A DNA stretch of 40,136 nt. It comes from Candidatus Bathyarchaeota archaeon. Lineage in GTDB: Archaea; Thermoproteota; Bathyarchaeia; Bathyarchaeales; Bathycorpusculaceae. The position numbers and the translations under genes were made by a program. The stretch covers positions 1 through 40,136 of the forward strand of contig JAOZHS010000003.1 of the NCBI GenBank assembly GCA_026014745.1, read 5' to 3'. The notes under the pieces were generated by a model. The model was not told the origin of the DNA, did no database searches, and was given only the letters and a program-made list of their open reading frames with translations. Positions 1-40,136 of this stretch are shown piece after piece; the stretch's first letter is position 1; each line of letters opens with the position of its first letter.

Positions 1-163
1 CTACGGTGCTAGGCGAGACGCCTAGGTAGACGAAGGATTTGAATTCGGTGTAGGGAACAGCAGCGTTACTTGTGGGTAGGTTTGCGATAGCGACGACTGT
101 AGCGGTCAATAGCAATAGCAGAATAGAGGCAGAGAGTATTCTCTTTACATTTAGGGTTTTCAT
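1..163 (-). CDS. Secreted protein, 5' fragment; probable PQQ-propeller surface protein family
   Basis: The gene starts at ATG 161-163 on the minus strand and runs off the left edge, leaving 54 codons. The visible protein begins MKTLNVKRILSAS, followed by a Leu/Ala-rich hydrophobic stretch ending near NAAVPYTEF, a typical signal peptide. The mature part reads YLGVSPSTV, which matches YVGVSPNPVGVGQ at the same position of the 898-residue propeller protein at 31531-34227. I infer that this is a third member of that family, but only the N-terminus is visible. A TATA-like element (TCTTATATAG on the minus strand, about 231-240) lies upstream. Confidence 0.7.
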   Translation of the reverse strand, partial: MKTLNVKRILSASILLLLLTATVVAIANLPTSNAAVPYTEFKSFVYLGVSPSTV

Positions 164-606
164 GTTCGATTTTCCTTTCGGTTTTAGGGGTAAGCCTAAG
201 CTTACTCGGGCTTTTCGTATCAAGCAACCCCTATATAAGATTAGTCTCATTCACTTGGCCGATATATATACATGAAACTCAAAGTTACCCCCAAGATGCT
301 GCATGGTGTACTTCGATTGAAAATTCCATATGAATCCCATGCTTCCCCCGCAATTGGACGACAAAAAAATGTTTTCTTTTCCCCAAAGGTGCTATTAAGT
401 AAGCTAAGGCTACCATTTTTTCAAAAAATATCGTTTTGCACAAAAGGTCTGGTTGCAACCATACCTGCCCATTTATACTAAAAGGGTGGAGCAGCGGCTC
501 TAACTGACTTCTTCTTTTCAAGAAACCGTTGTGCGCTGTTGCGTTTGCCTTAGTTAGTAATCGATATGCATTTAGGGTGGTGCTCGCGATATAGTTGCCA
601 CAGTTG
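164..606. other. Intergenic region, no supported gene
   Basis: This divergent intergenic region separates the minus-strand secreted protein from asnS. It holds a TATA-like element for the minus gene (about 231-240) and a weaker AT-rich element near 562-574 (CGATATGCATTTA) that could serve asnS. A GGTGGTG stretch near 578-584 could be a ribosome site. Short reading frames on both strands show no start signals or recognisable protein, so I call none. Confidence 0.5.
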
Positions 607-1896
607 ATGACGATGTCTCTGGTTAAGATAAGCAAAATCTTAGACGGTGCCTATGCGGACCAAAAAGTAATGGTTCGCGGCTGGGTCTACCGTAAACGTG
701 AAGGCAAAGAACTCATCTTTCTCCTAATCCGTGACTCCACAGGCGTTATACAGTGCACCATCAAAAAAGCTAACCCTTGCTGGAGCGATGCACAAAAACT
801 CACAATCGAATCCGCCCTCTCCGTGGAAGGCACAGCAAAACCTGATACCCGCGCGCCTGGTGGATACGAAGTCGGCGTAGAAAACCTCAACATCATCGGT
901 TTAGCCGAAACTTTCCCCATCAGCAAAGACAAAAGCGAGGAATTCATCCGCGACATGCGTCACCTCTGGCTGCGAAGCCGCAAAATGAATCTCGTCAACC
1001 GCGTCCGCGCCCAAACCATGCAAGCTGCACGTGACTACTTCAAAGAGCAAGATTTCACCGAGGTTTCCCCGCCCATGTTCATCTCCGCAGCAGTTGAAGG
1101 CGGCGCAACGCTTTTTGAGTTGAAGTATTTTGACCAGAATCTCTACTTAACCCAGAGCAGCCAACTGTACCTCGAAATACTCATGTACTCACTCGAAAAA
1201 GTCTACTGCATCGCGCCCTCATTCCGCGCAGAAAAAAGCCGCACCATACGCCACCTAACGGAGTATTGGCATATGGAGGGTGAGTGGCCCTTTGCCGACA
1301 TGGGTGACCTCATGAAATTCGAAGAAGGACTACTAACGCACGTTTGCCACTCTATCGCAGGTACCTGCCAAAAAGAATTCAAAGAGTTAGGCGCAGACAT
1401 CGAGAAACTCAAAGCCGTGCAGACGCCGTTTCCCCGCATAACCTACAAAGAAGCCATCGAGCGGCTCAAACCCAAAAACCCCGCACTTGATTGGGGCTCA
1501 GACCTCGGCTACGAGGACGAGAAGGTGCTTGCCGAAGATTTCGGGAAACCCTTCTTTGTGTATGATTATCCGACGGCGATTAAGGCGTTTTACTGCAAAA
1601 CATACAGTGACCATCCTGAAGTGGCGATGTCGGTGGATATGATGGTGCCCCGCATTGGCGAAATCAGTACTGGCGGCGCAAGAGAAGACAACAAAGACAT
1701 CCTAATCGCCCGCATGAAGGAGCAGGGGCTCAAACCCGAAGATTACGAATGGTACCTTGACCTACGCCGCTACGGCACCGTGCCGCATGTCGGTTTCGGT
1801 ATGGGGTTGGAGCGACTGCTGGTATGGATGCTCGATCTCGACAACATCATCGACGCGATTCCGTTCCCACGCACTACGCGACGATTCTACCCCTAA
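607..1896 (+). CDS. asnS: Asparaginyl-tRNA synthetase, archaeal type
   Basis: This class II aminoacyl-tRNA synthetase charges tRNA-Asn with asparagine in the cytoplasm. The N-terminal OB-fold anticodon-binding domain (about residues 10-100; VRGWVYRKR) is followed by the catalytic core. Motif 2 reads SFRAEKSRTIRHLTEYW, with the RAEKSRT..HL pattern of AsnRS rather than the RAEEHDT pattern of AspRS. Motif 3 is GFGMGLERLLVWML, and the protein ends near IPFPRTTRRFYP. The roughly 430-residue length is normal. The usual GGSQRE segment appears as STGGARED, a small deviation. ATG 607 or 613 is the likely start; an upstream in-frame TTG at 595 is possible because GGTGGTG lies just before it. The gene converges with the flavoprotein gene at 1908. 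Confidence 0.93.
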   Translation: MTMSLVKISKILDGAYADQKVMVRGWVYRKREGKELIFLLIRDSTGVIQCTIKKANPCWSDAQKLTIESALSVEGTAKPDTRAPGGYEVGVENLNIIGLAETFPISKDKSEEFIRDMRHLWLRSRKMNLVNRVRAQTMQAARDYFKEQDFTEVSPPMFISAAVEGGATLFELKYFDQNLYLTQSSQLYLEILMYSLEKVYCIAPSFRAEKSRTIRHLTEYWHMEGEWPFADMGDLMKFEEGLLTHVCHSIAGTCQKEFKELGADIEKLKAVQTPFPRITYKEAIERLKPKNPALDWGSDLGYEDEKVLAEDFGKPFFVYDYPTAIKAFYCKTYSDHPEVAMSVDMMVPRIGEISTGGAREDNKDILIARMKEQGLKPEDYEWYLDLRRYGTVPHVGFGMGLERLLVWMLDLDNIIDAIPFPRTTRRFYP

Positions 1897-1907
1897 ACTC
1901 CTTTTCT

Positions 1908-2627
1908 TTATTGGTATCCTGTGAAGTATTCGAGTCGCAGTTTTTCTTTAGGTAACCCCAACGTCTCCACCAGTGCCTGCATGGCTTTAACCATCGGCGG
2001 CGGTCCACACGCGTAGTAGATGGTTTCGGCGTAGTCAGGGAGGGTTTGTTTTATCAGGTCTGCGGTTATGTGTCCAGTTATGCCCTTCCAGTCCGCGGGG
2101 GGTTGGCTGATAACGAAGACGACTTTTAAGTTAGGGTTTTTGTTGGCGAGCGCTTCAAATTCAGTTCTAAACGCAATGTCTTCTGGGGTGCGGCAGCCGT
2201 AGAAAAGGGTGATTTTGTTAGGTAGCCTCTTGTCGGCGGCGTTTTGCATTATGCTTATGAATGGGGTGATGCCGATGCCGCCGCCGAGCAACGCGATTTT
2301 TGGGTATTCGCCTGTAAAGGTGAATTCGCCATACGGTACGTCGATGCGTACCCAGTCGCCGACCTTGGCGGCTTTGAGCGCGAGGGAGTATTCGTGGTCG
2401 GTGAATTTTTTTGTGAATTCGATGTAGTTGGGTTGGGTGGGGCTGCTGCTGAAGCTAAAATGTTTGGTTAATTCTTTGCCGTCTTGGCGGAGCGTGACGA
2501 AGAAGAATTGCCCCGGCAAATAATTTAATCCGGCTGGTCGGGGGAATCGGAAGCTGGTGATGTCGGGTGTTCGGGGGATGATGGCTTGAAGGGTGGTTTC
2601 AAACTTCAAAATTGGCGCCTCAATCAT
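1908..2627 (-). CDS. FAD/NAD(P)-binding oxidoreductase, ferredoxin reductase (FNR) family
   Basis: This soluble FNR-superfamily flavoprotein has 239 residues, about the family minimum, and no iron-sulfur domain. The N-terminal beta-barrel (1-100) holds the FAD site: LPGQFFFVTL, then KHFSFSSSP in place of the usual RxYS. The C-terminal half is the nicotinamide-binding domain, with GGGIGITPF and the terminal CGPPPMV motif. Such proteins pass electrons between NAD(P)H and a ferredoxin, flavodoxin or oxygenase-like partner. The partner is not visible, because the gene stands alone between convergent asnS and a same-strand secreted protein. The function in the family is clear; substrate and direction are unknown. 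Confidence 0.88.
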   Translation of the reverse strand: MIEAPILKFETTLQAIIPRTPDITSFRFPRPAGLNYLPGQFFFVTLRQDGKELTKHFSFSSSPTQPNYIEFTKKFTDHEYSLALKAAKVGDWVRIDVPYGEFTFTGEYPKIALLGGGIGITPFISIMQNAADKRLPNKITLFYGCRTPEDIAFRTEFEALANKNPNLKVVFVISQPPADWKGITGHITADLIKQTLPDYAETIYYACGPPPMVKAMQALVETLGLPKEKLRLEYFTGYQ

Positions 2628-2783
2628 CTAGGGTACGCGGGGTTTTAGAAGGTTTTGGAAAATCAAGCGTGCAACCCTTATTTTGCTTAGATACCAGTAG
2701 TATAAGCAACTACCTTATCCCTTTTTTAAACTATAACTAGACATTATTCTGCTCAAAATTGTACCTCTTATTCTAAAATTGCC

Positions 2784-3737
2784 TTAACCGGTCATTTCAG
2801 TAGAAAGAGTTGTCGGTGCTCGACGCTTGAGCTTTTCTCTGTTTTTAATAACTAAAGCTGTGGTCAATAAAGCTATGACACCAAAGATGATACAGACAAA
2901 GATTGGGATTTGCGAAATTGGGCGCACACTAAAGTATAACGCGCCTGAAGTTTGGGTTCTGCCATATTCATCGGTGGCAAAAACCGTCACGTTATGAGAA
3001 CCGTTTCCCAAGTTGGATAGCGTTATGTTGCCCTCTATGGGTATGCTGTCGCCGTTGTCTAATACGTAAGCCATCGTTCTAACTGGTTGGTTTATTGTAA
3101 AGTTTAGAACCAAATCTGGGCTTGTCAAGTTAGTTCTTTGAGGGGTTAGAAGGGTAATTGATGGTTCCACTGGTACCAAGTTACTGTCTGCGTCTTGAGT
3201 TATCGAGAAAAGTGACGCTTTAGCAGGAACCGAGAAGGTAACGACTGCATTCTGGATTAAGATGAACTGATTTTGGGTACTGCTGTTGTTGTCCCAGTAG
3301 GTTCCAGATGCATAAGCACGAAGGGTCAATTTGTGTGTTCCCATCGGTACCCCGTCAATCGTAAAATTATATTTCCTGTAGTGTTTTCCGTTCATATGGT
3401 CTTTATCTTGGTAGGGGGATAGCCCGCTCGGATTGGGACACCGTTCCTCGGTTTGCATCCAATCTCCCTGATACATGACGCTGCTTAATCCATGGCCTGC
3501 TATCCAACAGACCCCCTCTGGGTCAACTAGGTACTGTGAAAAGCACACGTTCATTGTTCCATTCAAGAAATCATCATCTTGCTGGGGCGACTCAAAGGAA
3601 AAAATTATCGCTATATCATCTGGCGGCGCCACAGACACAGGGGGTCGCCAATCGGCATTAGCACCCACAGGTTCAGCAAACAGCAAACCAAAACAAAAGA
3701 GGACAAGAAGAGTATAACTTAGCAATTTTTTTCTCAT
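2784..3737 (-). CDS. Secreted Ig-like protein with C-terminal membrane anchor, unknown function
   Basis: I do not recognise the family. ATG 3737 (MRKKLLSYTLLVL) puts a signal peptide at the N-terminus; in-frame starts at 3755 and 3785 are possible but push the hydrophobic core inward. The mature protein is mostly beta-rich with several N-x-S/T sequons, including an Ig-like segment (FTINQPVRTMAYVLDNG followed by HNVTVFATDEYGRT) of the kind found in archaeal surface proteins. A C-terminal transmembrane helix (PIFVCIIFGVIALLTTAL) ends in a basic KNREKLKRR tail. The orientation is therefore extracellular with a single anchor. It is probably a cell-surface adhesion or envelope protein. Confidence 0.75.
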   Translation of the reverse strand: MRKKLLSYTLLVLFCFGLLFAEPVGANADWRPPVSVAPPDDIAIIFSFESPQQDDDFLNGTMNVCFSQYLVDPEGVCWIAGHGLSSVMYQGDWMQTEERCPNPSGLSPYQDKDHMNGKHYRKYNFTIDGVPMGTHKLTLRAYASGTYWDNNSSTQNQFILIQNAVVTFSVPAKASLFSITQDADSNLVPVEPSITLLTPQRTNLTSPDLVLNFTINQPVRTMAYVLDNGDSIPIEGNITLSNLGNGSHNVTVFATDEYGRTQTSGALYFSVRPISQIPIFVCIIFGVIALLTTALVIKNREKLKRRAPTTLSTEMTG

Positions 3738-3816
3738 ATACCATTGAAGATACATTGCTGTCGCCTTATGAGGTTTTACCTGCATATTTCTTGTACTAGA
3801 AAAATCAAATACCTCA

Positions 3817-4296
3817 TTATTTTTCGTTTTTTTCGCTCTGTATGAAGTTTAGTAGGTTCGGTTGGTTTCTAATTGCCATTGTGAGCAGGAGCCATTTCTC
3901 TTTCTCCTCAAGCGTATCTAAGGCTGATTTAGTTTCGAGAAATTTGTTGATTAATTTGATTCGTTCGTTGAGGATGTCTGTGTTTTGAGTATTGTAGGTT
4001 TTTAGCTCCTCGCGGTACAGTTTGTTTTTAGCTTCCTGCACGGTTTTGCTCAGTTTGCTCCAAACCTGTGGGTCTGCGCTTGGTTTTTCTGGGAGAACAT
4101 TGTTTTTGTCTTTTTCATTGAGGGCTTCTTGCGCGATGCCTATTTCTTGCATTCTTTGGGTTTGCTCGGCTTTTCGTTGGAGAATCTTATCGTATTGCCG
4201 TTTTTCTTCTGGATTGGCTTTGGTTAGGGCTTCTTTTATGAGCTGGGCTTGGTACTCTTGATTATCTATCAGCCTAAAGTCTCCCCGCACTTCCAA
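3817..4296 (-). CDS. Coiled-coil hypothetical protein
   Basis: This 159-residue soluble protein is rich in Lys, Glu and Gln and is predicted almost entirely helical. Two coiled-coil stretches (about 10-65 and 75-140) are separated by a Pro-containing linker (VLPEKPSADPQ). There is no signal peptide, membrane segment, Cys cluster or catalytic motif. It lies on the same strand as, and between, the MFS gene and the anchored Ig-like gene, with 43 and about 79 nt gaps, so co-transcription is possible. The function is unknown. Confidence 0.65.
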   Translation of the reverse strand: MEVRGDFRLIDNQEYQAQLIKEALTKANPEEKRQYDKILQRKAEQTQRMQEIGIAQEALNEKDKNNVLPEKPSADPQVWSKLSKTVQEAKNKLYREELKTYNTQNTDILNERIKLINKFLETKSALDTLEEKEKWLLLTMAIRNQPNLLNFIQSEKNEK

Positions 4297-4339
4297 GCCT
4301 CACCTATTTCTGTTTCTTAATTCTTCTTAAACGTTCTAT

Positions 4340-5584
4340 TTATTTTTCTTTGACGGCTGGCTCGTAAACTTTCCAAAACACAAAAATCGACATCGGAATC
4401 GCCACCGCCGCCAAAATCAGAAACGGCAACTGCGGTGAAACAAATGCATAGAGGGCACCCACCATGATTTGCAGGATGGCCTGGGCAATGAACATGAAGA
4501 ATTGCATGCAGCCGGTGGCGGTGCCGCGGAGGTTACGGGGAACAAGGTCGCCCATGAGCACGAGATAGCTGTTGAGTTGGAGCAGGTTGCCTAGCCCAAA
4601 GAAGAAGAACGCCAAAAGTAGCATGTAGAAGTCTGCTTGTATAAAGAGCAGCATGCCCGGCACAAATAGGAGGTAGCCGATGATTAGAAAGCTTTTGCGC
4701 CCCCGCCTATCCATCAACAGCCCTGCCAATATTCCGGGGACAGCGATGCTTAGGTAACGGAAGGCGGTTACGAGCGCCCATTGTTCCAGCGTCATGTTTA
4801 GCACGTCGGTGGCGTATACTACAAAGTACATCATGCAGCTTACCACCAGCCCGTTCATGATGATTGTGGATATGAAGAGGTTAAACGCGGAACGAGGGAC
4901 TTTGCTCCAAACGGTTATGCCCTCCTTGACAGCGCGGGGGTAATTGCGAAGGACCTCAATGAAGCTTGGGCGTTTGGCGGTTGCATCTGCGGGAAGCGTC
5001 TCTTTGAGTTTAAGCCTCAACACGGCAATAACAAAGTATGCTGCGGCAACGATGGTGTAGGCAACGCGCATTCCTAAATCGAAATTGAACGTTGCAACCA
5101 GATACTGAGCAATGAGCGGCGCAGGTAACAGGACGAGGTTGGTTATGACCGATTGAAAGCTAAAACCAGCGCCACGGTTCTCGGGCGGTAATGAGTCGAT
5201 GACCATAGCCATCAGAGCGGGACCATACATGGAGCAGACGTTTTGGATGAGGATGCCGATGAGTATGAATTGCCATGAAGGCGCGAATATGAAGAATAAG
5301 CTGCCTATGCCGAGCCCAAATGTCATGGAGACAATGAGCCATCTGCGTCCGTGTTTATCTGCGAGATAGCCACCGGGGAACTGCACCAACGCAACCGCGA
5401 TGGAGCCCGCGAAGCCCATTACGGCAAGCAAAAAGTCGGTGGCGCCCAAATTTAGGTAGTAGATGCTGGCGTAGGTATCGGGGATGGGTTGAGCGGTGAA
5501 AAGGATAATCCAGCTTAGCGTTATGAGTAGAAAGTTCCCTCTAAGTACCGCTTGTTCTCCACGGAAAAGCTCCGAAAACCGCAC
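4340..5584 (-). CDS. Major facilitator superfamily transporter
   Basis: This is a 12-helix secondary transporter in the cytoplasmic membrane. The loop between helices 2 and 3 carries the MFS signature GGYLADKHGRRWLI, and a second-half counterpart reads GLLMDRRGRKSFLI. I start it at GTG 5582-5584 (MRFSELFRGEQAV), giving 414 residues, the usual MFS size. The reading frame is open about 59 codons further upstream, but that stretch is Cys- and basic-rich without MFS features and overlaps a divergent small gene. A TATA-like CTTTAAATA at 5607-5615 lies 27 nt from this GTG, consistent with a leaderless transcript. The substrate cannot be told from sequence; drug or sugar export are common for such orphans. 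Confidence 0.88.
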   Translation of the reverse strand: MRFSELFRGEQAVLRGNFLLITLSWIILFTAQPIPDTYASIYYLNLGATDFLLAVMGFAGSIAVALVQFPGGYLADKHGRRWLIVSMTFGLGIGSLFFIFAPSWQFILIGILIQNVCSMYGPALMAMVIDSLPPENRGAGFSFQSVITNLVLLPAPLIAQYLVATFNFDLGMRVAYTIVAAAYFVIAVLRLKLKETLPADATAKRPSFIEVLRNYPRAVKEGITVWSKVPRSAFNLFISTIIMNGLVVSCMMYFVVYATDVLNMTLEQWALVTAFRYLSIAVPGILAGLLMDRRGRKSFLIIGYLLFVPGMLLFIQADFYMLLLAFFFFGLGNLLQLNSYLVLMGDLVPRNLRGTATGCMQFFMFIAQAILQIMVGALYAFVSPQLPFLILAAVAIPMSIFVFWKVYEPAVKEK

Positions 5585-5599
5585 GCAAGATAAAGCTCG

Positions 5600-5620
5600 C
5601 CTAAAATATTTAAAGTAAAA
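5600..5620 (-). promoter_or_regulatory. TATA-box promoter for the MFS gene
   Basis: On the minus strand the sequence ACTTTAAATATTTTAG places an archaeal TATA element centred near 5611, 27 nt before the GTG at 5584. That is the spacing expected if transcription begins at or next to the start codon. Confidence 0.45.
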
Positions 5621-5754
5621 ACCTAAAAACTCTTGTTTACTCAACAAACAGCCAAATTCAAGCTCTACGCGAATAGAGGTAGTACAGTCACATAGCTTTT
5701 TCTTCCATGAGTTCTCCAAAGAATAAGGACAACAATTTCTTCGGAGGTGAAGTT

Positions 5755-5892
5755 TTGTCATTTCTTAACAAAGCCAAAGAGAAAACCGAAGAGGCAGCAA
5801 AAAAGGCGTCTGATGGCGCCAAAGATGTGGGACAAAAAACAGAGGATGCAGCAAAGAAGGCAGGCAATAAAGTAAAGGGAAAAGAAGAATAG
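5755..5892 (+). CDS. Small amphipathic-helix protein, LEA/apolipoprotein-like
   Basis: A perfect ribosome site, GGAGGTGA at 5743-5750, sits 4 nt before TTG 5755, so I start the protein there (MSFLNKAKEKTEEAAKK, 45 residues). An in-frame ATG at 5707 would add 16 residues but has no ribosome site. The protein is very rich in Lys, Ala and Glu and repeats an approximately 11-residue unit (KTEEAAKKASDG... KTEDAAKKAGNK). This resembles group 3 LEA or other stress-linked amphipathic helices. It has no Cys or aromatic residues beyond Phe3. It may stabilise membranes or proteins; that role is inference. Confidence 0.7.
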   Translation: MSFLNKAKEKTEEAAKKASDGAKDVGQKTEDAAKKAGNKVKGKEE

Positions 5893-6007
5893 CAAACTAC
5901 TGCTGGGATGGTATTTCGGCGCAACAACTACGATGGATATATAGAGTTTTCAATATGTACCGTTATTCTTAAATCGCCCTTATTCTGAGCTTAGATAGAC
6001 TACTACA

Positions 6008-7378
6008 ATGCAAAGCTCCTCAGATGGTCCAACCAAGCTTAGGGCTCTAAAGATTTCAGCCGTCGCTATATTTAGTGTCGTCATTGTCGAAGTCACAATG
6101 GGCGCGGCGGTGAACAGCTTAGCCATAATAAGCGACGGTTTACACGCACTTCTAGACGCTGTATCGAGCGTTATGCTCTTTTTTGCTGTCCGCGCCTCAC
6201 TAAAACCACCCGATGAGGAGCACACATATGGGCACGAAAAATTCGAAACCATCGGCGGGTTAATCGGCGGCATAGTCCTGATTGCCGTTGCGATTTTGAT
6301 ATTCTACGAAGCTGCAATGCGCTTAATCTCTGACACCCAAATCGTCTCAGGTTTCGAATACGCGGGTTTCATAGCAATAGGCTACGCCCTCTTTATTGCG
6401 TCGTTGAGGGTGACGGTTTTTAGAAAATTCGAAAACGCCGAAAGCACCTCCATGAAGGCAGGGCTATACGACGCCATCTCCGACTTAGGCTCAACCCTTA
6501 TTGCACTCTTGGGCTTCGGCTTAGCAGCCGTGGGCTTTGCATACGGCGACGCTTTCGCCTCAATTTTCCTCGGCGGCATGTTGACCTTTTTGAGCATAAA
6601 GCTTGTGCGTTCCAGCGTTATGGAACTCAGCGACTCCGCTTCCAAGGAACTCGTGGCGAAGACCCGCCGAATCATCGAGTCCTGCGATGGCGTCGTGGAA
6701 ATCAAAACCCTCAAAATCCGCAAAGTTAGCTCCAAAATCTTCATCGAAGCATGCGTGGAAGTTCCCGGCGTTTTGAGTTTTGAAGATTCACATGGCTTAG
6801 CTTCCAAAATTGAAGCCTGCCTCAAAGAATCCTTCGGCAACGTGGACGCAACCATCCACATCGAGCCCTCTGAAGAGTCCCTAAAAACGGTTACGTTAGT
6901 CAAGCGGGCAGCAACGATTAAGGGTGTTCATGAAGTCCACGGAATCTCCACCATATACGTCGGCGGCAAACTCTACATCACTCTGCATGCCTACGTTAAC
7001 CCTGACTTATCCGTTGAAGCAGCACACCAAATCGCCGAAACCATCGAAAGCCGCATCCGCATAGAAATTTCGCCTCTGGAAAACGTCACGGTACATGTGG
7101 AGCCCTCTGGCGTCGCCGTCCCCGCTTTGGAGGTTAACGAGGAGCAACTCCAAAAGGTCGTACGCGACATTGCAAAGGGCATCAAGGGCAACATGCGCGT
7201 TAACCGCGTTGTAACCTATGTCGCTGAGGGCAAACGCTACATCAATATTGACTGCTGCTTCACCAAGCAGGTGCGCATTAAAGAAGCTCATCACATGGCG
7301 TCGCTGCTTGAGAAAGAGACCAAGGATCATTTTTCAAGCGCCGTCGTCACGGTCCACATTGAACCTGAAACATACTAA
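6008..7378 (+). CDS. Cation diffusion facilitator (CDF) metal exporter with triplicated C-terminal domain
   Basis: This is a proton-coupled exporter of divalent metals (Zn, Fe, Mn or similar). Residues 1-205 form the six-helix CDF domain. The TM2 metal site reads ISDGLHALLD (Asp43, His46, Asp50), then HTYGHEKFE, and the TM5 site reads DAISD (Asp155, Asp159), so TM5 lacks the His found in many Zn exporters. Family members usually have about 300 residues with one ferredoxin-like cytoplasmic domain. This protein has 456 residues and three such domains in tandem, about 210-287, 288-367 and 368-456. Each ends with a similar beta strand (ATIHIEPSE, VTVHVEPSG, VTVHIEPET). The extra domains probably add metal-sensing or dimerisation surface. 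It is a monocistronic gene. Confidence 0.93.
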   Translation: MQSSSDGPTKLRALKISAVAIFSVVIVEVTMGAAVNSLAIISDGLHALLDAVSSVMLFFAVRASLKPPDEEHTYGHEKFETIGGLIGGIVLIAVAILIFYEAAMRLISDTQIVSGFEYAGFIAIGYALFIASLRVTVFRKFENAESTSMKAGLYDAISDLGSTLIALLGFGLAAVGFAYGDAFASIFLGGMLTFLSIKLVRSSVMELSDSASKELVAKTRRIIESCDGVVEIKTLKIRKVSSKIFIEACVEVPGVLSFEDSHGLASKIEACLKESFGNVDATIHIEPSEESLKTVTLVKRAATIKGVHEVHGISTIYVGGKLYITLHAYVNPDLSVEAAHQIAETIESRIRIEISPLENVTVHVEPSGVAVPALEVNEEQLQKVVRDIAKGIKGNMRVNRVVTYVAEGKRYINIDCCFTKQVRIKEAHHMASLLEKETKDHFSSAVVTVHIEPETY

Positions 7379-7439
7379 ATAATTATGTTTCCCCTCCAAA
7401 ATCGCTAGACAATTTGGGTTGCTTGAGGGATTTCAGGAT

Positions 7440-7490
7440 TTTTATTTAATTCAGATTGAAATAAAAAAAGAAAAAAGAAGAGCGGTTGGT
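7440..7490 (-). terminator. T-rich terminator of the 857-residue propeller gene
   Basis: Reading the minus strand just after the stop at 7491, there is a run of T-rich sequence (CTTCTTTTTTCTTTTTTTA), the usual form of archaeal intrinsic termination. Confidence 0.5.
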
Positions 7491-10064
7491 TTATGGTTTT
7501 TTCTTAACCGCCATTAAAATAACTGCGCCCACGATTGCTATGGCAATGATAACGGCTACGCCAGTACCTAGAATGTACATGTCAGTAGGTGATTGCGCCA
7601 CTTCTTGAGGTTGAGGACTTGCTGTTACTGCAGGTTCATCAACGGCAAAAGCTGTTTCTGCATGTGAAGGCCAATATGATTGTGTTCCAGCAAATGTTGC
7701 GATAACAGTGTATTTTCCGGGTATGTCTGGTTGCCATTCATAACTAAAGCAGCCATTGAGGTCGCTTGTGGTTTCGCCGATGTTGCGGTAGTTGCCGTTT
7801 GCATCCATAACGTCTAATGTAACTTTAACACCTGAAGCGTTTGTTGGTTTTGGTTGATCCATGTAGACGTATTCCATCCATTGACTCATGCTTTCGTCGG
7901 AAACCGCTGGGACACCGTTTGGAAAGCGAGCGGCTTGTTCAGTTATGCTTACTCCCGTAGCGATATCAGTGACTGTGCCCTCGATTAGCACGCTGCTGCC
8001 ATATAGCGAGACCTTTGGTGAAGCAGTTGTTGTCATGGCGCTTGGTCCCTTGCCGAAAGAGTATATTCTTCCGTCATATCCGTTGTATGCTGTGTATTGA
8101 CCGTCTGCAATTGCAAAGTCGCACCACCAGCCCTGAATAGACCAGATTCCTTCTCCAGTCGTGGCGTTTATCACGTGTAACCGTTCTCCTTGGTATAGCG
8201 GATCGTTTGGAGAGTGTTCTCCTGTTGCAGCGAAAACTTTTCCGTCAGCTACGCCAAATCCCATATAGATACCCACAAAGAAGGGATAGCTTCCGTAAGG
8301 TGTCATTAATCCTGGGTCGCCCGAAGAGTATTGCCAAAGCAAATCGCCAGTTTCGATGTCATATGCCATCATGTAGCCGTCGTATGTTCCTATGAAGAGT
8401 TTTCCGTAAGCGCTTTCCATGCACCAGCCTGAAGTGTAGCTGCCCCAGTCACTTTCGTTGCGTGGTGGAGTGTAGTATTTTACTTTTCCGTTGTTTATGT
8501 CAATGGCTAATGCCTGCAAGGTCTCCTTCTTGTAGTTTAGGTAGACGCCTCCTTCGCTGTCTAGATGTGTTCCTCCTCCGCCTCTCCATATGCCTGGGTC
8601 TTCGATTAGTTGGTGGTTTGATTCCCACATTACCTGGCCATCACTAGCTCTTATGCCTGCTAAGTAGACTGTTGGTGGCGATGTGGTCGTGTTTACTGAT
8701 CTGGCGATTATCCATTTTCCGTCGCATTCCCCGCCGTTAGTGCCAAAAGCATAATCAGCTGATAGGAATTGGCCTGCTGAGTTGTGTGGTCTTGGGATCG
8801 CTACGTTGTAAACCATGCCGAGTGTACCGTTATAGGCTGTTGTTCTTGATGGTGACCAATTGGTTTGGCTCCCTGTTGGTTTTACTGTTTGGTAGAAGCT
8901 CCATTTTGTTAGGTTGCCTGCGGATAATGTGTATATGTATAAGTCGTTGGTGATGCCTACGTCTGTTACGTTTGTAATCAAAGCGCCGCTGGCTGGAACG
9001 TTGGTTATATTGAAGACGTTTTCTCCGTTTCGTGGGTCAAAGAAGTTGAGGTTTGTGCCTGTGCGTTGTATCAGGAAATCTATTGTTCCATGTGCATTTT
9101 CCCAATTGTTAGCAAACGAGAAGCCACAAGTGAGCGTGTAGTCACTTCGTCTGAAGAGTTCTTTTCCAGTGGCAAGGTCAAAGCATACGTAGCCTTGAGT
9201 TGAGGCGGGGCCGATTCTTGCGTTGGTGTATAGTTTTCCGTTGAGAATTATGGGGAAGAACTTGCTTTGATAAGATTCGCCAGTATAGTAGGCGCTTTCA
9301 CCCATTTCTCCGCCAACTATGCCGCCATTGTCCCAATTGTTCGCCCAGAGTATGTGTGCAGTGTTTGGTGCTACTCCGTATGGTTGGTAGTTAGTCCAGT
9401 ACATGTTTTGTGAACCGCCCATTCCCATTCTGAGCCAATTGCTTGTCTGACTGGCCCATAGTTGATTTGAGGCATCGATGGGGCGCGTCCAGTATTCCGT
9501 TGGCAGTGGCGTCTCAATCCAGTTACTTATTGGTTCTTGTTGAACTGTGAAAGTTGCAGGTCTACTTTGGGTCGCTTTGAATGTCACATTGGTTTTGAAG
9601 TATTCCACGTTCTCGAATGATTCACCGGGGTAGTAGGCAACGAGTGTGTAGGTTCCGATTTTGGTTGGAGCGTAGCTAAAGGCTACTGTGCCTAAGGAAT
9701 CGGTTTCTTTGAAGGTTCGGTTTTCGACGATTCCGTCGGGGTCGGTAATTGTAACTACATAGTTGTGGTACCTTGGAAATCGAAGTAATCCTTGGCCAGC
9801 GCTCAAGTTTTGCGCAATGTATGTGCTTGGGTTAACATTTGCCCAAACTACAATTTGCGTTGATTGTCCAACGCCTATTGTACTTGGACCTGCAGCGGCA
9901 AGAAGCGTGAATGATCTTTCTGTTACAACAGAATCTCCTAGGGGCACCGTAATTAGCATCGCTAAGACCATCGGTATCAGTATAAGCGAACTTTGGAAGC
10001 GTTTGTTTCTGAAGGGTTTTCTTAAAGTTTCAATTAAAAAATTATGATTTTTTTTGGGTTTCAT
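7491..10064 (-). CDS. Secreted PQQ-like beta-propeller protein with Ig-like domain and C-terminal anchor
   Basis: This 857-residue surface protein starts with a basic region and hydrophobic helix (SLILIPMVLAMLITVPLG). An N-terminal Ig-like domain (about 65-165) precedes a seven- or eight-blade PQQ/WD-like propeller. Its blades repeat phrases such as YVCFDLATGKELFRRS, MMAYDIETGDLLWQYSSGD and DGRIYSFGKGPS. A second Ig or carboxypeptidase-regulatory-like domain (about 745-815, NGNYRNIGETTSDLNG) leads to a final transmembrane helix and the basic tail VKKKP. No quinone-binding enzyme signature is evident, so a structural or binding role is likelier than a dehydrogenase. It is a clear paralogue of the gene at 31531. 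AAGGAG lies 8 nt before the ATG. Confidence 0.88.
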   Translation of the reverse strand: MKPKKNHNFLIETLRKPFRNKRFQSSLILIPMVLAMLITVPLGDSVVTERSFTLLAAAGPSTIGVGQSTQIVVWANVNPSTYIAQNLSAGQGLLRFPRYHNYVVTITDPDGIVENRTFKETDSLGTVAFSYAPTKIGTYTLVAYYPGESFENVEYFKTNVTFKATQSRPATFTVQQEPISNWIETPLPTEYWTRPIDASNQLWASQTSNWLRMGMGGSQNMYWTNYQPYGVAPNTAHILWANNWDNGGIVGGEMGESAYYTGESYQSKFFPIILNGKLYTNARIGPASTQGYVCFDLATGKELFRRSDYTLTCGFSFANNWENAHGTIDFLIQRTGTNLNFFDPRNGENVFNITNVPASGALITNVTDVGITNDLYIYTLSAGNLTKWSFYQTVKPTGSQTNWSPSRTTAYNGTLGMVYNVAIPRPHNSAGQFLSADYAFGTNGGECDGKWIIARSVNTTTSPPTVYLAGIRASDGQVMWESNHQLIEDPGIWRGGGGTHLDSEGGVYLNYKKETLQALAIDINNGKVKYYTPPRNESDWGSYTSGWCMESAYGKLFIGTYDGYMMAYDIETGDLLWQYSSGDPGLMTPYGSYPFFVGIYMGFGVADGKVFAATGEHSPNDPLYQGERLHVINATTGEGIWSIQGWWCDFAIADGQYTAYNGYDGRIYSFGKGPSAMTTTASPKVSLYGSSVLIEGTVTDIATGVSITEQAARFPNGVPAVSDESMSQWMEYVYMDQPKPTNASGVKVTLDVMDANGNYRNIGETTSDLNGCFSYEWQPDIPGKYTVIATFAGTQSYWPSHAETAFAVDEPAVTASPQPQEVAQSPTDMYILGTGVAVIIAIAIVGAVILMAVKKKP

Positions 10065-10336
10065 GCTTTTTCTCCTTATTTTGATAAGCGATAATTTGCT
10101 TACCGAAAAAGCAATCTTTTTGTCAGGAATATATTAGATTTTGGGTAATTTGTTTTTATGAATTGGCTGGAATCAAAAAAAGCGTAAACAAGATTTTATG
10201 CCTGAATTAGGTCCGCTTTTTTATTTTTTTGTGAAAGCTGCTCTAAACGATTATCGGATGAAGGTGGGTTTTTAGTGATAAGGCTTTAATGTGGAACTTG
10301 CATTATTTTCTATACGTCATTTGGAGTTTAAGGAGT
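10065..10336. promoter_or_regulatory. Divergent promoter region
   Basis: This AT-rich region separates two divergent surface-protein genes. On the minus strand AAGGAG (10075-10080 area) precedes the ATG at 10064. On the plus strand TTTCTATACG at about 10305-10315 lies about 26 nt before ATG 10337. Runs of A and T are abundant. I see no repeat, RNA gene or small gene. Confidence 0.4.
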
Positions 10337-12559
10337 ATGTTATCCCGTTCGGCTTCCGTAAAATTAAAAGCAATTCTCATCATTGACCTCTTAATTGTTT
10401 GTTGTGCGGCAGGCGCCTATTTTTACCTTCAAAACCAAGGTTTAGTGGCAGGCGCTGAAAAACCAGCCGAATTCGTTCTCTCCGATTTAACTATCTCGCC
10501 GACCGAAGCCTACGTTGGTGAAGCCATCGCAATCTCCGTTAACGTAACCAACATTGGCGATTTAGAAGGAAACACAACCATTGACCTCCAAATAAACGGC
10601 GACGTATCACAAACCGGTAACATCACTCTGCCCGGAAACTCCTCAGACATTTTAGAATTCACCGCAATCGAAGACGCCGTAGGCACCTATAATGTGCAAA
10701 TCGGCGACTTAGTGGGGAACTTTACCCTTAACGAAGCACCGCCAATGACAAGCAAAATCGTGCTTTCCGACCTCAGAGTGAACCCATACGAAATCTGGGT
10801 GAACGAATCTGCTACTGTCACTTGCCTTGCTGAGAATCCATCCTCGGAGCCTGACAAATTGATGGTTAAAATATCGGTTGATGATGTGGTTGTCGCTTCG
10901 CAGGTTATCTCGTTAGATGCGAAGGCAAGTCAAACGGTGACGTTCTCGGTTAACGCCACAACTGAGGGCAAACACATCATTTTGGTTAACACGCTTAAGG
11001 GCTCCTTTACGATTGTTCAGACGGGTTATCATACCCTCACGATTAACCGCTCGGGTGGCGGCTCTAAATCTTTGCCGTTTACTCTTGACGGACAAGAATA
11101 TGGTACTCCTTACACAGTGCTCATGCCCGTAGGTGAACACACAATTTCTGTACCTGACCCCTTCGATGTCGGCACGGGTGTTTTAGCCTTCCAAACTTGG
11201 AGCGACGGTTCTCACAGTGCTTCCCGCACATTCACACTTAATTCGCGTTTGGTGCTGGTTGCAACTTACCTCTTAATCAGCGGATACGCCTCTTGCCCAT
11301 CTCTCTACATTTGGAACGGCAATGGATACTCCTACGTCACCGACGTCTCCAACCCCGGCTGGCTAGGCTACATCGGCTACATCACCGATCAAGGAACAAT
11401 TGTATTCAGCGGCGGCAACCCCTATGACTACGTTAAACTCGACCGCAACGTGCTGGCAACCCACGACGGTTACTATGACATGACCCTAACCCAACAGTGG
11501 GACGAACTCTACTACCTCGACCAAGCATACATGCTGGTTGTTGACCACCCCGCAGGCACCGACGCCTACACCTCCATGACTAACTACCTCAACAAAGGCT
11601 CCACAGGTCAAATCTATACGGTAACCAGCGGCGATTTAGGCTCACCAGTTAGCGCCACCAACGAAGCAGGGCAAAATGTGTTACCGTACCTTTTGAAACG
11701 TGACGGCAACTTTACCCCTGGCATCAACGGAATCGAAAGCACCTCTTGGGACAACATACTCAAAAACCAGTTAACGCTTGACTTAGGAGACCTTTCGGGA
11801 TCTTCTAATGTAAAACTGGTGATTACAGGTATGGTTGATTGGGGTTCTGCTGATACATACTACAAGTACCTGGATCTTTTCAAGGAGGGAGCGGCACAGG
11901 GCTTGGTGCCTAACGGAACCGAAATCATGCCTGCACCTTATCTGGAGGTTTTAGCTGCAAACGGGACTTGGCTGCGTGCCCCTCAAAACCGGCAAATTCC
12001 TCTGCCCTCTGACTATAACGCTCGCACATTTGCCGTAGACTTAACTGGTTTATTCCCCGACGATGTTACCGACTATCAGGTGCGGTTCACTAACTTCTGG
12101 AACGTTACCTTCGACTTCATCGGCATCGACACTACTCCGCAGGCAGAAATCACCATCCAAGAAATCCACCCAACAACGGCGACGTTTAGCCAACTCTGGG
12201 AAACCATCTCTACGTCTTCGGGAGCCTTCACCCGTTACGGTGACGTCACTTCACTAGTACAAGACGCTGATGACATGTTCGTGATTGGTCGGCAAGGTGA
12301 CCAAGTTAACCTGCAGTTCTCCACCGCAAACCTCACTGCCCCCGCGGAAGGAATGGAAAGAGACTATTTCTTTGTCGTGGCTTGCTGGTTCAAAGACCCC
12401 CTCGGAGAATGGGGCTACGGATTTGACTTCACTGTTGACCCGTTGCCGTTTATGGCTATGAGCGGCTTCCCCTACCCATCCACTGAAAGCTATCCCACCG
12501 ACGCAGCGCACCTAGCATACCTGCAGCAATACAACACGCGCATATTCCCCCACTCTTAA
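10337..12559 (+). CDS. Large membrane-anchored extracellular protein with CARDB-like domains
   Basis: This 740-residue protein (756 from an in-frame ATG at 10289) has an N-terminal signal anchor (LKAILIIDLLIVCCAAGAYF). Two CARDB-type adhesion domains follow (FVLSDLTISPTEAYVGEAI and IVLSDLRVNPYEIWVNESA). Next comes a PEGA-like segment (YHTLTINRSGGG to VLVATYLL) and a long C-terminal region containing CPSLYIWNGNGYSYVTDVS, a phrase seen in archaeal surface proteins of unknown role. No C-terminal membrane helix is visible. I prefer ATG 10337 because a TATA-like element lies 26 nt upstream; AAGGAG is present but only 1 nt away. It precedes the redox operon on the same strand by 113 nt. Function is unknown. 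Confidence 0.8.
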   Translation: MLSRSASVKLKAILIIDLLIVCCAAGAYFYLQNQGLVAGAEKPAEFVLSDLTISPTEAYVGEAIAISVNVTNIGDLEGNTTIDLQINGDVSQTGNITLPGNSSDILEFTAIEDAVGTYNVQIGDLVGNFTLNEAPPMTSKIVLSDLRVNPYEIWVNESATVTCLAENPSSEPDKLMVKISVDDVVVASQVISLDAKASQTVTFSVNATTEGKHIILVNTLKGSFTIVQTGYHTLTINRSGGGSKSLPFTLDGQEYGTPYTVLMPVGEHTISVPDPFDVGTGVLAFQTWSDGSHSASRTFTLNSRLVLVATYLLISGYASCPSLYIWNGNGYSYVTDVSNPGWLGYIGYITDQGTIVFSGGNPYDYVKLDRNVLATHDGYYDMTLTQQWDELYYLDQAYMLVVDHPAGTDAYTSMTNYLNKGSTGQIYTVTSGDLGSPVSATNEAGQNVLPYLLKRDGNFTPGINGIESTSWDNILKNQLTLDLGDLSGSSNVKLVITGMVDWGSADTYYKYLDLFKEGAAQGLVPNGTEIMPAPYLEVLAANGTWLRAPQNRQIPLPSDYNARTFAVDLTGLFPDDVTDYQVRFTNFWNVTFDFIGIDTTPQAEITIQEIHPTTATFSQLWETISTSSGAFTRYGDVTSLVQDADDMFVIGRQGDQVNLQFSTANLTAPAEGMERDYFFVVACWFKDPLGEWGYGFDFTVDPLPFMAMSGFPYPSTESYPTDAAHLAYLQQYNTRIFPHS

Positions 12560-12580
12560 CCCTTTTTTATTGCAAAAATA
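12560..12580 (+). terminator. T-rich putative terminator
   Basis: CCCTTTTTTATTG directly after the stop codon at 12559 resembles a short archaeal oligo-T terminator, suggesting that the redox operon downstream has its own promoter. Confidence 0.3.
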
Positions 12581-12672
12581 ACCTCAAACATCTGATTTGC
12601 AAAAGATATGTAACCTTTAAATTGCCAACGGCTCATTAAATGGTTTAAACAAAAAAAATTGAGAATATTTGC

Positions 12673-13368
12673 ATGTCGTTGCCGGAAATCTCTAATCCAT
12701 ATGTTGGCTCGTTTACTATCGGTTTGTTCTATGGATTAGTTGTTTGCACCGCCTCTTGTCTTCCCTTCATCAGCAGCTACATTGCAGGCATCGGCGCAGG
12801 CTTCCGAAGCGGCATAAAAGTTACCTTCATCTTCAACGCAGGGCGCATCTTCGCCTACGCCCTCATCGGTGCCCTCATAGGCGTATTTAGTGGAATCATA
12901 ACCCTCGTCGATCCCACGGCGTTGTCGCCTTTCCAAATGTACGCTTCACTCGTATTCGGCGCGGTAACGGCGGCAATCGGCATAAGCATCATTTTGAAAG
13001 CACGTAAACCCCCCCAATGCGGCTTACATGGCGCAGAATTGGCCCCTGTGGGTAGGCTGGGGAGGTTTGGGTTTGATTTTGGCGCTTTCTCTTTGGGGTT
13101 AACCCGCGGCTTAATTGTTTGTCCCCCGCTTTTGTCGCTTCTGTTGCTCTATGCGTTGCCTTTTGCTAATCCTTTGGGCAGCGTTGCTTTGGCGGTTCTT
13201 TTCGGTTTAGGCACGACTATTTCACCTCTTTTGGTGCTTGGCGGCGTCACGGGGTGGCTGTTTAATAAGGCTCCACTGCTTCGGAAGTGGATAGCGTTTG
13301 GCGGCGGAGCAGTACTTATCATCTTGGGCATCGTAACAATAGTAACTTCAATAATACAGACGGGGTAA
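12673..13368 (+). CDS. CcdA/DsbD-like transmembrane thiol-disulfide electron carrier
   Basis: This is a 231-residue integral membrane protein with six predicted helices in two inverted halves. Each half begins with a Cys-Pro motif: VCTASCLPFISSY in helix 1 and LIVCPPLLSLLLLYALP in helix 4. This is the arrangement of the CcdA/DsbD transmembrane domain, which moves reducing equivalents from cytoplasmic thioredoxin through a membrane cysteine pair. Length matches CcdA. It is the first gene of a tight operon: the next gene starts 7 nt downstream. GTTTAAAC near 12642-12649 may be the TATA element. Coupling to the following Fe-S proteins is inferred from context. Confidence 0.82.
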   Translation: MSLPEISNPYVGSFTIGLFYGLVVCTASCLPFISSYIAGIGAGFRSGIKVTFIFNAGRIFAYALIGALIGVFSGIITLVDPTALSPFQMYASLVFGAVTAAIGISIILKARKPPQCGLHGAELAPVGRLGRFGFDFGAFSLGLTRGLIVCPPLLSLLLLYALPFANPLGSVALAVLFGLGTTISPLLVLGGVTGWLFNKAPLLRKWIAFGGGAVLIILGIVTIVTSIIQTG

Positions 13369-13374
13369 CAAAGC

Positions 13375-14367
13375 ATGGTTTGGGAATATGTTGGGGAAAT
13401 ATTGCGGCTAATGGTGTTAGCGGGGCTTGGCATTGCTGGCGTTTTGGCGGTCTTGATTTGGAAACGCAACCGTTCCACACGCGTCACCTTTTTGCGCTTT
13501 GTTATCCAATTAGTCGCCTTAGCTGCAATCTTTTACATCTTTAGCTACTCCGAAATTATCCCCCTGCTCTACGAGCTCCTAATCCTCTTTGGCATGTCGC
13601 TGTTTCTGGGGCGCTTCTTCTGCGGCTGGCTTTGTCCACTTGGCTTAATCTTGGACCTCGAAATCTTTCTGCGTAAAGCCCTCAAAAAACGCCACCACCT
13701 CATCCCCGACCGATTAAACATTGCCCTCCACAAAAGCCGCTACATCATCTTCTTGGTCTTTCTGCTGTTGCCTATTGTGCTCTGGGTGCTTGACCCCCCC
13801 AACCCCGCGTATGTTTCTTTGATGGCTCAAAAATTAGCGGGTCCTTTTCGTCCCCTGAGTGTGCTTCTTGACCCCATGATACCCTTCATCGTGCCTTGGA
13901 CTGGCGCAGCAGGAGAAGTCACAATCGGACCCCTAAACCTCTCCTTCCCCTACGCCCAAGACATAATCACCTACACAGGCGAAGGCATCGGTCAAATCGT
14001 AGCCATCGTGTTTGTCGTCTTGGTGTTGTTGGGCGGCTGGTTTGTTCGTCGTTTCTGGTGCCGCTTCTGCCCTACAGGCATCTCTTTGGCGGCAGTGAAC
14101 CGCTTCAAAGGATTCAAATGGGCACCCTTCCTCTACGTTGACAAAAACGAGGAAAAATGCACCAAATGCGGCGTATGCAAACGCGTCTGTCAACTGCAAG
14201 TTAACGAGGTTTACGAGCAGAAAGGCGGAAAAATCATGACCCAACAATGTATGGTGTGTGCCCGTTGCATTGAGATGTGTCCCTATGAGGATGCTTTGCA
14301 GCTTAAGCTCGGTAACAAGACCCTGTTCCGGTCTAGGAACTGGTTAGAACCATCTACAAGTGAATGA
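13375..14367 (+). CDS. NapH/YccM-like membrane polyferredoxin (4Fe-4S)
   Basis: This 330-residue protein has about five membrane helices and cytoplasmic iron-sulfur motifs. The family's two Cys-Pro pairs are present in membrane-flanking loops: CGWLCPLGLI (about 83) and CRFCPTGISL (about 227). A C-terminal ferredoxin domain then holds two 4Fe-4S motifs, CTKCGVCKRVC (no Pro after the fourth Cys) and CMVCARCIEMCP. NapH-type proteins pass electrons between the quinone pool or a membrane donor and soluble Fe-S proteins. The gene overlaps the next one at 14360-14367 if that starts at its first GTG, indicating translational coupling. I infer that it feeds, or is fed by, the ferredoxin and ATPase module downstream. 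Confidence 0.88.
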   Translation: MVWEYVGEILRLMVLAGLGIAGVLAVLIWKRNRSTRVTFLRFVIQLVALAAIFYIFSYSEIIPLLYELLILFGMSLFLGRFFCGWLCPLGLILDLEIFLRKALKKRHHLIPDRLNIALHKSRYIIFLVFLLLPIVLWVLDPPNPAYVSLMAQKLAGPFRPLSVLLDPMIPFIVPWTGAAGEVTIGPLNLSFPYAQDIITYTGEGIGQIVAIVFVVLVLLGGWFVRRFWCRFCPTGISLAAVNRFKGFKWAPFLYVDKNEEKCTKCGVCKRVCQLQVNEVYEQKGGKIMTQQCMVCARCIEMCPYEDALQLKLGNKTLFRSRNWLEPSTSE

Positions 14368-15709
14368 GGAAAACAAAGTGAACACAAAAACCCCTGAAAG
14401 GAAATATTTGCCCGAAGTTTCCCCTAAAGAAATTGAAGAACTCAAAAAGAACATAACCGCCGCGTCAAAGAAAATCATAGCCGACAACATAGCACGCATG
14501 AAGAAAGCAGACCCCCACCGACCCAAAGCAATGGAATACTTTGACGGCATCGCAGATTTGTTTGGGCAACGCCAAAAAGAAATAGCCGCAGAAAAGGCTA
14601 AGGGCAAAAAAGTCATCGGTTACATGTGTCTCTTTGCACCCACCGAACTAATTATGGCTGCTGACGCCATCCCCATCCGCGTCAACTCCGGCTGGTACGA
14701 CACATCCAAACTCGGCGACCGCGTCGTCCCCGTCGAAGTCTGCCCAGTGCTTCGCAGCACCATAGGCGCAAAAATGATTGAACTCTCCCCCTTCCTCGAA
14801 CAAAGCGACGCTCTCATCAGCGTTTTAACCTGCGATGGCATGACTAAACTTAGCGAAATTCTAAGCGACACCAAACCCATCTGGGGCATGAACGTGCCAC
14901 GCATAAAAGACAGCCAACAATCCCTGCGCTTCTGGAACGACGAAATCCGAGAGATGAAAACCCAAATCGAAACCTTCACCGGCAACAAAATCACACGGCA
15001 AAAACTAAAAGAAGCCATCGAAGTCAGCCACCGCGCCACCAAAGTCTTCCGTCGACTCCAAGAACTGCGCAAAGGCAACCCCGTTATCATGGGACGCGAC
15101 GCCATGCTTGTTAACCAAACCTTCGTTTGGGATGATAAGAAGCGTTGGACTGAGAAAGCTGAGGCGCTCTGTGATGAGTTGGAGCAGCGTGTGCAACGTA
15201 AAGATTGGGTGGTTTCTACTGATACGCCTAGGGTGATGGTTACTGGTACGCCGATGTTTTGGCCTGACAACTGGAAACTCCCCACGCTGGTGGAGGAGGG
15301 TAACCCGCAGGGCGTTATCGTTGCTGACGAGCAGTGTAGTGGTGAACGCATCTTAAACGATCCCATTGGAGTTGACGAATGGTCAATGGATGACATGTTG
15401 AACGCTATTGGCGAACGTTATTTGATGGCTTCTACTTGTCCCTGCTTCACCAGCAAAGACGGCAATGAGGACCGCGTGAATTGGCTCCTTAACAAAGTCA
15501 AAGATTGGAAAGTTCAAGGCGTCATCTACTACGTGGTTCGTGGCTGTATGCTCTACGCTATGGAGTACACAAGAATCAAGAAAGCTTTGGACAAAGTAAA
15601 TGTTCCCGTTTACTATTTAGATACAGAGTACACGCGCGAAGATGTCGGACAACTAAAAACACGTGTTGAAGCCTTCCTTGAGATGCTTAGCGCGAACGTT
15701 GACATTTAG
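14360..15709 (+). CDS. HgdB/BcrB/BzdO-like catalytic subunit, 2-hydroxyacyl-CoA dehydratase or benzoyl-CoA reductase family
   Basis: This 449-residue cytoplasmic protein belongs to the family of Fe-S subunits that receive one-electron, ATP-activated reducing power. Family segments visible are IGYMCLFAPTELIMAADAIP, VEVCPVLRSTIGAKM, SVLTCDGMTKLSEIL, TCPCFTSKDGNEDRV and VVRGCMLYAMEYTRIKKAL. Eight Cys are present (90, 128, 158, 271, 326, 360, 362, 396). Length fits BzdO or BcrB better than the shorter BcrC/BzdN. Only one such subunit is encoded, whereas benzoyl-CoA reductases and HgdAB dehydratases use two. Possible roles are a homodimeric double-cubane-type reductase, a dehydratase, or a reductase whose partner lies elsewhere. 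GTG 14378, preceded by GAGG, is an alternative start. Confidence 0.87.
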   Translation: MNEENKVNTKTPERKYLPEVSPKEIEELKKNITAASKKIIADNIARMKKADPHRPKAMEYFDGIADLFGQRQKEIAAEKAKGKKVIGYMCLFAPTELIMAADAIPIRVNSGWYDTSKLGDRVVPVEVCPVLRSTIGAKMIELSPFLEQSDALISVLTCDGMTKLSEILSDTKPIWGMNVPRIKDSQQSLRFWNDEIREMKTQIETFTGNKITRQKLKEAIEVSHRATKVFRRLQELRKGNPVIMGRDAMLVNQTFVWDDKKRWTEKAEALCDELEQRVQRKDWVVSTDTPRVMVTGTPMFWPDNWKLPTLVEEGNPQGVIVADEQCSGERILNDPIGVDEWSMDDMLNAIGERYLMASTCPCFTSKDGNEDRVNWLLNKVKDWKVQGVIYYVVRGCMLYAMEYTRIKKALDKVNVPVYYLDTEYTREDVGQLKTRVEAFLEMLSANVDI

Positions 15710-15720
15710 GTGAACATGTA

Positions 15721-16506
15721 GTGATTACAGTCGGAATGGATCTCGGTACACAAAGAGTAAAAGCAATTGTCTTAAAAGACGGCGCAGTCGCCGGCATGGG
15801 GCAAGCGTTTTCAGGCTTTGACCCCGCTAAAGCCGCTGAACAAGCCGTCCAAGACGCCCTAAACACCGCCAACCTCAAACAAACAGATGTAGCCTACTTT
15901 TTAGCAACAGGCTCCGCCATGGACATGGCGCCCTACGCGAACAGCACCGTAAGCATGATGGGAGCCGACGCCAAAGCAGGCGTCTACCTCTGCCCAACCA
16001 CACGCACAGTAATCGACGTCGGCGCAGAAGAAGCCCGAGCAGTAAGATGCGACGAGAAAGGCATCATGCTTGACTTCGTCGTCAACGAACGCTGCGCCGC
16101 TGGAGCTGGAGCATTCATTGAAGCCATGGCACGCGCATTAGAAGTTAACCTCGAAGAGATGGGTCCGCTCTCGCTAAAAGCCGAACGCGCAAGCCCAATT
16201 AACGCGTCATGCGTCATCTTCGGCGAATCTGACGTGGTTTCCCTGATTCACCGTCAAGAATCTAAACCTGAAATCGCCCGAGCCGTCTTTGACGCCATGG
16301 CTGACCGCATTTCTTCAATGATTCACCGCCTCGGCATTAACCCCGAAGTTGCATTGGTGGGCGGCGTCGCAAAAGATGAAGGCTTTGTCGCTTCACTTAA
16401 CCGCAAACTGGGCCTAAACGTCGTGGTTCCCAAAAACCCTGATTATGCAGGAGCGTTAGGTGCCGCATTAATCGCTGTAACCCGCGCCAAGGAGGGGTCT
16501 AAGTGA
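15721..16506 (+). CDS. BcrD/BzdP-type ATPase, activator subunit 1
   Basis: This 261-residue member of the BadF/BadG/BcrA/BcrD ATPase family has the ASKHA fold (acetate kinase, sugar kinase, Hsp70). Phosphate loop 1 is VGMDLGTQRVKAIVL. Phosphate loop 2 is VIDVGAEEARAVRC, the GAEE variant that I associate with BcrD/BzdP rather than BcrA. The cluster-binding cysteines are Cys125 (NERCAAGAGAF) and Cys164 (NASCVIFGES), which bridge a [4Fe-4S] cluster across the ATPase dimer. ATP hydrolysis drives electrons to very low potential for the catalytic subunit. AGGTGA lies 7 nt before GTG 15721, and the gene shares a GTGA overlap with the next ATPase gene. Confidence 0.88.
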   Translation: MITVGMDLGTQRVKAIVLKDGAVAGMGQAFSGFDPAKAAEQAVQDALNTANLKQTDVAYFLATGSAMDMAPYANSTVSMMGADAKAGVYLCPTTRTVIDVGAEEARAVRCDEKGIMLDFVVNERCAAGAGAFIEAMARALEVNLEEMGPLSLKAERASPINASCVIFGESDVVSLIHRQESKPEIARAVFDAMADRISSMIHRLGINPEVALVGGVAKDEGFVASLNRKLGLNVVVPKNPDYAGALGAALIAVTRAKEGSK

Positions 16507-17411
16507 AAGAACCCAGCACCGTAAAAGGCTTAGACTTCTGGCGATGGCAAGAATACCACCGCATTCTGCCCAAGAAATGGAGCAAAAACGACATAATCAC
16601 CGCAGGCGTCGACGTAGGCTCCGTCGGCTCTAAAGCAGCTATTATGATTAATGGGGAAGCTTACAGTTGGGGCATCACCCGCACAGGCAGCAACAGCCCC
16701 GAATCCGCAAAAAAAGCCCTAGACTACGCACTCGAAGGCACCGGACTCACCGTAAACGATCTCAAATACATCGTCGGCACAGGCTATGGACGCGTGAACG
16801 TGCCAATGGCAAACAAAGCCATAACCGAAATCGCCTGCCACGCAAAAGGCGCCAACTACATCTGGGGCCCATCAGTGCATACAGTGCTCGACGTCGGCGG
16901 ACAAGACATCAAAGCCATCCGCATTGACGAAAACGGCAAAGTTGTCTCATTTCTCATGAACGACAAATGCGCGGCTGGCACCGGTCGAGGCATGGAAGTT
17001 TTCGCTGACCTGCTACAAATCCCCATTGAAGACATAGGCGGCATCTCGCTTAAAGTAGACAAGGAACCCGACCCTGTAAGTTGCACCTGCGTTGCCTTCG
17101 CTAAAACCGAAGCTATGGGGCTGCTGCGCAAGGGCTGGTCTAAAGAGAAAGTGCTTGCCGCCTACACACGCGCGATGGCGGTGCGTATGGCTAACCTCAT
17201 AAACCGCGTCGGATTAGAACGCGAACTCGTCGTTACTGGCGGGCAATCCAAAAACATCGGCATAGTTAGCCGTATTGAAGTGATTTTGGGTGTGAAGACG
17301 CTTCCGATGCCTCGATGGCAAGAAGATGGCGGCTTAGATCCCATGGTGGCGGGCGCGTTTGGGGCAGCGTTGTTTGCCAAGGCGCTCTATGAGAAGGCAC
17401 AGAAGGGCTAG
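16503..17411 (+). CDS. BcrA/BzdQ-type ATPase, activator subunit 2
   Basis: This is a 302-residue paralogue of the preceding ATPase and its likely heterodimer partner. Phosphate loop 1 is TAGVDVGSVGSKAAIM and phosphate loop 2 is LDVGGQDIKAIR (canonical GGQD). The segment GTGYGRVNVPMANKAITEI is characteristic of the BzdQ/BcrA group. Cluster ligands are Cys156 (NDKCAAGTGRG) and Cys194 or Cys196 (VSCTCVAFAKTEA). The N-terminus has a Trp-rich extension (LDFWRWQEYHRILPKKW). GTG 16503 overlaps the previous stop by 4 nt and follows GGAGGGG, so the two subunits are translationally coupled, in line with a heterodimer. The ferredoxin gene follows after 2 nt. Confidence 0.9.
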   Translation: MKEPSTVKGLDFWRWQEYHRILPKKWSKNDIITAGVDVGSVGSKAAIMINGEAYSWGITRTGSNSPESAKKALDYALEGTGLTVNDLKYIVGTGYGRVNVPMANKAITEIACHAKGANYIWGPSVHTVLDVGGQDIKAIRIDENGKVVSFLMNDKCAAGTGRGMEVFADLLQIPIEDIGGISLKVDKEPDPVSCTCVAFAKTEAMGLLRKGWSKEKVLAAYTRAMAVRMANLINRVGLERELVVTGGQSKNIGIVSRIEVILGVKTLPMPRWQEDGGLDPMVAGAFGAALFAKALYEKAQKG

Positions 17412-17413
17412 GC

Positions 17414-17701
17414 GTGATTACGCATTACGGGTATATTGATGGTTCAGGCGAATATTTCATCGTTGTTGACTCCGACAAATGCGTGGGCTGCGGCAAATGC
17501 GTCACCGAGTGCCCTCAAACCGCTTTTGAGTTGATAACCGAATTCATTGATCTTGAAGATAAAACGGTTGCAGCCATAAAAGAGGACCAACGCAAAAAAA
17601 TCAAATACACATGCGACGCCTGCCGACCCGAAACCAACAAAACCCCATGCGTACTGGCATGCCCCGAAAAAGCCATAAAATGCATTTGGACTGCCCACTA
17701 A
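17414..17701 (+). CDS. 2[4Fe-4S] ferredoxin
   Basis: This 95-residue ferredoxin is probably the electron donor to the ATPase pair. The first cluster motif is CVGCGKCVTECPQ (Cys23, 26, 29, 33). The second is widened, with CDAC (67, 70), an insert, then Cys79 and Cys83 (CVLACPEKA), plus an extra Cys90. The two motifs are separated by an acidic helical insert of about 30 residues. Dedicated ferredoxins with expanded second motifs accompany benzoyl-CoA reductase operons. It begins at GTG 17414, 2 nt after the ATPase stop, and is the last gene of the operon. Confidence 0.9.
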   Translation: MITHYGYIDGSGEYFIVVDSDKCVGCGKCVTECPQTAFELITEFIDLEDKTVAAIKEDQRKKIKYTCDACRPETNKTPCVLACPEKAIKCIWTAH

Positions 17702-17715
17702 AATTTTGATATAGC

Positions 17716-17990
17716 GGTAGATCAACATTTTTTGTGCTTGGTTATGTTGTGGTGCTGGTGGTGTGAAAGAAAAATCAGTCTATACATGCCCCCACATGCA
17801 CATGGCGGCAGTTTCAACATAGAGGCATGTTGGGTGTGTGGTAAACTTATGTTATCCCACACCTAAACAGACGCAGAAACACAAACCAAACCCAAAAAAC
17901 GAACACAACCTACAACTATCTTGTGGCAACCGTAAAACCGCCACGCCCACACAAAGAGATAAAACAAAATTTTGATCTAATGATAAAATA
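17716..17990 (+). mobile_element. Dispersed inverted-repeat (MITE-like) element, copy A, degenerate
   Basis: This about 270-nt stretch matches, in opposite orientation, the stretch at 28211-28471. Its ends are imperfect inverted repeats (TAGATCAACATTTTTTGTG at 17718-17736; the reverse complement of the right end reads TAGATCAAAATTTTGTTTT). Its core shares long blocks with copy B, for example TTCAACATAGAGGCATGTTG and CACACAAAGAGA. A reading frame from ATG 17787 encodes MPPHAHGGSFNIEACWVCG and stops at TAA after SHT. Further matching codons contain more stops, so the frame is broken relative to copy B. The right end merges with the A-rich region before 18016. Confidence 0.7.
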
Positions 17991-18012
17991 AAAAGAAAAA
18001 AGGAAAAGTTTT
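17985..18012 (-). terminator. T-rich terminator of the first stalk-protein gene
   Basis: Minus-strand sequence directly after the stop at 18016 is almost pure T and C (CTTTTCCTTTTTTCTTTTTA), typical of archaeal oligo-T termination. It abuts the element at 17716-17990. Confidence 0.45.
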
Positions 18013-18015
18013 TGG

Positions 18016-18669
18016 CTAGTGTGCTTTGTGCCTAAAGCTCAGTAACGCCACTGCCGCGATTCCAGCAATGACAACTACTGCGATTATGATTGTCCATGTG
18101 GCCATTGAATCGTTAGGGGGCGGGGTTGGCGAAGGTGTTATGGTTGCTGTGGCTGTGGGGACTGGTGTAGGCGATGCTGTGGGTGCTGGAGTTGGGCTTG
18201 GGGTGGCTGTGGGTTCAGGTTCTTCATGGACTGCGAAGGTTATGGTGAAGTTTTCGGTGGCCTTAACGCCGTGAGTACTGTTATAGACCATGACGTTCCA
18301 GAAGTAGGTGCCGTTTCCAGCGACTTGATAGGTGAGTGTGTTTTGGGTGTTGTTGACTATGGCTGTTTGGTTGGTGGAGGCTCTTTCGGTTCCGTTTATG
18401 TAGAGTTTAGCGATAAGATAGTAGTCATTTGTGCCGTTTATGATGGGCAGGTACCTGTAGGTATAGTTGAAGGTGCTGGTGATTGTGGTTTTGTTTGCGG
18501 GGTCAGTTAGTTGAACGGTTAAGGCTTGGTTGGTAGGTTCAGGAGTAGGCGAAGGCGTAGGCGTTGCAGCATCCGTGGGCGTTGGGTCTTGACTGGTAAC
18601 CACAGAGGTAAAGCAACTGCCAACTAAAATTGTGAACAGGAGCAGAAAAACTGCTTGTTTGGTTTGCAT
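18016..18669 (-). CDS. Secreted stalk protein with C-terminal membrane anchor (tandem paralogue 1)
   Basis: This 217-residue protein begins with a signal peptide (QAVFLLLFTILVGSCFTSVV) and a short Pro/Thr linker. A beta-sandwich-like domain (about 50-145) holds at least ten N-x-S/T sequons, including INGT, VNNT and YNST. A Pro/Thr/Ala stalk (about 150-186, PTATPSPTPAPTASPTP) leads to an anchor helix (TWTIIIAVVVIAGIAAVALL) and the tail RHKAH. It shares layout and sequence (LYINGTERASTNQT against LFINGTATAAVNQT) with the neighbouring gene at 18767, so the two are a tandem duplication. The likely product is a glycosylated surface protein. A minus-strand TATA (GTTATAAATAG) lies upstream. Confidence 0.8.
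   Translation of the reverse strand: MQTKQAVFLLLFTILVGSCFTSVVTSQDPTPTDAATPTPSPTPEPTNQALTVQLTDPANKTTITSTFNYTYRYLPIINGTNDYYLIAKLYINGTERASTNQTAIVNNTQNTLTYQVAGNGTYFWNVMVYNSTHGVKATENFTITFAVHEEPEPTATPSPTPAPTASPTPVPTATATITPSPTPPPNDSMATWTIIIAVVVIAGIAAVALLSFRHKAH
18111..18219. repeat. Low-complexity Pro/Thr-coding repeat
   Basis: Degenerate 6-nt repeats encoding Pro-Thr and Ala-Thr pairs make up the surface stalk of the gene at 18016-18669. They create spurious Gly/Val-rich frames on the other strand. Confidence 0.7.
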
Positions 18670-18766
18670 GAAGCCTAATTAAAAAGCCTTTTCTATTTAT
18701 AACTTTCCAACCGTTCAGACGCCGTTTTGCTGTCTATACAATAGAACGGCCCCTAAGTTGTATGTA

Positions 18767-19405
18767 TCAGCGTGCCGCATTCCACAAAAACACCACTACA
18801 GCCGCCAAAATAACCGCTACAACCACTAAAGCTATGATTAAAACCATCATGCCATCCACTTCAAGTGCGAAGGGTTGGTCTGTCGGTTTGGGCGATGGGG
18901 TTGGCGTTGCGGTGGGCGTTGGTTTGGGGGTTGCGGTGGCTGTTGGTTGGGGTGTGGCTGTAGCTGTAGCGGTCGGCGTGGGTGAGGGCGTAGGAGAAGG
19001 TTCGGGCGTGGGCGAGGGCACCTGAATAGTTAAGGTGAAGGCGGTGGGAGTTGCGCTGTGGGTGCTGTTTTGGACTTTTATGGTCCATGTGCAGGTGCCG
19101 TTTTGGGTGAAGGTATACGAGATGTGGTTTTGGGTTTCGTTTCCAATAGGGGTTTGGTTCACGGCGGCAGTTGCGGTTCCATTAATGAACAATGTAGCCG
19201 TGTAGGGGTCGTCGCCGTATATGATGGGTGTGTAGACAAAGTCTACTGTAAAGCTTGTTTGAGTGCTTGTGTCTGTGGGGCTGTTAAGCGTCACCGAAAC
19301 AAGTTGTTCTGGATCAGGGCTCTGCGCCACTGCGGAAGCGGCGAAACAGCCCATCAAAAGTAAAAACAGCGCGAATACCGCTAAGTGCGAGTGCCTACTG
19401 TGCAT
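18767..19405 (-). CDS. Secreted stalk protein with C-terminal membrane anchor (tandem paralogue 2)
   Basis: This 212-residue paralogue of the gene at 18016 has the same order of parts. These are a signal peptide (LAVFALFLLLMGCFAASAVA), a sequon-rich beta domain (about 35-128, including LFINGT, GNET and QNST), a long Pro/Thr stalk (130-178) and an anchor helix (MMVLIIALVVVAVILAAVVV). The stalk is longer than in its neighbour and the N-terminal Pro/Thr linker is missing. GCATAAATATTAAC on the minus strand sits about 27 nt before ATG 19405, so the gene has its own apparently leaderless promoter. I infer a glycosylated cell-surface protein. Confidence 0.8.
   Translation of the reverse strand: MHSRHSHLAVFALFLLLMGCFAASAVAQSPDPEQLVSVTLNSPTDTSTQTSFTVDFVYTPIIYGDDPYTATLFINGTATAAVNQTPIGNETQNHISYTFTQNGTCTWTIKVQNSTHSATPTAFTLTIQVPSPTPEPSPTPSPTPTATATATPQPTATATPKPTPTATPTPSPKPTDQPFALEVDGMMVLIIALVVVAVILAAVVVFLWNAAR
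18872..19018. repeat. Low-complexity Pro/Thr/Ala-coding repeat
   Basis: Degenerate repeats of the form SPTPTATATAT code the stalk of the protein at 18767-19405. Opposite-strand frames through it are artefacts. Confidence 0.7.
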
Positions 19406-19505
19406 GAGTTTTAGTTGCCAAGTTAATATTTATGCTTTTTCAACTTACCCCTTGAATACATCAATCTTATAAACCTAAAAAATTCAATACACATAGGCTA
19501 CTTAC

Positions 19506-21137
19506 ATGAAAAACCAGGCTGACCCATTAAAAAAATCCAAAACGCAAGCTCTGGGTGTTGCACCCTTAGTCGGCGCTTTCTCGCTGCCTCAACTCTTCTC
19601 TTTTCCCACAGTACTGTTGCTTGTTCTGGTCCCGCTGATAATAGTCGAAGTTGGCTTAGTCATATTTTACCTCGCTAAAATTAACAAGAAACACCAACCG
19701 CCTCCACCCATCGCCCTCGAGGAAGCCCCTACACCAGCCAAACCTGTGCCTCCGCCAAAGCCGCCCATGATATTGATTTCCAAAGCCGAAATCGCCGACA
19801 ACAAACTCAAATTCTCCATCAAGCAGGGTTTGTTGCGTAAAAAGTGGGTCACCCTAAAAGAAATCCCCTTAACAGACCTCTTCCTCCTTGAATCACTCGG
19901 CAACACCCTAACAGTCACCACAAAAGACGCCGCATTCATGTTTGTGTATCCTAAAAAGAATGAATCATTTAGCAAGTTCCAAACCGAAGTTGCCGAAGCG
20001 CTTGAGGCGCAGCATAAGGCTCGTCTTGCACAGGAACAGGAAGCACGTCGCAGAAGCGACCTCAACGGCTTAATCCACGCCTCCACTCGCATCGTAGATG
20101 TCTCTTTTGACATCTTGATGGGGCTACAGCAGAAACGGGTCAACTGGCCCCTTTTGGAGGGCTACGTTAACCGTTTAGGCGGCACACCAAGCTTCTGGGG
20201 TCCCACCGTGCCACCGCTCTCGCTGGATTTTTCAGCCGTAGATGCCGCAGTGAAACGTCGAGTGCCCCAAGAAGCCTCAGACGAAACCTTTGCCATGCTA
20301 AAACTGGTTTACTCTTACTTTGAGGCGCTCAAAAAAGAGGAAACTTCACAGTTACACCCCAACTTCAAAGACGCCCACGCCGTCGTTGCGGCATATTACA
20401 CCCTAAACGACATGCTCTTTGCAAAAGTCGTGGGAGCAAAAGAAAACCAAAACGAAACCTCCGCCCTCAAATCCAACCTCGACACCCTCGCAGCAGAGAC
20501 CGCCTTCCAAGTTGACTTCGAAGCACTCACAAAAAGCGTTAGCCAAATCGGCAGCTTAGATGTTGATGTCGGCGACACCGTTGAGGACACACGTGACCTG
20601 TTTAAGATGCAATTAAAGCGCTTTGACACGCCCATCGAAATTCCCCCGGTAACTCCTGAGGGAACAGAACCTTCCTCGCCTGAGGCTACTCCACCGACCG
20701 AAACACCCGAAGTTCCCGCGTCGCCAGAACCTCCCTCCCAAACGCCTCCTCAAACACCATCCGAAGTGTCCCCCGAACCAACCCCAACTGTAGAGACGCC
20801 GCCTCAACCCCTCTCGCCTGAGAATCCTCAAGCAACCTCCCTCGAATCTGCCCCGGAAGCCGCCCCGCCGCTTGAAACACCCACATCCACTACCTCTGCC
20901 CTTGATGTGGAGCCTCCTGTTGCGCCAGAGCCACTTGCAGAACCATCCGCGGAAGCTGTTCCTGAGGTGGTCGAGGTTCCCGCTGTTGAACAGGCAGAGC
21001 CTGCAAAACCTGAATCGGCAGAGCAAGCTCCCTCGTCTGTTGTTGAGCCAGAAGCCGAAGCGCCCGCAGAAACGCCAGAAGCGCCTAAAAAGCCGAGTTT
21101 TGGTCGACGGTTACGCAAAGCCATCATGGGCTACTAG
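19506..21137 (+). CDS. Membrane protein with PH-like domain, helical domain and long Pro/Glu-rich tail
   Basis: I do not recognise the family. This 543-residue protein has one membrane helix (about 30-56, FPTVLLLVLVPLIIVEVG) followed by a Pro-rich linker. Residues 87-160 resemble a small PH or YdbT-like beta domain (KLKFSIKQGLLRKKW, then IPLTDLFLLESLGNTL). A mostly helical region (about 160-390) comes next, then about 130 residues of Pro/Glu/Thr/Ser repeats. The end is basic (PSFGRRLRKAIMGY). The soluble part is probably cytoplasmic, because the N-terminus lacks a signal peptide and basic residues follow the helix. TCTTATAAACC about 35 nt upstream is a likely TATA box. A scaffold role is possible. 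Confidence 0.75.
   Translation: MKNQADPLKKSKTQALGVAPLVGAFSLPQLFSFPTVLLLVLVPLIIVEVGLVIFYLAKINKKHQPPPPIALEEAPTPAKPVPPPKPPMILISKAEIADNKLKFSIKQGLLRKKWVTLKEIPLTDLFLLESLGNTLTVTTKDAAFMFVYPKKNESFSKFQTEVAEALEAQHKARLAQEQEARRRSDLNGLIHASTRIVDVSFDILMGLQQKRVNWPLLEGYVNRLGGTPSFWGPTVPPLSLDFSAVDAAVKRRVPQEASDETFAMLKLVYSYFEALKKEETSQLHPNFKDAHAVVAAYYTLNDMLFAKVVGAKENQNETSALKSNLDTLAAETAFQVDFEALTKSVSQIGSLDVDVGDTVEDTRDLFKMQLKRFDTPIEIPPVTPEGTEPSSPEATPPTETPEVPASPEPPSQTPPQTPSEVSPEPTPTVETPPQPLSPENPQATSLESAPEAAPPLETPTSTTSALDVEPPVAPEPLAEPSAEAVPEVVEVPAVEQAEPAKPESAEQAPSSVVEPEAEAPAETPEAPKKPSFGRRLRKAIMGY
20640..21090. repeat. Low-complexity Pro/Glu-coding region
   Basis: An imperfect series of Pro-Glu, Pro-Thr and Ala-Glu codons forms the tail of the protein at 19506-21137. 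Long opposite-strand frames rich in Arg/Gly or Ser/Ala here are by-products of this bias. Confidence 0.55.
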
Positions 21138-21138
21138 C

Positions 21139-21162
21139 CCTTTTTTGAGATTTTTTGTTGTA
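21139..21162 (+). terminator. Oligo-T terminator
   Basis: CCCTTTTTTGAGATTTTTTG follows the stop at 21137 by a few bases, giving two T runs typical of archaeal termination. Confidence 0.5.
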
Positions 21163-21249
21163 CAGAATTTTCAATCAGTATGACTGTGCCTTTGCAGAGA
21201 TATTTCTTTGTGATTCGTTAGCTTTATTTACACTAACCGCTGTAATGAC

Positions 21250-21834
21250 TTGTCTGACCAAGTGGGGGTAGAATCAAAATTGACGAAGCCACAAAGCAAA
21301 GATGATGCTCTAGAAGCCTTAGATTTCATCGTTAACGTGCTAAAAGAGCATGAAAAAGACTTAGACAAACTCATTAACGAATTAGCAACTGTAACCGAGC
21401 AGATGGGTGACACTACCGAATTAACTGAAAAAGTCCAAACCATCGAAGAAAAAATCGGTGGATTGCAAAAAGAAGTAACAACCTTGGTATCCTGCATGTC
21501 AGGCACCTCCAAAGCTCTTCCTACAGTGGTTAAACAATCAGCTGAAGAACCCATGCCTTCTGCTGCTGTAGCTACCTCGACAGGGGGTCCAACAGTTGTT
21601 TTAAGGTGTAACCAACTGGAGGATTTTCAAGTTTTGGCTGCAAAAGCCCAAGAGGTCTCTTTTTCTTATAAAGAAGATGAAAAAGTTTTTCAGGTTGACG
21701 CCTTGAAAGGCAATCAGGTAATATCCTATACTGGTGCCTTGCCTAAATTGTCGGCGGTTCTTAAAGTGTACCTGTCTAAGCAACTATGTGTTCCTGAGGG
21801 AAACATAGTTGAAGGGCTACTTTCTGTAGCTTAA
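21250..21834 (+). CDS. Coiled-coil hypothetical protein
   Basis: This 194-residue soluble protein starts at TTG 21250 (MSDQVGVESKLTKPQ); CTTTATTTAC about 26 nt upstream fits a leaderless transcript. Residues 15-90 form a heptad-type coiled coil (LNVIVN.. LINELATVTEQM, then TEKVQTIEEKIGGLQKEV). The C-terminal part (about 120-194) looks like a small alpha/beta domain (VVLRCNQLEDFQVLAAK) ending in EGNIVEGLLSVA. There is no membrane segment. I do not recognise the family. The predicted shape suggests an oligomeric regulatory or scaffold protein, without firm support. Confidence 0.68.
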   Translation: MSDQVGVESKLTKPQSKDDALEALDFIVNVLKEHEKDLDKLINELATVTEQMGDTTELTEKVQTIEEKIGGLQKEVTTLVSCMSGTSKALPTVVKQSAEEPMPSAAVATSTGGPTVVLRCNQLEDFQVLAAKAQEVSFSYKEDEKVFQVDALKGNQVISYTGALPKLSAVLKVYLSKQLCVPEGNIVEGLLSVA

Positions 21835-21909
21835 ATCTGTACTTTTGTTTTTTATTTCTTATTCACAACCGTTATATCTTAATACTGGTATATTGTGTCT
21901 TGTTAGTGA

Positions 21910-22050
21910 ATGGAGGACTTGGTTAAGGTTGAAGGCAAACCAAAGCCCAATAACAACCTTTTCCGTTTTCGAAGCCTTCTCCTTTCTCCTCGAACGACGG
22001 ATGGCTTTGGTCGACCAACACACTTAACCCGACCTCCACATTTACACTAA
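21910..22050 (+). CDS. Possible small protein, 46 residues
   Basis: This is a short frame from ATG 21910 (MEDLVKVEGKPKPNNN) to TAA 22050, in an otherwise empty 340-nt gap. GGTATATTG at about 21888-21896 and GTTATATC at 21871-21878 could be promoters; no good ribosome site is present. The product is basic and rich in Pro, Leu and Arg. Two overlapping frames are also open over part of the region, so a non-coding RNA is equally possible. Confidence 0.25.
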   Translation: MEDLVKVEGKPKPNNNLFRFRSLLLSPRTTDGFGRPTHLTRPPHLH

Positions 22051-22176
22051 CAAAACAGAATCTTAAATAAAATATCCTGCTAACTTCTAATATTCAAAAT
22101 TCAACACAAAAAAACTTGAAAGTAAAAAGGAAGGCGCGGTCATCTTAGATGCCGCCAACTAGCTATTACCTGTGCT

Positions 22177-22863
22177 CTAAGCCTGTGCGCTTTCATTTTT
22201 TCTTTTTTTGATTTGGCTCAACCCAATGGGTACGATTGCTGCGAAACAGGCTAAAATTGCTGCAAGGCTACCAATGGTGCTCTCAGAGAGTGGCAACGAC
22301 GAAATAACAGCGAAAGTACATTCGCAAAGCGGTGCTCCACCATTATGGTCAAAAACATACACTGTATATGTTCCCATGGGCGTAGCTGCGTCTGTAGGCC
22401 AAGATACCTGTGAATTTGGAGTAACCCCTGAAAACACTTTGCAGTAATTTGAGCCCTTAAAAATTAAAACGTCAACCGAACTCAGACCAGAAGCGCGGAC
22501 ATCCCATTTTATAAAAACGGTATCGCCCTGCACAAATGCTGTTTGAATGGTCGAATAATCACTTTGATATGTCTGGACATTTGAGGCAGGCGGCGTTGGA
22601 GTGGGTGTGTTGGTCGGCGCAGGTGCAGATGTTTCTGGACCTATAGGTGGTAAAGTTGGCGCTGGAGGTGGCGTAGGAACCGTTGTCGGAGTGGCTGTGG
22701 GTGTAGCTGTGGGGGGTGGTGGTGCCGACGTACCCGGTCCAGGAGGGGGTCCAACCGGTGGGGGCGTTGGAAGAGCTGACACATCAGTTTGGACAACTAT
22801 TACTGCAAAGGCAGCCAAACACATGATAGTTATTACTAAAGTCACTAAGGTTTTTCTCGGCAT
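22177..22863 (-). CDS. Secreted Pro/Thr-rich protein with C-terminal anchor
   Basis: This protein has 228 residues from ATG 22863 (MPRKTLVTLVITIMCLAAFA). The signal peptide is followed directly by about 70 residues of Pro/Thr/Gly/Ala-rich linker (PPPVGPPPGPGTSAPPPP). A beta-sandwich-like domain follows (about 100-190, FIKWDVRASGLSSVDVLIF, TYTVYVFDHNGG) with three Cys, two of them in the CECTF segment. A C-terminal helix (SLAAILACFAAIVPIGL) ends in the basic tail KKRKNE. Unlike the two stalk proteins at 18-19.4 kb, the low-complexity stalk is N-terminal. The fold resembles Ser-Thr-rich, Ig-like modules of archaeal envelopes. Function is unknown. Confidence 0.72.
   Translation of the reverse strand: MPRKTLVTLVITIMCLAAFAVIVVQTDVSALPTPPPVGPPPGPGTSAPPPPTATPTATPTTVPTPPPAPTLPPIGPETSAPAPTNTPTPTPPASNVQTYQSDYSTIQTAFVQGDTVFIKWDVRASGLSSVDVLIFKGSNYCKVFSGVTPNSQVSWPTDAATPMGTYTVYVFDHNGGAPLCECTFAVISSLPLSESTIGSLAAILACFAAIVPIGLSQIKKRKNESAQA
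22600..22790. repeat. Low-complexity Pro/Thr/Gly-coding repeat
   Basis: Short degenerate repeats encode the N-terminal linker of the protein at 22177-22863. They explain the Gly/Val-rich frame on the opposite strand. Confidence 0.6.
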
Positions 22864-22875
22864 AATCTCAACCAA

Positions 22876-23346
22876 ATTTAGTTAGTGGTAAAAAAGTTGC
22901 TTATTTAACGCTTATGCCCAACCCCGCAACGCCCAAGATACCTAAATGGCTCAGTTTATGCCCGATGCATTTGCTATCACGTCTATGTAGGCTTCTAAGT
23001 GGCGGACGTGTTGGCGGAGAAATCAGCATTTTGAACAACCTGCCATTATCCTTAACTTTGTATACAACAAATAAGGAAGAGTTTTGGTCTCTGAGGTGCG
23101 CCTCTTAGTGTGTGTGACGTTTTTGGGCGTTTTTTGATGGGCTTGATAAAAGAAAGGTGCGTTTCCGTCGATTGCCGCTAAAAGAGGTGTCAGTTCGCCC
23201 GTCGAGTCTTACTCACTGCATGTGCTCAGACTCTAGTGCTCATCATCCAACCAGTTAGAGTAGCAACTCAACATAAGACTCTTTTGCTATGTGAGCAAAA
23301 AACGATTTTAATCCCGTCAAGTAATCCTAGTTGCAGGAGATTTAGT
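22876..23346. other. Intergenic region, no supported gene
   Basis: About 470 nt lie between the secreted protein and the nitroreductase. Open frames here (for example from 22914) lack promoters, ribosome sites and recognisable protein. The only clear signal is AGGAGA at 23335-23340, the ribosome site of the nitroreductase. I see no tRNA or repeat. Confidence 0.45.
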
Positions 23347-23868
23347 TTGGATTTTTATTCGACCATAGATAACCGCAGAAGCATAAGAAGATTCACAAAA
23401 GAAACGGTGCCCCAAGAAGTGCTCAACCGCCTTCTTGATGCTGGCAGACGTGCGCCTTCTGCGGGGAACGCACAGCCTTGGGCTTTTATTGTTGTAACCT
23501 TGCAAGCCATCAAGGAACTGATTATGAAAGCGGCGTATGGGCAGAGAGCCATTGGGCAATCCTCCGTCTTAATTGTGGTCTGCGCCGACGAGAAACGCGC
23601 CGAAGAAGCCTATGGAGACCGCGGCAAAAGCCTCTACTGTCTGCAAGATACTGCTGCCGCCGTCGAGAACATCCTTTTGGCAGCCACCGCTTCTGGGTTG
23701 GGAGCCTGCTGGATGGGGGCATTCAACGAAGCTGAACTCCGAACCATAATCAAAGCTCCGCCACACATGCGACCAGTCGCCGTAATTCCAGTGGGCATCC
23801 CAAACGAGTCACCCCCACAACGGTCGCGAAGGGAGCTGATCGAAATCGTCTACAAAGAGACGTTTTAG
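23347..23868 (+). CDS. Nitroreductase-family flavoprotein
   Basis: This 173-residue FMN-dependent oxidoreductase has the nitroreductase fold and usually acts as a homodimer. The start is TTG 23347 (MDFYSTIDNRRSIRRF), set by AGGAGA at 23335-23340 with 6 nt spacing. The open frame extends 37 codons upstream, but that part does not look like protein. Family marks are RRSIRRFTKE (FMN phosphate contact), APSAGNAQPWAFIVV, and GLGACWMGAFNEAE followed by VAVIPVGIPNE. This is the compact group of archaeal and clostridial nitroreductases. The natural substrate is unknown; quinones, flavins and nitroaromatics are typical. Confidence 0.9.
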   Translation: MDFYSTIDNRRSIRRFTKETVPQEVLNRLLDAGRRAPSAGNAQPWAFIVVTLQAIKELIMKAAYGQRAIGQSSVLIVVCADEKRAEEAYGDRGKSLYCLQDTAAAVENILLAATASGLGACWMGAFNEAELRTIIKAPPHMRPVAVIPVGIPNESPPQRSRRELIEIVYKETF

Positions 23869-24035
23869 CCGAATTTGATGCATTTCTTTGGCTGCAGGTT
23901 GGAATCGGTTGAGATTTTGCGGCGTTTTAGCTGAAGGAAAGCTTTAAAAGGGCGGGTTGCCTTCAACGTTAGCTCTATCAAGGTATATCACATAACAAAT
24001 ACCAAGTCACAATAATCAGGAGGAAAAGAAAAAGA

Positions 24036-24161
24036 ATGTTATCACGCGATTGCGATGGCTGCAGCCAAATGAGACCCTGCAGCAGACGCTTCTTCGTCGC
24101 CGCTAAAGGCGAAAAAGTCTACTGCCCAGACGGCACAGCCCACTTAGTAGACGGCAACTAA
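24036..24161 (+). CDS. Small Cys-rich protein, 41 residues
   Basis: ATG 24036 to TAA 24161 encodes MLSRDCDGCSQMRPCSRRFF and then AAKGEKVYCPDGTAHLVDGN. Four Cys (6, 9, 15, 30), in the pattern CxxC-x5-C then CP, suggest a single Zn or Fe site. AGGAGG at about 24019-24024 lies 12 nt before the ATG. GGTATATC near 23982 could be its TATA element, and T-rich sequence follows at 24180-24220. It is too short to assign to a family. Strong start signals and compact Cys spacing make it a believable gene. It lies between nitroreductase and convergent flavodoxin. Confidence 0.6.
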   Translation: MLSRDCDGCSQMRPCSRRFFVAAKGEKVYCPDGTAHLVDGN

Positions 24162-24179
24162 ACAACAAAAAGTAAACTG

Positions 24180-24213
24180 ATTTTTCAGAATTTTCGTTTC
24201 TATTTTTATTTTT
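24180..24213 (+). terminator. T-rich terminator region
   Basis: The T-rich segment (TTTTTCAGAATTTTCGTTTC, then TTTTTATTTTTC) follows the small Cys-rich gene and separates it from the convergent flavodoxin gene. Confidence 0.4.
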
Positions 24214-24621
24214 CTATATTTGTATAGCCGTTTTTATTTTCGTTAAGACTTCTGTAAAGTCAGCTTCCACGTCGGGTTTCATGCCTTTCTTGGAGACCTT
24301 GAGCACGATTTCGTAGCCCTTTGTTTTGAGCGTTTTCTCCAAGGTTTTCATGGCCCGCTCGTTACCAAAGATGCGGTAGGTAACAAAGAGGATGACTTTT
24401 TTGCCTTCCCCAGAAGGCATGGCGTCGATGAAGGCGCTGGTTTCTTTGGTTGGGCTGCTCCCCTCTACGGGCGTCCCCAAAATAACAAGGTCAAAACTTG
24501 CAAGAGCGGACGGTTGAGTCGCGGCTATGTCGAAGAGGGTTGCTTTGGTGGCGTCAGCTATGGCTTGGGCTAAACGTTTGGTGTTGCCAGTACGTGAGAA
24601 ATATACAACGCAGGTGTTCAT
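24214..24621 (-). CDS. Flavodoxin-like protein
   Basis: This 135-residue single-domain flavodoxin fold has the FMN-phosphate loop at the N-terminus (VVYFSRTGNTKRLAQAI; S-x-T-G-x-T). The second loop reads LVILGTPVEGSSPTKET, as in FMN-binding flavodoxins of anaerobes. The length is typical of short-chain flavodoxins. It probably acts as a one-electron carrier in the cytoplasm replacing or complementing ferredoxin. It has no operon partner on its strand. Confidence 0.88.
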   Translation of the reverse strand: MNTCVVYFSRTGNTKRLAQAIADATKATLFDIAATQPSALASFDLVILGTPVEGSSPTKETSAFIDAMPSGEGKKVILFVTYRIFGNERAMKTLEKTLKTKGYEIVLKVSKKGMKPDVEADFTEVLTKIKTAIQI

Positions 24622-24726
24622 AGCCTCTTTTTAGGGGTCACTTGGTTAATATAACCTTCGTACATAGTTTATGGCGGCTTTTACCTTTTAATATCTGCAC
24701 CTAACAGTAGTGTGTGGAAGCAAAAC

Positions 24727-26499
24727 ATGAACTACGCCGTAATCGCCGAAGCCTACGAAAAAATTGAATCCACCACCAAACGCCTAGAAATGACCGACCA
24801 CCTCGTCGCACTCTTAGAGCAGACGCCTAAAGAAGTCATCAGCCGCGTCGTTTACCTCACACAGGGCAAACTCTACCCTGACTTTGTGGGCATAGAGATG
24901 GGCGTCGCAGAAAAACTCGCCATTAAGGCACTCATCCGCGCTTCAGGAGCCAGCGAAAGCGCAATCCTGTTGATGCTGCAAAAAAGCGGCGACATCGGCG
25001 AAACCAGCCAAAAAACCCTCGAAAAACGCAAACAATCCACATTTTTCACCAAATCCCTCACCGTAGAACGCGTCTATGAGACGCTTGACAAGCTGGCTAA
25101 GACGCAGGGCAGTGGCGCTGTAGATACAAAAATGGCGTTGCTCTCAGGGCTCCTAACCGATGCTTCTCCGATGGAAGCTAAATGGCTCATCCGCACCGTA
25201 ACAGGCAACCTACGACTGGGCATCGCGGACATGACGGTGCTTGATGCGTTGGCGATTGCGTATGGCGGCGGCAAAACAGCCCGAGAACTCATCGAACGCG
25301 CCTATAACATCTCCTCGGACCTTGGTAAAGTCGCCTACACCGTCGCAGACCGCGGCTTAGAGGGTATTCAAGCGTTTCAGGTGGAAGTTTTTGAACCCAT
25401 CCGCCCCATGCTTGCTGAACGTTTAGGCGTACCTGAGGAGATTTTGGAGAAATTCGGCGGCAAATGCGTAGCCGAATACAAATACGACGGCGAACGGGTG
25501 CAAGCCCACAAAAAAGGCGACAAAGTTGTCCTCTACTCTAGGCGGCTGGAAAACATTTCCAGCCAGTACCCTGATGCTGTAGAGCTTGTGCGGAGCCAGA
25601 TAGCCGCGCAAGAGGCGATTTTTGAGGCTGAATGCGTAGCCATGGATCTTGAAACGGGGGATATGCGTCCTTTCCAAGAGTTGATGCATCGGCGCCGCAA
25701 ATACGGCGTCGAGGAAGCCATCGAACAATACCCCATTTCCCTGTTCGCGTTTGATGCGCTTTTTGTGGATGGCAAAGATTTGACGCGGGAGCCTTTTCCG
25801 CAACGCCGTGAAGCTTTAAAGACGCTTATTCGCGAGGGCGAGCGTGTGAAGCCTGCCACACAGAAGTTGGTCAGTAGCCCTAAGGAGTTGGAGGATTTCT
25901 TTGAGGAAGCCATCGAGGACGGCTGCGAGGGCGTCATGTGCAAATCCATCGCCAAAGACTCCGTGTATCAGGCGGGTGCAAGGGGTTGGTTGTGGATTAA
26001 GTTTAAGCGGGATTACCGAAGCGAAATGACCGACACAGTGGACCTCGTGGTAGTCGGCGCTTTTCATGGTAGGGGGAAGCGTGTTGGCGCTTACGGAGCG
26101 CTGCTGCTGGCAACCTATAACCCAGAGAATGATACTTTTGAGTCTGTTACGAAATGTGGCACGGGCTTCACTGACAAGGATCTTGCCACTTTGTATGAGA
26201 TGTTGCAGAAGCATGTTATTCCCCGCCGAAACAGCCGCGTCCAAACCACGCTTGAAGCTGACGTTTGGTTTGAGCCTGCTGTGGTGCTTGAGATTTTGGG
26301 CGCTGAAGTAACTTTGAGCCCCATTCACATGGCTGCCATGGATTCCATCCGCAAGGGCAGCGGGTTGGCTATTCGTTTTCCACGTTTTACTGGTAAGTAT
26401 CGTACGGACAAAGCGCCAGAAGACGCTACCTCCTCTGCGGAAATCGTGGAGATGTATCGTGGGCAGCTTAAGAAAATCGGGGAAGCCCCTAAAGCTTAA
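24727..26499 (+). CDS. lig: ATP-dependent DNA ligase, archaeal replicative type
   Basis: The enzyme seals nicks in DNA during replication and repair using ATP. From ATG 24727 it has 590 residues; GTG 24712 would add five. The N-terminal helical DNA-binding domain (1-215) is followed by the nucleotidyltransferase domain. Motif I is EYKYDGERVQAH, whose Lys (residue 252 from the ATG) becomes adenylylated. Motif IV is GCEGVMCKSI and motif V is WLWIKFKRDY. The OB domain ends with AIRFPRFTGKYRTDK. Length and order match archaeal LigI-type ligases. A TATA-like TTTTAATATC lies near 24686-24695. The following gene starts within 75 nt and may be cotranscribed. Confidence 0.95.
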   Translation: MNYAVIAEAYEKIESTTKRLEMTDHLVALLEQTPKEVISRVVYLTQGKLYPDFVGIEMGVAEKLAIKALIRASGASESAILLMLQKSGDIGETSQKTLEKRKQSTFFTKSLTVERVYETLDKLAKTQGSGAVDTKMALLSGLLTDASPMEAKWLIRTVTGNLRLGIADMTVLDALAIAYGGGKTARELIERAYNISSDLGKVAYTVADRGLEGIQAFQVEVFEPIRPMLAERLGVPEEILEKFGGKCVAEYKYDGERVQAHKKGDKVVLYSRRLENISSQYPDAVELVRSQIAAQEAIFEAECVAMDLETGDMRPFQELMHRRRKYGVEEAIEQYPISLFAFDALFVDGKDLTREPFPQRREALKTLIREGERVKPATQKLVSSPKELEDFFEEAIEDGCEGVMCKSIAKDSVYQAGARGWLWIKFKRDYRSEMTDTVDLVVVGAFHGRGKRVGAYGALLLATYNPENDTFESVTKCGTGFTDKDLATLYEMLQKHVIPRRNSRVQTTLEADVWFEPAVVLEILGAEVTLSPIHMAAMDSIRKGSGLAIRFPRFTGKYRTDKAPEDATSSAEIVEMYRGQLKKIGEAPKA

Positions 26500-26534
26500 G
26501 AAACCCGACCTGAATAAGGAATACAGCAGAAATA

Positions 26535-27176
26535 TTGGCGGTGGACTGTTTGGCACAAGACCCTGAAAAAATGAAAGCTATAATCGCGTTCAAGAAGCGT
26601 CTCGAAGACCAGCTTGAAAAACTCTCCGCAGAAACCCACGAAGTTCAAGCCACCCTTGAAGTGGTGAATCAAATGTTGCTTGAGAAGGGTTTCAAACGGG
26701 GCGACATAAAAGAGGTTCCGCAGTCCATGCCCAAAGAGGTTGTGCTGCCCAAGGAAGAGCCTGAAGCGGAAGCCCAAAAACCCGCGTCTGTGCCGACACA
26801 GCAGCATACCGAATCCGAAAGCGTCATCCCCCTTAAGACCATGGCTGAGGAACCGTTGGCGTTGATGTATTTCGATAAGCAAACCATCCATGTGATGCCT
26901 GACGAATCCAAGCAGTTTAGCATGAATACGCCGCCGTTTGGTAATTTCTTGGTTGAGAAGGTCTTTGCAAAGATGCAGGAGAAAGACAAGGAGTTGGTGC
27001 GGCTGGGGCAGTTAACCACGGATAAAATGTTCTCCTACAATGTCGTGCACGAAGGCGATTCCCTGCGTGAAATCATTATAAAAAACGTTGATGATGAACG
27101 CCTAAAAGAACTCAAGTCGAGCATCCGCTGGACTTTTGAGAAGATGTATGAGAAAATGAAGAGTTCCCAACCGTAG
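26535..27176 (+). CDS. Hypothetical protein downstream of DNA ligase
   Basis: This protein has 213 residues from TTG 26535, or 201 from ATG 26571 (MKAIIAFKKRLEDQLEKL). The N-terminal coiled coil (15-60) is followed by a Pro/Glu linker (PKEEPEAEAQKPASVPTQ). A C-terminal alpha/beta domain follows (about 95-213; ALMYFDKQTIHVMPDESK, then NFLVEKVFAKMQEKD and the helical end WTFEKMYEKMKSSQP). There are no membrane segments. I do not recognise it. Its position right after lig on the same strand, 35 nt away, hints at a role linked to DNA or simply shared transcription. Confidence 0.68.
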   Translation: MAVDCLAQDPEKMKAIIAFKKRLEDQLEKLSAETHEVQATLEVVNQMLLEKGFKRGDIKEVPQSMPKEVVLPKEEPEAEAQKPASVPTQQHTESESVIPLKTMAEEPLALMYFDKQTIHVMPDESKQFSMNTPPFGNFLVEKVFAKMQEKDKELVRLGQLTTDKMFSYNVVHEGDSLREIIIKNVDDERLKELKSSIRWTFEKMYEKMKSSQP

Positions 27177-27186
27177 CGTTTAGTTT

Positions 27187-27660
27187 CTAAATGTTTACGG
27201 TGTACTCCATCTCTTGTCCATATTCAACAGCTTTCTTGATGTACTCCAGCTCTAAGGTTACTTCTTTGTCGACTTCTTTGCTGACGCTTAATTTGTCGAC
27301 AATTTTTCCGAAAACAGAATAGGGCAACTCATATTCCCCACCATGCGACAGCCTGACGCCTTCTCCAACGGGTTCAATGCTGTAAACGTTTATCAGTTTT
27401 TGTTTACTATCTGGCGCCGTACTCCAGACGATTTTTTGATTTTCTACCCATTCAGTTATAGCCATATCCCAATGTGTTTCTGTACCGCCATGCTTGCCAA
27501 CAAAATGTGCAGTGGTTCCAAGGCCAACAGGACCCTTTGAGGTATATTCGGCTTTGGTGAATCCTTCATGTGCCTTGTTCATTTTTTCAAAGTCAATTAA
27601 GAAATTAAAAACCTCCCCGGGGGAGGCTTCGATATCAATGGATTTTACCATTTTTCCCAC
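27187..27660 (-). CDS. SRPBCC (START/Bet v 1-like) family protein
   Basis: This 157-residue protein has the helix-grip fold that binds hydrophobic ligands. The pattern is typical of polyketide-cyclase/dehydrase members: KSIDIEASPGEVFNFLIDFE at the start, then GLGTTAHFV and ITEWVENQKIVWST, and a long C-terminal helix (VDKEVTLELEYIKKAVEYG). A very strong ribosome site, GGGAGGTGAT, lies just before GTG 27660, so that start is firm. It is followed, on the same strand and 68 nt upstream in the genome, by the thioredoxin gene. The ligand is unknown. Confidence 0.82.
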   Translation of the reverse strand: MGKMVKSIDIEASPGEVFNFLIDFEKMNKAHEGFTKAEYTSKGPVGLGTTAHFVGKHGGTETHWDMAITEWVENQKIVWSTAPDSKQKLINVYSIEPVGEGVRLSHGGEYELPYSVFGKIVDKLSVSKEVDKEVTLELEYIKKAVEYGQEMEYTVNI

Positions 27661-27728
27661 TTAATCACCTCCCAAGATTGGTTCTCAGAGCAGAACGCGC
27701 TGAGTAGGCATTAAGCAGGAAACGGGGC

Positions 27729-28052
27729 TTACTGTTGCTTGTTTAAGGTGTCGGTGATTCGGCTTTTGGGGCACAAACCGACAATCCGCTCAGTTTCCTG
27801 CCCATTGACAAACAGAATCATAGTTGGAATGCTGAAGACTTGGAAACGTTCGGCGGTGGCGGGGTTCTCGTCTACGTCTAGTTTTCCTACGAGTACTTTG
27901 CCTTGGTATTCTTTTGCGACTTCCTCGATGGTTGGGGCTAAAGCGCGGCAGGGACCGCACCAGGTTGCCCAGAAGTCAACAAAAACCACCTTGTTACTAT
28001 TGATTGTTTGTTCAAAATTCGCGTCTGTTACATGGAAAGGTAGATTGCTCAT
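27729..28052 (-). CDS. trxA: Thioredoxin
   Basis: This 107-residue cytoplasmic dithiol-disulfide protein has the classical active site WATWCGPCRALAP, the cis-Pro loop VFSIPTMILFVNG, and the conserved FVDFWA strand. The start at ATG 28052 (MSNLPFHVTDANF) is preceded by TTGGAG; a TTG at 28067 is in frame and is possible if the transcript is leaderless. TTTATATC at about 28090-28097 on the minus strand is a good TATA box. It may be the reductant for the CcdA-like protein or other thiol systems; that link is inference. Confidence 0.95.
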   Translation of the reverse strand: MSNLPFHVTDANFEQTINSNKVVFVDFWATWCGPCRALAPTIEEVAKEYQGKVLVGKLDVDENPATAERFQVFSIPTMILFVNGQETERIVGLCPKSRITDTLNKQQ

Positions 28053-28210
28053 AACTTGTGTCTCCAAAATAATATTCTGATTTTAGTTTGATATAAACAG
28101 TTCGTGGATACCCCTGCCTAGGCTGTGTAGGTAGCAAGCTGCAGATTTTTGCGGTTGTTCAGTGGTATACTTATCTGCTCAGTTAGAGTCACCTACCCCT
28201 CCCTTATTTG

Positions 28211-28471
28211 TCAGTAGATCAAAATTTTGTTTGTCTCTTTGTGTGGGTGCTGCGGTTTACGGCACGCCACAAGATAACTGTTGGTTTGGGTTGCTTTTTG
28301 GGTTTGGAGCCTGTTTCTGCGTCTGTTTGGGTGTGGCATAACCGTATTTTACCACACGCCCAACATGCTTCTATGTTGAAGCCGTCACGGTGTGCATGTG
28401 GGAGTATGCATGGATTGGTTTTTTCCTCCACAAGAACCAGAATACAAACAAACTTTTCTGATCTACTGATA
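28211..28471 (-). mobile_element. Dispersed inverted-repeat (MITE-like) element, copy B
   Basis: This stretch of about 260 nt has imperfect terminal inverted repeats. The left end TCAGTAGATCAAAATTTTGT and the reverse complement of the right end, TCAGTAGATCAGAAAAGTTT, share 11 exact bases and then a TTTGTTTGT tract. It is the reverse-oriented relative of 17716-17990, with roughly 80 percent identity over the core by eye. No transposase is encoded, so movement would need help from elsewhere. It lies between the promoter of thioredoxin and the methyltransferase gene and separates the two transcription units. Confidence 0.72.
28219..28431 (-). CDS. Possible 70-residue Cys-containing protein inside the repeat element
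   Basis: GTG 28431 opens a 70-codon frame that stops in the terminal repeat. It contains PHAHRDGFNIEACWACGK, with a CxxC and nearby Cys and His residues that could bind a metal. Copy A at 17.8 kb encodes PHAHGGSFNIEACWVCGK in the matching place before an early stop. Protein-level similarity with mostly tolerated changes argues for past coding, but no ribosome site or promoter is evident. It could also be a chance frame in a structured repeat. Confidence 0.35.
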   Translation of the reverse strand: MEEKTNPCILPHAHRDGFNIEACWACGKIRLCHTQTDAETGSKPKKQPKPTVILWRAVNRSTHTKRQTKF

Positions 28472-28534
28472 AAGTAAAAATCTTCGCTACACTGGACTTA
28501 TTAATCAAGTTTACCCTTTCTGAAGGGATTACCA

Positions 28535-29395
28535 TTGCGCATTATTGAACACAATAAAATCGATTTAGCAATCCTCAAAACCTATCTAACAAAGCCCCCT
28601 TTGTACACGGAAGGTACATCAAAATTTTGGGACGACGAATACGTTTCTTTGCAGATGTTGAAGCTTCATCTAAATCCTGAAGTAGACTCCGCCAGCCGAA
28701 CCAAAGCTACCCTCCAAGCAGAATCAGCCTTCATAATTCGTGAAACAGGTTTAACCGCGGCAAAGGCGGTGCTTGACTTAGGCTGCGGACCCGGATTGTA
28801 TGTAGGTGAATTTGCCAAAACGGGTGCACATGTAACAGGTGTGGACATTTCTAAGCGTTCAATAGAGTACGCTAACAAGAACATTAAACCCGCATATGCG
28901 AACGTAGACTTTGCGCAGATGAATTATTTTGACTTGGATTTTAGGGGGTTATTTGATGTTGTTACTCTGATTTTTTATGACTTTTGCGTGCTAAACCCAA
29001 CTGAGCAAAAGAATCTGTTGATGAGAATAAATAGTGCCTTAAAAATCGACGGTGTATTGGTCTTTGATGTGGTATCTGAAAGCTTCAAAGTAGCAGAATC
29101 CACTCAGGTCTCCATTTCTGAGGGCGAAGGGTTTTGGAGCCCTAAACCCTACCTAGAAATTGCCAACACCTACCTCTACGAGAACCCCAAAACATTGGGT
29201 CAACAGTACACAATCATAAGCGAAGATGGCTCCGTGGAGGTCACCAGACTCTACACCAGACTGTTCAACAAAAAGGAGCTTTCCGAGCTATTGAGCCAGT
29301 GTGGATTTAGAGTTGAAAAAATCTACAAAAACCTAAAAGGCGAACCCCTAAACGAGGGCTCAGAGACATACGGCATCTTTGCAAGAAAAGTATGA
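28535..29395 (+). CDS. Class I SAM-dependent methyltransferase
   Basis: This 286-residue enzyme starts at TTG 28535 (MRIIEHNKIDLAILK). The SAM-binding Rossmann fold begins with motif I AVLDLGCGPGLYVGEF (about 78-93), then VTGVDISKRSIEYA (acidic residue contacting the ribose) and FDVVTLIFYDFCVLNP (motif IV region). The protein has the extra N-terminal helix and C-terminal beta region of small-molecule methyltransferases of the UbiE/Methyltransf_25 type. It ends 2 nt from the convergent mtnA stop. The acceptor is unknown. Confidence 0.87.
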   Translation: MRIIEHNKIDLAILKTYLTKPPLYTEGTSKFWDDEYVSLQMLKLHLNPEVDSASRTKATLQAESAFIIRETGLTAAKAVLDLGCGPGLYVGEFAKTGAHVTGVDISKRSIEYANKNIKPAYANVDFAQMNYFDLDFRGLFDVVTLIFYDFCVLNPTEQKNLLMRINSALKIDGVLVFDVVSESFKVAESTQVSISEGEGFWSPKPYLEIANTYLYENPKTLGQQYTIISEDGSVEVTRLYTRLFNKKELSELLSQCGFRVEKIYKNLKGEPLNEGSETYGIFARKV

Positions 29396-29397
29396 CT

Positions 29398-30423
29398 TTA
29401 AAGTGGGAAGTTAGAGCTGAACTTTGTGAAGTCCTTTTTGGTGTAGACCTTCTTCTCTGTAATGATGCCTGTAACATATTTTAGCGGGGTAGGGTCAAAT
29501 GCGGGGTTGAATACTTCGATGCCGTTTGGTGCCGTTTGCTGGCAACCCACATGCGTAACTTCTTCAGGTTTGCGTTCTTCGACGGTGATGTCGGCGGCTT
29601 TATGTGCCAAATCAAACGTGGATGTGGGCGCCGCAACGTAGAAGGGAATTTTGTGTTCATGCGCCAACACCGCCACGCCATAGGTACCGATTTTGTTGAA
29701 CACGGCGTCTTGGGTGATACGATCTGCGCCTACCACGACTTTTTGAATTAAACCTTTGCTCATAACGTAGGCTGCCATGTTATCCGTGATTAAGGTGACT
29801 GGAATGCCGTCGCGTTTAAGCTCATACGCTGTGAGTCGTGCACCCTGCAGAAGCGGACGGGTTTCATCAGCGATGACCTTGATTTTTTTGCCTTCCTCCC
29901 ATGCTGCGCGGATAACACCCAAGGCTGTACCGTATTCGACGGTTGCTAATTCGCCTGCGTTGCAGTGGGTTAGGATGGTGTCGCCGTCTTCGATGAGGGC
30001 GGCGCCGTTTTTGCCTATGGCGCGGTTCTGGGCGGCATCTTCGTCAGCGATTGCTTGCGCCTCTGCGATGACGGCTGCTTTTATCTCCTCAACGCCGCCT
30101 TGCACGGTTTTGGCTTTGGATAAGACGCGGTCGACGCCCCAGAACAGGTTTACCGCGGTTGGGCGTTGGCGTTTGATGAATGTGCCTGCGGTTTCGAGTT
30201 CCGCTAAAAGGGCTTTGGGGGTTTTGGCGTTTGAATGGTAAGCGGCTAAGGCAACACCGAAGCCTGCTGCGGCTCCCAAAAGCGGGGCTCCTCGGACGCG
30301 TAGGACTTTGATGGCTTCTGCCATTTGCTCGACGGTTTTGAGTTCGAGAGTGACTTCTTGGAGGGGGAGTTTGGTTTGGTCAGGGGTTATTACGACGCCG
30401 TTTTGCCATTTAATCATCCGCAT
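29398..30423 (-). CDS. mtnA: S-methyl-5-thioribose-1-phosphate isomerase (MtnA family)
   Basis: The enzyme converts 5-methylthioribose-1-phosphate to the ribulose form in methionine salvage; archaeal members may also act on related ribose phosphates. Diagnostic segments are VRGAPLLGAAAGFG, PTAVNLFWGVDR, THCNAGELATVEYG (catalytic Cys), ADETRPLLQGARLTAYEL and VVGADRITQDAVFNKIGTY (catalytic Asp). The 341-residue length fits MtnA rather than the shorter eIF2B-like ribose-1,5-bisphosphate isomerases, though substrate choice cannot be settled from sequence. ATG 30423 or 30417 is the start. The regulator-like PRTase gene lies 120 nt upstream on the same strand. Confidence 0.92.
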   Translation of the reverse strand: MRMIKWQNGVVITPDQTKLPLQEVTLELKTVEQMAEAIKVLRVRGAPLLGAAAGFGVALAAYHSNAKTPKALLAELETAGTFIKRQRPTAVNLFWGVDRVLSKAKTVQGGVEEIKAAVIAEAQAIADEDAAQNRAIGKNGAALIEDGDTILTHCNAGELATVEYGTALGVIRAAWEEGKKIKVIADETRPLLQGARLTAYELKRDGIPVTLITDNMAAYVMSKGLIQKVVVGADRITQDAVFNKIGTYGVAVLAHEHKIPFYVAAPTSTFDLAHKAADITVEERKPEEVTHVGCQQTAPNGIEVFNPAFDPTPLKYVTGIITEKKVYTKKDFTKFSSNFPL

Positions 30424-30543
30424 AACTGTTGCCTCGGTGGTGCGGTTTAGTTGTTGGCTGATTAGTTAAAGGTTTTCTGTAGCCTAATGAATTGACGCTG
30501 CAAGAAAGCCATCTAAAAGAAGAAGGTTGACTTAAGGGTGTCC

Positions 30544-31296
30544 TTAGTTGGAGTTGTCAAAGGGGGATTTGAGGTGTGTGACAACCTCGACTGGGCTGTC
30601 TTCGCCGCTCTTTAGGCGTTTCTTCCATTCTTCGCCGACTGCAATTAGCGAGAAGATGCCTGAAACTTCAGCTTTGGATTTCTTGACGAGGTTTACCAGT
30701 GCTTCTTGGGTTTCGCCGCTCTTAATCATGTCATCAACAATTAGTACGCTGTCACGTTTCTTGACGGATTCCTTGGGGATGTAGAGCGTTACGGTTACGC
30801 CGCTGTCTCGTCCCAGGATGTAAGTTTCTTCTAGGAAGGCTCGGACGCCGACTTCTTTGTTGCGTTTAGCTACGATAAGGTTGACGCCTAAGGCGTTGGC
30901 AACCATGGTTGCGAGGGGGACACCATCAACGGCTGCGGTTAAGATTTTGGTGACGCGTTTGCCGGCGAAGTTGGCGAGTGCATGGTTAGCGGCTTGTTGG
31001 AGGATGTTGTAGTCTCCGACGATTTCGGTGTTGTCAAAGTACCCGCGTTCGTCGAATTTGATGCGGCTGCGGAGTTCGGCTTCGAGTCCGACTAGTTTGG
31101 TTAGGACTCGCCAGAGTTGTTTGGCGCGGGTGGTGTTGGGTAGGACGTGGCCTTTGGCGTAGCGGCTTAGCACGGTTACGGGTAAGCCTGTTTTGGAGGC
31201 TAATTCGCGGTAGGTGATGTTTCGTTTGTATTTTGCGGTTCGTAACAACTCTATGGTCATTAACCTGAGTTTTAGATCTTCTGCGTGTGTGCTCAA
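30544..31296 (-). CDS. HTH-phosphoribosyltransferase-like regulator (GfcR/orotate PRTase-like)
   Basis: This 250-residue protein joins an N-terminal helix-turn-helix (about 25-60, ITYRELASKTGLPVTVLSRY) to a type I phosphoribosyltransferase domain. The PRPP loop reads VLIVDDMIKSGETQEAL. The architecture matches archaeal GfcR-type regulators, which use a PRTase fold as a ligand sensor and control sugar or nucleotide genes. It may retain orotate-type PRTase activity. TTG 31296 is preceded by GGGGAG with 8 nt spacing. mtnA downstream on the same strand could be a target or operon partner. Confidence 0.88.
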   Translation of the reverse strand: MSTHAEDLKLRLMTIELLRTAKYKRNITYRELASKTGLPVTVLSRYAKGHVLPNTTRAKQLWRVLTKLVGLEAELRSRIKFDERGYFDNTEIVGDYNILQQAANHALANFAGKRVTKILTAAVDGVPLATMVANALGVNLIVAKRNKEVGVRAFLEETYILGRDSGVTVTLYIPKESVKKRDSVLIVDDMIKSGETQEALVNLVKKSKAEVSGIFSLIAVGEEWKKRLKSGEDSPVEVVTHLKSPFDNSN

Positions 31297-31461
31297 CTGA
31301 TACGCTCCCCTTTTTTACATCAACAAGTCAAATATTGATTTAAACCTAATTATTGCGTCTTGAAATTTATAACTTTCCGTTAAAATATGATCCGCAACCA
31401 GACTTAGCCGACGCGACGTTTTAGCGTTCAATAGCATATTCAGACAAAAGATTTGCAGGTT

Positions 31462-31472
31462 AATTATAAATA
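31462..31472 (+). promoter_or_regulatory. TATA box of the 898-residue propeller gene
   Basis: AATTATAAATA at 31462-31472 is a good archaeal TATA element. The expected transcription start near 31493 gives a leader of about 38 nt that contains the hairpin at 31497-31512. Confidence 0.5.
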
Positions 31473-31496
31473 CATGCTAATTGAATAGGATTTACA

Positions 31497-31512
31497 GGAA
31501 GCAAGCGCTTCC
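31497..31512 (+). promoter_or_regulatory. Short leader hairpin
   Basis: GGAAGCAAGCGCTTCC forms a 6-bp stem (GGAAGC/GCTTCC) with a 4-nt loop, at the predicted 5' end of the transcript. It may stabilise the mRNA of a surface protein. It is followed by AAGAAGGAAT before the ATG. Confidence 0.4.
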
Positions 31513-31530
31513 AAGAAGGAATAAAACAAA

Positions 31531-34227
31531 ATGAATAGGAAAAGCCTTTTTGTTTTTATGACCTTGATACTTTTAGCATCCATTGCAACACCTCTAATCG
31601 CCTTTTTTCCCCAAGCATCAGCATCAGTATCCTCAACACAAACCTACCTCTACGTCGGAGTCTCACCTAACCCCGTAGGAGTAGGACAACAAGCCCTCAT
31701 CGTAGCATGGACCCAAGCAATGCCCCCTGACATCGGCGAAACCGAAGGCAAAGTCCCCGCACCCAACGGACGCGCTGCATGGGAAGCCCACATGATGGTA
31801 AACATCGTGAAACCTGACGGAACTAACGACACACAACTTGAACTGCCACGCACCGACCCTGTAGGCGCAACTTTTGGACTCTATGTCCCTGAAACCGCAG
31901 GCAACTACACAATCCAAGTTTACTACCCCGGCGAATGGCGAAACTCAACAGTCGCTGACGTTCAAGCCTACTTCACCTCAGCTTGGAGTGCCCCAATCAC
32001 TCTAACTGTACAAGAAGAAGCAGTCCAAAACTGGGTCGAAAGCCCCGTCACAGATGACTGGTGGACTCGACCCATAAACGACGCAAACCGCGAATGGTAC
32101 ACGCTAGCAGGCAACTGGTTTGGTCTCTTTGCAGCAGCCTATCCTCCTGGTTCACCTGGCCCCACAGGAGCAATCGGAGCCGCAGTAACAAGCAACACCC
32201 AATACTTCTCATATGGCAAAGGACCTGAAACTGCACATATTCTGTGGACAAAACCCTACTATGCTGGCGGCATAATGGATTCACGGTTCGAAAGTGACAA
32301 CGGCAAAGGCAACTGGGGCTTTGAAACCGCACACTACCAAGGCTACAACTTCGGCAACCCCATCATCTTACAGGGTAAATTGATCTATCAGTACCAAAAC
32401 ACTGGCCACGCTGCCCTTGGATGGCAAGCAGTAGACCTCTACACGGGCGAACAAATCTACTTCAGCAACGACACCATACCCTCCTATGGTCAAATCTACA
32501 ACTACGAATCCCCCAACCAACACGGCGGCATCCCCTACCTCTACCGAACCGTAACCACCGGTCCAAGCACAGTCTGGGGTAACGGTAACGGCACAGTTTA
32601 CGATATGATGGACGGCTACACCTTTAGCCACGTTGCATTCATCGCAAACGTCAGCACCGCCGGAACCATGGTTTACGGATTAGACGGCAGCCTACTTCGC
32701 TACAACATATTTAACGCTGGAACAAACGCGGCGCCAAAGTATTATCTGCAAGTCTGGAACAGCTCTGCGATTCCAAGCGAACTCGGCAGCACATCAGGAA
32801 CCACCTATTGGCAGTGGCGACCCCAGGGCGGCGCCTTTGGTGCTGGCCCCGCACTCAGCTACACAATAGTGCATAACGGAGCCCAAGGATTCTCACTCAA
32901 CGTTTCTCTACCTACCGATTCTGTTTGGGGTCCTCGAAATTCCGTTGTGAACCAAACAGGGAGCATCTACTCAGTTCGCCAAGACGAAAGCATAATCATC
33001 GGAACATCTGGATACGTTGACGAAAGCGGAACCGTCAAAGGCCAAATGGTGTGCCTAAGCTTAGTGCCCGGTCAAGCCGGAACACAACTCTGGAAGACAT
33101 CCTTCACGCCACCGTCATCAGCCAACAACGCCTCAGTAAGCCTCATGGGAGTCTACCCCGAATATGACCGCATGGTCTTCTACTGCAAGAGCCTGCTCAA
33201 GTGGTATGGTTACAGCCTCTCAACCGGCCAGCTAATGTGGACATCCGAGCCGCAAACTCAATTCGTCTACTACGGTTCAGGCAACAACATGTACGAGGGC
33301 ATCCTCTATACCTACGGCTACGGCGGAGTCGTCTACGCCTACGACTTAGAATCAGGTGAACTGCTCTGGCAATATGCAGCCAAAAGCGTCGGCGACGAAT
33401 CCCCCTACGGCGGCAACTACCCCATCGGCATAAACCTTGTTGCAGACGACAAACTCTACCTCGTTGGCAGTGAACATTCTCCCACTCAACCCCTCTATCG
33501 TGGACCTAACTTACGCTGTATCAACGCTACTTCTGGCGAAGAAATCTGGAAGATCCTGTTCTGGGGCGCAAGAATGTCACCTACCGAATCCAACATCTAC
33601 ATGGCTGATGGCATCCTAGTCGGTCTCAACTATTACGATGGCGAAATCTACGCTTTCGGCAGAGGTCCCAGCGCAACCACTGTCACCGCAGCCAACCCTG
33701 CTTCAACTCTTGGCTCAACCGTGTTGATTCAGGGCACCGTAACAGACCAAACCCCAAGCGGCAAACGCACCACCAACGACATCTTAGACTTCTCCCTCAA
33801 AGGCACCCCCGCAATCTCCGACGAAGACATGACGGCCTGGATGGAATACAAATTCATGCAGCAACCCGAACCAGTCGACGCCAAAGGAGTCCCCGTGACT
33901 TTAGCTACAGTTGACCCCAACGGCAACTACCGCGAAATCGGCGAAGCCACCAGTGACATGTACGGCAACTACGCAGTGCCCTTCACGCCAGACGTCCCCG
34001 GCACCTACCAAATACTTGCAACCTTTGCAGGCTCCAAATCTTACGGTCCATCCGCCTCCTCAACCTATCTCACTGTAACTGACCAATCAACACCTGCACC
34101 CACAGCCGCTACATCCTCGGTATCGGTTGCTGACCAGTACTTCATACCCGCAGTCATCGCAATCATAATCACCATCATCTTGGTCGGCGTTGTCCTAGGC
34201 GTACTGCTGCTAAGAAAACGACCCTAA
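31531..34227 (+). CDS. Secreted PQQ-like beta-propeller protein with Ig-like domains and C-terminal anchor
   Basis: This 898-residue surface protein begins with a signal peptide (SLFVFMTLILLASIATPLIA). An N-terminal Ig-like region (YLYVGVSPNPVGVGQQALI) is followed by a multi-blade PQQ/WD propeller (VYAYDLESGELLWQYAAKS, LRCINATSGEEIWKILF). A C-terminal Ig-like domain (DPNGNYREIGEATSDMYGN) leads to an anchor helix (AVIAIIITIILVGVVLGVLL) and RKRP tail. It is a paralogue of the 857-residue protein at 7491, with the same order and closely matching C-terminal domain. Sequons are frequent. Abundant Trp, Tyr and Gly suit a rigid extracellular propeller that binds polymers or forms part of the envelope. 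Confidence 0.88.
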   Translation: MNRKSLFVFMTLILLASIATPLIAFFPQASASVSSTQTYLYVGVSPNPVGVGQQALIVAWTQAMPPDIGETEGKVPAPNGRAAWEAHMMVNIVKPDGTNDTQLELPRTDPVGATFGLYVPETAGNYTIQVYYPGEWRNSTVADVQAYFTSAWSAPITLTVQEEAVQNWVESPVTDDWWTRPINDANREWYTLAGNWFGLFAAAYPPGSPGPTGAIGAAVTSNTQYFSYGKGPETAHILWTKPYYAGGIMDSRFESDNGKGNWGFETAHYQGYNFGNPIILQGKLIYQYQNTGHAALGWQAVDLYTGEQIYFSNDTIPSYGQIYNYESPNQHGGIPYLYRTVTTGPSTVWGNGNGTVYDMMDGYTFSHVAFIANVSTAGTMVYGLDGSLLRYNIFNAGTNAAPKYYLQVWNSSAIPSELGSTSGTTYWQWRPQGGAFGAGPALSYTIVHNGAQGFSLNVSLPTDSVWGPRNSVVNQTGSIYSVRQDESIIIGTSGYVDESGTVKGQMVCLSLVPGQAGTQLWKTSFTPPSSANNASVSLMGVYPEYDRMVFYCKSLLKWYGYSLSTGQLMWTSEPQTQFVYYGSGNNMYEGILYTYGYGGVVYAYDLESGELLWQYAAKSVGDESPYGGNYPIGINLVADDKLYLVGSEHSPTQPLYRGPNLRCINATSGEEIWKILFWGARMSPTESNIYMADGILVGLNYYDGEIYAFGRGPSATTVTAANPASTLGSTVLIQGTVTDQTPSGKRTTNDILDFSLKGTPAISDEDMTAWMEYKFMQQPEPVDAKGVPVTLATVDPNGNYREIGEATSDMYGNYAVPFTPDVPGTYQILATFAGSKSYGPSASSTYLTVTDQSTPAPTAATSSVSVADQYFIPAVIAIIITIILVGVVLGVLLLRKRP

Positions 34228-34239
34228 AACTCTCCCTTC

Positions 34240-34262
34240 CCCCTTCTTTTTTGTTTTTTTGC
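34240..34262 (+). terminator. Oligo-T terminator
   Basis: CCCCCTTCTTTTTTGTTTTT follows the stop at 34227, a strong T-rich archaeal terminator separating the propeller gene from the next membrane protein. Confidence 0.6.
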
Positions 34263-34327
34263 TTGACGTTGGAAAGATTAAGGTTTTTAAAACGCGGCGA
34301 TGACTCCTATAGCCAACGGGGACTTGG

Positions 34328-34876
34328 ATGCAGAGGCTACAACAACTATTCATCATCGCGTTATTCGGCGCAATCATCTTTGTCGCTAACGTGTTTCTGC
34401 CGCCGCCCCTGAACTACCTCATGATTGTAGTTCAAGCCGTACTTTTGGCAATAGCGGCACTGTTTATTCACCACGTCGGCGCAATGTACGTGGGGGCAGT
34501 CGGCGGTCTCCTCACAGCCCTGTGGAATCCCTCGCTGGGACCCTTCACTTTTTTGTTTGCCTTCCTCTATGGCGTCTTTGTTGATTTGCTCCTCTATCTC
34601 TTCAAAATTCAAGGCAACCGAATGGGCGTAAACCAAAACCGCCTCATAGCAGCCATGGCAGTCAGCACGCTTTTAATAGCCGTTACCAGCTACTCAGCTT
34701 TTGCCGCCTTTCCCGAGATCTTAAGCGCTGCAGGCATCTCTTATGTGAGCCTGTTTGTTCAACGAAGCCCTATGCTCGATGCAATGGTGCTCTTTATGGG
34801 ACCCGCAACTGGAGCAGTCGCAGGCTACGCAGCCGCCTACTTATGGAATAAGTACCTTCGTCACATCTGCGTCTAA
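34328..34876 (+). CDS. Multi-spanning membrane protein, ECF-S-component-like
   Basis: This 182-residue integral membrane protein has five or six helices. The layout and the loop GAMYVGAVGGLLTALWNPSLG resemble substrate-binding S components of energy-coupling-factor vitamin transporters (YkoE/ThiW-like). The family assignment is tentative because no EcfA or EcfT gene lies nearby. ATG 34328 follows a TTTTTAAAAC TATA-like element at 34284-34293. Its 3' end overlaps the convergent PIN-like gene by 4 nt. Confidence 0.6.
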   Translation: MQRLQQLFIIALFGAIIFVANVFLPPPLNYLMIVVQAVLLAIAALFIHHVGAMYVGAVGGLLTALWNPSLGPFTFLFAFLYGVFVDLLLYLFKIQGNRMGVNQNRLIAAMAVSTLLIAVTSYSAFAAFPEILSAAGISYVSLFVQRSPMLDAMVLFMGPATGAVAGYAAAYLWNKYLRHICV

Positions 34877-35142
34877 GGCGGCAGTGCCTTAATTTTTTGG
34901 TCCACTAACTGTGCAATCATTAAATTTGAGATAAATACGCATTTTACGCCTAATAGTTCAGCTAGTTCAGCGGGTTTTTGGTCTTCTGTTACAAGTAGCA
35001 GGTTGTGTTTGGCGGCGTATTCGACGACTTCGTGGTCTTTGGCGCCTTTAAGCCCCGCTTCCTGTGCGGTTAAGACGTCATAGCCTAAGGTTTCAAAGTA
35101 TTCTTTCAAGCCTGCGTACATTTCGTCTAGTAAAAGTTTCAT
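34873..35142 (-). CDS. PIN-like domain protein (DUF5615-like)
   Basis: This 89-residue protein starts at ATG 35142 (MKLLLDEMYAGLKEYF); the frame is open 20 codons upstream without protein-like features. The N-terminal strand with LLLDEM, then DHEVVEYAAKHNLLLVTED and the late Asp-containing strand, fits the Mut7-C/DUF5615 group of PIN-like nucleases, often toxin-like. Acidic residues for metal binding are present (Asp6, Glu7, Asp35, Asp50 by approximate count). No antitoxin gene is adjacent, so a toxin role is not supported. Confidence 0.75.
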   Translation of the reverse strand: MKLLLDEMYAGLKEYFETLGYDVLTAQEAGLKGAKDHEVVEYAAKHNLLLVTEDQKPAELAELLGVKCVFISNLMIAQLVDQKIKALPP

Positions 35143-35228
35143 GGCGCTTCGGTTCTTTTTTGTTGGATTGGTTATTTTAGAGTTTCGCGAATCGCGAATC
35201 ATTAAGCTGTAAAAGGAAAAGGGGTTCC

Positions 35229-35873
35229 TTAGTCTATCAAGAGTAGAGCAAAGGATTCAGGGGTCTTCGCAAACGGAAAAGTAAACGTAATCCCCGCGTT
35301 CGCTGCGGTTTTCTTCACGTTAACGCCTATTGCATCCTCAGACCATCTTGCCAACTCGGGATGCCGACAGATTTTGGTTTCAAGATTACACTTTTCGCAG
35401 AGTTGGCAATGCCCTGAAACAAATGAGATGGCTAAACTGTTGCCTTCTTTCATGGCTGCTTTTTCTAGGTCCACAACGCTTTGGAGCATTCTGCGTTTGT
35501 CATCTTTCCAGTCTTGCCAGAATTTAGCGGCTTTCTCCTTGATTTCTTTGGGGACAGTTGGGTCAGAATCAGCTACGGAGAGATTCTTGAGCACTTCAGG
35601 TTCAGCCGTCGCGTTTGAAGCGAACTTCATGAACATAGCATACTTGTATTCGGAAACAATTTTGCGAAACTCCTCAGCGGTAGGTGTGTAGGGTGGGCAC
35701 GCGAGGGTTTTGCCATAGTTGGTGCAGCCCACTTTACATTTTAGGGTTACGCGGTCCTCTATGACGACTTTATTGGCTGGAATAATTTTAGCGTCAACTG
35801 CACCTTTTTCAAGGGCTAATTTGACGAGGAAACCAAATTTTTCTGCGCCATTTTCAGCAGACATATCAGTCAC
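35229..35873 (-). CDS. DUF2284 predicted metal-binding protein
   Basis: This 214-residue protein has the Cys pattern of DUF2284: LKCKVGCTNYGKTLACPPYTP near the N-terminus and GHCQLCEKCNLETKICRHP in the C-terminal half, both likely Fe-S or Zn sites. The family is common in anaerobic archaea and bacteria, and its function is not established. GTG 35873 lies about 29 nt from a TTTATATC element at about 35899-35906, suggesting a leaderless start; ATG 35864 is the alternative. Confidence 0.87.
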   Translation of the reverse strand: MTDMSAENGAEKFGFLVKLALEKGAVDAKIIPANKVVIEDRVTLKCKVGCTNYGKTLACPPYTPTAEEFRKIVSEYKYAMFMKFASNATAEPEVLKNLSVADSDPTVPKEIKEKAAKFWQDWKDDKRRMLQSVVDLEKAAMKEGNSLAISFVSGHCQLCEKCNLETKICRHPELARWSEDAIGVNVKKTAANAGITFTFPFAKTPESFALLLID

Positions 35874-35941
35874 TTTTGCTGCTCTGAGGGCAAATCTTGA
35901 TATAAAGTTTTGGCGCTTCTAAGAACGTTTTCTGGTGCGTT

Positions 35942-36505
35942 TTAAGGAGTTTGTTTTTTGCGTCTATCGATTTCTTGGTTGACTTCGCCGAGTCGCTCGC
36001 GGAGCATACTCATTTTTTCTTTTATTTGTTGACGTTGGGCTTCGAGGCTTTCAAGGGTTTCTGGGCTGGTTTTTTCTTCAAAAAACGGTGAGAACAAGGA
36101 GGGCATTGGTGGAGCGACATCGTTTGGGGGTTTTATGTTGAGTACGTCGCGTGCGAATTCGCGAAAGAGATTGCCGATGTTGGTGAAGATTTCGCTTTGT
36201 TTTATGATGGCGCGTTTGAGGATGGCTTCACCGTGTGGGGTGATGGTGTAGACTTTGAGGTTGCGGTTTTTTTGGGTTTCCCAGCGGCCTTTGATGTACC
36301 CGCTTTTTTCAAGGTTGCGTAGCACGGGATAGACTCCGCCGGGGGTTGGTTTCCAGAAGCCTTTGGTGCGGTCTTTGATTTCTTTCATGATTTCGTAGCC
36401 GTGGGCGGGTTTTTTGTTTAGTAAGATGAGGACGCCTATTCGTATGTAGCCTTTTTGGGCTTCGTTTATCCAGTTTGCTGTTTCTTTTTCTTCTGGGCAG
36501 GACAT
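35942..36505 (-). CDS. PadR-family transcriptional regulator
   Basis: This 187-residue repressor has an N-terminal winged helix typical of PadR (RIGVLILLNKKPAHGYEIMK, then WKPTPGGVYPVLRNLEKSGY and the wing VYTITPHGEAIL). The C-terminal dimerisation coiled coil spans about 140-180 (ESLEAQRQQIKEKMSMLRER). It is divergent from an ABC exporter and shares its promoter region, so it very likely controls that exporter and itself. Such regulators often respond to small hydrophobic compounds or drugs. The start at ATG 36505 lies about 28 nt from the TATA at 36532-36540. Confidence 0.92.
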   Translation of the reverse strand: MSCPEEKETANWINEAQKGYIRIGVLILLNKKPAHGYEIMKEIKDRTKGFWKPTPGGVYPVLRNLEKSGYIKGRWETQKNRNLKVYTITPHGEAILKRAIIKQSEIFTNIGNLFREFARDVLNIKPPNDVAPPMPSLFSPFFEEKTSPETLESLEAQRQQIKEKMSMLRERLGEVNQEIDRRKKQTP

Positions 36506-36531
36506 TGAGATGTAGTATTGTGCCGAGTAAT

Positions 36532-36557
36532 ATTTATATTTTAATGCAATATATTGC
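36532..36557. promoter_or_regulatory. Divergent promoter and palindromic operator for padR and the ABC exporter
   Basis: ATTTATATT at 36532-36540 can act as TATA box in both directions. A perfect 12-bp palindrome GCAATATATTGC at 36546-36557 sits between it and the exporter's predicted start, and on the upstream side of padR's TATA. A dimeric repressor bound there could block both promoters. The PadR link is inference from position. Confidence 0.6.
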
Positions 36558-36591
36558 GATAAATAATATTTGTATGAAAGTGGTGCTCTCC

Positions 36592-37611
36592 ATGGACAAC
36601 GGCAACATAATTGAAGTAAAAAACCTAACCAAAACCTTCGGCAAATTCACCGCTGTCGACGACATCTCCTTCCAAGTCAAAAAAGGCGAAATCTTCGGAC
36701 TTTTAGGCCCCAACGGCGCAGGCAAAAGCACCACCCTACGCATGCTCTCCACCCTTTCCCGCCCCACCAAAGGCACCGCAACCATCGGCGGCTACGACAC
36801 CGTCAAAGACGACATGAAAGTCCGCCAACTCATCGGCATAGTCAGCGAAAAAATGATCATATACAACCGCTTAACCGCCAAAGAAAACCTCTACTTCTTC
36901 GGCAACCTCTTCAACATCCCCAAAGACACCCTCAACAAACGCATCGACGAATTACTCGAACTAGTCCAATTAACCAAATTCAAAGATGCCCAAGTAGGCA
37001 CATTCTCCACGGGCATGCGCCAAAGAATGAACGTCATCCGCGCATTACTCAACATGCCCCAAGTGCTCTATCTCGACGAACCCACCTTGGGCTTAGACCC
37101 CCAATCCTCGGTTGAAATCCGAGACTTCATCAAGAAACTCAACCAAGAAAACGGAACCACCGTGGTGTTGACCACTCACATGATGGTTGACGCGGATTTG
37201 CTCTGTGACCGCATCGCCATTGTGGATCACGGCAAAATCATCGCGCTTGACACTTCCACGAACCTCAAAAAGATAATTTCAGGCGCCGACACCATGATTA
37301 TCAAGCTAGAAGTAGCCAACTTAAGCCCTGATATGATTGAAGCCATCAAAGCCATAGACTGCGTAGATGCGGTTAACCAAGAAACTTCCATGGCGCTTCA
37401 CATAATTGTACATGGGGAAGACGCATTCGACAAAATCGTTGATGTCGTGCGCAAACGCAGTGGCAAAATAACTTCTATGTCGAATCTGCAGCCCTCCCTA
37501 GAAGACGTTTTTCTCCACATTACGGGGCACGAGGTTAGGGATAACGCTGACCAAAAAATTCCCATGGAACATGGACCTAAAGAATTTAGACCCCAAAGGA
37601 GAGTAAGGTGA
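36592..37611 (+). CDS. ABC transporter ATP-binding protein, drug/daunorubicin exporter type
   Basis: This 339-residue ATPase energises the permease encoded next. Motifs are Walker A GLLGPNGAGKSTTLRM, signature FSTGMRQRMNVIRAL, Walker B VLYLDEPTLGLDP and the H-loop LTTHMM. The C-terminal extension (about 225-339) is typical of DrrA-like subunits. I start it at ATG 36592 (MDNGNIIEVKNLTK), because the longer frame runs into the operator and ATG 36574 adds only six residues. GGTG lies just upstream. The permease GTG overlaps its stop by 4 nt, showing translational coupling. Confidence 0.93.
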   Translation: MDNGNIIEVKNLTKTFGKFTAVDDISFQVKKGEIFGLLGPNGAGKSTTLRMLSTLSRPTKGTATIGGYDTVKDDMKVRQLIGIVSEKMIIYNRLTAKENLYFFGNLFNIPKDTLNKRIDELLELVQLTKFKDAQVGTFSTGMRQRMNVIRALLNMPQVLYLDEPTLGLDPQSSVEIRDFIKKLNQENGTTVVLTTHMMVDADLLCDRIAIVDHGKIIALDTSTNLKKIISGADTMIIKLEVANLSPDMIEAIKAIDCVDAVNQETSMALHIIVHGEDAFDKIVDVVRKRSGKITSMSNLQPSLEDVFLHITGHEVRDNADQKIPMEHGPKEFRPQRRVR

Positions 37612-38816
37612 GAAAAATGACAGCGAAAACAATCCTAAAACACAGTTTCCGAATCGCATGGAAAGATCTGCTTGAACTCTTCCGCAACCGCCTAGGCCTT
37701 GTCCTCTTAGTTGTAATGCCTCTGTTCATGATGGTGATGGTTGGCTTCATTTACCCCACTGGCGGCGCAAGCATAAGCAACATGCCCATCGCCATGGTAA
37801 ACGAGGACGCAGGCTTTAACGGCTCAACTTTACCCAGCCAAACCTTCTTTGCCACGCTACAAGGCATCAATGACCAAACCGGCATGATGACGTTAACTAA
37901 CGCGTCAAGTTTAGATGAACTTAGGGATCTGGTGCAGCGGGGTGAGCTTAGCGGAGGCATAGTGTTGCCCAGTAACTTTAGCGAATGCATCCTCACAGGG
38001 CAGCAAGGCACCGTTATTATAATTACTGACCAGTCGAACCCGCAGATATCAGCCACCATACAAGGCGTCTTATCGAGCGTGTTTGAAAATATGGGGACGG
38101 TCATGTCGCAACAAGCTATCCAAGCCCTTAACCCCGCCCTCAACGCAACCACTGCGCTTGCCATAGCTAAACCCCTCAATGTGCAAAGCGTAGGCGTGGT
38201 TCCAGGCAACCCCAGCTATTTTGATTTCATTGCGCCTGGCATTATGGCGATGACTGTTATGATGAGTGTTATGACTGGGTTGCCTGTTGCGATTAGTCAA
38301 GAAAAAGAAATCGGCACCATGGACGGCATGATGGTTGCACCCGTAAACCGCCTCTCCATACTGCTGGGTAAAACAATGGCGCAGACCGCCCGCGGCTTAA
38401 TCCAAGGCTGCATCATCTTGGCGTTAGCCATCGGCATCTTTGGAGTCACCATACAGGGCAGCATACTCTTAGTATTTGCTCTGTTGCTGTTGGGCGTGTT
38501 TAGCTTCGTTGGTTTAGGCATAGTCATCACGTCATTCACCAAAGATCAGGAAACCGCGCAGATGCTCATGATGACGCTGATGTTTCCGATGATGTTCCTG
38601 TCCGGGGTATTCTTCCCGATACAGCAGATGCCTTGGTACATGCAAGATATCAGCAAGTTTCTGCCGCTAACCTATGCTTCTGATGCGTTGCGAAAAGTTA
38701 TGGTGCTCGGCGCTGGTGTACCGCAGATAAGTAACGAGCTTATAATCCTGATAGCTTTCGGTGTGGTCATGATAGCTATTGCACTACCGGTGTTTAGAAG
38801 GATGATGACCCGATAG
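37608..38816 (+). CDS. ABC-2 type permease, drug exporter family
   Basis: This 402-residue permease has one N-terminal helix (LGLVLLVVMPLFMMVMVGF), a large extracellular domain (about 45-200) and five C-terminal helices, the standard ABC-2 layout. The segment FLSGVFFPIQQMPWYMQDISK is typical of the DrrB/YhgE group. GTG 37608 overlaps the ATPase stop; ATG 37617 is an alternative start with AGGTGA before it. With the ATPase it forms a half-size exporter; the substrate is unknown. A small Cys protein follows 11 nt downstream. Confidence 0.92.
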   Translation: MRKMTAKTILKHSFRIAWKDLLELFRNRLGLVLLVVMPLFMMVMVGFIYPTGGASISNMPIAMVNEDAGFNGSTLPSQTFFATLQGINDQTGMMTLTNASSLDELRDLVQRGELSGGIVLPSNFSECILTGQQGTVIIITDQSNPQISATIQGVLSSVFENMGTVMSQQAIQALNPALNATTALAIAKPLNVQSVGVVPGNPSYFDFIAPGIMAMTVMMSVMTGLPVAISQEKEIGTMDGMMVAPVNRLSILLGKTMAQTARGLIQGCIILALAIGIFGVTIQGSILLVFALLLLGVFSFVGLGIVITSFTKDQETAQMLMMTLMFPMMFLSGVFFPIQQMPWYMQDISKFLPLTYASDALRKVMVLGAGVPQISNELIILIAFGVVMIAIALPVFRRMMTR

Positions 38817-38827
38817 GAGACGAGAAG

Positions 38828-38977
38828 ATGAGTACGCTTTGCTCTAAATGTCCCTTCTTTCAGTTTGCGCCTATTCTGAGACGCAAAAACGCCCGTAAAC
38901 GCTGCCGTATTGAGCCTCAGCGGCAATTGAGAATTTATGAGTGTAAAGATTTTCCTCAGAATAAACCGCGCAAATAG
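38828..38977 (+). CDS. Small Cys-containing basic protein, 49 residues
   Basis: ATG 38828 to TAG 38977 encodes MSTLCSKCPFFQFAPILRRK followed by a basic stretch and IYECKDFPQNKPRK. Four Cys (5, 8, 26, 39), starting with CxxC, suggest one metal site. GGAG is embedded in the permease stop region (TAGGAGACGAGAAG) with suitable spacing, and the gap of 11 nt suggests operon membership with the ABC exporter. I do not recognise the family. Confidence 0.6.
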   Translation: MSTLCSKCPFFQFAPILRRKNARKRCRIEPQRQLRIYECKDFPQNKPRK

Positions 38978-39085
38978 TTTCCTTTCTTTTTTGTCTCTAA
39001 ATTCTTAATGCTGTATTAATAATTCATACACCTTATATTCTCTATATAGATACTTTTTCTCCGAAAGGACCGGAGAATACTGGGA

Positions 39086-40136
39086 ATGAAACTACGTAGC
39101 AAAACGGTACTCACAGTTCTGTTTCTTTCCCTTATGATGTTTGTATCCCTTGAAGTCATCACAACATTCATACTTCAACCCAGCTTTAGCGTCCTTGAAG
39201 ACCAAGAATGCCGAGAACAATTCAACCAAGCAAACGGCATAATAAACTACCGCACCACAGACCTAATCGCCAAAGCAAAAGACTACGCCTTCTGGAATGA
39301 CACTTGCCTCTACGTGGAGGGCGAATACAGCGGTTACCCAGAGGACAACTTTATGGAGTCTACTTTTGAAAACTTAGGTGTCAACCTTATAGCCATCGCT
39401 GACAAGAACCCTGACCTACTCTATTGCCAATCTTTTGACCTCTATCACTTCCAAAAAATAGACGCCTCCGACGTGACCAAACAGGCCCTCACTGAATACC
39501 CCACCCTTTGGCAGTTTCCAAATACTCTTGAGGCAACTTCAGGGTTAATGGTTATCGACAACAAAACAATGCTAATCGCAATTGCCCCAGTTGTAACCAG
39601 TGAAGGGCTGGGTCCAGCAAAGGGCGGTGTGCTCTTTGGTAAATACCTCGATGACCAAGAAATCACTACACTTGCCAACTTGATTGAAGTTAATTTTTGT
39701 GTAACCACACTTTCTGATTTCCAAAATAACCCAAGCAACAACCAACTTCTCACTTCTCTTTTATCGAGCAGTCAACCCTACATCCAAGAATATAAAAACC
39801 CAGAAACAATCTTATCCTACTCTCTAATCAACGACGTCAACGCTGACCCCGCCTTCGTTTTAACCATTGCACAAACCCGAGAAGCCTATCAGCAAAGTAT
39901 ACTTGTCGGGAACGTCTTTTTGGTGGCGGCGGTTGTCTTTTCGATTTGTTTTGGGTCGTTAATTCTGATTATGCTTGAACGCGAAATCGTGCAGCCCATG
40001 ACCAAATTGGCGGCATACGTCGAAAAAATCTCGCTAAACACAAATTATCCTCCGCCGCCCTGTCTGGTTCACGCAGTCGAAGAAGTCACAGTCCTGACCA
40101 ACGCGGTTAGAAATACGATGAAACGGAAATTTGAAG
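39086..40136 (+). CDS. CHASE4/HAMP membrane sensor, N-terminal part (runs off the window)
   Basis: ATG 39086 (MKLRSKTVLTVLFLSL) opens a frame that is intact to the right edge, 350 codons. Helix 1 (about 8-33) is followed by an extracellular domain with the CHASE4-like signature AKDYAFWNDTCLYVEG and then APVVTSEGLGPAKGGVLFG. A second helix (about 274-297, VFLVAAVVFSICFGSLIL) leads to a HAMP-like linker (EREIVQPMTKLAAYVEKI). The remainder is missing but is probably a histidine kinase or PAS/kinase output. It is a signal-transducing receptor in the cytoplasmic membrane; the ligand is unknown. GGACCGGAG precedes the ATG. Confidence 0.82.
   Translation, partial: MKLRSKTVLTVLFLSLMMFVSLEVITTFILQPSFSVLEDQECREQFNQANGIINYRTTDLIAKAKDYAFWNDTCLYVEGEYSGYPEDNFMESTFENLGVNLIAIADKNPDLLYCQSFDLYHFQKIDASDVTKQALTEYPTLWQFPNTLEATSGLMVIDNKTMLIAIAPVVTSEGLGPAKGGVLFGKYLDDQEITTLANLIEVNFCVTTLSDFQNNPSNNQLLTSLLSSSQPYIQEYKNPETILSYSLINDVNADPAFVLTIAQTREAYQQSILVGNVFLVAAVVFSICFGSLILIMLEREIVQPMTKLAAYVEKISLNTNYPPPPCLVHAVEEVTVLTNAVRNTMKRKFE

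Follow-up and report, generated by a model that had tools for sequence, protein, structure and literature searches.

Enterobacterial ERIC-type repeats are conserved imperfect palindromic repeats located in intergenic regions. Their copy number is mentioned in a paper (PMC10969869) that also covers the SM1-SM4 MITEs of Sulfolobus, which are short, non-coding, moved in trans and present in 25-44 copies. Among insertion sequences, ISH3 elements have CRGT ends, 4-5 bp target duplications and a Y-(2)-R-(3)-E-(3)-R transposase motif, their described length being 1225-1500 bp (PMC2266710).

The family described here resembles each of these systems in part. Two of its copies, A and B, lie in the window, that is, the whole stretch of 40,136 nucleotides of Candidatus Bathyarchaeota archaeon DNA that was analysed. 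As with ERIC-type repeats, its members are conserved imperfect palindromic repeats between genes, but here a relative holds a transposase, framed by the same ends, that is a candidate for mobilising them. They are short, multicopy, non-coding and apparently moved in trans, like SM1-SM4, whereas the host lineage and the ends are different and the interior also exists as a repeat without terminal inverted repeats (TIRs) in other species. The insertion sequence of that relative (G018) shares CRGT ends, 4-bp duplications, a DDE transposase and the R-(3)-E-(3)-R spacing with the ISH3 family; unlike described members, it is only 1.11 kb long, F replaces the first Y of the motif, the score is below the curated cut-off, and this genome contains no copy of it. 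A limited search of the open-access literature returned no report of a MITE family of this sort in Bathyarchaeota. We consider it very probable that A and B belong to one non-autonomous MITE family (about 255-280 bp) and that an ISH3-like DDE transposase mobilised it in trans through cut-and-paste.

Copies A and B and their family in this genome

The sequence-only reading had proposed that a MITE-like element lies directly after a redox operon and is matched, in opposite orientation, further along the window. The pairing is borne out by BLAST (78% identity over 250 nt, E 3e-50, opposite strands), and both shared blocks quoted in that reading can be located: TTCAACATAGAGGCATGTTG at 17813-17832 in copy A and, in reverse complement form, at 28361-28380 in copy B, and CACACAAAGAGA at 17948-17959 in copy A, with its reverse complement at 28234-28245 in copy B. 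The imperfect TIRs (CRGTAGATCAAAA) are likewise present, the inverted arms being 75% complementary in copy A (17704-17731/17966-17993) and 89% in copy B (28207-28224/28456-28473). The features are as follows.

17715-17982, + strand: copy A, MITE-like element, 268 bp, refined boundaries
17715-17731, + strand: left terminal inverted repeat of copy A, CGGTAGATCAACATTTT
17966-17982, + strand: right terminal inverted repeat of copy A, AAAATTTTGATCTAATG
17711-17714, no strand: possible target duplication left of copy A, ATAG, three of four bases equal to the right side
17983-17986, no strand: possible target duplication right of copy A, ATAA
17762-17959, + strand: core repeat within copy A, profile match
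28212-28468, - strand: copy B, MITE-like element, 257 bp, refined boundaries
28212-28224, - strand: terminal inverted repeat of copy B, CAGTAGATCAAAA on the + strand
28456-28468, - strand: other terminal inverted repeat of copy B, TTCTGATCTACTG on the + strand
28234-28432, - strand: core repeat within copy B, profile match
28196-28209, - strand: G-rich TATA-like motif adjoining copy B, CCCCTCCCTTATTT on the + strand

Further copies, which the earlier reading suggested searching for, are numerous. A profile of the 198-nt core gives 36 matches in this genome (2.7 Mb, three contigs) and BLAST gives 34, so the family is far above chance expectation; sites with up to two mismatches to TTATCAGTAGATCAAAA are found in family members only. 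The elements are about 255-280 bp long and carry no intact gene. Both TIRs are clear in 7 copies, while the rest have one or none. In an alignment of 30 copies, which is nearly gap-free over the core, pairs mostly share 70-77% of positions and the closest pair 90%. Some copies look mosaic when read from this alignment, L018 and L025 having a common 5' half and L024 and L025 a common 3' half. In the tree, one clade (support 99/100) unites 25 of this genome's copies, A and B among them, and the remaining ones are interspersed with copies from other species.

Two side observations concern the copies and their neighbours. The core columns CAACAT-nnnnnn-ATGTTG (17814-17832 in copy A) hold a six-base loop that occurs in both orientations among the copies (AGAGGC or its reverse complement GCCTCT), as though the hairpin had been inverted. 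Several genes ending next to copies (L128-L163) encode products with a C-terminal hydrophobic segment.

Ends, candidate donor insertion sequence and target duplications

A genus-wide count finds many instances of the exact end WCAGTAGATCAAAA in two genomes, G018 (33) and G008 (29). The former is Candidatus Bathyarchaeota archaeon FK_Sedi_B_Bin.165 (record JAMDCQ010000020.1), of the same genus as the window genome. In these genomes the ends frame core MITEs, two unrelated short interiors (174-180 bp), one interior of 419 bp and one insertion sequence. The latter, found in G018, is 1113 bp long, has the same ends as the family and encodes a 347-aa transposase, thus providing a candidate autonomous partner. 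This protein contains a DDE domain and has its best match in the ISH3 family (E 4e-51); as its score of 173.8 bits is below the curated cut-off of 225, we would call it ISH3-like rather than a filed ISH3 member. CAGT at both ends of the insertion sequence fits the CRGT of ISH3, its perfect target duplication (TTAT/TTAT) fits the 4-5 bp expected, and the transposase motif, read by eye, is F-(2)-R-(3)-E-(3)-R. Family ends begin with CAGT or CGGT, and the duplications are of 4 bp. The autonomous transposase with the same ends that the sequence-only reading proposed to look for thus exists in a relative, but neither a transposase search nor a TIR pattern search found an ISH3-like transposase in this genome. 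A transposase fragment, 57% identical and lying between similar ends, is present in G012.

Target-site duplications, also suggested at the outset, were recovered in part. All seven core-less elements with these ends, the insertion sequence included, have an exact 4-bp duplication (TTAA, TTAT or ATAA), which exceeds shuffled pairings (p 0.009). In core-containing copies with both TIRs, by contrast, duplications are mostly degraded: an exact one is found in 4 of 24 (p 0.09 alone), copy A has kept three of four bases and copy B none. As a separate observation, L255-L260 (G018, G008) are other MITE types that have the same TIR, unrelated interiors and, in every case, exact 4-bp duplications. G018 has near-identical TIR copies, and this suggests that TIR elements moved recently in that genome.

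One might also assume a transposase of another type, e.g. IS630/Tc1-mariner, with a 2-bp TA duplication. Most ends are indeed bordered by TA, and the TTAT...ATAA pairs seen in several core copies would suit TA over 4 bp. Yet the one intact insertion sequence detected with such ends codes for an ISH3-like protein, and exact 4-bp duplications occur in all seven best-preserved elements, which makes this alternative very unlikely. The TA flanks were no longer read as Tc1/mariner once the ISH3-like transposase had been identified.

The surroundings of the elements are also peculiar. Of 32 elements with such ends, 25 have a G-rich, TATA-like motif of approximately ATAAGGGGAGGGG, reading outward, next to one or both ends, compared with 0.7% of 24-mers drawn at random from these loci; copy B has it on one side and copy A on none. 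For TTWWATAAGGGGAGGGG the counts are 47 in G018 and 57 in G008 (control 0-1), and low in this genome and in G006. In L330 this motif is palindromic around TTATATAA, and the G012 transposase remnant sits in a palindrome of this kind. The separate intergenic motif CTTTWWATAAGGGGAGGGGGTCT..GGCAGAGCAACAA (L330, L305-L334; G018, G008), of which there are about 50 per genome, is sometimes palindromic and appears to be the preferred neighbour of the ISH3-type elements.

The empty site at copy A and the core repeat across the genus

The operon left of copy A encodes a 2-hydroxyglutaryl-CoA dehydratase-like subunit, BadF-type ATPases and a ferredoxin-like protein, and is present throughout the genus. 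We compared this locus in 29 relatives, 28 of which have a locus extending beyond the ferredoxin-like gene, and the core was absent from all 29. Four of them (G029, G018, G010 and G015) have both genes that flank copy A, a homologue of the convergent surface-protein gene coming after the ferredoxin-like one with the site between them empty. The empty-site comparison covers one copy, A; to the right of copy B lies a methyltransferase-domain gene (28535-29395), of which no close relative turned up among 31 further genomes of the genus. With a multicopy family, common ends and the empty site at copy A, the MITE-like reading is upheld.

The sequence-only reading had named an alternative, paired regulatory RNA genes, which would have been indicated by a lack of further copies and by conserved synteny. 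For copy A such a conserved arrangement is disfavoured because the site is empty in relatives; elsewhere, a few TIR-less copies do have a position and orientation common to different species. For instance, L154 (G000) and L198 (G018), both TIR-less, apparently occupy one position, with neighbours, orientation and distances alike.

Outside the elements, the core is a repeat of about 200 nt restricted to the genus. It is found in 9-88 copies in G006, G012, G024 and G029, these numbers being lower bounds for draft relatives. Among the copies inspected in G006 (20 of 88) and G012 (3), not one showed both TIRs together; a few copies in G006 and G029 have a single weak match to a TIR. A longer conserved form of about 370 nt, extending roughly from -165 to +205 around the core start, is frequent in those species; this form, with a conserved GGGCCATGCTAGTGCCCGACTGCATTGCGCT, is common to at least six species (L153, L180, L192, L271, L281 and others). 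Viral contigs, phages and plasmids gave no match. The interior appears to be older than the ends; that it also occurs as an end-less repeat in other species goes beyond the first reading. Most G018 TIR copies fall in another group of the tree than the 25-copy clade, and a single clade of two-TIR copies is not rejected (p 0.30); hence one capture of the core by the ends, or two, would be compatible with the copies of G000 and G018.

Nature of the core and the most plausible history

The length of the core is within 1 nt of the mode in 102 of 116 copies, and this near-constancy may point to constraint. It is one of the reasons to consider that the copies are non-coding RNA genes or elements kept for their function, with ends that are promoters or terminators and a scatter that is due to duplication, not transposition. 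Short hairpins in the core are conserved, the longer form shared by several species has TATA-like stretches near its edges, and the TIR-less copies in shared positions would also agree with such a role. On the other hand, a helix scan brought up no covarying helix beyond the null of within-genome shuffles, the best score being 0.78 against shuffle maxima of 0.77-0.89; Rfam gave no match, and RNAalifold gave no support for an RNA gene on either strand (one set of z-scores was discounted, since column shuffles also destroy dinucleotide content). An RNA gene is therefore unsupported by these three approaches. Taken with the empty site at copy A and with ends that are those of an insertion sequence, this makes the RNA explanation improbable.

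The copies might also be the decayed remnants of a family of small protein-coding genes. In four genomes, conservative substitutions leave a weak but consistent signal in one + strand frame, which the consensus of several species keeps open. However, this frame is open in only 5 of 33 copies here, codon-phase bias is small, Pfam, NCBIfam and PHROG have no family match, and none of the tblastn matches listed shows a long open frame. Stop counts, codon phase, the substitution-score test and family searches thus left only a faint signal of a coding gene. It is possible that the core descended from a coding stretch; a present-day protein is unlikely, and as an account of the copies themselves the gene-family idea is the least credible of all. 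For A and B, an inert MITE interior is most likely.

Several findings do count against the MITE reading: the scarcity of exact duplications among core-containing copies (copy B having none), a transposase below the cut-off, the many copies here with one or no recognisable TIR, and a core length unusually constant for a decaying MITE. Nevertheless, the mobility of the family is well supported. The simplest history would begin with an old intergenic repeat, spread through the genus, that was captured between ISH3-type ends. An ISH3-like DDE transposase would have acted on these ends in trans, moving the present copies by cut-and-paste, and the captured core would have been amplified within each species, here mostly within this lineage. 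The transposase would then have been lost from this genome, the ends would have decayed, and the copies would now be stranded.

A more speculative idea, which we hold to be rather doubtful, is that the core of about 200 nt (long form about 370 nt) may be a functional, length-constrained, genus-specific intergenic module, either an RNA or a protein-binding array. It would have its own route of spreading (88 copies in G006, mostly without the ends), and would have been captured by ISH3-type ends and then scattered through two species.

For the uncultured Bathyarchaeota, these results record a MITE family together with a candidate donor transposon and what looks like a site preference. They also bring to light an intergenic repeat, confined to the genus and almost constant in length, which reaches up to 88 copies per genome and was apparently captured by transposon ends.
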